Positions 1-64,000 of a stretch of DNA of 64,000 bases are shown here, piece after piece. Position 1 is the first letter of the stretch. Every line of letters starts with the position of its first letter. Below the pieces are notes generated by a model. The model did no database searches and was not told where the DNA came from. It was given only the letters and a program-made list of their open reading frames with translations. The DNA is taken from assembly GCA_947179485.1 (NCBI GenBank), contig OX359249.1, forward strand, positions 47,629,415 to 47,693,414, written 5' to 3'. Origin of the DNA: Allacma fusca. Its lineage: Eukaryota; Arthropoda; Collembola; Symphypleona; Sminthuridae. Both the position numbers and the translations under genes were made by a program.

Positions 1-1678
1 GTGCTATAGTGCAACAATAAATTACCTAGATAACTAGAAGACATGATTGGAGCTAATATATTATATTGAAGTGACCCAGATACCTTTTCAATTTACCAGA
101 CATTCATCACAATTGTTTTTTTCCGTTGCTTTTCTACAAAATCCTTTCAGCCCAGAAGAGCAGTATCTCAAGGATGGAGAAGCTTCCGTAATTTAATGAC
201 ACTATAAGTCAGATACCTATATGATATGAAGAAAGGTTAAAACCTGAATGAGGGAAAAGTAATGGTTAGATCGCCACAACGATTAGTAAGATTAGGCAAG
301 CTCCAAGTGAATTCTGAAAGGAGCTCAAGACTTTCATTACTTTAAAGTTTTGAGCTCCCTCATTTGTTCCTTCAATTTTTTGTGTGTATCTCTCTCTCTC
401 TCTCTGAGTGTGTGTCGTGTAGTACATTTCATTTTGAATGACTTCAAGTTATTCGAGTGGCTGTTGCTAGTGGGTTAGGTTCTCTAAAAATTCTTTTGAG
501 TCATTAAAGACTTTAATAATAATTACTTACTACTCCTCTAAGTTGTGAAATCAGAGGTTATTATTGGGCATAGCTATTGATATTGTAGGATTTTCTTGAG
601 CCAATGGATTGAGATTGATTATTATTGAATGTTGTTCGTGTAGTGGATTTTTGTCAGGTGAATAGAAATTGGGGAAGTGTAGATGTGCATACACATATGT
701 ACATATTTTTGATAAATCTCTGTCCTTTGGAATTTTTCAGGCATTAATGAAGTGTCTATATATTAAATTGCAGAAATAGTAAAAATCATACATTTGAGGC
801 TCGGCATGTTTGGGTGTTTAATGTCATATCTAAGAATTTCATGTCTCTACTTACGCTCAGATACATATGTAGGTACATAATTATATGTATATGTAAGAAA
901 GGATTTCCCGGCGCTGCTAATGTTAACAGCATGATGGTCGGAAGATGACGACTGTCGTAAAGTGGAAACAGAAAGTTGTTGTCGGCTATATAGTAGTCTT
1001 CACTAAAACTTCACGATTACATTTTACCGCGGAATGTAAGTTATGAAGTAGTAGTAGTGTTGTAGTAGTATTTGCCTTTTGCATTGATGAAGTTCATGAG
1101 ATTGAAGCATTACATATACCTTCATTCCTTGCGACTTCCATGTGGCGTTCCTTTTTTTTCTTTCTTTTTTCTTTTTTCTTTCTTGTTGCTGCTCCCAGGA
1201 CGTTGAGGTACAGAAGATACTTACAGATGCGATGAGTGAAGTCATTTTACTGCATCTATGTTCGGACTGCAAGGATATGACTCCAAAGTGAGTGTATGAT
1301 GTTATTGAGAAGAAGAGAGTTGCATTTGATTGACTTTTTATGTCGTTTTAGTAACCTTATTTGTTTAACGAGCTTGAGACAGCGGTCTCGTCAATTATTC
1401 AAATTTTCGAGTTTTTCTTAAGTTCTTTTATAATGTATTGCAACGGCTCAGCAGTTGAGCACACTATGGATCCAAAAGTTATCACATTACTTCTCTTTTT
1501 CCTCTCGTTTTTCTTGCGTTGTTCGTCGTTGCTCAAAGTTTTATAACTTTACCACTTTACATTTTTACTGCGGATGACCTCATGCTTTATTCCCTATTAT
1601 GTTTAACAAGAACAACACCTGTTATGGCGTCGTCCCTTCCTAGTATAGTAGTACATACTTATATTTAGGTACACTTTA

Positions 1679-1698
1679 TGTGTGTGTGTGTGTGTGTG
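1679..1698. repeat. (TG)n microsatellite
   Basis: A TG dinucleotide run of about 20 bases in non-coding sequence. Confidence 0.85.
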
Positions 1699-1885
1699 CG
1701 TGAAATGCAAGATGGGAATGCATTCTGCCATCATCACTTGCTTACTTCCTATGCACCGAATATTTGACCTCAATGGGAACTCATTGAATTTGAGGACAAC
1801 TTGGAGGATTATCAGATTGAGACACTTACGCTTGTTGATTCAATCATAGTTGTATTAATCATAGTCAGTGGGTCATGACACATCA

Positions 1886-2140
1886 TGGGGAGCGGGACAT
1901 CTCCCTCTAGCGGAACCACCGATGGGTTCGCGCGGAGAAAGCTCTATGGAAGAGTAGGAGCGCACTAAAGGATGGGACTAGTATGGATCCCCTTGGCAGG
2001 GACAGATTCACAGGAAACAGGAGCAGTTGGGGATTTACGGTCAGGGGAAAAGTCCGTGTCCTTATTCTTATGGCGCTAAAGCTCGGCGCTTGACCAAGGG
2101 TTGGGAATCAAACCGCTCTCACTTCGTGATGACGAGTGTG
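1886..2140. other. GC-richer island with tRNA-like box B and hairpin
   Basis: This block is clearly richer in G and C than its surroundings. On the minus strand it contains GGTTTGATTCCC, near the tRNA T-arm/box B consensus GGTTCGANTCC. Beside it, at about 2119-2139, is an imperfect hairpin (CACTTCGT / ACGAGTG). No box A at the right distance and no tRNA fold was found, so this may be a decayed tRNA-derived repeat or chance. No open frame of interest runs through it. Confidence 0.2.
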
Positions 2141-3525
2141 AATTTTTTAAAAGCCAAGCTGGCTCATGAAATTATATAAGTACTTCTTTTAATCTCTGAT
2201 GAAAGTCTCTCTAGTACTGTTAATTCCAAGAATTACTATGTGTATGCTCACTCATAAAATTCATTTGAGTACTTATTAGCTTGTTCACATTTATTTGAAT
2301 ACTTGTATTGGAAGTTACGTATGTATGTATATATGCATGATTTGTTTGGTTGGTTACGCTCAGAATCATTGGAGAAGGTTTCATGGTTGAGACATAACTT
2401 TAAAGTTAATTTTATTCATATGCGCATGCAATTTTGACTTATTACCAGATTTGAGCGTTCGTGTCCGTGACCATTGTAGTATATTTTTACGAATAGAGAA
2501 TCTTATTGCCTTTCCTGGGAAAAAGGTCTAACTCTGTGTATCTACAAAGGGGGAATTGTCAGGGATGGTGTCATTATCGGATGTAGTTAAAAAAATATGG
2601 AGTTTATAAGATGGAATAGACTGAAGTATTCCTTGAAATAAGTATCTCTGTGTTCAAACCGTCCTGAAATAGCACTGCGTTTTATGCGAGGGATTTCTAG
2701 GAAATTTTATTTCTATAGGTGGAGTGGAGAGGTATTTTTATTTTTTTGTGGTTATCCCCCTGTGCTTGAATTGATGAATGTCTTATCTTTATCGATGGTG
2801 TCCGCTCTTAGCGAATTTCTTTTAGTGCATGTGTACGATGAAGTATTTAAAAATGGTTTGTAAGGCGATTAGCATTAACAGGATGAATACCAGAAGGGAA
2901 GAAGAGGAAGTATAAATTTCTTAGTGTGACAAATTAGCATTTTGTAGACGGAAGGTTTGACAGGAGATTTTTTTTCTCTTTGCGGCTTTGTAGTAGTATA
3001 GTTTCTCCTTCGGATGTAGTTTCAAACTGGAAAAGTATTTGGTATGAGCTGGGAGGAAGGAGGTTAATAGTGTTTACTACTTTATATGGTATATATATAA
3101 GTATAGAATATATACTTACTGTGTAGCTTGTACTTTGGCAGTCGTGTGTGTTCAGCTTTTTTTACATTTGACATGTCAACATCAAACATTTTGGTATCCC
3201 ATAAATCTTCATATATGATTTCTATAGCTTGGGAGAAATTAAATTTAAAATGTAAATTTTTATTTATCCTCCATAATTTTGTACACATGATGATTTTTGT
3301 AGAGGGATGTTTCGCAATTTTACTCCTGTAAAACACTGCATGTGGTGCTGAATTTTAGGTTTTATAGATGCTTCAACGTGTTCCGGTCTTCGGGACGTGC
3401 CTATATATTTGTTGCTGGGGTGGTCGTAAATGTTTTTACGAGCACACAGTGTGTCTCTGAATAGTATACTGCCTCTGCGTAATTACTTCACACGAGAATA
3501 TTCTTTACCTGTGCACACACAGATG

Positions 3526-3527
<2 letters not shown>

Positions 3528-3559
<32 letters not shown>
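3528..3559. repeat. (TC)n microsatellite
   Basis: An uninterrupted TC dinucleotide run of about 32 bases in non-coding sequence. Confidence 0.9.
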
Positions 3560-3561
<2 letters not shown>

Positions 3562-6500
3562 AGACAAATATATATCTCCATATATGCTCTCCTAAGCCGC
3601 TGGATTTAATAATATTATGCACATGAAGTGAAAACAATTACTACTAATGGTTTTCTGTAGATCACTATAACTAATTATGTATCTACCTATGTATATCAAT
3701 ATGGATAGTGTATATTGTATACAGGGACAGGTATTATACAAATCCTCGGAAATTATGAGTGTAGGGATAATTGCTCAGTCGCTCTAACATTCCGTAGTAT
3801 GTGGGGAATTATTATACGTACATATATACTCATTTATACGTAATATCTAATTTGTTACCAGACATTTCAATACTTATTCTGTTCTATGCTTTTGTTTTGC
3901 CAAACCTTTTCCGGCAGCGTCCGTCACACGTGAATACTACAAATAGTGTACATTTGTACATTAAGTGGAAATAAATTATGAAATTTGTAAAACTTGTCAA
4001 AAATGACATTTTTTTAATCTGGAATTATTATGGGACAAATCAAAACTATAAGGAGTTGCCCATTTGAAAGAAGAAACAAAAGCATGGATTGCATAAAATG
4101 GTATTTATTTATGTACATACATATGTAGATATACATTCTTCTCAGCAAGTTTTTTTTTTCACGGAAGATCTAATGAGATGTAAATGCTTGTGTGTTTGTG
4201 TGTGGAGTAGTCATTATTATTTGCAATAGTGCCTAGTTATGGCCAGATCTGCTTGCAGAATGTACAGTTACAATAACAATTTATTACAAGGACGACGTAA
4301 TTTACGATGATTTACTTTCTTTTATAGCTACTTTCATTTTCAAAGACATAAGTCAATTGAGTTGATGGATTGATGAATGAAAGGCTACTAGGAGGAGGAT
4401 TTTTGACATTTTCTTCCTAACCTATAAGTATAAGAGGGACCTGTCAGGCAGGTTTACACATGTACTTCATTTGCTCGGGATTTTGCGGAAAATTTATTTA
4501 TATATATAGGGAAGCTACACACTCATGCGGTTATGTTGGATTTGCAAATTATGTCGTGCTTTCACGAACGCCGTCAATTTTGACTTCCATTTGATACTTG
4601 TGTGTGAGGTGTAAATTATGAGCTGCGGATGGATGAAGGAAATAAAGCAGGATTTGCTGTGCCTTGTTTGTTCGGTGGGTGCAGAAAGCAGAAACAAATG
4701 GACAACAGCGGGAGTTGGTATTTTTTGAGACCATATGTAAGTATGTATGTAAGGCTAGCTAACGTGCAAGCAGAGATATGTATGTGTCTGTAGTGACCTG
4801 TTGTGTAAGTATAATATCTAAATTACGGCGTTCATAATCCACAGGGAAAATGGCATGCGTACATAGTTAGTAATCAGCAGTTAGCGAGGCCCTGGCGGGG
4901 TACGTAGTTGACTTAACCCAGTGAAGTATATGAACTGTAGAAAGTAAATTATGTGCGTCGGAGCGCGTGTAATTGCAGAAATTACGTGATTGCGGCTTTA
5001 ACTGATGGAGGTGATTTCCCCAAAAGTGACTTGCACAGAAGGGTAATGAGGGAAGTGAATACGGGCTGATGTGTGCACGTCTACTACACTCATATGGGAT
5101 TTTCTTCCTGAGTCCTAATCCTTAGGAGAATAATTATCTGTAGATATATGAAAAGGATATAAGTATATATAGGGATGTCAAAGAATTTAACACGGAAGTT
5201 ATATAGAGAAGACATTTTTTCTTGAGCTTTGAGCACTATTGATGTCCTAAGTTAGCTAATGATATAGATATGTACATGTATGTAGGGTGGGTACGGGGAT
5301 ACTAGTAGCTTATGGGTCGTACATATGTACATAGATGCGCATGCATGTGTTGTTGGATGCAATAATTTACCTAAACAGCTCCGATATTGTGTGTGGTTTC
5401 TGGTCTGTACAGCCAGTACAATAACTAGGTGCAAAAACCTTGCTACTAGTTTCCAGTGTGCACGCTCCATGGCTATAATATCATTAAATTATGTAGGATT
5501 TCAGAGATTATGAAAGCTTGTTCAAAAAGGAGTTTCCCTGTTCTATTGTATGACTCAATTAAATTTTTGTGAGTTAATTGTTAGTTTATTCTCTACATGA
5601 TAATTATGAGTCATTTGTGGATCTTAATTAAGCAATAAACGTTTTTTAGGGTAGGCGGGGTAAGGGAAAGCATATGGAATATGGTTGTGAGGAAGTATAT
5701 ATAAAAAAAAGTGGCATTGGAAAGTACCTTCACATTGTACGACATTAGATTGATTTATTTCGAACTTCATTTCCTTACAATAAAATTGATGATCCTCTAA
5801 TTAATTTATGAAGGGTTATTTGATAGGAATTCGTGTCATGTTCTGGTGTCGAGAAAGGTGATGGTGTGTGTTGGTGCTATGGTGAGAGGGTGTTGGTAGG
5901 AGATGGGGATTTGAGATAGGAGGTGAGGCTGCGGACACTCCATTCAGGAGGAAGATAACATGATGAATGGAATAATTTTCAGATTTGTAGTATGTATATG
6001 TACATACATATGTGCATATAATGATTGTCTTGCTCTGCTCTCCCTCATACCAGGTCATGATGATTGAATGAATGAAGGGATTGAGGGAATATGACATGGG
6101 GAGTATTTGATTACCAATCGGTATATTTCTTTTTGATTTTTTGATTTTCTTTCAAAATTAATAGATGAGAAACGTGACTGTCCTTCTGTCCTGCTTGTGT
6201 ACTTGTTCCCTTGGAATTCACTTAAAATCGAGTGTGCTACTCATCACCCCTTCCCTGTTTGTGGAGGGTGTAAGGATGGGAAATGGGAATTGTTTTGTCT
6301 TGGGATTTTGGTGTCGTTAGCGTGCTTTTTAAAACTGAAAGGCACTTAGGAGTCGGTACGAGGCTCTCGTCTTATGGAACGCTGCAAGCTTAAGTGCATT
6401 TACTCAAATATGATCAAAAGTATTAAAAAAAATATCAAGCAACTGTATCGTTATCGTTAGAATGTGTCGAGGAAAACTTATGACTAGTCGTCATCTCCAT

Positions 6501-9500
6501 CAGTTGGAGTGTACTTGTCATTATCTCCGACCAATTTACGTAGATGGGCATCGGAGTGTGTGGAATCGATGAAGTGCTGAGAAAAGGCCAAAGAATACAA
6601 CCTACGCGACTTTTATGTGTAGAGGAACTCTTTGTGGCAAACTGGTTACTGATGGTGATGAGGATGAAATGATGGTGCTAGGTGAAGAGTTAAGAATCCA
6701 TTGACATGATATTTATCGTCACTCATGTGTGATACCATAAACAGTCACTTGACTTACTTGCTCCCTGGTTGCTACTTTTCTCAAGACGTAATCCAAAGTC
6801 ATGAGATTTGTTAGGACAGACGGAGCATTGAGTAGCTTTAACTGGAAATCACTGGGCCATGCACCCAATCTACTTACTTAGATTCACCGGTTTTTACAAA
6901 AGGGAGTCAAAAACTACCACTATTTTCATTGCGTGCGGGGAACATTCTCCCTCCACTGATTTACTCATCTATGTAACAATAATAAGGGTCTTGTGTAGAG
7001 CTAGACTCATGGGTATGTAGACATAATAATATATAAGGTATAAGTATATGTATATAAATTGTTAGATGCACATCCCCATAAAATACCTCGACTTATGTTC
7101 CTGAGAGATGATATACGACTCTTAATTTCATTACAGCCCAAAATTGTCGTATAAAATCATAGGTAAGACTTTCATCGCGCCTTCTTAAAAGTCAGTCCTT
7201 CGCAGAGGAAGATTTCATGATTTCATTTCAGTAGGAACTTAACGATCACGTTAATGTTGTGGATCCAACATGTTCTGTAATTTCGTTGAAGGAAGTGCCG
7301 CAAGTTGGTACTTTAGTGAGTAATTTGATTGTAAATGGGCTTCACAAGGGCCGAATTGAATGATTGAGTCAAAAAAAAAATGAATGCGAAATCTTACCAC
7401 TTCATCTTCTCACGGAATCTTAGGGTTTTCTATGTATCTCTCCTCCTCTAGTTTAAAAATAAGCTTTAAATCTTTTAATTATTTAAGCATGAACATGAGC
7501 ACTAGGGATATTGAATTAATGGAGACTGTTTTTTAATCGGAGGGGGTACTTTGTTGCTTTCATATGAGAACTTTGAGGGCTTTTGGAGAAATACGTCTCT
7601 GCTCATTTACTTACATCCATGTAATATAATACATGTATGTGTGTATCCATTTATGTATATATATGTGGATAGAAAAATACTGTCGGTAATTTTTGAACTT
7701 CCAAGTAATTTTCTGGTTTCCTCCCAAAGTACATATAATGCTGTGGTTCACTTCATCCCTATCTGTAAAATTGTGGAGACCGTTTATAAATTTGTTTAAA
7801 AAAATAGCCATTTGGAAAGATTTAAAGAAGTAGCAGAAAATTCTAATTGCAAAATCTGACAGTGAATATGTAGTCTTGATTTTTCTTTTACTAATCTACA
7901 GTAGTACGTCGACTTGGATGTGGATGTATGTATGTAATTTGAAGTGTAAATATTTATCCATGGATAATGTTGAAAGGATGAAAAACGCCTGGTTTGATTT
8001 GCAACTGGCACTTGGTACAAACAACAATAATAATAATAATTGCACACGAACCTCAAGCATATGAGCCACTACTCATAGCTAATTATTATTATGCACATTG
8101 TCATTAACTGTCAATGCCTTGGGAAGCATTCTCAGAGACAGTACTGGTACTTACTCCTTCTAGGGATGTTTGTCGGATAACCGATGTCTACCTATAAGCA
8201 TAAATCATTTAATACTGTTTGAGTTTGTCGCAGTATCTATTGCGTTGTGGCTAGTGTCTGTTTCAATGACAATGGTCATATCAAATGTACTTATACATAG
8301 CATCTACATAAATATCTCATATACGTCCAATATAGGTATACACAATTGAGAGAGATATTGTACATATGTATATTTAGTCATAGTTGATCTTACATGTCAT
8401 TGTTAGTACTGAAGTGATGGTGTCAAATGATTTGAAATAACAATCCCAAGAGTGCTCATATGTGCATGTGGTGAGGGGGGGGGAGGGGGGATGGGGTGTG
8501 CGAAGTTTATTTGGAGTTGGCTTTACTTACAGTCAATTTATGATTGGCGACCAAATTAAACATGCATTTTTTTCTAGTATTATTTTCCTCCGAGTAGTTG
8601 GGGATGCTTGTACTGATCCTCGTCGTGAGATTGACATTTTATGCATGGTGGAGCATATGGTGAGTGTTCTAGTATGACATGATTTACTCCTCTTAATGTT
8701 CTTTTGGGGATCTGTGAGTCTGGGCCACGGAGTGGTTGTAGTGTGTGCAAACATTATAGATTGTTTCAAAGAGTCGTTCGTAACGGGTGGATGTTTCGGA
8801 GACGGTGTTGTATGAGAGAGGAGATAGTGGTGGAAGAGTTTTAGGGAGGTGTTCTCTGTTCGACTCTGACTTGGTTAACGAGATAATAAATTTTTAAAAT
8901 TGGTGGGTTATTTTAACAGCCGAATAACAACAACCAGAGAATGACTATAAATATGCTGAATTCTCTTAGTGTCAACAGTAATGTTTCTCGTCGGGAATTC
9001 TTTCGTGTTTATGGAAGAGACAAATGGTAATTGTTTGCTTTTTCACACCTCATTATTTCCAATGGTGCCAATGCCCCGTTGGTGTGGGGCTAATCAGTCA
9101 GAATGCATTTCCAGTCATTGTACTACTATGAGGTAAGTCCTTGTGTCAACGTCAACAAATTTTTACCTCTTTACATCATTATTCCTATGTGAGGATTTCA
9201 TGCCTACTAGTTTGTATCTATTACTCTCCCTGATTCCCTGTAACCAAATCTCAAATTCAACTTACTCTGAAAACTTCGTCCAAATCAGTTGTCTTCCCAA
9301 ATGAATCCATAACATCAGCAGGTTAATATATTATTATTATGTTGAGTAGATTTTTACAGTAACACATTTTTCAAGGGAATAGAAAGCGTCCTTTTTTTGT
9401 GGGTGAATCAGATTTGATCTGTCTGATTTGATTTTGTTAAGAGACGTGACATTTGTCTAATATAAGTATCTACATCCTATAGATATACATATGTGTGTGT

Positions 9501-10621
9501 GTATGTGTACGTGTACTTAATTACGAACAATAAGTAGTTTCAACAATTTTTTTTGGGAGGGTGCGCGACGTTAGTTGGATTGGATATTGGAATTTTCATT
9601 TAACCACGTCCTGGTGGCATTCACAAGGAAAGCAATGATGGAAATTGAAAGGAATTCGTACAGTTTACTAATTTTCTTTGAGCCCTACACAATGGAAATT
9701 CGACAATAAAATTCTGAATGAGAATACAACAACCAAAGAGTGCCTCTTTCAACAGCGAATGTTTGTTTGTTCTATCTCAGTGTTAAATGAAGTTTCAACT
9801 TCACAGCTTGTTTTCCCCTCTGAAGCTCCTATAGTTTGAATTTAGAAATAATTGTGAGTTCTAATGAATTTCTAGCCAGAAATATATAAGCAGTAGTGTT
9901 ATTAGAATCAACTTGTTCTTGGAACTTTTTGCTTTCAAACCAAGATGGTTTTGGGATTTCATACATTTGTAAAAGGTATGTGTACGTAATATTACGCCTT
10001 GGAATTAGTTTTAAATATTTGGATAGAAAATACAATTGATAGGGAGAGACTTGGGGTGGGAATTAGGAAGTATTTGAACCAAATTACAGACTGTTTTTAT
10101 GCCCGACTTGTAAGGATAATCAAATGGTTTCCTTCAAAGTATTGCACACAAACTGCTACAATCAAAGTCTGTGAGATTTGATCCCGCGACAAGGTTTTTT
10201 TTCCCTGTTGCGCTTACGATCAAGTCATCCCGTATGGGTTGATGTTGATGTTAACAACAAGAAATGACATTGTTCACCCACTCCATGTAGAGTAAAGGAT
10301 TTCAATTACAAGTAATTCTGTTGAAGTTTGGAATTGGCAAACGTGTCACTCCCACTAACGATTTGATGTTCCTTTTACTCTTTATTCTTCATTAGAGTGT
10401 ATGGGGTTGTAGTTGTTGGATGTTGACGTGAAATAATGTAAAGTGGCGAATAGAATCCCTTTTATACTTCCACTTTGAATAGTCTGGTTCATGTACATGA
10501 AGACGACGGGAGACCAACGATCGGAATCAAATAAAACGATTCGACCAAAGCTGGGTTTGGAGTATGGAATGCAGCAGATATATTACAACAGCAGAGCGAT
10601 CTTGTAGGAATTGAGAAACCC

Positions 10622-10668
10622 TGTCCCCCGCTCCCCTCCCCTCCCCCCTCTCTCTCTCTCTCTCTCTC
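10622..10668. repeat. Polypyrimidine tract ending in (CT)n
   Basis: A C-rich stretch with runs of four to six C leads into about ten CT units. Only pyrimidines occur on the plus strand apart from one G. Confidence 0.8.
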
Positions 10669-13600
10669 AAGTTTTCGTATTCCGTATTTAATGTCTACTT
10701 AAGATGCCGTAAGGTTTTACATTGTGTTTCGGGAGAATCTCAGGATTTGAGTAAAGGGATGCATATGAGGATCATTTAGGGAAATTTCTACTACGAGATT
10801 AAATAGGTAGATAGTTAGATAGATATTTAAAACTACTAGGCCGAGTGGTGTTGTCTATATTTGTGGTTTTATTTAGCTTCCTATGTGTTAGACACATATA
10901 TGTGCATGATTGCTCTCTTCTGACTCGTTAGTAGTATGGTGTGTAATTACAAGCATGCTGGGATTTGGAGTTGGAACTGAAACACCCATATTAACATTAG
11001 AGAGTGAGACGTGAGACGGACTTGTGCACCATATAAATTGGGTTGTCTCACCCGTCACAGTGGTACTAAAGATGAGCATCATTCACAGTGGGATACTTTG
11101 ATTTTGTTTGCCTACACATTATGCATACTGCTTTGTGTGTATGCAAATGTGTTGATTTCCGGATGTTTCCCGGAGGTCAGCAACCACAAGTATTTCCACT
11201 TACTTCAAGCCCAAGCCCAACTATGTACTAATAAATCTCAAGCTGCTCCATGTCTGCAGCTACATTCCTTAGCCTTTGACATATGTACCTGATCCCTATT
11301 GATGTAGGCTTTCTGCATGGTTTGTAACTCCCAGCGTACAAGTATAGGTATATGTAGGTATACTATGCTATTACTCAGATAATAATCGTCTCTCTTGTTT
11401 TTACCGCTACAGGTAATATGGATATTAATAGCTTATTGGGGGCATATAATAATGATAATGATAATAATTATTATTAGTGGTAGTATACTCACTTGAATTA
11501 TCCCTGGCATTTCTAGTGGTGGTTTGCAGTTTGATGGAATTAATGTTCTAATAAAATGGAAATATCTTGTCAACTCAAGTAGCAAACGCTTAGGTATATC
11601 TAATCATATGACATGAAATGGTTGAGTTATCAACTTCGGAACAATCCCCACAAAATGTTGTAATGCAATATATTTTTAATTGATAAGATCCAGTAAATAA
11701 ATCGGTAGCAGTATGGGTAGGCTATAAATATTATCAGTTGTTGTCTTGTTCTTGTAATTGGCTACTAGAAATCACATGCCGGCCGGGCAGCCAGGTAGTA
11801 AGTCCAGGGAAGGGAGGAGTTATTTTGTTACATGGGTTAAGTGTAGTAATAGGTATCTACATGTGTGTTGGGAAAATGCATGACCTAACTTTTGGCGATG
11901 CTTATGCCCTATCATTTGATGTAGTAGGGTTGGCAGTGGCAGGTAATGTACTTTTACTGTTCTGTTGAATTTGCCTAACCATGATCTTATGAAGTTTATA
12001 CATATAGTCTTGTTTTACCAAGAAAGTATTTGTTCCGGGGCTGAATTGTTAGTTACTTATTTCAAATATTAAAGAGAGTTCTTTTTACCATCATCCTCAT
12101 CATTTCAGCTCCTACTAATTACTTCCAGACTGGCTGTTGGAATTCCTTCAGGAAAATTAAAACATTTCTTGAGTACCTACTTATACCTTATTTGAAACTA
12201 TAAATCCTTTTATAAGAGTGTTTTTTTTTGTTTGGTGCAACAGAAAATTATCGAAGGTATGAGAGGAGACTTTTATCCATTTCAAGATTAATAATAATAA
12301 TTTATAGTTGTAAGACTATATTGGTATATCTACTATTATCTTGGGTTTCGCAATGGCGTAGCAGCATTTATTATCAACTGATGAATACTGAAAGTGTCAT
12401 GTTTCAGAGGGTTAATTTCATTCGTTTTATTACGTATAGGAAGATTGAGGGAACATGTGAAACATGATCAGTTGTTTTCCAGTTGTTTATACAGAGGTTG
12501 AAGCTGACATTCCTTTGGAATTACAATGCTTGGCTTCTCCGGTTAATCTTATTTTCTCATGATATATGAAAAATAAGTAATGCAGGCGTATATCTCATGT
12601 TTGTTCATTTCTTACAGTGTGTTTGTTGCCTTTAGTCATCTCTAAATTTAAGTTTAGTTGGGGGGGCAGGTTTTTTGAATAATTTGTTTGGACATTTTAT
12701 TGAAAAGGGGAAAAAATACGTTGAGCATGTTCTGGCCAAGTGGGAAGTATTGTCACCCAAGGAGGTCGTCCTAGCTGTAAATCAGTTTGACGCAAGCATT
12801 AAGTTTTGCACTGTGTCCATTTGTGATGTGACATTTCTCTGTGGAATTTCCAAGAGCAATAAATAATTTAGAGGAAAAAAGGTTTTGTCTGATTTTAAAT
12901 TGCAAGAATATGCCATCATTATTACTTGAGTGTAGTTGTTGGTTCGGGACTCCTCAAATATAGAAGTACATACGTTTCAGAGTAATGTTACTTCCACAAA
13001 AGGCTTGGGATGTTACCGGGAAGCAGCACACTCTTAATGGTTTCTGATTTCTCTCGTAAAATTTGACAGTTATTTCATCTTGAAGGAGTTGACATTGTTA
13101 GGCTTTTTACAGTATCGCTTTTATCTGATTCTTTCTGGCTCCTCCTTGATGATGTTACTGGAGTTTTTAGTTAGTTCTTTAAGATGAGTTACCGACTGGC
13201 ATTTTAAGAGTTATAATAACTGAAGTGAATTAAACACAGTTATTTATCTACGGACGCATTTGTGTATTGTTACTGAAGAATGACTTTTATTGCTTCATTG
13301 CAAATTGTGCATGGTGGATTCTATGATTTGCAAGAAGTGGATTTAAAATACTCATTTCTTTTTCATCTGTTTTACTCATACTTGTTTTTGTCCTCAAAAA
13401 TACAATACTTTGCTTGAAATGTGGCTGTGATGTTGTTTTGGTCAAAATAATTTAACATATTAATACGTACTTAAACCAAAAATCATATTTTTTCACAGAT
13501 TGAAACATTCATTTTTCGTCTTTGTGGGGTTAAAAAATCTGGTGTGTGATATTGGCATGATGGAATTGGAGAGCATATCATTATCTCGTTCGTATGTTTA

Positions 13601-14019
13601 CCGTTTGGTAATATCATTGCTAATTGTTATTCATTTTTGGGATCTACGTTTTGATAATCGTCGAATAGCGTGGTCTGAATTTGTTGTATGGAAATAACGA
13701 GGAAAAGGGAAGGATTTTTATTAGGAGTAATTAAATAATTCATGTAACGTGCTACAGGTTCAAGAGAATTTCCGTTAAATTCTATTGGATCGGGTCTGGT
13801 GTGACAGAAATAATTGTAGAAAGTAATGGTTTTAATTCTTGTGTCCTTATTTGAGTTTTTCGAGTCCGACAATAGTAGTAACTATTATTGATTTAATTAA
13901 TAGTGAGTATTAATAGAGTTTAGAAAAGGCATAGTACATTGAATTTGTAAAGTAATTTCGTGTGGACCACTGAATTTAGAAATTTAATCTTAAATTGTGT
14001 ATAATTTTATCTGTTGCAG

Positions 14020-17000
14020 GAGTCGGGCAAGGCTGAGGGCGGTGGAGATGATTTTTGGGAATTCAAAGTGCCGCAGCCACCAAAGCCGAAAATGGAACTA
14101 AACCGTGTGGAGAAATGGGCTGAAAGCATTGAAAAGCTGCTTGGGGATCCGTGTGGTCTTGATATTTTCACAGTGAGTGTTTAATATTCAGTTTCGTGTG
14201 CATGTTAGTCAGTAATGTAATGTAATGTAGCATCTACACCAAAATCACATTTTGAAGAACCTGCCCACTGTCCGATGATAAGTGTTAGAGCTTACACGCA
14301 CTCTGTGCACATGAACTTAATCTGGTTAGATATAATTCATATTCATTATTTCATTATTAAATTTAGTAATTTTTATCTCCAGCTTTTCTCCCATTTCGAA
14401 AGGTTTATTAATTAAACGGGTATGGCCGTAGTGTCGTAGTGTTGTTTCAGTGAGATGGAAACGTTACTGCTTATAAATGGAAAAAGAACTACCATGTTTT
14501 TGCAGTTTATCTTATAAATGTTCACCCCCTCCGTAAATTATTATTGTTTTAAGAAAATATGGTTTCACTTGCAAGAGTTTACATTATAAAACTACTGCAG
14601 TCTATGATTACGCCAGGAGAATTTAATGAGGAGACGTATTTTGAATTTTACTTCAACGGTAATATATTTTGTCATACACAATTCTCGCTCACACGTACCT
14701 ACACACGTTTACAGTTCATTTGCTGACACAAAGGGGAAGTGCAGAATAATTTCATAAAAGTAGAAAGCGAGCATTTGTACGAAAGAGGATGGTCTAATTT
14801 TTTTATAATTGATTATGCCTAACGACACTCTTCTATTGAAATTACTTTCATAATAATTAAAAAGACGTCGTACGGAAATGGCGTAGCTGAAGGGTAACAT
14901 AATTGGATATGAGTCGAGAGCGGGTGGATTTCTTATGTGGAAAAGTGGAGTTAAGTATAGTAATATTGGAGTACTTTATAAGGCAGTAGTTCTTCCTCGT
15001 AGTTTCTTTCTGATGGCACCAATGTTTAAAAATGCTAGCAGTTATTAGAAAGCCATTATTTTGGTAACTGAATAGCATAATATAATGTAATCCGGCGGTA
15101 TTCAAATCCGAGAGTAATGATGGTACTGACGTACAGTACGTCACATACAATAGCAGTGAACTTTCATAAAATTGTCGATTAATCACTGATTTCATTTTTA
15201 TCGGATGACAAAAATAAATCGTTTAGAAAATCCATGTATAAATGATCAGAGATCAGATGTTAGAAGTTACATTAAATGGGATATGATACTCAGAAAATAC
15301 GAAGCACGTCTTTGACTGCTCACTCCTTGATTTCTTATTGTTAGTACTTTGTATGAAAGTATGCATATGTAGTACTGTAACAGAAAGTACGTGCATCCTC
15401 GTAAATATTGTTTCTGGGAGCTGTTAGGATTTATTGCTACTTATCTGGCGATTATTGCATTCTCTTATATTGTCCAAGGATGCACTGACTTTTACCTGGC
15501 GCGTATAAATTGGTAATCATACTTGAAGTAGTCTCTAGCCGTATTCCCTGCTAGTTAATTGTTAATTCAAGTATTAGTATCACCACCACCACACAATCAT
15601 GTTCTTTTTATACATTAATGTCTTACTCATGTGATTCAAGTTGTGTGGTAGCGTGAAATACCCATAATGTATTTTACAAGTCGGTGGTCAGGTGAACAGG
15701 CATTCTTTGGAAGTCATGTTGTTTGCCCATTTAATCTCACCTGCACACAATTTCTTTTCTTGTTGTATTCCAATGAGGGTGAAACATTCAGTGGTTTTGA
15801 AAATCTAGTGATTATCTGATGTGGGTTCAAATCTTAAAATACACAAGTTTATCGTCATAACTCCTGAATAAGTGTTTTATCAAATGCTCCTTTGTATCAT
15901 TTAAGGGTTTAAATTGTTTTGAAAATGTGTTCCCATCCTTGAAATGTATACTGTATTACTTGAGCAGTTGGTGAAGATTGACACTTTCCCAGCTTGTTGC
16001 CTTATTACTCATGATACTTGCTAGCACTAAATGGGACTAACAAATGCTGCACGTCAAGTATTCGTAGCGGAGGGATGTATGTATGCTTGTAGCGTAATAC
16101 TGGCAGTTCATTTTTCAACATCAAGTGTTTGCGGTTACACCACTGTTATGCATTGCCACTTGCAGATGAATACAACTTGCAATCAGTCACTGGTTAAAAA
16201 TGTTAGTTGTGTTGTTTAAATGAAGTAGTAGAATTTGCATAGTGGGCAAAAGTATGCGGTGTGGTCCCCATTAAAGCAAAGGCGGTGTAGCCATTTAATT
16301 GCCTCGTGTTTTTGGTTTAAGTGTCGTGTGTAGTAAGTACCACCATGCATTGGTTAAAGTTGTAGTGAAGATACATTACAAGAAATAGCGTTTACAAGTA
16401 TTGAATCTCTGTCTCTTATTTTTGTACAGGAATTTCTACAGCATGAATTCTCGGCTGAAAATATTCATTTCTACACAGCATGTCAACGTTTCAAAGAAGC
16501 CTTTACGGAACTTACCCAGTCCCAAAGGATCTCCATGGCCTCAACTATCTTCCAAAGATTCCTTCAAAATGGAGCTAGTGATCCTGTGAATGTAGATTTC
16601 CAGGTAAATTTCCCTTGCTTCAGGTTCTTAGTACATAAGGTGCTATTTTTGACTGGGTGGAATGTTATAATAATATATGAAAATTGCCGTCGGCAGCCAA
16701 CTCGTATCTATGTATATATAATGCCTTCGAAGTTAGTTTTAACCCGTTTTAGCGTATGGGAGAGTTTGTACTTGATCGTTACTGTATTGGAAAAATTAGG
16801 CCCGGTGTCAAGTTGAGAAGGCTTTGTCACTACCAACCATGGAGATGTTCGACTTGCCCTTGGCTCAAGTTTTTAACTTGCTAAAGTTTGACTGCTACCC
16901 GCGATTCTTACGATCAGATATGTTCCGTGACTTTGCCTCAGGCGTCACACCACTGCCGTTATCAGTGGGAGATGCCTCTGATTCTGATCAGGATTCCGTC

Positions 17001-20000
17001 AAGTCTCATAAACTACACCAAGATGGGCGACGGAGGTCTCTCCTACCTTGGAATATCAAGAATCGGTCGAAAAACAAGCACAGAAATAAAGTATGTGCAA
17101 AAGGGATCAATGATGTACTTTCCTTGCATGAGTTTGTTTTTCTTTCATTGTTTAACCTTCGTGTGACCCTATGTAGCACTAGAAAATGCTCTGTTGATGT
17201 CTTTTTCATGCTCCTCAGAGTGGAAAATGTGCTTATAATAATATTCTGAATTAATCGCTCCTAATCTTTTCTATTGAATGGATTGATTTTAAACGATTAA
17301 TGTAGGTACATATAGCTATCTCGAACGGATTGAGTCTCAGATGCTTTATTACAATTATTAGTCCGGCAACACCTGTATATGTTGCCATTATATATATGCG
17401 TAATTGTAATTGTGCATGAACATCAGTAAAGAGTGCTTGAATAGGTGTACTATGTGCGAGTGGTTTTCGAATGAAGCTTGAAACATCCATGGTTATTTAA
17501 TTTTTCCAGAATGAGATGGACGGCCTGAACTCGGATTTATCTTTTATACAACAAACAGCCCTCAGCAATAATGTAAGTACTAATTCTCCGTATGATACGT
17601 TAATTAGGGTAATTATTTGTATTTCGTTCAAAACATTTCTTCATAGAAATTAGACACCAGACATTTTCAATATACATAAACATGCTTACATTGCTTACGT
17701 TGGTAAGGTATAGTGATTGTCATATTAAAAAAAGTAAGAATGAGACATTTTCATGAAGGAAAAATAATTGGCTTTACCGTGGGAGTAAAATTTAATGAAA
17801 TTTTTAGTTTGATGGGTCTGATCAAGATGATGGCTTCAGGAGACAAAGTTATAAACTTTGCCGTGTTATATTACCGGATAATTCAACGACAGTTTTGCCT
17901 TGTAAGCCCGGGGAATCCCTTTGCACGACCGTTCAGCGATTGCTTGAGAAAAGGGAATTCCATTACTCAGCATTCGAAGTCGTGTCTGTCGCCACTGGCA
18001 AGGTATGCGTGTGCTCACTATGTAACCCTGTCTTCAAATAATAGTTCCTAAAGTTCCTAGTCTATAATTTACGTTCTTCAGTACTTATTTATAGCAATTT
18101 AAAATGGGTGCACGAATGCGTATATTTTGATGTTAGCGCTTCTTTAAACTATATTATTACTTCAAATGTGATGACTTGAAGACAGTAATAATCTTCATAC
18201 GAATTGGTTCACGGAAATTAATTTTGTTGAATATGAAAATTAAATGATATAGGGATTCAAAAATTATTGGAATTATTTTTTTTGAGGATTTTCTAAATTC
18301 TTGGCTTGGTCAGAATGTATGAAACTGTAGTCAGTAAGTATATCTGTGTAAAAGCGAAAGGAACGCACGAATTTGGTAATTTTAAACACTTCGTACGCTA
18401 AAAGGAAGACTGGTTCCTATTGTAAACTCGTTTGTAATGGAATTGTCAAGATTCTACAAGTATTGATTTGATTGATTTTATAGGCGTTAGACTTAAATGT
18501 TGAAGTTTCGGAGATGAGTGCAAGGGAAATTAAAGTAGAACCAAGGGCCTTCCTGGGGATTGAGTTACCTCTTGGTTGGCGTGTTGGAGTTCGTGCTAAC
18601 CCTAATCGAAAAATTGCAGAAGTTCTGAAACCCATTTTGACTCAGCATTCAATGAAACTGGACTCAGTGGTTGTCTATGACGTAAGTATCTACGAAACTC
18701 GTAGCACATTGTGCTTCATATGTAACAGTTGATATAGTGTCCCCAACTATTAGTTGTTGCTATAAACCTTTGCATTTGTGTACTTAGTACTTAGTAATTA
18801 TTACGTAGATATGTGTATCTCATATAAATTAATTACTTGTTGCACAGCGTTTGAACTGTTTCAGAATCAGATATAATATATAGAACTTACTTTGAATGTT
18901 GTTTTAAAAATTAAATACAAATGCAGTTTTGATGTATGATTTTATACAGATCGAGACAGAAGAATTGGTTGATGTGAAGTGGCCCATGGGTAGAGTTGAT
19001 GGCCACAACGTGCATGTAAAATTAAAGGGTAGGTTTGTGTAGTTTTTTAGATCTTCAGTATCTGAGTAATTCATATGGTAACTTTGGGTAGGTAAATGCC
19101 TCAAATAATGTGTATGCCACGGTATGCGTAGGCGAGTAGTTACCATTTCGATAATTATTATTGACGAAGTTGCAGATTTTGTTTTGTTAACCGTTTCTTG
19201 TTTCGCTTGTAGCTGATCCAAAGCTGGAAGAAATTACGAATCAAATAAGAGAGTTCAGTTCATACGACCATCCCTACTTAGAAGATGACCAAACTTCAAC
19301 GAGGGTATGATCTTGAACTTCCTAAAGCGAAATATTATATAATTGTAATGCAGGGCTGTTCTTTCATGTTCCTGTGCTTATGTGCAAATTAAGATAACCA
19401 TCTCGCACCAGTTTTTCTAGTGTAAAGTCCAATTGTAGCTGTAGCCTCGATTATCCCGTAGGTCGATTAAAAAACTTCATTATTTGGTAGGATATTCTCG
19501 TAGGAATACCCATTGGCTTTAGTTTTTACAACATGAGATCATCGTTATTAAGGGTTTCTGTTAATGTATTTCTAATTATATTCAATTCCCGAACCTCTTA
19601 AATTCTATTGGTATGATTTTTTATGTGGAGTAATCGTAGTAATGTGAAATTTTATTGTACATTGACTTAATTGCGGAATGATACTCATGAAATGGATGAT
19701 ATGGGCGCCACCCGAAAGATTCCTGAATAAATTCGTATTCTTAATGTGAAATTGTAGCGTAAGGAGTGGTACAAGATTACTAACATTTGTTTTTGGATTT
19801 TCATTGCTAATAACAGACTAGTTCCAGTCAGACGTCTTCAAGTGTTTTTAGAGGTTTCCTTCGTCGAAGTTCGAAAAAGTGTAAACGGAAAGGGAAAGGC
19901 ACATCGCACCATGGAAGTTACGGTGCGAAACATTTTCACTTGGAATTGGATAGAATGTGTACCTAGCTTTGATCGTTTTTAATTTGCATGATTGTATCTT

Positions 20001-20303
20001 CTAGGTGGGGATACCGTTAGCCAGGATAGTGGACCAAGCGAAATAATTTCAGTTTCAGTGCACGGCCCAAATCAACGCGATGCTGTTTCTCTTCCATCAA
20101 GTGCTAAAATAGTCGCCGAAGTAGATGAAGAAAATTCACATCCCAGGACACCTCGCCAAGGAATAATTATTGCAGCTTCTTCCGTCCCCGACTCACCTTT
20201 GAGCTTAATTCCCTCCGATTTGAATTTAGTCGAGAATTCGCGGAATAGGAAGCCCATTTACATAGCACAATCAATGAATTCGACGCAGTCAGAGTTATCG
20301 TAG
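14020..20303 (+). CDS. loco: Regulator of G-protein signalling, RGS12/RGS14 (loco) type; 3' part of gene
   Basis: GTPase-activating protein for Gi/Go alpha subunits, acting at the cytoplasmic face of the membrane, with Ras-like GTPase binding through tandem RBDs (family knowledge). Ten exons: 14020-14172, 16430-16603, 16800-17090, 17510-17572, 17808-18002, 18484-18681, 18950-19028, 19213-19304, 19817-19922, 20005-20303. All phases agree, giving 549 residues plus stop. The RGS domain is at about residues 32-154 (EFSAENIHFY; FNLLKFDCYPRFLRS). A basic linker with the R12-family SLLPW motif follows. RBD1 is at about 245-315 (RVILPDNSTTVLPCKPGES) and RBD2 at about 315-384 (LKPILTQHSMKLDSVVVYD). 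Exon 3 starts after TAG at 16797-16799; this restores the loop after VNVDFQ. The tail is basic, then Ser/Pro-rich. No GoLoco motif is visible. The 5' end, including any PDZ or PTB domain, is missing because the first exon opens on a phase-0 acceptor. Confidence 0.9.
14173..16429 (+). other. Intron of the RGS gene (2.26 kb)
   Basis: Lies between the exon ending in GLDIFT (donor GTGAGT) and the exon beginning EFLQHEF (acceptor TTTGTACAG). It cuts the RGS domain. I see no other feature in it. Confidence 0.85.
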
Positions 20304-21328
20304 TTACAATATTATTTTTAATTAAACCAATGCAATATTACAAATAATTTGTAGTCCGACGTTGTGACTTCAGATGTCGTGGTTTCTAAAATTTTCTCCG
20401 CCTGCCGTATTTTACTGGTACCTCTTTTTAATTTTGTACTTATGTAAAGAAAAAAATTATGAAATCGGGTTTAGAGTTAATTTTAATAATTGCATTTATC
20501 AGGGAACTAAGACAAGTAAACGAAGCTTAGTGAATAGTGTTTTACAAGACCGCATAGGCTTTCTCAATCTTTGTTAGGTGGGGAATTGGTGTTTTATCTT
20601 TTGAAGACTATGACGTTTTACATATTTAAGGAGCGATATGACATCTATCACTATTTGTAAGATTTAAAAATAGACTGTTGTAAGCATGAATTTATAATGT
20701 TATCATACATTATTGCATATGTTAGCGAATTTTTGTCTTTCAGATGGTGTTTAATAAGATTTGATTTATTCGTTGTAACTTTGAGATTCATATCCTATCT
20801 TATCGTTTTTTTGCCATATACATAGATATATGGAAATAGTCCGTATCACTACTTAGAAGTTCGTTTCATTGACTTTCTATTCCCATGACTGTAATATTGA
20901 AATAGATCGAGTATTTCGTGAGTATATTACATGCAACTCATGCTCATAGTCTGCTGTGACAACGAAATTTTTTTAAGAATCGACATTACTTTTTCGAAGC
21001 AGAATGAGGTTTAAATAGGAAATATAATACGATTGTAGCAAGTTTGTTTGTACTTTTTTGTATGAGTAAAAATCTTTTTTAAAAATTGTTTAATTCGTAC
21101 GTATGTTTTTAAGTTTTGATTTTTTATGACCACAAAGTTGTGGAATATTCCAGAGATGCCACGGATTTATTGCGTAAACAACGAAACAAGTTTTAAATCG
21201 TAAATATAGAAGAAATCTACTTATGAATAAGTAAATGTAACTGTTGTGCCTTTAACTTATGAAGAAAACATTTATATTATGTACGCATGAAAGGGCAATG
21301 CTTAGACTACAAGTGAGTATTGAGTATC

Positions 21329-21334
21329 AATAAA
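21329..21334 (+). terminator. Possible poly(A) signal of the RGS gene
   Basis: AATAAA about 1.0 kb after the RGS stop codon, on the coding strand. Chosen only by motif and position. Confidence 0.35.
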
Positions 21335-21476
21335 AAATACATTTGTTGAAAAAATTGTCAGCAGTGCTAAAAACTAAAGTATTTCCATACAATGAATTCA
21401 AATCTAGTACTCATAATCGTAATTGTCCAGATTTTCTGACTTTTGTTATGAACCAGATTAATCATGAAACAAAAAC

Positions 21477-21850
21477 AGAGGTTTCCAAAATACATTTTCG
21501 GCAAATACAAAATGTGTTTTAAATGTAATTTAAATGCATGGTTTAAATACAGTATGTTTTGGACAGGCCAGGAGTTTTGTATTCATGGAATAATTTTCGT
21601 TTAAAAAAAATATGATTGGTTCAAGTGGCATAAATTAGGAAAATTTGAATGCTATGGAAGGTTAAAAACCATTGTCATTGTCATCTAAAATACAAAGTGC
21701 AAAATACATTGAAGCCTTACAAAACACAGAAAATACAAACTTTAAAATACATTCGTCTCTTTAAAATACAAACTACAAAATACTGTTTTAACTACCATGT
21801 AATCATGCAATTAATCATTTTATTTTCCATGTATTTTAAACAGCACTTAT
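21477..21850. mobile_element. AAATACA-rich hAT-like fragment
   Basis: The left edge, CAGAGGT followed by CAAAATACAT, resembles the end of the hAT-like element at 37935-38706 (CAGAGGTGTGGAAAATACAT, minus strand). The interior carries many AAATACA/TGTATTT motifs, as that element does. No matching right terminus or target duplication was found, so it would be a truncated relative. Confidence 0.35.
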
Positions 21851-22423
21851 GTAAGATTAGGCTACCAAAATATCAAAAAGTTGTTGATTTATAATATTAC
21901 AAGCCGAGAGGGTCGCAGGGCTGACAAAATGCGGATAAAAGTTGACAGGCATTCAATGAACTTTGAGCTCTTGATTACCTAAATCGGTTCAAGGATACAG
22001 GACGGGAGTTATTCAAAAATATATTTCAACCGTAATAATTATTATTGCTTCACTGTTGGGACAAAAACCTTACAAGTTGTATTTGCGGCACTATGAATGC
22101 TTCAAAACGTAGAAAATTGTAAGAATTGCGAAATCGTAAGAAACCAATTTATGAAACATTAGTTTTAAAATGTAAAAATACTGCAACTTACTACAGGTTT
22201 AAAACAGTGCTTATCTTAAAATTTTACCATGAGAGGAAATTAGAATTATTAACAATTGAGCAGGTGCACTTAATTATTTAGCAAACATGCTCATGCTGAT
22301 CATAAATGTTAAATGTAATGCTGCAAACTTACAATTATATGAACATGTGCATCAATAAATCGACAGCAATCCACTGTAAGATTGCGTGCCTTAATAACTA
22401 ATACAAACGAATTTTTAAATGTT

Positions 22424-22429
22424 TTTATT
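22424..22429 (-). terminator. Possible poly(A) signal of GOLGA7
   Basis: AATAAA on the minus strand about 630 bases beyond the GOLGA7 stop codon. Confidence 0.3.
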
Positions 22430-23060
22430 TTGATTATTTAATCTTCATAATAAAGAATTCATAAATATCTGTTTCAAAGACAATCAGTCATATATGCACA
22501 TCATAATATTATCAACATCTTTCACACCCATACAGTTACAGCGGTTACCTTACATATCATTAAGTGATGTATATCTATATAGTGTCTTCGTAAGTAAATT
22601 ACACGCTAGACATGTTTATCAGGGAAACGTCACAAGCGAGGAAAGTAATATAATAATAATGATAATAATAATAATAAAGCTTTTGGTACAAGTGATTCTC
22701 AGAAGTGAATTACTAGTAATTATTTTATGTTAGAGACAGGAACACTTAATTGAAAAAAAATCCTGAACAAGCAGTAAAACAAACTGGCATAGACAATATT
22801 TACACCTACATCATTAAATTATACTGATAAAATTAAACGCATGGTTTTAATAAGAGAGTGGCGTGAGCAATCCAGTCTCACTGGTTTTACCATTTCTTCT
22901 AGCCCAGCAGATAGTTTTTCTAGCATAGCTGCCCTCCACAATTTTTGTTCCTTGATTGCACTTTACCATAAGGTCTATTTTGTTGAAAATGCTCATCACA
23001 AGGGTTTCTGCCCTTCGCTGTTACAAACCGCACTCCTTTGTTAACATGGGTTGGCTATCG

Positions 23061-25700
23061 TTACGAAGATCTGGTCTGGTCATTCAATATTACTATTTCA
23101 ATCTGCAAATGAATTATAAAAAAATCTAGTCACACCTTCCTCATATCAATTACACAACCGTCCTCAAACTAATGGCTACATGATTTCTGAATTATCGGGT
23201 TGAAGCCACTGTTTAATTATAATTTATAAATAAGTAATTACTAACACATCGTAGTCCTCGTTCCACGGGATCCGTAATTTGAAGACCGCGAGGCAGGTAC
23301 ACGCGAGTGTTTTGCTCGCTAATGAACTTGGAGAGACGCTTCAAGCACTAGAAACAAAATAATTTAAAATAAATCAACAGAAATTTCCCTGCTCATTAGT
23401 GAATCAATGCTACTTATTAGGTTGTTATCCTAATCAAGCTAGAGATATTATTTCAGCAAGTAAATTTTAACCCCAACTACTGATTTCGATAAGGTAATCG
23501 AAAAATTTTGATTTGTCGTGAAGACTATTAAAAGTTGATAAAAGTGTGCGACTGACCAAAAACTTTCCAATTTTTAAACTTAGAGACATGAATGGAAGAA
23601 CTAAGCTCGAAATTCCCTACGACAACAAGCACAAGGTAACATACCTAAGGGTCACGGAATAAAACTGCATCACTCGAAATTTTTTATTTTTAACAACTGA
23701 CCCCTTCCAAATCTTCAAGGTTTTCTCCAGAATTTCAACCCTGAAGGGCCCTACTAAGGTTAATTGTCGAAATAACCAATTACGTTATTGTGTAAAAATA
23801 TGAATTGTAAATCTAAATGTTCTACATTATAATTTTGCGCTTATCCCGGCGAACTTACTGTACTCTTAACGTAATACCCAGGATTCAAACAACCGTTCAT
23901 TAGGGTTCTCCTTTCAACACCTTTGTATATCACCTTGAATGCGATAACTGTATGAGTGAAAGAATCTAGTGTGTCTCAGACTAAACACAAACCTTAAACC
24001 CTCCACTCGCCTGAGCACTGAGACAATGTCACTGAGTCCATAATAATCTTACTCAAATACAGTAACGGCTACTCACCATAGATTAGAAAACTTAGTTTAC
24101 ACTGGTTTTTAATGATACTATTTATTATCTTCGATTATTTTTGTGAGCATATCAATTGAAACCCAGGCACTTGAAATTACTGTAAAGTTTCATATTCTTT
24201 CATCAAGAGTTCGTAATGTTGCAAAAATTGTCACAAGGAAGAATTAGGAGATCAATTAGTTTTTACAAAATGATTTCGAGTACTAAACTCAGCCAGCATC
24301 AGCCCAGCAAAAGTTTGATAGTGGCGAATACCATGTTAAATATAGTCTGAACGAGTTCTGGAATTTTATTCTCCGGTCCTTCAAGCTATAGAACTTTAAA
24401 CTTTTACAACATACTCTAAATTTCGGTTTCGATTTTACGTCAAGAATTTTCAGCTCTGCGATTTTTATGTTAGTTCTTCTTAAGCGGTAGTTGTGAAAAT
24501 ACAGTAAATATTTTAACGAAAAAATAATGCCCGATTAGCATAAATACACTTGGTACTATTTTTGATATGTAGAGCGAATATTTTCGAATGGTTTCTATCA
24601 TCCCACGAACGTAGAAAAGGAAGCTACAATGGATGGTTCATATTTCTGGAACTACTACTTAACAATAGTATAAGTAAATAACTGAGGCCAGTACCCTCTA
24701 CAGCATTGCTCCACATATATTTGATCAAGTTATTTGCATCACACATAAACAACGACCACAAAAATCAACAAGTCTTAAACCTGTTTCGTGTTTAGTGTCA
24801 GATGAATTAAATATGTACATTTCTATCCTCTCAACTGTGTAACATTTACCCCACCCGTAACATAATAGAAAAATTCGCATCAAGTGTTATTGTTGTACAC
24901 TAAACCGTGCTAGCAACTATAAATTGGGCATCATATAACTTTACAAGCATGTCAAACATCCCTACAACTCTTGCTCCATCAGCAACCAAATCAGCAATAT
25001 AACCAGCGAAAGATGTTTACTAACGACGAATGGCGCTACTAACGAATTAACTAAATCAATTTAGGTACAGACAATCGGAACATACCTTCTCGTATTTGGT
25101 ATCTCGACAGAAATAAACCAGATTAGCGGTGATGAATCCTAAACAAGATTCACAGAACGTGTTGCAGTCAAAATTTTCAGCGTCTTGGAAATATGCATTA
25201 ATCTGGTTTAATGTGAACTCGTAAGTGGCCTGGTCGATCTAAAATAAATTGAATTGACATTGTAATAAAGGACATGAAACAATCACAAAATATCACACAA
25301 TTCATATCATTTCCTGAATTATTACACTAAACTGTACACACTAGCTAAAACAAGGGAGACGCGTTCACCTCCCAACGTTTCAAACATCTCATTCTGATCC
25401 TAACTTCCAGTCAAGTCAAAATTCTACCAAAATCAAAACTTCCAGGAAAGATCCTTCCTCAAATATCTTTATCATAAAAAATAACGGTAAATATTTACGT
25501 ACTCGTCCATTAAGCTCAGGTGGAAACTCAGGTACGAATCTAATGGCTACCCCAAGTCGATAATCTCTTTGCACGAAGATTCGCATAGGAGGACTAGGAT
25601 TTGGCGACCCCCCATTCGCACTGACTTGATTAACTGAGGCCGCATTCGGATTGGAATTCGGTAGTCCGGATGTATGATGATTAGGACCAACTACGGACAT
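23061..25700 (-). CDS. GOLGA7: Golgin subfamily A member 7 (GCP16/ERF4-like), complete
   Basis: GOLGA7 is the accessory subunit that stabilises DHHC9-type palmitoyltransferases at the Golgi and so supports Ras palmitoylation (family knowledge). Four exons on the minus strand: 25700-25503, 25238-25086, 23347-23246, 23102-23061, all joined in phase 0, give 164 residues. The core begins at about residue 39 with MRIFVQRDY. It continues with FPPELNGRIDQATYEF, the Cys-rich segment CNTFCESCLG (Cys91, 95, 98), YEKCLKRLSKF, YLPRGLQITDPVERGLR and the last strand IEIVILND. The family is usually about 137 residues; the excess is an Asn/Ser/Pro-rich N-terminal extension of about 38 residues. Met39 is a possible second start. 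Phe101 stands where vertebrate GCP16 has the second of its paired palmitoylated cysteines (alignment from memory). The gene is convergent with the RGS gene. Confidence 0.93.
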
Positions 25701-26435
25701 TGGTTCTTATATGGCAATAAGAACACAATCAAATCAGACTTAGGAACGGTCATATGAAGATGAACTCGTGTGGGAGAGACTGGTCGGATCTGTCAAAAGG
25801 TTCAATATTGTCCAGTATTATTGACATGTACTTCCGGGACAGTGACTCAGCACAATGTCACGGTTCCATTCCACGCTCAAATTCACATTACACATATCCA
25901 CACATCCCCCTTCAACCCAAGTTGTCAAAAATCTGAAAATCAGGGTGAGTGTTCAAAACAAACTCTTAGGACGTACCTATAGACTCTACTGGCGACCAAT
26001 CTTGGACGAATGTAATTTCAGCAGGATTCTGTCGGACTGACTGTCATGGTATTTGGGGCACATGAAGAAGGAGTCTGGGCTCTATGCTGACACTTGTGCA
26101 GATGCAAATTCCTCTCTGGACTCTCCAAGAACTCCCGTTGCCCTCAGAACAGCCAATGTATGTACAATCTCTCATATACGTCCCACTCTCTACTACAAGC
26201 TTCCTCAAAAGTTCCTCCTTGAAGTCGGCTCGACACAGCTAATTCCTCCACATACGTCAATAATTAGCTCTGAATATCCCAAAAAGTATCCACTGGGAAG
26301 TAATACCTTGGAATCAATAAATAAAAAAAAATATGAATATAACCCGGACATATATAATTCACGTCAGGAAACTTTAGTAATAACTCTCCTCCAGAAAAAT
26401 GATTACTTGGGACTCTGTCGTCGTATGAGGACAAC
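25701..26435. other. Upstream flank of GOLGA7 up to the hAT insertion
   Basis: About 730 bases holding the presumed GOLGA7 promoter and 5' UTR on the minus strand. Several overlapping plus-strand frames are present, but none resembles a protein. The sequence ends in the target duplication AGGACAAC (26428-26435) of the inserted transposon. Confidence 0.5.
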
Positions 26436-26680
26436 TAGTGCTGTAATTTGTCCTTTTAGTATTGTATTGTACTTTGGCGAAAAGTACAAAAGTAGTACAA
26501 CTAAGATATTGTTTTGTACTCCGAGTTTTGTTTTTGTTTTGTACTTCTATCAGATTGTTTTTGTTTTTGTACAATCTGTATTGTATTGTTCTAAGGTTCT
26601 AGAAGACGCTAGAAATTTGCTAAAGTGATAGTTGTATCTGAGTTCAAGAGCACGTAGGAATTGATGTGTGCAACTTTAGT
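26436..26680 (+). repeat. Left long terminal inverted repeat of the hAT element
   Basis: Matches the reverse complement of 27950-28195 over its length with substitutions and small indels. The outer 12 bases are identical. It ends around the shared segment TAGGAATTGATxTGTG. Confidence 0.8.
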
Positions 26681-27260
26681 TGTTTAAAAATTACGTAAAA
26701 GATCAAAAAACCAGTCATTGACTAATCTCCCATAAGAGATGCATTGAATCTGTTGACGGTCGAATTTTGAAGGGTGCAATTCTGTGGCACCAACCTATTT
26801 GTGAATAATCCCTGTAATAACCACATCGTAATTTCCAGAACAACATAATTTCATAAACAATATTCACTACCATTGCTTAAAATTAGAATGGATAGAGTAG
26901 ACGCTTGGGCTCTGATATCTATATTTTCAATTTGCTCAGCCGTTGGCTTTTACCACCTATTTCATCGATGTAGAAATGTCCTCTATGCGTGGACTACATT
27001 TACAAATCGCATAGTTCGTTTGTTAGACTAGGTCTTTTGTCTTTGTTAGACACAGACTAGATTTATCCAGGTCAACATTTAAACCATACGGTTAGCCAAT
27101 TTTATTTATCAGTACCGATTCATTGGTATCATATCTGATGCCATTGAATTGTCATTAGCCAGTGTTGATTTAATTCGTGACCTTTTTCATGACGTCTTAC
27201 TAATCCACATTAAATGTAACCTACAACTAGTACATCTTATCGGTGGCGTCTAATAATCAA

Positions 27261-27282
27261 TATAATAATAATAATAATAATA
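27261..27282. repeat. (TAA)n microsatellite
   Basis: About seven TAA units inside the hAT element. Confidence 0.85.
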
Positions 27283-27349
27283 GGGTTTTATTGGTTGATA
27301 TAGTGGCCTCAGCCGTTACAACCTTTAATAATCAATATGGTAACAGTCA

Positions 27350-27691
27350 AAGTCATGCAACTATTAGGGACACAGTAAGGTCAATCTGAGGTCATGTGAC
27401 TATTAGTGACACAGTAAGGTAAATCGGAGGTCATGTGACTATTAGTGACACAGTAAGGTCAATCTGAGGTCATGTGACTATTAGTGACACAGTAAGGTCA
27501 ATCGGAGGTCATGTGACTATTAGTGACACAGTAAGGTCAATCTGAGGTCATGTGACTACTAGTGACACAGTAGGTCAATCTGAGGTCATGTGACTACTAG
27601 TGACACAGTAGGTCAATCTGAGGTCATGTGACTACTAGTGACACAGTAGGTCAATCTGAGGTCATGTGACTACTAGTGACACAGTAAGGTC
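27350..27691 (+). repeat. 39-bp minisatellite, about nine copies
   Basis: Copies start at 27350, 27389, 27428, 27467, 27506, 27545, 27583, 27621 and 27659. The first five are 39 bases; units from 27545 on are 38 bases through loss of one A in ACACAGTAAGG. Units at the start alternate CTG and CGG at their ends. Core strings are AGGTCATGTGACTA and AGTGACACAGTAAGGTCAAT. The last unit runs into inverted copies at about 27692-27738 and 27808-27842. Confidence 0.92.
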
Positions 27692-27842
27692 TTGTGACCT
27701 CAAATTGACCTTATTGGGTCACCAATAGTCTCATGACAGATTACGGTTTTAAGGGGCGCATGACCTATAATGAAACTTGGTGAGTAACTAGTAGTAAATC
27801 ACCTATGATTGACTTTATTGGCGCATTAATAGTCACATGACA
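27692..27842 (-). repeat. Inverted single copies of the 39-bp unit
   Basis: The minus strand of 27692-27738 reads like the array unit (ACTATTGGTGACCCAATAAG, AATTTGAGGTCA). A second, more diverged copy is at about 27808-27842 (GTCATGTGACTATTAATG on the minus strand). Together with the direct array they form a fold-back centre of the transposon. Confidence 0.75.
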
Positions 27843-27949
27843 CTAGAATGACATACTCAATGTAAGTGTATATTTTATATGGGCGATAGTAGGCGAATCT
27901 ACCAATAATCAGTCAATGCCCAGTTTTTGTGCTTTGACGTGTTTTTCAC

Positions 27950-28195
27950 GATTCCAATTACACAAATCAATTCCTATGTGCTCTAGAAATCTATTACAAC
28001 AATCACTTTAGTAAATTTCTAGCGTCTCTAGAACCTTGGAACAATACAATTTGGATTGTATTGTTTTTTTCAATTCCTGTTTTGTTTTTGTTTTAGTTTT
28101 GTATCTCGAAAATGGATATTGTTTGTTTAGTTTTGTACCAAAGACAAAAACAATACAAAAGTACAAAACTAAACGAGTACAATATTACAGCACTA
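27950..28195 (-). repeat. Right long terminal inverted repeat of the hAT element
   Basis: Reverse-complement partner of 26436-26680. The terminal 12 bases are identical, followed by a diverged stretch with GTACAAAAC/TTTTGTAC motifs. Confidence 0.8.
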
Positions 28196-28203
28196 AGGAC
28201 AAC

Positions 28204-31200
28204 TGCTCGAGAGGATTCACACAGTAGGTTAGTACAGTTAAATGAGCCAGACTCTTTATAGGTCACAAGTCACACTTGAATGTTTATATGAAGTCAGGAA
28301 GGATAGTAAGACATGAGCCAGAGAAGAGAGTCCCTTCCTCCAAACTTAACTCTCATTTGTGAAACGTCCACAAATCAATGCGTTCAGTCAACTCACTTGG
28401 TTTCTTATGTAACGAGATTTTTTTTCCCTTCGGGTTTTTTTAGTACTTATTATTTATGTGTACCATCACCTTACTCACATGGCACAGTTAAACTGAGCAA
28501 CTCAAATCCTACACACACATACACACTCACAGAGGCACACAGGACTCTCAACACACCTGTCTGAGGACGACCAGAAGTAATAACACTATTCCGAGGAGTC
28601 CGTAGCCCTACGTATGAATATGAAACATGTAGCTCGGGAGCTAGAGCTGGGAGTGCATAGATAGGGTTTGGTAATAAAACAACCGTATTTAACGTCTATG
28701 CTCGGAGTGAGCGTATTCGCCGTATTCCTCAATTCCTCCTGCTCTAAACCTAACCCATGCATAACGCCCCGATAAGTTTTAGACTTGCAAATTGCAAATA
28801 ACTGTATGGAAGTAAGTATATGAGGGACAGAGCCTGACGGAAATAGACGTGAATTCAAATGAAAAAAAACATGAATAAGATGAGGAGGATAGCATATAAT
28901 AATGGCATGAGTATCCTACATCATACGTTAAAAAAACCAGTATGAAATAGACTGGTTATATAGTCCATGTGTAAATGTATATTGAGACACTTTGGGGAAC
29001 TCGTAGGCCTTCCCATACCTCCCTCGCCATCTTCCGTGTGGAAGACCTCAAGTCAATTCTGGACGGCCCCTAGGACCACCCAGGACTCTCCGATAGTAAC
29101 AACAACAGCACCAAAAGCCCACATAGTAAGTAACAGTGCTCACCAGTATTTCATTTTCAAATCTTTTCAGGGAAAATTAATTAGAGGGACTAATTGAGGG
29201 ACAAGAATGTGGGATCTTATGATGGATGAATGTAAATATGTATGAGCATGATCTGGGACTAGTACTGGGGTGGAGAGTCACCAAGGGGAGAAGTGATACT
29301 GGCACCATTCCTACCCGTAGAGATTGTAACAATGTCCATGAAGGTTGGGTGCTGGGACCTATGTAGCTCTCGGACATTTCTCTGCCGGAGAGTATAAGTA
29401 TGTATTTACATGTAACTTGTTTTAATGTCCTGAGGTCAAAGGGAATAATGAGAGGACCTCGACAATCTATAGGCTTCTCAGACATTAGATAATGTGTTCC
29501 TGTAAAAATCAGGGGTGATGAGCACTGCGTTCTAATTCATCAAGGGGCAAAGCGTCACTAAGCTGGTAACTATTCGTTCCCCAGTAAATACCCTCAAATG
29601 TTCATAAATATACCAGTTAGCGTTGAGTATAAGTCAGGAACATGGTTAAAATAGTCACACCTGTGTCCATTAGAACATTTGTAGATGCACTCATGTACGT
29701 ACATACAAACATAGTCCCTTTTCCACTGTTGGTATTATATTGATCTAATGATTCATTAAAATTCCCTTGTGTAATCGTAATCTGTATCCGTACATAAATT
29801 TGTTGAAAAAAAAGTTAGCACTCATATTTTAATTACGCATTTGGAAGTTTGTGCGACGTCTATCGGTGATGATATGAGAGATAATTTTAAGTAAGCAACA
29901 AATGCAATTATTATAGATGGCGCAAGCTTAACATCCCGGTTTCTACACATGTGTATAAGCATGCGTTTATATATGAGCTCATTTAATTTTCTGAGGTCAA
30001 ACGGATGACCCGATCTCCTTCAAAAACAATAGGCTTCTTACTTTTTTTAACTAATTTGTTCCTACTTCCTAATTTGAATTGCCTGGTGTCTTTGGTTCGG
30101 CAGTTATCGTGATGCCAGACAAGCTGACACCCTCACAATTCCAAGAGTCCCTTTCAGCTCCCCTTCGGTCCTAAAAAGTTTGAATTTTGTGGGAGCATTG
30201 GTTCGGCAGTTATTGTGAGGACCCGCAGACAATCATGCAAAACGATATCAACAAAGAACTTGGTTTCACTGCACCCCAAAAAAAAATCATTTGTGACTAG
30301 CACTCGAGTGTAAAGTCACCAAGGGGCAAAGTGACTCCTACCAGCCGAGAAGTTCACAAGGTCCCTCACAAAAGTTTTGTGAGGGGACCCTTGTCCCCCC
30401 GGATAGTACTAGATCGGGTAGTCACATGTGACCTATTTTAATTTCCTGAGGTCAAACGGAAAACACCCTCCACTCCCAAATCAGTAGAGTTCTAACTGAC
30501 TAGGCAATGTCCCATTGTAAAAAGTTTGAACAACCTGGTTAAATTTTTTCGGCCTTTATCGTCGGTGTTGGAAAACGTTTTAAAAAACCATTTTTGATAA
30601 ACGGTTGTTGAGATTTGACAATAAAGCCATGGCAGCGCACTAGGTTTGATAAAAAATTGACATTGGTAGATTACTACCGATAAGTTACTATAAAATCGTC
30701 GGAAAAAATTGAAAGAGCCTGATGCAAGCTTTTTTGAGCAAATTTACGCAATTAAATTAGTATCCAGTAGCCTCAGTCTGAAAGTAGTATTAAAGTGTCT
30801 CTCAGTCATTGACATTTCCCGAATCTGTTGTGAATGAAAGGGTGAAACGTTCCAACACTGTACTTGAGGGCTCTATCTAAACTCCTCTGCTTGGATTGGA
30901 AGTAGAAAGTAGAAAGAAAGGAGTATAAGCAGTGTAGGAACCATATACACTTGAGGTTTGAGTAAAAAGTCCACTTCCATTTATTACACAGAATCCAACT
31001 TGTAGAAAGAGAGGAAAGCCTTGAGTGGGATCCACGGGAGGGAACTTCGTAATTCAAATTTTGAGGTGGGTATTTTAATATTTTAAACGTTAATTGTTAA
31101 TTCATGCCATAATTTTGAAATGGATTCACGTTGACAGTCCAGTAATTATTTGATTGTGCATATAACTAATTGAGACGAAGTGCACACATTATGCCGGTAT

Positions 31201-31413
31201 TTCCATACATAATTCGTGCATAGTTGCACAATTAATGATTAAGTGTAATTGGAATTGCGCAATGTGACCTTGCTCAATATTAGACTTCAGTGTAGTCATC
31301 CATATAATGACTTGCTGGCTTGTGTCGAATGAAAGCGTTATAATATTTAATCATATTTAATCCATGACATTAAGTGCGCTATTATATTTTTAGAACCACT
31401 CTCTGCCCCGCTG
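28204..31413. other. Intergenic region between the hAT element and PLPBP
   Basis: Contains no supported exon. Between 29263 and about 30590 lies a cluster of diverged repeats, described separately. The last few hundred bases, from about 30800, should hold the PLPBP promoter; no core element can be assigned with confidence. Confidence 0.5.
29263..30590 (+). repeat. Cluster of three diverged ~290-bp repeats
   Basis: Shared blocks recur in the same order. Block 1 is TCACCAAGGGGcaAAGTGA-like (about 29277, 29536, 30317). Block 2 is TTTTAATxTCCTGAGGTCAA (about 29420, 29983, 30436). Block 3 is AAAAAGTTTGAA followed by GGTTCGGCAGTTATYGTGA (about 30065-30113, 30175-30220, 30518-30565). Copy A spans about 29263-29507. 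Copy B is split, 29519-29575 and 29960-30113, with about 380 unrelated bases between. Copy D spans about 30296-30565. No ends or target duplications were resolved, so the class is unknown. Confidence 0.6.
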
Positions 31414-33709
31414 ATGTTATGGTGGAAATTGTCCAGGCCAATAGTGACAGTGACCGCTGCAATGTCTGATTTATCGACAATCGGTGGGAATTTGAAGTAC
31501 GTGAGGGATAAAATTGCAGCAGCCGCTGAATTAAGATCCGAGGTATAGTTACATTTTTAAAAGATGCTTAATCCGTTGAATTGACCATGTGCTTGAGGAA
31601 ACTATTTATTTAGGTTTTTTAACAAAAAAAGCCGAGTTTATAGAGTTTTTTGTAATAATCGTTCTGGACTTATTTAAGGAATTGCAAAAACTTTGCCCCG
31701 CCCCGAAACTAGTGGCTGTGAGTAAGACGAAGCCCAAGGAGGCAGTGGTAGAAGCCTATCAGAATGGACAGCGGTTCTTCGGAGAGAACTATGTTCAGGA
31801 ATTGGTTGAGAAGGCTAATAGTTCGGAGGTAGTAAGACTGTCATTATCGAACTTAAGATTTACGAAATTGTCATGGACCTTGTACTCTTATTCCTAACCC
31901 GGGGAAAATCCCAGGGGAGGCTTGATTCAGGAGTTTCTTAGTCAGTATTGCATACGTACGTTACATATCATTTACGTAACGTCAGCTCAAGCTCATGTAA
32001 GCAGGTGCCGTAACAGATAATAGATTCCTCTATTATAATCTTTTTTTTCGGACTTCCCAAAATAAAAAACGTAAGGTCATAGGGGTCAAATGAGTGAAAC
32101 TTTTTCCTGATCATTTTTGATTTCTAAAAGAAAATTATTGTTAGAAATTAGCCTTGATAGTGCTAGTTTGAAGCAAATTATATGGGCTTCAGACTTTTGT
32201 ATCACAGAGATCTCTACGCTGATTATGAGAAGTGCTTGCCACAGCATTTCCTAGAACACTTTGACCCCGTGTGTCAAGATTGGTCAGTTTGTTGAGATCT
32301 TGTGATACCAAAATTTGATTCAAACGAGCATGACTGTCGTGTTTTAAAATTTTATGGAAACTACAAATTAGAATAAAAGCGTTCGAATAAAAATCCCGAC
32401 TTACAATTAGCTTTGCACGTTTGACTGCTGTGACCTTAATTATTTATTTGAAATTAGTTTTAAATTTTGAGGAAATCATATTTTTTGCAATTTTACTGTT
32501 TTCCAAAAATGTATGACTGCTTCCTCTCCCTTGATAGGCTGTAAGGCTAGGGACTCAATCGCGTTTTCCGACTGAGACCAATGTGAGGACGGGTATGAAG
32601 CCTCAATTTGGAGATCTGTGGTCTCTGATAGCATACATGAAACTACGTGATTGAAGTCATAATAACTCCCAGTGCCATCATACGAAAATAAGGGTGGGTT
32701 TTCAAGCACTGGCAATAGGACAAAAGTTTCCTGATTGAAGGTATTTAGCTTCAATCGTTAGTTGATAGAAACACTATTATAGAGGAAAATACATGATTGA
32801 ATTCTCCGTGGGAATAAATGAAACAGCACCAGATTATATGTTACAACATCTGTAAGATTAGACGACTTTTCGAAATATATATGTACCTGGTACAAATTTT
32901 TTAATAACTTTTGGCTTACAGATAAAAGAGAACTGCCCTGAAATCCAGTGGCATTTTATTGGCCATTTGCAACGTAGCAAGGTACCGAAACTAGTTTCTA
33001 TTATTGATAGTCTGCACGTTGTTGAAACAGTTAGTTCCGAAAAACTCGCGGTTTGCCTGAATGACACATTGAAAAAGAAAAACGTTCAGTCACCTTTGAA
33101 TGTATTCATTCAAGTAAACACCAGTGGAGAAGAATGTAAGTTTATATTTCTTTTTAAAGAAATATTTTCTGTGTGTAAAATTACTACGTTGTATTAAAAT
33201 TGTTTTTACTCTTTGTTGTAGCTAAAAGTGGAGCTTCTCCTGATAATCTTTTGGAACTGGTCAAATTTATTCTCGAAAAATGTCCGAATTTAAAATTGAA
33301 GGGACTTATGACAATTGGGGCGATAGATTCTAGTCCTGAGCTTGCCAATGATGATTTTAAGGTGAGAAATCCTTTCAGGGTGGGGAAGAAGGATCATCGA
33401 CTTTGAAATTACGCTTTTTAGAGTGTTTATTTATGATGTCCTCTTTGTCCCTAGTTACTCTACAACTTGCGTGAGGAAGTTTGCAAAGAACTAGATCTGG
33501 AACAAAACGCTTTGGAACTTTCCATGGGAATGTCTGGTGACTTCGAAAAAGCGGTAAAACTGCTGGCTTAAACAATGAAGTAGTATTTATTTTTATATTT
33601 AGTATTATCATTTGTAGTATAATTTATATTGTCTTTGCAGGTAATTATGGGAAGTACTAATCTTAGAATCGGGTCGACAATATTCGGTGCACGGCAGTAC
33701 AAAGTTTAG
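31414..33709 (+). CDS. PLPBP: Pyridoxal phosphate homeostasis protein (YggS/PROSC family), complete
   Basis: Binds pyridoxal 5'-phosphate through a Schiff-base lysine and keeps free PLP in balance; it has an alanine-racemase-like single TIM barrel without known enzyme activity (family knowledge). Six exons: start-31542, 31679-31828, 32922-33135, 33222-33361, 33455-33553, 33641-33709. Counted from ATG 31462 the protein is 250 residues. An in-frame upstream ATG at 31414 adds 16 residues (basic, Trp/Leu/Val-rich), giving 266. The PLP lysine is Lys43 in LVAVSKTKP. Then come [48 protein letters not shown], the phosphate-binding [11 protein letters not shown] (from 218) and [17 protein letters not shown] at the end. 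Phases are 0, 0, 1, 0, 0. It lacks the long C-terminal tail of vertebrate PLPBP. It is divergent from GOLGA7 and convergent with TM6SF. Confidence 0.95.
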
Positions 33710-33966
33710 AGTGTAGTGTCTTTATCCGCTAACTCTGAATTTCCAAAACCTGATTGTATACACTTGAATACATAGTGGCATCTTACATTATATCAAGTAA
33801 TTCCTTTGGAAATATGTTTTTGTGTAAAAAATATTAAGAATTTCAGCTTGTACACATGTAGCAACTGTGATGGTCGAACTCAACTAAGATATCAATTGGG
33901 ATTGCTCAGAATTGCATGTTTATGTCAGCGCTTTAAGTTATGTACATCTATACTTATGTTTATGAC

Positions 33967-33972
33967 AATAAA
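33967..33972 (+). terminator. Possible poly(A) signal of PLPBP
   Basis: AATAAA about 260 bases after the PLPBP stop codon on the coding strand. Confidence 0.45.
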
Positions 33973-35009
33973 TTGCGTTAATTTAGCAAAAATATATGCA
34001 GCGTCCAAGAGTTTGTACTTATTTCTGACTGATAGGTAAGAGCCGATCAAATGTCTACATGGCTCGATATCTGAAGAAAAGCGACTACACAAATAAATAG
34101 TATATAGGCCCACAAATCTATTTTGAGGGTTAGGGCCAGGGTAAAAATTATTGTATTAATCCACCCCTGTATAAGAGTGAATGTTTTACATTAATTGAAA
34201 ATTAGTCTAACTACTAATTATTAAACGATACCATCAAAGTAACGAATCATCATAAACGATGCCATTATATTTGAGTTGAAATTCCCCATGATGAATATCA
34301 TTTTCTACCTTTTGTTGTTTTTCTGGAGGAAAATCTTGTAAGAAACTATTCACCAATTACTAGGGCATGATGTTTGAAATAATTCGTTTACGAATATTTC
34401 GTGAAAAGTATTCAAAGTTCACTCATCAAAGATAAAATATTTTCAAAAATGTGGCTTTGAGGCTAGAATTTTCCACAGGAGTTACCTAAGTTGAAGCATA
34501 ACAAAATGTAACGGTAAAACGTAGCATTTCTTATCAGTACTACACACCTTTGCATTCATGTGTAAATAAGTACAGAAAATGGATCACACAATCAGCATTT
34601 ATTCAACGATGAAGAAAAACCAAGCAATATTTATTGTTTGCTGGAAAATGTTTGCTGGAACGACATTGGATATCTTTCGGATAGTGATCACGTCGTATAT
34701 ATGGGAGCGATCAAACGTACGTATACTACGTATGTAATTTAGAACCCTAACATTGACTGACATGTATTTTACCAATAGTCGCACTTACTCCGTATCTGTT
34801 GATCTTTTCATATTTACTACGGCTTGTCCTCTACTTTCTTTGTACAACATGCGACATAGCAATCGCCTCAAGCAACATTGCATGCACAGTACATTAATTA
34901 TTGTTGTTTTTAAAAAATTGGAAAGCAATAGAAGTTCAATGACTCGTTCGTATGCCTTCTCTGGATATAAAAATAATGATTGATTGAAATGAATGATTTG
35001 TTGGTCATT

Positions 35010-35015
35010 TTTATT
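35010..35015 (-). terminator. Possible poly(A) signal of TM6SF
   Basis: AATAAA on the minus strand about 230 bases beyond the TM6SF stop codon. Confidence 0.45.
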
Positions 35016-35247
35016 GTAGTCATAAAATTTTGTTTTACAATGTAGTCCCCTGGATTTAGACTACAATATTCAAAATTTCAGCTGATATAGCTAAAATCAA
35101 AATAATAGCTTTGGCTTGGTTATTTTAATTGAAATTTATCTGAAATACATATTTGTAAATGATACATATAAACCATGGTTGTGACATGTGAATTCCCATT
35201 TGAACCCAGCGTTTCTAAATTGTCATTTTTTTAAGTAAGCCAATTTA

Positions 35248-37300
35248 TTAGCGAACTTTATGTACTTTGGGAGCTTGCCTATGAAGTGAAAGTCGATACA
35301 GGAACAGATGTGGAACTACTAAAACAATACCGTTAACAATCCAGAAGGTTATATCATCCCAATGAGACCGGAATGGAGCGGGAGTTTGGGGATCCAGTGC
35401 GGTGGAGATGTACGAAAATTGAGACTAAAATACATTATCAAAAAAGTGAGAAATATATCTTTTGTCCTACAGTTGTCATTTTTGAACATTGCCAAGCATT
35501 GAATACTTAGGATCAAAGATTATGCGTATGCGAGCCCACTCACTTGCATCATGATGCCAGAATAGATGAGAGTGATCTCCCACAAAAATCGTGGCTTGAC
35601 TTTCTTGAAAGTGTAGAAAAGACTTATTGCTTGGACAGGAACCAGATAGAAAAGATAAATCAAGACTTGAATTGCGGGGAAAGGAGCTGGGTCGTCGAAA
35701 AACAGTATGGCCTCATGTTTCAGCAATTCCAGTACAACACCTGTGTTAGTTCCTACAGCTCCCTATGGAAATTTCAGGCAAATTACTTTATGCCTTCAGT
35801 AATAATTCAAGATAGTTGTAGATGAAATTTCAATAATTATTGCAGCAAAGACTTCAAAATGGAATTTATCATATCAGCTCATAAAAGAAACTTATATGTA
35901 TATGAGATTCTAACGCTTACCAGTCCCTTAGCAATGCATAGCCAGATTGATGTCACAAAGCCCAAAGCAATAAGAATATCCAGGACCTTTGTAGTGCTTC
36001 CAGTTTTGATTGTCTTGCTCCACTCTCCTTGTGATTCTCGGTTGAAGGCTCTGCCAATTGTCAATAAAGAGAAAAGAAAATAACGTTACCAGAAATATTG
36101 ACTCAGCAGTTGAGTCTAGAATAATTAAAGGAGATACCGCATTTAAAATAATTAAATTAACTTTACGTACCTTATGAAGACCAAAATGGGGAAAATTACG
36201 TAAGGAGCATTTAAAAATGTGCAGAATGTAGGACTGTGTCTTCCAGCTGCAATTCCAAAGAGAAGCACTACCATTGAATTAATAATCGCTGCTGACCAGT
36301 AAATTGCTAAGGATCTCCAGCTCTTCCTGAATTTAAAAAAAAAACATTTACGGGTGTAAGTTTTGCTCTGGGAAGATACTTTATATATTTTATTTTACCC
36401 ATTGGCGATGAGAAAAGCCAAAAGGAGGTACATTATGTAGAACCCTGTCCCATCAAAGAGTGCAATTGCATTTCCCCATGGGCAATGTAAATAAGGCTCC
36501 CCGAACTTTAAGTACTCCGACATGAAATTTGAAATTACTCCATTAAACTCCAGGGAAATTATGAGGTCAATCATACATGTGAATGCGAATAGTGTCACTC
36601 CTAACAATTCAGAAGTTCATTTCAGTACTAGACATTATCCCAGCACGTAAATGTAATTAAATGTTTTGGAGTGTATGTGCATAACTACATACATATATTG
36701 AAAATGTTATTACCAAAATATACCCAGTCTTTTACGGAACTCAATATTTTTGTTACGTAAATTATGAATACTAACAGCAGGAAACCAGTTGCGGACATCC
36801 AAAAAGGGCGTACCTATAATTTATTAATTTGAATAAACAATAAATTACCACATTTATTAGTGGTAGTTATCTACCTAACCCTATTTATTAGAAGTATTAA
36901 TGTTGTGAAAAAGACCTGAGTTCAAGTCCATACTATGAACCTACTAGTATCTCACCAGAGTTTACATATTTTGTAAATTGCATAATTTAATCAATGTAAT
37001 TTAGAAGTTGTAATTAGTGAAGTATAAAAAATTCTCCGCGTGTTTAAGTACGATAACTGTACAAGCTTACACAGACGTGTCTTCATATACTCAATAAATA
37101 ATTATTTGCTTATATTATAGGTAAATTTCCCACCGTAAGCTCACCGTTTCATCAATAAATGAGAATCCATTGTTCAAAAAGTACGTCAAAGGCCAGGCCA
37201 AAAAGCTGACAAGGAATGTCAGAGCTAAATGGTAGAAATCGACGGATGTCATCTTTGATTCCTCACTACTACTAGGATCTTTACTGTTTTTTGCCTTCAT
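35248..37300 (-). CDS. TM6SF1: Transmembrane 6 superfamily (TM6SF1/2-like) protein, complete
   Basis: Polytopic EXPERA-fold membrane protein; vertebrate TM6SF1/2 sit in lysosome or ER/Golgi membranes and affect sterol and lipoprotein handling (family knowledge). Seven minus-strand exons: 37300-37145, 36813-36714, 36600-36399, 36326-36171, 36050-35921, 35762-35544, 35424-35248, phases 0,1,2,2,0,0, give 379 residues; vertebrate TM6SF1 is about 370. Hydrophobic segments alternate along the chain, the first at about 21-42. Family landmarks are DLIISLE (97-103), LKFGEPYL (116-123), ALFDGTGFYIMYLLLA (from 132), LNAPYVIFPILVFI near the end of exon 4, IQVLIYLFYLVP and WEITLIYSG in exon 6, and SQFSYISTALDPQTPAPFR opening exon 7. 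Whether it is closer to TM6SF1 or TM6SF2 is not decided; the symbol marks the family. A broken paralogue lies upstream. Confidence 0.88.
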
Positions 37301-40242
37301 TATTCAACTTCAATAATCCCTGATACTTCTCAAGTAGGTAATTCTAAAAGCCAACAGAAAATCTCCAAGCTTAAAAACTTCTGCAAAAGTCAAGATGCCG
37401 GTAGATATTTTATTTAGCTGAATTAATTTATACACTCTTGTAATGTTCGAATACCTTTTTTTAATCCTATTTTCTTATCCAACTGTTCCAGTGCCCTCCA
37501 TCAATGCTCTTGATGAGAGATATAAATAATTGTAGCTTAAGCAGTGCTTGTCACAGAACAAAAACTAGAGATACAGTTTCATTCAATAGACTTATCTAAC
37601 AAAAGCAACTAGCAAACACATGAGCTGCATGAATTTTTCATTTAATTATTGGCTGTCCAAAAACTACTATAAGCCATAACCAACCTTACATACTACTTAA
37701 ACATCTCCCGATAACATGACCTGACACTGTGTCTAGATATGATAGTGAGTCAAGTTCGGCAGGTGTGATTGGTTTCTCGAACTGGGTTTGGTCCATATTT
37801 TCAACTTAAGTTTTATGTGACTTCTGTACGATGGCTACTGGTAACTGGGGTTCTAATTTTTTAATAAATGTGTCAGTAAACTCATTAGTTTAACACATGC
37901 AGCTTTTTTAATCTGCATGTCTTTAATAAATATTAGAGGTGTGGAATATTTTTAAATATTGTATCTGAAATGTATTTGAAATACATTCCGTATTTCCTAT
38001 TTTTCTCGCCATGAATGTTTAAGGTATTTTGAATTTCGTAATTTGTCAGCACCAAAATGTCTACTGTATTTCATATTTTGAAGATCTATGAGCGTGATGG
38101 TATTTTGTATTTATTTATCCTGTAACGTTGCCCACCCCGTATTTTAAATACAAAGTATAATTTCAAAATACATAGATCTGAAAACTGTTAAGGTTATTTA
38201 ACCTTTTCGGCTGGTTTGCTGTACCAGATAAATACACAAAATTCAATGTATCTGAGGGCTGTAAAGTTACATTAGTGGCACGATCTGAAAATCTGTAAAT
38301 AAATTGCCAAGGAGTTATAAGGTTATTTGTTTTAAGGAAAAATACTCTGTTTCTAGGATCATAGTAATTTACTTTGATCTACACAAATGTACTTAACTCT
38401 AAACTCTACTCATGTGCCTGTTACCTTAGGTTTGCTCAATAATTTATGGGTTTTGGATATCGAATTATTTGGTCTTATACTTTACTTGACTTATTTAAAG
38501 ATCTGGGAATGATTCATAGGTATTGGCCCATAAATTTGGGAAATATTTTATTTTGTACATTCCTTGCAAAAATGGCTCCGGATTTTGTTTTTATTGTGTA
38601 TCTTAGCTACGTTACACCTGTTATTTGTACTTTACATTTGTATTTTAAGGTTTCGTGAAATGTATTTGTATTACAAGAATAAAATTCATGTATTTTCCAC
38701 ACCTCTGGTGAAGATCCAAATGGAATAAATAATGCACACATTTTCAATCAAAAGCCAAATTAACCAACTGCATTTTAATATAAAGAACTAAGTACAGACG
38801 AAATAGTCCAAGGAGCTGAACTTTGAAAAATAGCGTTAGTAAAGATACTTACAATTAGCTCATTTTGCCTCCACAGAATACCTTGGTTAGTTCATTTTGT
38901 CTTTGCTCTCAAGTGCACGTACTTACAAATTATTATTAGTTTCGTTTACATTTTGCTTTTAATTTCAAACGAAACTACTTAATTTATTCTTCTCCACGGA
39001 TTCGTAGCATTAATTATATAGCCATGCTTTGAAACCTGGTAATTTGTTTTGAATCGTTTTTGGTGGAGTAAGTGAGTATACATGAGTGTGACAGCTGTCT
39101 CAGCCGTAAACAGAGTAATAAATCTTCCAGGTCTGTTTTTAATCTTGAAAGTGGCACATAATTATCATAACAAATAGAGATGTTTTTACATATATAATTT
39201 TTTTATTGCCAATCTTTTTAAAAGTGTGAATAAAAATGATTTCCCTAAAGTTGTAAAACCAAGCTGTTAAAATTATTACAAACTGGACCGAAGAAAACAA
39301 TTCTATGCAATCAGAAGTCTGGAACCAAAGTGTCCAGATATTTAGAAGCACACTGAATCGACAAAAATAATAATAGGAGCCAGCAAGACGTCAAACTGTA
39401 CTCTAAAACCGTGGAATAAGTACATATGTAGGTAGTAGGTACAAATAGAACTAGTGCATAGTGCATATAGAGCTAAAATAATGAAACTGTACTTGAACTG
39501 TACAAGCTCCTGACAAACTAATTTTATTTGTAAGTCCTATTTGTTCCATAATATTTTACCCTGAAGGTATCAAGCTTGCCAATTTTGCAAATGTTCACGT
39601 TGATTGTTTTGAAGCCTGGAAGTGCTAATGGATTTGTAATAATAATTAATTACTACTATTGTTTTCTACAGAAAGTGCAGGGGGCTTATTCTACGTAAGT
39701 AAATATCAAAGCAGCAACTAACAATTTATATAACTAATTACTGGCTGAAGCTGAATACTTTTCCCCCTCGGTGAGAGCTACAAAAAGAACTTCTTAGCAT
39801 CCAAGTCTGGAACTGCTAAAGTTAAATACATTGTAATAGCAAGGATTAATAGGTATTGAAAACTGGATCCACTTTAGCTTTAGCATAAAGTTTTTGCATC
39901 CCAGATATGAGGCGGTAGTCTTTTGACGAATTCCTTCGTCAAAGTAATTACCTCTGTTTTCTGTCAAGTGTGTAGAAGGAATTCAAGTAACATCAAAAAT
40001 GTTATCTTGACAAGAGTCATAATTACCAACGCCATTGGGAAGGCTCGAAGAAAGAAGTCAAGAAGGTGACTTTTTTTGTGTAGTTTTAAATTAAGCACCC
40101 CAGTGACGTAACAATGACGACAGAGTACAAAGAATTTGTGTTGTTGCAAATAATTTTGATTATTTTACAACTGAGTTAGTTTTACAAGTAGTTAGTGTTG
40201 CGTGACTCCGAGGAGGAGTGATTCATGTACGGTACAAAGTAC
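37301..40242. other. Region between TM6SF and the TM6SF pseudogene
   Basis: Holds the presumed TM6SF promoter (from 37301), a hAT-like element (37935-38706), and about 1.5 kb to 40242 where I see no supported exon. Confidence 0.5.
37935..38706. mobile_element. hAT-like non-autonomous element, ~770 bp
   Basis: The left end AGAGGTGTGGAA and the right end TTCCACACCTCT are exact reverse complements over 12 bases. Just inside, both ends carry AAATACATTT/TGTATTTGAAATACA-type motifs. The sequence and motif style fit hAT ends (CAGAGGTGTGG). No 8-bp target duplication is visible (left TAAATATT, right GGTGAAGA), so it is old or rearranged. There is no transposase frame. Confidence 0.55.
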
Positions 40243-43200
40243 TGGTGTCATCATTCCCGCATGGATAAATACATTCCGGAAGTACTGTGGGTTGGCACTC
40301 TTAAGTATACTATGGAGCAGATAAGAGCCTTGGATATGAACCAGAAAAGGTAGATGAACATCTGGATCCCTGGGAACGAAAGCTGGATCATTGGGAAAGA
40401 GAGCCGGCTCGTGTTTTATTATTTCAAGTATCACACTTGACATGGTACCTTTTGCCCCCTGGGATCCCGTCAAGTCTCAACCTACAATCCTCAGGCATAT
40501 TTATGCGTCGTTATATTTCCCTTTATTTTCCTTTTCGTATCATGACTTACATACTCAACACTCTTACTACATACACTTTATTACTCCCGAGTTATGAGCA
40601 AGGCCTGAGACTAATGTGTCACAATTAGTCCTAAGAAAAATGATTGTGAATTTTAGCATGTCAGAGGCCAAAAGTGATTTTAATTGAAAGACGACAAGTG
40701 AGTAGTTTCAAAGAAGACAAAGTGTTCACCACGCCCTTGACTACGCAATCGCATATGCACCAACTTGGAGGCAATAAAGTCCGGATCCGAAAAGAGATCA
40801 AGCTTTTACCAAGCTTCCGCTTTAATTAATTACCAGGTTTCAGTCTCGTTGAGGACTGTGTCGGAAAGGATTACTCACGGAGTAGATACTGGTTGGAAAT
40901 TACTCGTGGAATCATCGATTCTCAAATATTTTGTACTAAAATGATTTCACTCACTGTCAATAGCTCCGTTATAAATAATTATTACTTACAGACGTCTTAC
41001 TGGAAAAATAATTATTTAAAGTCAGTATGATTCAGTCTGATTGTCATGGGCTTGGATTTCCACCAAAAGTGGCTTCTAATTTGGCTCACCTTTTATTGGC
41101 TGTGGAATGAAATGGCCTAGAAATCTGAAAATAATACGGGTGAGATACAGTCCAGCATAAATTACAAGGCACAAAGGTGGTCCACACGGGCGTGTTAATT
41201 AGGAGAAGGGAGTGAATATCAGTTGAAGGTTTCGGAAACCCAATGCCAATATCTCATGTACCAAAATATCAGAGTATGCATCTTTGCAAGGCAAATATAT
41301 GTATTTATCTATAAGTATGTTAATATTATCCCGCATTCAAAATTCTAGCGTTAATATTAATATTTAATGGTAAAATGTAGGAGCTAAACATTGTCATGTA
41401 CTAAAAAAAGTAATTGATTAATAATAATATTTTGGAGTTTTCAAGGCTACAAATTTGTATTTGAACCTCAAGATTTTTAGTGTGTCAGTTTCTGACTAAC
41501 ACAATATTACAACTTCACATTTGGCTCTAATCCGACAGTACACAACTGTGTGAAAGATATGAATTGTGTGCACTTTTGGATGCAAGGAAGATGACCAGTG
41601 AAAGTAATAGTAATTGAGGCATTGTACATGTGTAATGCAAATAAATGTTAGGAACTTTTCAGCATCCCTCCTTCTCCTGGCTCGCGTTTCCCTCTACTTC
41701 CGCCAATGCAGTTCAACTAGAAATGTCAAAAGATGCCCGGGAGTACTTTCTACCATACAATATACTTGATCTACTTTATTTGAAAATGCCTGTAAATATA
41801 AATGTACGAATGGCTCTAGTGCATCTTTCCAAGCCAAGCCGTGGCCGCATTTTGTTGGCAATTTTGGGAAAGTACAATTTCTTGAAGTGGCTGTAAAGTT
41901 ACTATAAATTTAAATTATTCTAAGATTCTGTAACACAAAGTGGGCTATATAATGTTTTCTCCATGCGTGCTACTTAAATACAGATAGTCAAGCTGGCCAT
42001 AAACTGTTGTAGTGTTGCTTGACTAAGCAGCACAACTATTTTTCCAGGCATTTTGCCCACCGTCACGTCCTAGCATTTGCATAATAAGTGTCCGTATTTT
42101 TCCAGCGCTGCATTGTCCTTTTAGAAACCACTCAAATATACCTATACATACGGTAAGGGGTTCCGAAAAAGTGCAACCATGGGATTCCTTTGGACAGCGA
42201 AAATATTTTTTTATATTTGCCAAAAGTATGTCAAAATTTGCGTGAACAAATATACAGCTAAACTATATTGCGTTACTTAATTCAAACTCCCAAACAATTT
42301 ACATAATCTCAATTGTGCAATTTCAATATTTAAAAAAATTACTGAATCATATTTTTATACGTTACAAGGTTTACCTCTTTAAAAGAGAATCGATCGAAAG
42401 AAAAAGGGGTCGACAGATATGACACTCCTGCTCATTTTGTGATCACCGAGGTTCAATATGGGACTTCATTGTTGCATGTCGGAAAGCCCTTTGAATCCGT
42501 ATCTGTAGATCTTGGAAAAAGTAATTATTATAATTTCGACTCCTAGTTGCTGTCACGACACAAAACACATGAATTACATACTTGTCAGGAGCGGATTCTT
42601 CTGTCCCCAGAATATCCCTTTTTAGCATTTGTTGTGCAAAGATCACACATGGTCTGGCTTCTGTGAAGGAACTAGAATGACAATTCCAATTTTTATTATT
42701 ATGAAATATCCACTGGTATTTGAAGTAACGCACGAGAAAGTCGTAATTTGTAAAATTTTAGGATTAGGCTGGTACAGGGGATTCATAACCATAGCACGTA
42801 TTTGAAGAGTTATTGGAGGAAAAGACTTGAACCTGCAACAACCGCTACGTAAGTATTATCCCTGCGGGGTTTTTGCACTCAACGGTTTTATTACAACTGA
42901 TAATATTTGATGCTGACTGCTTCCCTACAATAATAACTTGAGCCTCCCAATGTAGATATTTTTGAGAGCTGGTGAGAAAATTGTGGCATAAAAATAAAGT
43001 ATTATTGGTATATACGCTCATCATTAGTTTCATCAATATGTACTTATGGAGCACCTCATCTTCATTGGTGGGAGAAATAGGACAAAAAGCAAGAGAAGCA
43101 ACGCACCACTTGCTGACATTCAAATTGAACTCCATTGGTATGAAAGAGTGAAGAAACGGGGGAAAAAACCAAGAGTTATTCACCGGCTCCCACTGCACTG

Positions 43201-43499
43201 TACTATTGATCCTCACAGTACCATTTCTTGTATATTTAGGGTACCATTTCCCTTGTCTTAAAATAGGTTTCTTCGGAGTATGGAGATGATGAAGTAAACA
43301 AATTCATATCTATTGTTAACTACAATGTATCTATTGCCACTGACGTAGACCGACTTGTCTCACGCAAAGCTCATCGCTTGATCAATGAACGGGAATCCAT
43401 TCCTCACAAAGCAACGTTTCAATGACCAGGCTGCAAAAACTGACCAGAAATATGAGAGTCACATGGAAGAAGCCAACAGATGCTCTCATCTGTGCATTA
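40243..43499 (-). pseudogene. Decayed second copy of the TM6SF gene
   Basis: Two pieces match the intact TM6SF gene at 35248-37300, in the same order and strand. Piece 1 (43499-43375) matches exon 1: FFHVTLIFLVSF against FYHLALTFLVSF, then after a one-base insertion RNGFPFIDQ against NNGFSFIDE. The donor is changed from GTGAGCTT to ATGAGCTT. Piece 2 (40458-40243) matches exon 6: GAKGTMSSVILEIIKHEPAL against GAVGTNTGVVLELLKHEAIL. A frameshift follows (IQMFIYLFW in the shifted frame against IQVLIYLFY), then a shift back to VFIHAGMM against TLIYSGIMM. I found no exons 2-5 or 7. Two frameshifted exons and a lost donor show it is not functional as this protein. Confidence 0.82.
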
Positions 43500-46400
43500 C
43501 TATTATCCTAGAAAATTTTTCCCATCTTTTATCACACCAGCCATGAGGCTTAATGATTAATTTGATACATTCTTCCCCCTTTTTGTGTCTGTACATACCT
43601 CTAAGTTGTTTCAATAAAGGTTATTTTTCTATTGGAAATTTTTCGAGAAAAATCCCACCCTACTTCCAGATACTCAGATACTGAATGAGAGAGCTTGAAA
43701 ATCCAAATACCTTAATTCCTGACATTTGCTCAATTTAGGAAATAGTCTAAGAGCTCAAAGAGGGTTGAATATGGAAATCTCTTTTCCACAGGTTTGCATT
43801 TTCTTGACAACCTTAACATAGCAGTTTGCATAAATTGTCTACGTTCAAATGAAAATCTTTGAAAACATGCTTTATTTTGAGTACCCTATAATGTTTTATG
43901 AAAATGAAGCTTCCAGACTTTTAAAGAATGCTGACGGGAGTGTTTTTATTGTACAGATCTCAAATGTAAAGAATCTCTCTCTCTCTCTGACATTACCTCC
44001 ATATGTACATGCAATGTACGTGGTCCGGAGAACTTTCAAACCTTCCTTAATAATTTGAGCACTACAGCTGCATGGAATGGATTTTCATGCCTGTGATTCA
44101 TATGTATAATGTCATGATCAGGAAATGGTCTGTCATTTTCAATCATGTTAGCATTCTTTAATCTGATTGAGACTCATTGTCCGCCTATTTTCTCATCAGC
44201 GAATCCTAGTAATTTTCAGCTGCTGCTTCCCATTACTATTTCACAAGGTTTTAAAGCCTGTTGGCTATGATCTTTCCAGTGGCAAAATTTGTTAAGCTCC
44301 AAACGGTCAGTGGATAAAAACACTATTTCTCCCACTATATGTTTCAATAATACAGATAATTAATAAATGTAATTGTTAGAGGACGAACGGTCGAAGATCC
44401 CTCAGGTCGTCAAAAAATATGCCTAAATCAAGACCATATCACAGTTGCTTTTTTTGAACCCCAATGGGAACTATTCGGTTCACTGGTGATTTAAGAAATA
44501 CAATAGGGCAGCGTTTATTGGACATGGGAAAGACTCCGTGAAATTGGTATGTAGTTGGAAAGGAGGCTTTTAAGGAAAACTCCATTCTTTCTCAGTTTGT
44601 TGCATTTTAATATCCAGACCATCGAAAAAAACTCCAAAAGGGTTACTTGCAAGACCTCTCCGTTTGAGAAAGAACCATAGTGTATGGTTTTTAGTATAGC
44701 TGGAAAATTAACGTAATAATTACTTCAAACTTAAATTTTGGGAGTATTAGGTAATTTTGAAGCATTATCGAGATTAAAGTGTGGTAGCCTCCCAAGAGTA
44801 TCTACAAAATTTGAAGGGAAATTCATTATGTCTTTTTAAAATTAAATGAATATTATTTTAGTACTTTTGCAAGGAAAGGAAATGTATGCTTAGGGAAATC
44901 AACAGAATGTCTCTGTAGGAGTTTGTTGTGTATCCATCTATATGGTCACTCGTAAATGAGAATTTATATGAAGAAGGAAGGAGAGCACGTCTTTGTTTGT
45001 GACTGACTATGGGTCTAGAGACGGAGTATATGTGTAACATAAAACAATTTGAGCTCGGAGTACAGCGACACGAATACCCATAAACATGAAGTGCATGTCA
45101 TTGAGGAAATAAAGTGAGTCGAGTTTTCTGGAAGATGTGCCAGACCCCTTCCCACTCATCATTCCATGTATGCACTTCCTTCCACGAGTTCATTTGGTCA
45201 ACTTCAGCTTCTTTCTCTCTCCTTATTTCCTAGCGAAGCAGAAGCTCCTTTCATGAAGCCGATAAAAATCAGAGCATCAAAAATTGAGAACTGCAGCGAT
45301 CCTTAACCTAATTTACGGAGCATACAGCCATAATTTTCTTGGGATGAGATGACTCAACCCTAATTTTTTTTACTAAATAATCACAGCATAGGCACAAACT
45401 AAAAATGTCACAACTAAGGTCCCTTCATCTATTTCTCACCAGACACTATCATCTCTTAAGCGGAATGCTCCTACTCACACGGGGCTTACAGCGGAAGGAT
45501 GAGACAATTGCAAAAATTCGAATAAATGCCAAGCCTCGTTGGAGAGTCAGCCATTAATTTCAGTTTACCTCTCTGCTCCCACAACACAAGTGCATTACAA
45601 TAAATTGAAAAATCCTCCCGCCCAGTAGCTTCATAAAATAATTGTGTCTCAAGGGGACCGTCATCGGATCTAAAAGACAAATGAGAATGAATTGCAGGAG
45701 TCCTCACCGGCTCTAAAATGTTCCATTGTCTCGCCTATATCGTACATCTTACCTGTTTTGTGGCTTTGGCAGTGACCACATCTACTTTGAGTGTCATTCT
45801 TTGGAGGAGACATACATTTTTTTAAATCTCCCATTATTCTTATGATTCATTTCTGAGGAGACATTCGTATAGAAATTATAGCCCAGCTAATACGACACTG
45901 TCAGAATTTGTCTACCTATATAAAATGATGCTCAAAAAAGTATGTCAACCTCGGTAAGATCCTTCTCACTTGATTGAATCGCCAGAAAGAATCAATAGCA
46001 ATCTTTTTGTGTAGATTGTGAATTCAATAATACTGTTAATTATTATAATAATGCGTGGGAGTAAAATCCTAGGGATTTTATAAACTATGATATATTATTT
46101 TTGCAATAATGGAATACAGGTACAAATTGACGCTAATAAAGTTATATGTAGGATTTTTATAGTTGCAATAATTTATTCGAACTATATGCTCTGTAAAAAT
46201 GGTAAGGAGTTGCAAAAATTTGTCTTGATGAAGAGCAGAAGCGGTATTTTATTTTAAGAGAAATTTTTGTTACAAAATTGAGGCAGGAAAATTGCCTATA
46301 GTTGAATTTTCAGACTACTGTGCAGCAAACAGTAAATTTGTGCAGACATTCAATTTCAGGAGAGGAATTTCATACAATTCTGTTGCTAGGAACTGGGTGT

Positions 46401-47642
46401 AAATAGTGTGTAGATGTACTTTCCCAACCTCATGGATATCCAGAATATATAATTGAATGGGATTACATTTCCAAGAGGTATTTTAGAAGATTTATTTTTA
46501 AAATAGCCTAAGGAGCGATGAGCGTCGGATCGTGCGGGTTTTTATGTTTAGACCGGAGCAGATGTTGCTGTTAACATGATTTCAGCAATTAATTCCACCC
46601 ATGCTGTCCAGGTTATAGGGCAAGATTTCGAGCAGGATCATAACCCAGCGCATGCAATAATAAAGCTGTCATTATCACGTTGAAAGATGAAACAATAAAC
46701 AAGACAAGGGAAAGCCATATATACAATATTACACGGGAGAGATTGAGGGAAGACATGCGCTTGTAAAATTTTGCGCTGGTCCGGAATAATTTTTTCAACG
46801 AGGAAAACGAAAATCATCCTGAGTCTAAATCTGGACACGTGCATTGAGCTCTGAGTAGTCCCTACACATTGGTCCTGGTGGTATGAATAAGAATTCGGAT
46901 TTCGGATCTGAGTCAATCTTCACTGACTCATTCATAGAACATTGGAATATCTGATCTCTTACAAAGTATGCCTTCTTCTCCGTTATTACACCCAATGTAT
47001 TTGTGAGGACCAACCTACAATCCTATTTTTTCCTATTATTCTTTTCTCACTGATTCCGGTCTCTCCTCCATATGCCTCCTTTGCTCGGCTAGACACTGCT
47101 ATGTAGAACCCGGATCAAGATCACAGTGAGACATATCGCTCCCGTTTAGTGTGAGTTGACTAAAGAGAAATTTTCATGCACATGAGCCTGGAGTGGAAGC
47201 TGAGAAAAACCGGGTTGTTTATTCATGGGTCGACTTAGTAAACACATTTCGTGCGAAATCAACAGTTGTAACTTGCCGATATTCTGGAGTGCGTAATAAA
47301 ATCCCAAGGGTTCCACTTCATTTGGGAGAAGCCGGCCGACCCTACGGTGCAAAAAATAAATAAATATTATTAGTGTTGTGTTTAATTTTATTTTCTAAGA
47401 AATTTCAAAATTGATGGTTCGCTAAATGGTTTATTTTTCGGTCCCTTGAGCATTTAATTTTTATAAATATTTTCAAACAGCAGAGAAAAAGTGACTCATC
47501 GTTGAATTATTAATTGACGCCAAGCGTCAAGTGATTTGAGTGGGAGCTGAGGATTGTGCTCTACTTTGTGCCCACTTGTTGTCCAAATACTCTGCGGGAT
47601 CCCTTAAAATAATAAAGTTACATTGTTCCAAGTTTGTGAGAA
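43500..47642. other. Intergenic region upstream of the K+ channel; isolated candidate exon
   Basis: Mostly without recognisable genes. On the minus strand, 45672 to about 45568 reads as an open segment between a TCTTTTAG acceptor and a GAGAG/GTAAAC donor (DDGPLETQLFYEATGRED, then FSIYCNALVLWEQRG). Open minus frames also occur at 46613-46798 (one hydrophobic segment) and 47146-47352. None matches a family I can name, and I do not call them genes. Confidence 0.35.
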
Positions 47643-50600
47643 ATGGAAAAAATTTCTACCAAGGCAGACGATTCAGACAGAGAGACGAAACGTGTTCGCT
47701 ACCGTCCTAACATCCAACATTTAAATCGTGTCAAGAAGTTTTTTGGTCACTTTGGTTTGTTTGTTGCCCTAATATTATACACAGCAGCGGGAGCTTGGGT
47801 ATTAAAATCAATATTAGTTTCAAAACTTCTTAGATAAAAATATACTATTTAAATGCTACCAACGTATATCTATCCGCCTATATGTTTTAAGATAAAAAAA
47901 ACTTCGCGGAAAAAAAATGCATTTCCTGAAATTCAAGGCGAGGGCTAACAAGGGTGTACTCGCAATGAGCAATAAATCCGCATGTTTAAATCCCATTAAT
48001 ATTTATTAAAATTTTGCAATTCCTTCATTGCATGTCATTACTGGTGTAGTTTTTCCTCAATTTCACTCCAAGGCACACTTTTTTATGGTACTGACTCATG
48101 TGTGTCTTAAGCAAATTGCTTTTTATGCTGTCGGTTTCGGTTACGCTACCCTGCCGTGCATGAATAGTGGGTACTATATGCCTTCAGCCTTATCAACATG
48201 AGGGTGGCTGTAACCACAAAACCCGGCATAGAGAAGGGCATGTACCAGCGTACAGTATTCAAGGGAGTCAGTTTTTTTGGGGAAAAGTAAGCCTATATAT
48301 TGTAAGGCTTGATTTTAAATTCATTGCATGCTGCTGTAATGCATTGCGTAATGTCAAAAGATCATGCATCCGCATCCACAGAACATTGTGTATCGTGCTC
48401 GGAGAGTATGCAAACCTAAGTTCAAATCCTACTTTGCCAAAGCTACTCTTTTATTAAATGGACCTAACTCCAATATGTACACTACATTTGAGTACACATC
48501 TCCAGGTATATTTAGCTCTGTGACTGGTACAGTTTAAAGTGTACGTGTACATTATTGCCAAGAGGGGAAAACAAATATTTTTATGTCAACAAGCTTACAC
48601 TCACCCAACACTTGTAACAATTTATAATCATGCAAGGCTCTCTTTCTACCATAATATTTAAGGAAAGGGGGAAATGTTATGAAATATTCCGGAGATCAAT
48701 GTAGATCCTTTCATACCTTCATTCCCCACAATGCTCAACACTCCTGACGGTGAGTTTGTATTTCTGGACTACTTATAGACTTGTTAAAAATATGAAATAG
48801 AGCCGTAAAAAAACTCCTCTCTCACGACGACAAACTGTTATGAGAGTACGGACGTCACAGAAAATTTACAACTTCACCGTGGAATTCAAGTCTTCACGTA
48901 AGAATACCATTTGTGTACCTAGAACCCCAGCCCCGACTCTTTTTTTTTTACTAATTCTGTTTTAAAGCATTTGCAAGGGATTTTTATTTCCTTGGAGCTT
49001 TTACACAAGGCAGGAAAATTTATTTCCCTGATGAAAGATTTATCTCATTTGTCTTCCTGTAGATAATTTCGATCTGTTTAAATTCCCCATTACTTCCCCC
49101 AGTGATGGATAGAAACAAGGGTAGGACCAGTGGGAGGTGTTTTTTTTTGTTTAGGGAAAGTTCTGTTTGCCAAAACATTACCGTGTAAACGGAAAGGACC
49201 CGCACATATAGAAAAACAGTTGGGGGATTATCATAGGATTTGAATTCATATTTGTCAATAAATACTGACAAAAGTGTTTACCGAAAGGGCTTCCTATTTA
49301 CACCAATTTAATTTACGCTCAAGCCCCATCTTGTATGGAAGCCTTGGGAGCCCAGGTGATCGGATGGTGTAAATTGGGTTTTGATTTCTGGGAAGGGGAA
49401 TCCGAGCCGTGAATAATTATGGGAAATGGGATGACTCAGAGTTACAATGTACTCATGAATAAATACTTGAAAGAGTACCAAAAATTCCTCTTGGAAAATG
49501 ATTTGAGTGGCAATTTAGCAGAGGCAGTAGTGTCTTAGAGATTTTATGGTGTTTGGAAAGGAGATACAAAGAAGTTGCTTTGAGTCTCTGCCGCGCCTTC
49601 TAAAAAAACAATATGGTTCAGGTAGATAAAGTTAAAGTGTATGTAGTAACAACAAAAAGAGTGGCTCTGTGCTCATACACTACTCTCTTCCTTCTCCCAC
49701 AGTTGCTCAGCTCTCCCATGATACTGAGTACACTCATTTCATGGAAATAAAGGCCCTTTGAATTCCATACCATTAGCACTAGCGATTTTTAACTCTCTTT
49801 ATCGTCCCTCCAATAAATAAGGCTCCGCTCATAAATCCTGTAAAAGGGGGGAAAGGCCATGGTAATACATACATATCCCGTAAATTTAGTTGGTACTTGG
49901 CTGTAGATCCTCGAGTCATAGGGAAAGTTCCAATCACTATTATTTGGATTTAACCGCAATTGGGTTTATAAGGTTGTAGACACGTAAGTTGGGATTATAC
50001 CATTTCATTGAGCAAGACCCTACCCGGGAGTTTTCCTTCCGAATTCACAACTACATAACACTGTTGGCAAATGCGATTCCTTATGTGCTACAGCTATCTA
50101 GTGGCACATACTTTATAAATTATAGACCACCAGTAGGAAAGAATTTCAAATAGTTATCATTAGCCGCACCCGCTAGTAGTTATAGTGATGAGACTGTAGA
50201 GTAGAAGCTAGAAGCTAATGGGACAATTCCTAGATGCTCCATTAACTTAACAATAAGTGCATGTTTTGAAGGTAACTTGACGAACGTCTTACGAGAGTTG
50301 ATTCCTTCTCTTGATATTATTATTCCTGTACGTCTCAGTCTTTATTTGTATCCCACACATACATACATAGGCTCATCTGTGTTTCTCCAGACTGAAAAAT
50401 TACACCAGCCTCTTCAACTCTTTCCTTGTTGATATAAACACGTGCAGTGAGCCATGTCGGCTGTAAACATGCCATTGAAAATTGATGCCGTTCCGAAAGA
50501 AAAAAAATGAGATGAGCTGAAATGTGTAGACGTTCTCTTTTTTGTCTTTGTATTTTTTAAAATGTAAATGATTGATGGTACACGGTGATAATTGATTAAA

Positions 50601-53600
50601 GAGGTTAATCCCAGGGAGTAGGATCTCCAGTGTTCTTAGCTGATGCATCGGAACGTATGTAGAACTACTTAGCTGGTATATTATTAGCATCAAGAGCAAA
50701 CACTCCATCAATTAGTTGAACAAAGGGTTTTCTTGGGAATAAATCTCCGCCGTGACAATGACAAGATTGCTTTGTCAATGCTGTACAGTCCCATGCATTT
50801 GGTGTGTAAATGTATTTTGGTTCCTGCAGCTCTCTTTGCACTTGAGCGTGCTTCAAAAAATTGCAAGCCAAAAGTTATTGATGAATTTAGAAACATCTAT
50901 GGATTTGGACGGATGAGTCAGTCCTCAATGTCTCCAAGAAGCGACATAAATCTTGAAGACTTACCAAATGATTTGAATATCTGGAGTTGTTTGGGTGCCT
51001 GAGCAAGAGTGTAATAAAATATGGGATCACAAGTCGGAAGTCATGCACCAATCCTGACATTACTAGTCTAAATACTCCCTCCAACTCGATATAAAATCAG
51101 GAGCAAAAAATTCTCACATTGCCGAAGCGCCCAGAGCTTCAAAAACTGAACCAAAGAATTCTTAAGAAGTGAACCGACACAGCCCGGCAATTCAAAGGAT
51201 TTCGTCACCCCGTACTTTCCACAGAGAATTCTCCTGCATAATTATACTTATATTGTGCATACTTACATACGCAGCTGCGTTGGAAATTGCAAATACTTCA
51301 TATTCATATAGCAACCCACGTTATTATTATCCCAGCGTCGGATTCATCTTTAAAATTGTCAACAGGTGGCTCAAACACAATTGTGAGATGAAAGATACTG
51401 AAAGCTAAGCTCCCATGCCTACTTTATTTTTAGGCAATTGCAAACATTTACGCAAAAAAATTACTCAAACACGAAGAGACCGATTTGCGCGTACTCTTCA
51501 TGCTCGCTCCCTTAATTTAAATCTGTGTGAAATATCCAACTATTAATAGTTATATGTAGATAGGGCAATACGGGACATACAAGAATATTTTCCTTCCCCC
51601 AAATTTCCACCTGTGATATAAATTTTTTTTTTAAATTTGATCAAAATATTTCACTTTAGGATCTCCTTTTACAATAACAATAATTATTATTGTAGTGTAA
51701 GCTCAAGTTGTTGAATCAAGAAATTCTGACTTTCCGTCGGGACTAACACTGTTTTATAGCTTTTTTTTGCCTTGAAGTCTTTGACTGCATGCTAAATTAA
51801 CGACGGCAGTGATAAGAATGCTGTGCAGAATTCTTGAGAAGGTTGATTCCGTCAATAGGAAAAGAAAGATTGGAGATAGGATCCGGGATAACAAATGCTC
51901 TCAAGATGAGCACACATGTTCGGTTTTCCTCTCACATGGCTCTTGCAGAAAGCACTTGAACAAGCAAGGAGTCAGACCATATAGAGTTTACCACGGAGCT
52001 AAGTGCAAGCTGTGCGTATGGCTATGTCCCATAAGTACATGTATATGGAAGCAATGAAGAAAAACAATGGGGAAAAGGTGAGACTGGCAAATTTTCATTT
52101 TTATGTGGAAAATTTTCAGTGCCAAAATGTCACGTTAATACTATTTGTTGGTAATGGTTGGTTGGGATGAGATCCAAGGGAGTAATTTTAGCCGCAACAT
52201 AAAAATAACTGCCAACTCGTGAGGGTTAAATAGGTGTAAAAGGCGATGACATTCACTCGCCAATTTGCAAAGCTCCAAAATACTTACTCGCCATACGAAC
52301 TTATCAAATGGCAAGGATGAATAGAGATATACATTCCTCCATGCACTCCCCACTACCCAACCACTCTCATCCTCATGTATCCAACATAATGTGTACTTAA
52401 AAGTCTCTTGACAAAAACAGCCATGTACACTTCCTCATGTCCGGGATTAGTGCAGACAGTAGACAACGACCCAGGAAGATAATACAAGTGTGGAACTTTG
52501 TGCGTTTTTGTATACTCTGGTTTGACTCGACGGGCGGATCCTAATTTGCCTCTGAAACAGAGACATTTCCCGGTTTCTGCATGATTTGTTTGGGTGGATG
52601 ATTTTTGAGGGATATTCCAAGACCAGGATTGTTATCAAAAATACACAGTATATATACTTTAATCGTAAAAACTATTTTCGAAATCTATTTGGAAAATTCA
52701 CATTTGACTTCTTATTTTTATTATCATCACTGCTGTTTCCACACTGCTCTTTAAAATTTCCTTTATTTATTTTCTTTTTGGTTTCCCTGTAAGAACTTGG
52801 GTTGGGAGACGAGACTGGAATAAGTATCATCATCGATATGTTTGAAAATTTTAAGTATCTTTCTCTCAGACCCGCACATATACAGAGTTGACATTAGCAA
52901 CCAATACGTACTAGTTTTTAGACTCATCTCGTCTCAGACCTTCGATTTTTCCCCCACAAAGTAGCTTAAAGGTGAAGGATAAAGGGGAGCCAAAATCTTA
53001 TACAAGTCATGCATAATTTGCCACTGAAAAATACAGTGCACCATCTTCCTTCACTCTATTGTCTTTTTGCAATTTATACAATAATTGTGTAGTCTGGGGA
53101 GATGCAGCACGAAATTGGATGGAAAAGTGCCAGGAACCTACAACACGGGCTCTATGTATTGTTACATGTATAATTCATCAGCCGCATTCCGGGATCTTGT
53201 ATATGTAGCACAACTCCCTGTGTATGTGTGTGCATTTAACAGTTAACAACATAAATGCTCATGTACAAAGTCTCAAGTAACTACAGGCCTAGTACTGCAA
53301 ATCCTGTAGGATCAGGTACTAATTTAAACCTCCCATAATTTGTAGGGACCATGTTTTGACTAAGTACCGTATTTTTTATGTTACCTTCAAATCCTCCAAC
53401 TTATTCGTTCTTTGCCAGAACTAAGGCAGTCTGCTAGACCGAGACTCTCACTGAGTACGTGTCACCGGGAGTGCTAATATTTGAAGCCATATTTTGAGTT
53501 AAACGGATACACGGATCTGGAGCAACTTTATTGAACGTAAGTTCCAAAGGCCATGAGAAAATTGTGAAATTAAAATGTTTTGGCAGGTAATGCACACTTT

Positions 53601-56600
53601 CAGAGTGTACATCAGTCATACTGCAGTTAACTTGTGCACTCTTGGGTAGGAAACGTGGTTACCTCATCCCTTCATCCCATCAATAACAGCTGAAATAGTT
53701 TCTCATCGATGCACTATTGCACAGTCATTAGATCATGCGGAGACTGCGAGTTCACACAAGATTAAATCCCCCGTTCCTCAGCTCATTACTGAGGGATGGG
53801 AGAAGCTGTAAAAATAAAATATTTTATAGCTCTGAAATTATGATTCTCACACCATCAAATCATCTCCCCTCTGACTCGAGCGCCACAAACTGTGCGAACT
53901 AAAGATGACATTTAAGACCTCAGGGAGGTTTAGCATAACAGAAGCGATCGTTCATTCCTCTAGTAAGTATCTGTAGATAAACAATAATAATTATTATTGT
54001 TAATGGCTCCAAAGAGAAACATAATTTTTTTACTTTCAAAAACCTTCCGTGCAAAAATTTAAGCCAGCTGGAGATTCTATGATTTCATAAATCTGCAAAT
54101 GTGGGAGTTAATATTAGAAAGGTTAGCAAAGACATTTTAGGTAACTTATTAAGATGTGTCATGCTCCCGGAATATTTATCCTTTAGGTATGTTCTGGACG
54201 TTTACAATTTTTGAGGGAGAGATAGTGAGTTACCCTAATTTTTGAAAGGTTTGAGAGACTCAATGAAATATTTAATCCTCCGGGATTTAATTTGTCCATA
54301 CAAGTATTTACATTAATCTAAACATAGAAACTTACCGGGTAGATTATGACAGCTGAATGATTTTCTTGAACGGCATCGGCACAGACCCATGAAGGAAGAG
54401 ATGACGCCCTTCCTCCACAAGCCGTAAGTAATTGACATGAACATATATCTTCGTCTATTACTTGGATTAGAGACTCGCCAGAAGAGATTTACCACAGAGA
54501 CGCACTACATCATTTACCATTTAAAACCTCCGAGTATACATATATATTTGACGTACATGATAGAATCATTTCTGCTTTTATGTGAGAATCGGAAATGATC
54601 CATAAGCATTGAACAAATCCACGCTGCATTACGCTCATTCCGGTGTAGTTTACGATACTCGCGTATTACTCCCCATCCCCAAGAATATAACCTGAGTCTC
54701 AATCCAGAGGCTTTGTAGCATCCTAGCCTGTACATATATTTTCTAATTGAAAGTATTCATAATCTACTTCAGTCTGTTTTGATGTAGGAAGGTTGGTGGA
54801 TTTAGGATAAACATGACGAAATTTCCCCAATGGTATACTATCCTATCTAAATGGCCCTATCGGTTCGGGGTCTGTCATAATTCCGCTCAGCATCATCATA
54901 TCATTCGCGGAACGGTTGTTCGTGCTTTTGTAGGATTCCCACTGTATCTTTATGGAGTAATTTAAATATCAATTTATCTTCCAGCAAGTCTACTCTATAT
55001 ACTTAAATGAAATCTATGACCTGATTGTAGGAGGCTGATAGTTTATGTTAAAGTTGGCTTATGTTGAAAAGCTAGTGTCAGCTGGATTTGATCCGTTTAT
55101 GCTTCCTTCCTTGTGCTTTACACAGTATGTCAGTACCTATCAGCATCATTATCATAATGCGTCAAAACACCGGCGGGTCATGTTTGAGTTGAACACTGTG
55201 ACCCTCAGTATTGATGAAGAGTTAAAACTATTAGTGTTTTAGGAGGTCATCGCAAATCAAATTAATTGTAGTTTCCCGTAGTTAAATGTACACACGAATG
55301 TTGAAAGAATTTAGTTGGTATGATTTTTGCAGAAAATATGATAAGTTTGCTTATCGGCCCAAATCAAGTCAGTTCATTTTGCCTCTCCACAGATCGCAAG
55401 GGTGTGTTTCTGTGCACTTATTGGATACATTTACTAATGTTTGTGCATGTTTGAATTGAAGGCATTATGCTTTTAACTTTTACTCTTACCCTATCTTTGC
55501 AGTACGTTTGTAATAATTACGCGGATGTGTTTTAAAATGCTGCTCAGTGATAGCTCAGCGTCTTCACAGTACATACATACATTGGGATAAAAAAAATTGG
55601 AGATGAGCCCAGTTTGAGGCGCCCTTTGTTTATGTTCCAACGACGCTTAATGTCTTACTTTCATAATACCATCATAAATGCAGTCTGATATCTACTCATG
55701 TCGTGAGCATGTTGATCTCTCAACTTCCACAATGCTATTAATTTGTTTTCACTCTCGTTCAGTTCATGCTGGGCATAGTTTCCAAGTCCTAGTTGAACTA
55801 ATGGAAGGCCGCATAGGAACGGTGCATTTCACTACTCTGGTGATTAATATGAAGGGCTGCTCTGGAATTCCGCCCCACTCATATCGCACATACTTCCCAT
55901 GCTTTATATCAAACACCTTCTTTAATTAATCTCCTTGACGGAGCTATTTGGGAGAGAGTGGGAGGCTTAGTAATGTAAACGAATATTTTTCAGAATTTTA
56001 TTATATGCATTTAATGGCTTGTGTTTATGTCAAAGGGCAAATTTTCATTGCATGTGTACACCTGGCATTGGCATGCTGCTCTGAGCTTTAGCCTAAACTA
56101 GTCATAGATACATCCGTGATGACGTCTGGAAGATGATGGATGGAATCGAACTGAGCTGACTATTCACACAATATAATATGTTTATATAATTATATGTACT
56201 GTTGGTAATAATACTAGTGTGGTATGCATAGAATCCATTTGAAAATGCTAGTAAATTGTAACATGACGTAAGATTATTTTTGAGCTGGAGGATTGGAAAA
56301 TGTACTCAAGGTTATTAAAATACTGTTTGTTTTCCAGGTTTTCCAAAAATTGGAATATGAAGAAGAAGTGGCCGGATACCTACATTTAAAGAAACTTTTA
56401 GATGATGGGAGATCAAATTTCACAGAGATTTTACTCAATAGTCACTCATCCGAGGTGTGTAAATATTTTCAAATGGTTAAATAAAATTAATCAACTCAAT
56501 GAGCTCAGCATTCCTGAATGCTTTAGAGTTACAGATTACTGAATGTTTTCGAGTTCAAAATTTCTAAATTGTATAAAAGCTAAGTTTTTTTGAATTCCTT

Positions 56601-59403
56601 GGAATTAGTTTCTAATCGTTTTATTACAAGAATTTTTAATGCTGCTTCCAACATTAGTGGTTTAGGTTTTAGGTTTTACTATACCATGAAAAGGAGTATT
56701 TCAATAAATGCTTCAAAATTTTAATTTCATAGCTAGAAGATTTCAACCATACTCTTCACACAGCTCTGGAGAAGTTGGTAACAACCCTTGAACAGGTAAG
56801 GTCAAATGGCCTGAGTTTACTTGTCAAGGACGAAGAAACTGTGGTACAATCAGCCAGTTGGGGAGACTTCGAAAAATCCGCATTTTTCGCCTCAACAGTT
56901 CTCACCACCATTGGTAAATAAATTCAAGAGAGTGGATTGCACTTGAATTTTCTGTGAAACTTCAACCTTTGTAATTCATGCGGCTTCAAGCTTCGATGCC
57001 TAACTGCTATTTCGCCCACTTTTTGTTTGGAGTACGTAGTTGTGAAACCGAAACCACACACGATTTTTTCTTGAGTTCTTCTTCGTTGAAAATTCCTTCT
57101 TAAGGAATTCTTGTAGGGAAATTCCATCTACTTAATTTACCATTACCATCGTATCAAATGCATGCTCATAGACTACTGTACACCCCCACACTTAAAAGAC
57201 TGAAGTAAATCAAAATAAAACCAGTTTGGCAGGACAATTCCATTCTCCGAAGTGCTCCTTGATAGTATTTCCAGGGAAATTGTAATAAATGGGAGCTGAT
57301 TTGATTTGGTCGTAATTTATGAATATTATATGAATATTCATTCAACTAGGCATTTCCAGGAACGGCCTCTTAAAACTACTGATATTGCTATGAAGCTACT
57401 ATAATATTAGAAGAATTATACGATGATATAGGACAGGTCGTAAATCTTGGAAATCAGTTCATTGGTTTTTTCTCCCGTGATTATAATTTATACTGACAGC
57501 GAGATTTTCACTAGCCAATTTTTCTCCGAGGACTCAGCACTATGGAATTCTATCATTGAATGTATTTTGATATGTGTAGGTATGCACATGAGAACACGTT
57601 TTGGGAGATATTATTGCGAAGGCCAACTTTATTGAATACAATTATGAGGACCATTTATATTTTATTTTCCAATTTCTTAAAAATAATTTTTGTTTTCTTG
57701 AATATGAAAGGAAGCTAGGTAGTCAGAAAAGCATTTTTGAATGCAAATTCATAACTCAATACGTGGAACAACCCGTTTGTTGATTATTCTTTTTAAGAAT
57801 TTAATACTTATAAACATGTACCAACCTTAAATAGATAATTATGCACATGGTGTCGCATATGTATATGCTTTCTCCCCCAAGCACGTACATTTAAAAAGGC
57901 ACAGTAAGATTTTTTGATTCCCTGTCTTTTTAATAGAATCCTTTTTAGCAAATTTTTAAAAATTACAAACATTGGCCCATATCAGCACTTAAGGTCTATT
58001 AAATGAATAGATCAAAGTCGAGATTGTTTCCGGAAAACTATCTGGTCAACGCATGGTCGCCTGAATTTTAAAAACCACTTTTTACATTCTAAAATAAATT
58101 ATTTTTAATCATGTCTAAATTGTGGGTGAGCAAGTAATATTTAATTTTTACAATAAATCTACAAGTAAGCTGTTTTGTAGTGTAATAATATTATTTGTAG
58201 AAAGTGAACTGTATATACATACGTATGTATATATTGAAGAAATCTGATAACTGCAACCTTTATAAAAAAATAGATGATATAATACAATATCTTATGTTTC
58301 CCCCTCCTGCTTCAGCCTTCTTATCCATTACTCCCTATACAGAAATTCTGATTTGGAACTATTTTTCTTCCAGACCTGATATTACATGATGAAGGAATAG
58401 GAAAAATATGATTTTTTTACTATTATGAAGGCTATGGAGATATGGCTCCGGAAACACCTTGGGGCCGGGGGTTTTGCATCCTTTTTGCCTTGATAGGCAT
58501 CCCATTTACATTAACGGTAATAGCGGACGTTGGTAAACTGATGGCTGCACTTGTTTCCATGTCAGCCAAGCGACTCAAGAAGAGTTTACCAAAGAAGACT
58601 CCCTCAGGAACCAAGTCCAAGTGTTGCAGTTCTGGTACATTTATAATTATTATTTGAAATTGACATAATGTATGAATATTCTGTTAAGCATGTATTCTCA
58701 TTGGCGTCTATTTTCTGAAATATGTACAGGAAAGTCAGCCACGGTTGCAGCAGCTGTGCTGTCTTTGCTACTTTACATCTTATTCGGGGGCTACTTATTT
58801 ACACTGTGGGAGAGCTGGGACCTTTTCAACTCTTTTTATTTCTGCTTCATTACCATGACCACCATCGGCTTGGGAGATTTGGTTCCAGGTAATTACCTTG
58901 AGCATTCAACCGAGGACTACATATATTAGGATTTATTACTTGAGATAAATATTCCAATTTGCAGAGAACACCAGCTACATTATATTATGCGTGTACATCA
59001 TGATTGGTCTGGCAATGACATCAACAGCTATTGAACTAGTCCGTATTCAGTATGCAGATTCTTGGAGGAGGATGCGGGAGTTGTCGATGCGACTCGGACC
59101 ACTTGCGGAGACTCTCAAGAAGTAATGAAGCTGGATAATAGCTTTTCAACTTTTTTTTTGGCCATAATCCTCAACATTTCTTCTTTTTTTAATTCCAGAT
59201 ACGGAGACAATATAAATCTAGACGTTAGCGTTCTACAAGATCTTAAGGAATTGAAGAAAGTTTTAGCAATGTCTTCTGGGAAACAGAGGCGTGAAGGAAG
59301 CATTTGGAAAAAGTTTTGGGAGAACGAAGATGGATATGATGATGAACCGGACTCTAATGAACCTCGTTTGATACAAATTATTATTTACGAGTCATCTGTA
59401 TAA
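47643..59403 (+). CDS. Two-pore-domain potassium channel (K2P/TWK, KCNK family), complete
   Basis: Background (leak) K+ channel of the plasma membrane; two subunits form one pore (family knowledge). Seven exons: 47643-47798, 56338-56454, 56733-56913, 58431-58634, 58730-58888, 58965-59121, 59199-59403, phases 0,0,1,1,1,2, give 392 residues. M1 is at about 34-53 (FFGHFGLFVALILYTAAGAW). The extracellular cap follows, with an NFT sequon. Selectivity filter 1 is TTIGYGD (149-155), M2 IGIPFTLTVIADVGK, M3 about 222-244, filter 2 TTIGLGD (263-269), M4 about 276-300 (CVYIMIGLAMTSTAIEL). A cytosolic tail of about 90 residues is rich in Lys and Asp/Glu. Met47643 is the first ATG, followed by a basic cytosolic N-terminus, as usual for K2P. 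It fits arthropod/nematode TWK-type channels; the exact human KCNK counterpart cannot be fixed. Confidence 0.95.
47799..56337 (+). other. First intron of the K2P channel (8.5 kb)
   Basis: Runs from donor GTATTA after GAW to acceptor TTTCCAG before VFQKLEYEEE. It contains no supported exon on either strand. A fragment resembling a non-LTR retroelement lies at 51809-52057. Small open frames at 50733-51002 and 51169-51408 match nothing I recognise. Long first introns often hold regulatory elements; none can be named here. Confidence 0.8.
51809..52057 (+). mobile_element. Possible fragment of a non-LTR retrotransposon polyprotein (C-terminal region)
   Basis: The open frame carries VFLSHGSCRKHLNKQG followed by Cys residues. 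This resembles the region after reverse transcriptase in arthropod non-LTR elements, where LxGHGxFRxYLxRxG is followed by a Cys-rich knuckle. The Cys spacing is not intact and no reverse-transcriptase catalytic motif was found nearby, so at best it is a short dead remnant. It may also be chance. Confidence 0.3.
56914..58430 (+). other. K2P intron splitting the first pore filter (1.5 kb)
   Basis: Splits the glycine codon of TTIG/YGD in phase 1: donor G|GTAAAT at 56913/56914, acceptor ATGAAG before 58431. No other feature seen inside. Confidence 0.9.
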
Positions 59404-61831
59404 TATCAAATTAATTATTAAGCATTTAGTGTTAGTTTGTACTGTACTGTAGGAATTCATATAGACATTTGCCTTATGCTCCCAAGTGTTTACAATAGAG
59501 TTGAAGACTTACAAACAAGCCATTTTTCACCAGGGTCAGTCATTGGCCAGTTCAGCCTTAAATCTGATTATGGTTGTTACTGGTTACCATTATATTTCAA
59601 ATACTATTTAAAATCACGTTAGTACTCAAAGGTAGAAGTACCCGTTGGGGGTAGATTTTGGCAACTGTCGTGACAGGGATCTAGAATTTAATACAAGCTT
59701 GAGCGCCACCTTTGAAGATAACTATAAATCCTCCACTTTCTTTTCGTTGCATTGCTATAAGCAATACGAGCAACAAAAATAAAAATACTGTAGATTTTAA
59801 AATTTTCCTATTGAATCCCATCTCAGCTTGGCTAAAATCAGAATAAGTGACTAAAATATACTCTGTATTGATGCTAAAGGCATTCAAAAAGAAATGCTGC
59901 TTTGATGTCATTCAATATTAAGAAACTTTAATAAGGTTTCAGTGAGATTACAATAATTGTTGCATTTCAGTGCATCTCTTAAAAATGATATATTATGGTT
60001 CTGAAGGACTATTATTGCTCTAAAAGAGCATGTTTTACGCGAATCTTAATAACGTTATAATGTTAAACGATGAATTTCTGGATTCAAAGGACAAAAATGC
60101 CTTTTTCTGTTGCCTCTTCATGATCAAATATTAAATATAATTATTACCAATGTATATATATTTGTTATGACTGATTCTCTAAGGATTAAGAGATTGGAAA
60201 CATTCGTCACCAAATTACTTAATTATACTGCACTGAAAAACGTGTCCCTGTGTACTGCCTTCATAGTTCATCATGTTAGTCAGAGAAACCATATTTTTGT
60301 ACATTCTGTTTAGACGAGGAAAATTACCATTGACAAGTTGAAACATCCCACTAAAGATCAATGTCAGAAAATGATGGTCAGTTTCACTCACGTAATAAAG
60401 AAAAAAGGTAATGTTTTTAAAACTTCAATCTTATACTCCATACATTGTACATATGTACTCACTCCAAAAAAAACGTTACTTCCTTTTTTTATTACACTCC
60501 GAAAACGTAAATATTGTTATCTCGAGTGAATAAATATGCTGACATTGGGTAAATGGTGTGTTTTTTCTTGGGTTGCCTATATGTTGGGGTGAATTGAGTC
60601 AAAATTGCTTAGGAAGATGCATTTTACTTAGAGATCTACACAATAATGCAACGCTTACGTAAGAATTATCAGTCAGGTCACATTGAGACACATTAAACAG
60701 GTGATATCGATTTCCAGTATTTAAAACTAGATGCCTACTATTAATTAACTCCTTCGTAGAATACTTTATAAAGATTTAGGTATACATTACATATACTCAT
60801 TTAATTCAAACTCCTATTTAGTAAATAGCGTCACCCACTATCTTTACTTGTCATACTATCTGTACTACTGATTTGTTAACTATAGTCAGTTCAAGATTTA
60901 TCCAAGGATTTTTGTTAACTTATACTAAGGAGACAAACTTACAATTTCTAGTTTTAAGACAGTTCAGATATATACTTACTTGGACTGATGTACTCTAATT
61001 TCCTGAATAATCTTCGTGAGTATAGAGTATCCACAAATTGCGTCAATCGACGAGCATCACTTCTTGGCACATGAGGTAATCCGGGTAATCGTGCATTTCC
61101 TTAAAGTTAAACTTCTCTTGAATTACTTATATGTATAAACAATAGATACATTATTATACACACATACCTCTATTAATTATATTAAGTTTTTAGCCGTCCA
61201 AGAGCCTTCCTGAAGTTGCATTAAATTGTGGGGTCAGTTCACACTCTTTAGCTTTAATCACTTTTTATTATGTACATAAATAGAAACCTTGCTCTTTTTG
61301 TCACAAATGTTATGGACTCCAAATAGTGTGCATTTCTTATTGAATAAGTTAAAAGGAATCTCAAATAAAAGCCAAGTACTGTTATAATTCTCTTCAAGAC
61401 CTTTTTCTTAATTTTGAAACGTTGAACGTTGTATGTACTTATCACCACTGTAGTGAGTAAATTATGCCGTGTTCCATTTATCCCTTTTGCGACTTTTGTT
61501 GTGTGAAACAATCAAGCGCATCAAACTCTTTGGGGGTTCAACGTATTGGGCTGAAATAATATACATGCATACATATACGACTGCATGGAAACAGTTTTTT
61601 TTATTTCTGAAGGCATTTGGAAGCACGTATTTTGCAATGTGTCCTAATACATTTATATAAGCATGAATGAATTGTAATTATGTACGTGGGAAAAATATGC
61701 CGCAAAAATCATGGGAGCGAAAAAGTGCGATAAAGTGCAGGTAGGGAAGATCACTACCTCACGTTAGAATCATTCCAATTTATGCAGTTCTAAAATTGTC
61801 ATCGTGGAGAGACTTACGGTCCCAAATCAAT
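59404..61831. other. Intergenic region between the K2P channel and the CUB gene
   Basis: About 2.4 kb holding the K2P 3' UTR, a possible poly(A) signal at 59778-59783, and presumably the CUB gene promoter near the right end. Short open frames here do not resemble proteins. Confidence 0.5.
59778..59783 (+). terminator. Possible poly(A) signal of the K2P gene
   Basis: AATAAA about 375 bases after the K2P stop. Other candidates further on cannot be excluded. Confidence 0.3.
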
Positions 61832-63986
61832 ATGAATCTACTTTGTGTCTTCGCCCAAATTTTATTACTACAGAGATTACGATTCACCGGCGTCAATTCT
61901 CACATTGTCCCAATAGCGGAATCCTCTTTTTTAAGGAAGCCTCGGGATTTTGGAGATTTTCAAAACCGAACTACACCTCTTGAAAAGGGCTTGTTACCTC
62001 CATCAGGTTAGTCTTTTTGGTGCGACAAAATCCTTTGAGAAATTAATAATAATTATTGAAATAAAATTAAAAACTAGAAATTAATTAGGATTGATCAGAC
62101 AAGAGTGATTGCACAAAATAATGTGTTGCAGAAGTTAAAACTGTTTTTGATTCAAGTTTATAGATGTGGTGAAACGTCCAGAGATCTAGTACTTAATTTT
62201 GTAAATCCAAATTTCCCTGATAATGATATGAGTCCAGGGGATTGCCGATTCAGACTGGTAATTAGCAGTCCACATGTGTGCCAGGTTAAAACAAAATAAA
62301 ATACACTAATATAGTCAATGTAGACAAACGTTTGTTAATTCATTGTTGATTTGTTAAATTGTCCATTCAATTACTGTTCACGTTACCGGGTTTGTTTTTG
62401 TAGGTACGGGTAGATTTTGTGGATACTGAAATGGTGGCTCCAACAAGAGGAGACTGCCTCACTCAAGTCTTCGAAGTTGAAGGAGCAATGTGGCCAACTG
62501 GGATCCCCCCTCTTTGTGGCATTAATAACGATCAACACTGTGAGTACTTCGTAGCAATCTGATATTTTTATAGTACGTATTTAAATAATTTATAATATGC
62601 TATCCACAGAGATGCTCTTTCAGTTCCAGCCCAATTCAATTAATTTTATCAACCTAATAGTTAGTACGCTAGCTAATAGGAACTGTGTTTAACTCTCCAG
62701 ATTTTCAAATTAAAAATTAGTTCGTCAAAGCTTTAATAATTAGCTTGAGAGTTGATTGAGAGCTGTTTTAACTGAGACTTGGACTCCGAGGACAAATTTT
62801 CTTTTGATAAAGTTTTAAATAAATTTGAAAATGTACAATAATTATTCATGTTGACTAGATTCAAAATTAAAAAATAAAGTATTTCGGGAATTATCAGGAA
62901 ATTTGAAAAACCTTTGACTAGGATGTCGTACCTCAGTATTTATTAGTTCACTCAAAAGCCATTTAATTGCTGTACAAAATATTACAAAATAATTAAACTG
63001 AATTGAACTTTCCACAAAAGTGGAAGTCTGAAATAATCTTACTTTCACTTCCGATTTTATTATTTCAGTTTACCTACATCTTGATACATGGTCCGCTAAC
63101 ACATCGTATCTCGATTTTCGGCTTGTGACGGCTGTGAGTGGCAAGCCGTATCGTTTCGGTATGTGGTTGACCCAAATTGACTGCACTAATTTCAATGTCT
63201 TAAGAGGTATGCTCTGGGTACTTACAATTTGTTAGTAGTATTTATTAAATTTTTATTAGAAAATATATGGTAGTTTTAAATGCTACATCAATTACTATAA
63301 AATCCTTGTTTAAATTCTAAAGCCCCTGATGGATGCACGCAGTATTTTTTGGGAGAAAGCGGATCCATAAAGGCATTTAATTTTGAAGGAGCTCAGCATC
63401 TAAACGGACAAAATTATAGGATTTGTATTAGAACAGGAAAGGGAGTATGCGGAGTTCGTTACGACTCCAACGATAAAGATTTCAATATCCGGAAAAGTAT
63501 TATGGCTGCGGAGGATACTCACGCGAAGTTAGCAAGAATACAACAGTCGACTCTATTTTAAATCATAACTCATTACACTTATATTTTTAAATTTGAGGTA
63601 AGTCAAGCCTCAAGTGAAGTTCTTGATTTCCAGATCTGGTACGGGGTCCTCAGTTTGTGGACTGGACTATTTGCTGATCCCCGATGGACGTAGTTCCTTT
63701 GCTCAGAAAAAATCTGAGAAGAGAGAAAGATCCTCGGGAAGATTGTTATGGCGACGTCAAGAGAATATTATAATTGTTAATACGGATATGTTTCGACAAG
63801 TACCTCCGCCTCAAGCTCCGTATCAGGTACCAAGCCCTCCGATAAGATTGGAATTACCGACAACAGAAACTACAACAATGAAAAGTATTCCAAAAATGTC
63901 GTCTCGGCTTAAAGGTCACTCCGATAGGTATTGTGGGGAAGTTTTCTCCACTGCAGAAGAGGAAACGACCAATCAGTCGATTTTTG
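61832..63986 (+). CDS. Secreted CUB-domain-family protein of arthropod type; 5' part of gene
   Basis: Resembles a widespread arthropod family of secreted proteins of unknown role with CUB-like Cys-rich modules. Exons: 61832-62006, 62157-62284, 62404-62539, 63069-63206, 63323-63527, 63634-63986 (378 complete codons). The start ATG 61832 opens a signal peptide (MNLLCVFAQILLL, cleavage near residue 23). Landmarks follow in family order: VNPNFP, CRFRLV, VCQVRVDFVD, a CGxNxxQH segment, WLTQIDC, LRAPDGCTQYFLG, NGQNYRICIRTGKGVCGVRY, then CGLDYLLIPDG and DRYCGEVF. Most junctions have good splice sites. The exon 5 donor (AA|GTTAGC at 63528) is weak but restores the frame to KSGTGSSVCGLDY; unspliced, the frame meets a stop at 63559. 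The last donor G|GTACAT at 63987 implies the gene continues beyond the window. A Lys/Arg-rich and Pro/Thr-rich insert lies between the LLIPDG and DRYCG parts. Confidence 0.8.
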
Positions 63987-64000
63987 GTACATAAAATATT

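Follow-up and report, generated by a model that had tools for sequence, protein, structure and literature searches.

The element and its surroundings

The window, that is, the whole 64,000-bp stretch of Allacma fusca DNA analysed here (G000:C5:47629415-47693414, in a genome of 392.7 Mb), contains a non-autonomous hAT element of 1760 bp at positions 26436..28195 of the forward strand. The element is delimited by its ends, by a target-site duplication (TSD), by two identical copies elsewhere and by 382 genomic matches to a pattern of its 3' end. Window and element look to be situated on the X1 chromosome. By direct reading, the 8-bp duplication is perfect, with AGGACAAC at 26428..26435 on the left and the same letters at 28196..28203 on the right (neither with a strand assigned). 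Immediately inside are the 5' terminal inverted repeat TAGTGCTGTAAT (26436..26447, forward strand) and its exact inverse, the 3' terminal inverted repeat ATTACAGCACTA (28184..28195, reverse strand), which pair over 12 bp. The duplication and the 12-bp ends had been recognized in a sequence-only reading of the window, as had the absence of a transposase frame, and all three stand. The longest stop-to-stop frame in the element is 63 amino acids, and the transposase pieces of two relatives described below (L058 and L060) found no match when searched against the element and the window.

Gene pieces flank the element at some distance, one with an RGS domain and one from an ion channel (16358..16816 and 58412..58929, ~10 and 30 kb off). 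A Pfam search of eight window frames gave one RGS domain and two ion-channel pieces. Rfam at gathering thresholds found nothing in the whole window, and an NCBIfam search gave no meaningful match.

Copies in the genome

A genome search with the whole element gave 752 first-look candidates, 40 of which were scored; the 5' end alone gave 643, again with 40 scored. The 3'-end pattern matches 192 times in forward and 190 times in reverse orientation (382 genome-wide, compared with 1 and 0 for a reversed control), a count that takes in relatives such as L058 and L059, says nothing on diverged copies and detects the 3' end, not the 5' end. Forty-five family loci were fetched, the window's own included: the 39 best-scoring (L001-L039) and six (L052-L057) of 23 new places found with the 5' end. 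Both ends are present in 44 of the 45, and each of these 44 has a perfect 8-bp duplication, which is trivial in L020, an insertion inside a (TG)n tract. L016 (G000:C10:52865300-52868900) has lost its 3' end, and a 10-bp tandem repeat tract starts ~240 bp past the last match.

Copies elsewhere with the same boundaries were a check set by the sequence-only reading, and they exist: two of them, which lie on chromosomes 3 and 4 (contigs C12 and C10), match the window copy to the last base over 1760 bp. A recent insertion of the window copy is supported. The 1500-bp flanks of L001-L008, the window copy among them, gave no match to each other by blastn at E 1e-5. Outside the tandem array described below, pairwise divergence among the 40 elements from L001-L039 has a mean of 2.4% and a maximum of 8.3%, a value to which misaligned insertions in L013-L015 have probably added. 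Element length across the family is 1406-5587 bp, which is long for a MITE. With no coding capacity, shared ends and a high copy number, the family has the attributes of a MITE, or non-autonomous hAT derivative.

L012 (G000:C1:80816100-80824700) might have been a dimer or a coding copy of greater length, but both readings were dropped: it is a segmental duplication in which one copy and the flank upstream of it are repeated (1 difference in the 121 bp compared). The sequence between the two copies holds a 510-codon frame, perhaps from another mobile element. At L008, a second 5'-end-like motif (≤3 mismatches to the 17-base end) is present ~125 bp past the 3' end of the element.

Transposase-bearing relatives

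The hAT dimerization domain gave 860 first-look candidates in the genome, and among the 150 scored every row listed was above the cut-off; judging by these domain matches, hAT sequences are abundant in A. fusca. L058 and L059 emerged when the 3'-end matches (first 100 places: C1, C4 and part of C5) were crossed by eye with the hAT-domain hits, and L060 was picked for its 642-codon frame.

L058, of 3876 bp, lies on the same chromosome as the window element, and has identical 12-bp ends and a perfect TSD, GATATACG. It shares with the window element the 5' end at 26436..26701 (forward strand; 81% over the first 266 bp, 267 columns) and the 3' end at 28079..28195 (forward strand; 84% over the last 117 bp). 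Its hAT transposase gene consists of same-frame pieces of 294 and 349 amino acids with one stop between them. The 349-residue piece carries Dimer_Tnp_hAT (E 2e-14), and no BED match was found in the N-terminal piece. A second, truncated 3' end is seen at L058:2489-2549 (80% over 66 columns, last bases AGTACAGCACTA), where the L058 TSD does not adjoin.

L060 (4062 bp, perfect TSD CCTGTGAG) has one end that is 1 base different from the 12-bp end of the window element. Its open frame of 642 amino acids includes both zf-BED (E 2e-6) and Dimer_Tnp_hAT (E 2e-12), and the protein shares 50% and 58% identity with the two pieces of L058. In the PDB, the closest match to this transposase is Hermes (E 4e-11), whose solved structures are 4d1q, 6dww and 8edg, followed by the BED finger of ZBED1 (E 0.003). 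L059 has a 433-residue hAT frame and a 3' end that matches at 74% over 120 columns; its 5' end was not found within the fetched stretch. In L040-L051, the 12 best hAT-domain loci, end motifs with ≤3 mismatches formed no convincing pair by eye, in stretches of ~3.2 kb that are too short to exclude one.

The 8-bp TSD and a terminal inverted repeat of 10-25 bp are given as hAT traits in the accessible text of one source (PMC3942097). Here, the 8-bp TSD is found in all 44 loci with both ends and the terminal inverted repeat is exact over 12 bp. In addition, hAT transposases are encoded by relatives whose ends are identical (L058, stop-interrupted) or differ by a single base at one end (L060). The hAT assignment made in the sequence-only reading is upheld by these relatives and duplications. 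The autonomous partner that it had envisaged, with the same 12-bp ends and a hAT transposase with RNase-H fold and BED finger, was largely recovered, though in parts: L058 has the ends and the dimerization domain, but is interrupted and gave no BED match, and L060 has both domains, but is one end base off. An intact immediate partner was not found among the relatives examined, the closest transposase-bearing copy being 81-84% alike at the ends, with an interrupted gene.

Anatomy of the ends

The ends had been read as inverted repeats of ~245 bp. Terminal identity covers 12 bp only, and the long inverted similarity is that of an inner pair, 79% over 157 columns. The left arm lies at 26570..26726 (forward strand; element positions 135-291) and the right arm, an inverted copy of the 5' subterminal region, at 27908..28060 (reverse strand; element positions 1473-1625). 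When the first 134 bp of the element are compared with the last 135 bp inverted, 47 positions match, and in 60 shuffles the number was 49.8 on average and at most 65. Since the outer ends beyond 12 bp are no more alike than shuffled sequence, this comparison rules out a 245-bp terminal inverted repeat.

How did the inner pair originate? In L058 and in L060, the two relatives tested, the first 500 bp have no inverted match within the element concerned, and there is no inner arm. As both relatives are without the long repeat, it looks like a secondary inner duplication in the family of the window element. Inverted, the right arm aligns at 71% with the L058 5' end, and the simplest history would therefore be that a 5' subterminal piece was copied in inverted orientation beside the 117-bp 3' end.

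The outer 134 bp of the shared 5' end are rich in GTAC and TTTTGTA. GTAC is present 5 times at the 5' end and 3 times at the 3' end of the window element, 5 and 5 times in L058 and at neither end of L060, with 0.19-0.39 in shuffles (0.27-0.39 for the window element and L058); the corresponding counts of TTTTGTA are 3 and 4, 4 and 4, and 0 and 1. AAGT occurs 4 times at the 5' end of the window element (1.4 in shuffles, with 11 of 300 shuffles as high), and there is no enrichment at its 3' end (1 vs 1.5 in shuffles). In Hermes, the BED domains bind short subterminal repeats, AAG(T/C), according to the portion of the source available (PMC10368747).

The tandem core

Passed over in the sequence-only reading is a tandem array at 27352..27691 (forward strand), in which TRF finds 8.8 copies of a 39/38-bp unit. 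The array has 4 to 106 units in the 40 elements, where 595 units of 63 types were counted, and 3 to 19 units in six further loci. L021 and L023 are 1 substitution apart and have 14 vs 25 units; L030 and L031 have no substitution outside the array and 15 vs 16 units; the three identical copies, the window's included, have 9 units each. The units are gained and lost fast, a rapid turnover. L009 (G000:C12:3014900-3021800), with a core of ~106 units and 5587 bp, has kept its perfect TSD. L058 lacks the 39-bp array.

Within the 39-bp unit are AGGTCA-n5-AGGTCA and GTCATGTGAC. The first of these resembles a nuclear-receptor direct repeat; the element has 7 forward copies and 1 reverse copy of it, and the rest of the window has none. 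Does the array have a function, such as extra sites for transposase binding or host factors that are selected for mobility, and is it thus more than a product of passive slippage? The confinement of AGGTCA-n5-AGGTCA to the element within the window would agree with this. The array is also present in all 40 elements scored, but the 39 loci from which these come had been selected for similarity to the entire query, of which the array is a part; the six loci selected on the 5' end only have it as well. Yet the motifs of the ends, GTAC, TTTTGTA and AAGT, are all missing from the array, the one-unit difference between L030 and L031 is what plain slippage is expected to produce, and the hAT relative L058 is without such an array. 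A functional array is decidedly improbable.

Target preference

Target statistics are based on 43 sites, with L012 left out as a segmental duplication. When the TSDs are oriented, 38 of the 43 are centred on YRYR, a motif found at 6.4% of window positions, and 42 have RY at positions 4-5 (vs 24%). A T is present two bases before the 8-mer in 28 sites (vs 33%) and an A two bases after it in 28 (vs 31%); of the 43 sites, 13 have a full TA on the left side and 14 have one on the right (vs 8.6%). The preferred target is a palindromic 12-bp sequence, T-n-SnYRYRnS-n-A. The window's own target, AGGACAAC, has no YRYR centre.

Members of the Ac group, and also Hermes, follow the target rule nTnnnnAn, and those of the Buster group nnnTAnnn. 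Of the 43 sites, 8 have T at position 2, 8 have A at position 7 and 2 have both. Position 4 is never T and position 5 is never A (0 of 43 each). The YRYR rule is unlike the Ac and Buster rules, and the family target nnYRYRnn differs from the nTnnnnAn of Hermes. The authors who named the Tip group did not look into target preference, as far as the accessible part of their paper indicates (PMC3942097).

Head-to-tail dimers

L010 (C10) and L011 (C12) hold two elements each, arranged head to tail, with the same 8-mer present three times. One L010 unit differs by 3 substitutions from L028, a copy with a separate location, and the second unit by 19 or more from every one of the 29 others compared; their arrays have 4 vs 23 units. 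In L011 the two units are 18 apart. Unit 1 is 7 from L004, and unit 2 is closest to its neighbour (18), with L004 next (19); the arrays consist of 23 units (mostly 39-bp) vs 30 (mostly 38-bp). Unlike units, with arrays that differ in length and in unit types, point to two putative independent insertions at a single 8-bp site; L010 is the clearer case of the two.

The 64 kb contain 476 instances of SnYRYRnS, which extrapolates to ~2.9 million in the genome. By a rough inference, a few hundred copies would give ~0.05-0.1 chance same-site insertions overall vs 2 seen in 45 loci, a comparison that is only suggestive, as 39 of the loci are the best scored and dimers may score better. Could an inserted element renew its own target? 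Every element starts and ends with TA, by which the motif regains its outer T and A around both duplicated 8-mers. By its own target rule, the family might thus refresh its targets, into which unlike copies would insert in the same orientation, so that head-to-tail arrays would grow from a single site. This is a tentative idea, possible though somewhat doubtful. If true, such self-targeting would explain how DNA transposons seed tandem arrays.

Or are the dimers in L010 and L011 ordinary products of recombination or duplication, and not of repeated insertion into the same target? There are just two among the 45 fetched family loci, and L012, where upstream flanks differ at 1 of 121 bases, shows that segmental duplication of copies occurs. 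Unit 2 of L011, moreover, is nearer to its own neighbour (18) than to L004 (19). Recent duplication would yield near-identical units, however, and the arrays are unequal. One unit of L010 is only 3 substitutions from L028 and its partner at least 19 from the 29 others compared, and a unit of L011 is 7 from L004 while the two units of that locus differ at 18. An origin by ordinary recombination or duplication is unlikely.

Origin and movement of the family

What kind of element is this? It very probably belongs to a young non-autonomous hAT family of A. fusca that is moved by a hAT transposase with a BED finger, produced from another place in the genome. The transposase would bind the 12-bp ends and the adjoining GTAC/TTTTGTA repeats and, presumably by cutting, excise the element. 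The element would then be pasted across an 8-bp target, preferentially T-n-SnYRYRnS-n-A, and the target would thereby be duplicated. The ends may have been inherited from an L058-like autonomous element and the middle replaced by other sequence with the 39-bp tandem array, in which units would come and go fast. The right inner arm would be an inverted 5' subterminal copy, perhaps made by template switching during gap repair. Several findings count against this explanation: the closest transposase-bearing copy is only 81-84% alike at the ends and has an interrupted gene, L058 gave no BED match, AGGACAAC is without a YRYR centre and AAGT is not enriched at the 3' end.

Galileo and Tetris are fold-back elements with long terminal inverted repeats. 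One may ask whether the window element is a true fold-back element as well, with long terminal inverted repeats that have grown from the tips and a transposase of another superfamily. The element does have a 157-bp pair of inner inverted arms as well as a tandem array, and the accessible text on Tetris of D. virilis reports 8-10 bp TSDs and internal repeats (PMC4079207). However, the outer 134 bp are not inverted repeats past 12 bp, with no likeness beyond chance, so that long repeats do not extend up to the tips. The array is central and outside the arms, hAT transposases are encoded by the relatives whose ends are identical or almost so, and L058 and L060 are without the long inverted repeat. 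A true fold-back element is highly improbable. Of the earlier description, a MITE-like or fold-back element, the non-autonomous part is retained, and a fold-back structure with 245-bp repeats is not, given the relatives without a long repeat.

Among known systems, Hermes shares with the non-autonomous hAT family the 8-bp TSD, a short terminal repeat and unlike ends with short subterminal repeats, as far as the available text goes (PMC10368747), and with the relative L060 the BED finger and hAT dimerization domain. The window element differs in being without a transposase and in its subterminal repeats, GTAC/TTTTGTA. Published hAT MITEs of ~1-6 kb, in the portions of the reports available, also have internal tandem repeats and tandem accumulation, but with units of 167-169 bp that are tied to inversion breakpoints, whereas a 39-bp unit is central here. 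Cod and Drosophila offer precedents for internal repeats in the accessible parts of that literature. Tetris of Drosophila virilis is likewise non-autonomous, with internal tandem repeats that vary and expand in number; its unit is ~220 bp, in contrast, the repeats are within long terminal repeats and the authors suggest Mutator, in the text available (PMC4079207). The mar and BuT2 MITEs of Drosophila are also short non-autonomous hAT families (PMC3517528), the BuT2 MITEs with TSDs (PMC3942097), and the limited text of these two papers does not note a tandem core or an inner inverted duplication. Among the papers listed by a literature search on springtail transposons, none was on the subject by title.

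The family is of an ordinary non-autonomous hAT kind, seen young and clean. Its 39-bp core of 3 to 106 units, the YRYR target rule and the presence of unlike copies in one 8-mer at two loci are unusual. A springtail with chromosome elimination thus gains a well-defined, very recent hAT family together with transposase-bearing relatives. The sharp target rule and the size-varying core make both target choice and re-insertion beside an existing copy testable.
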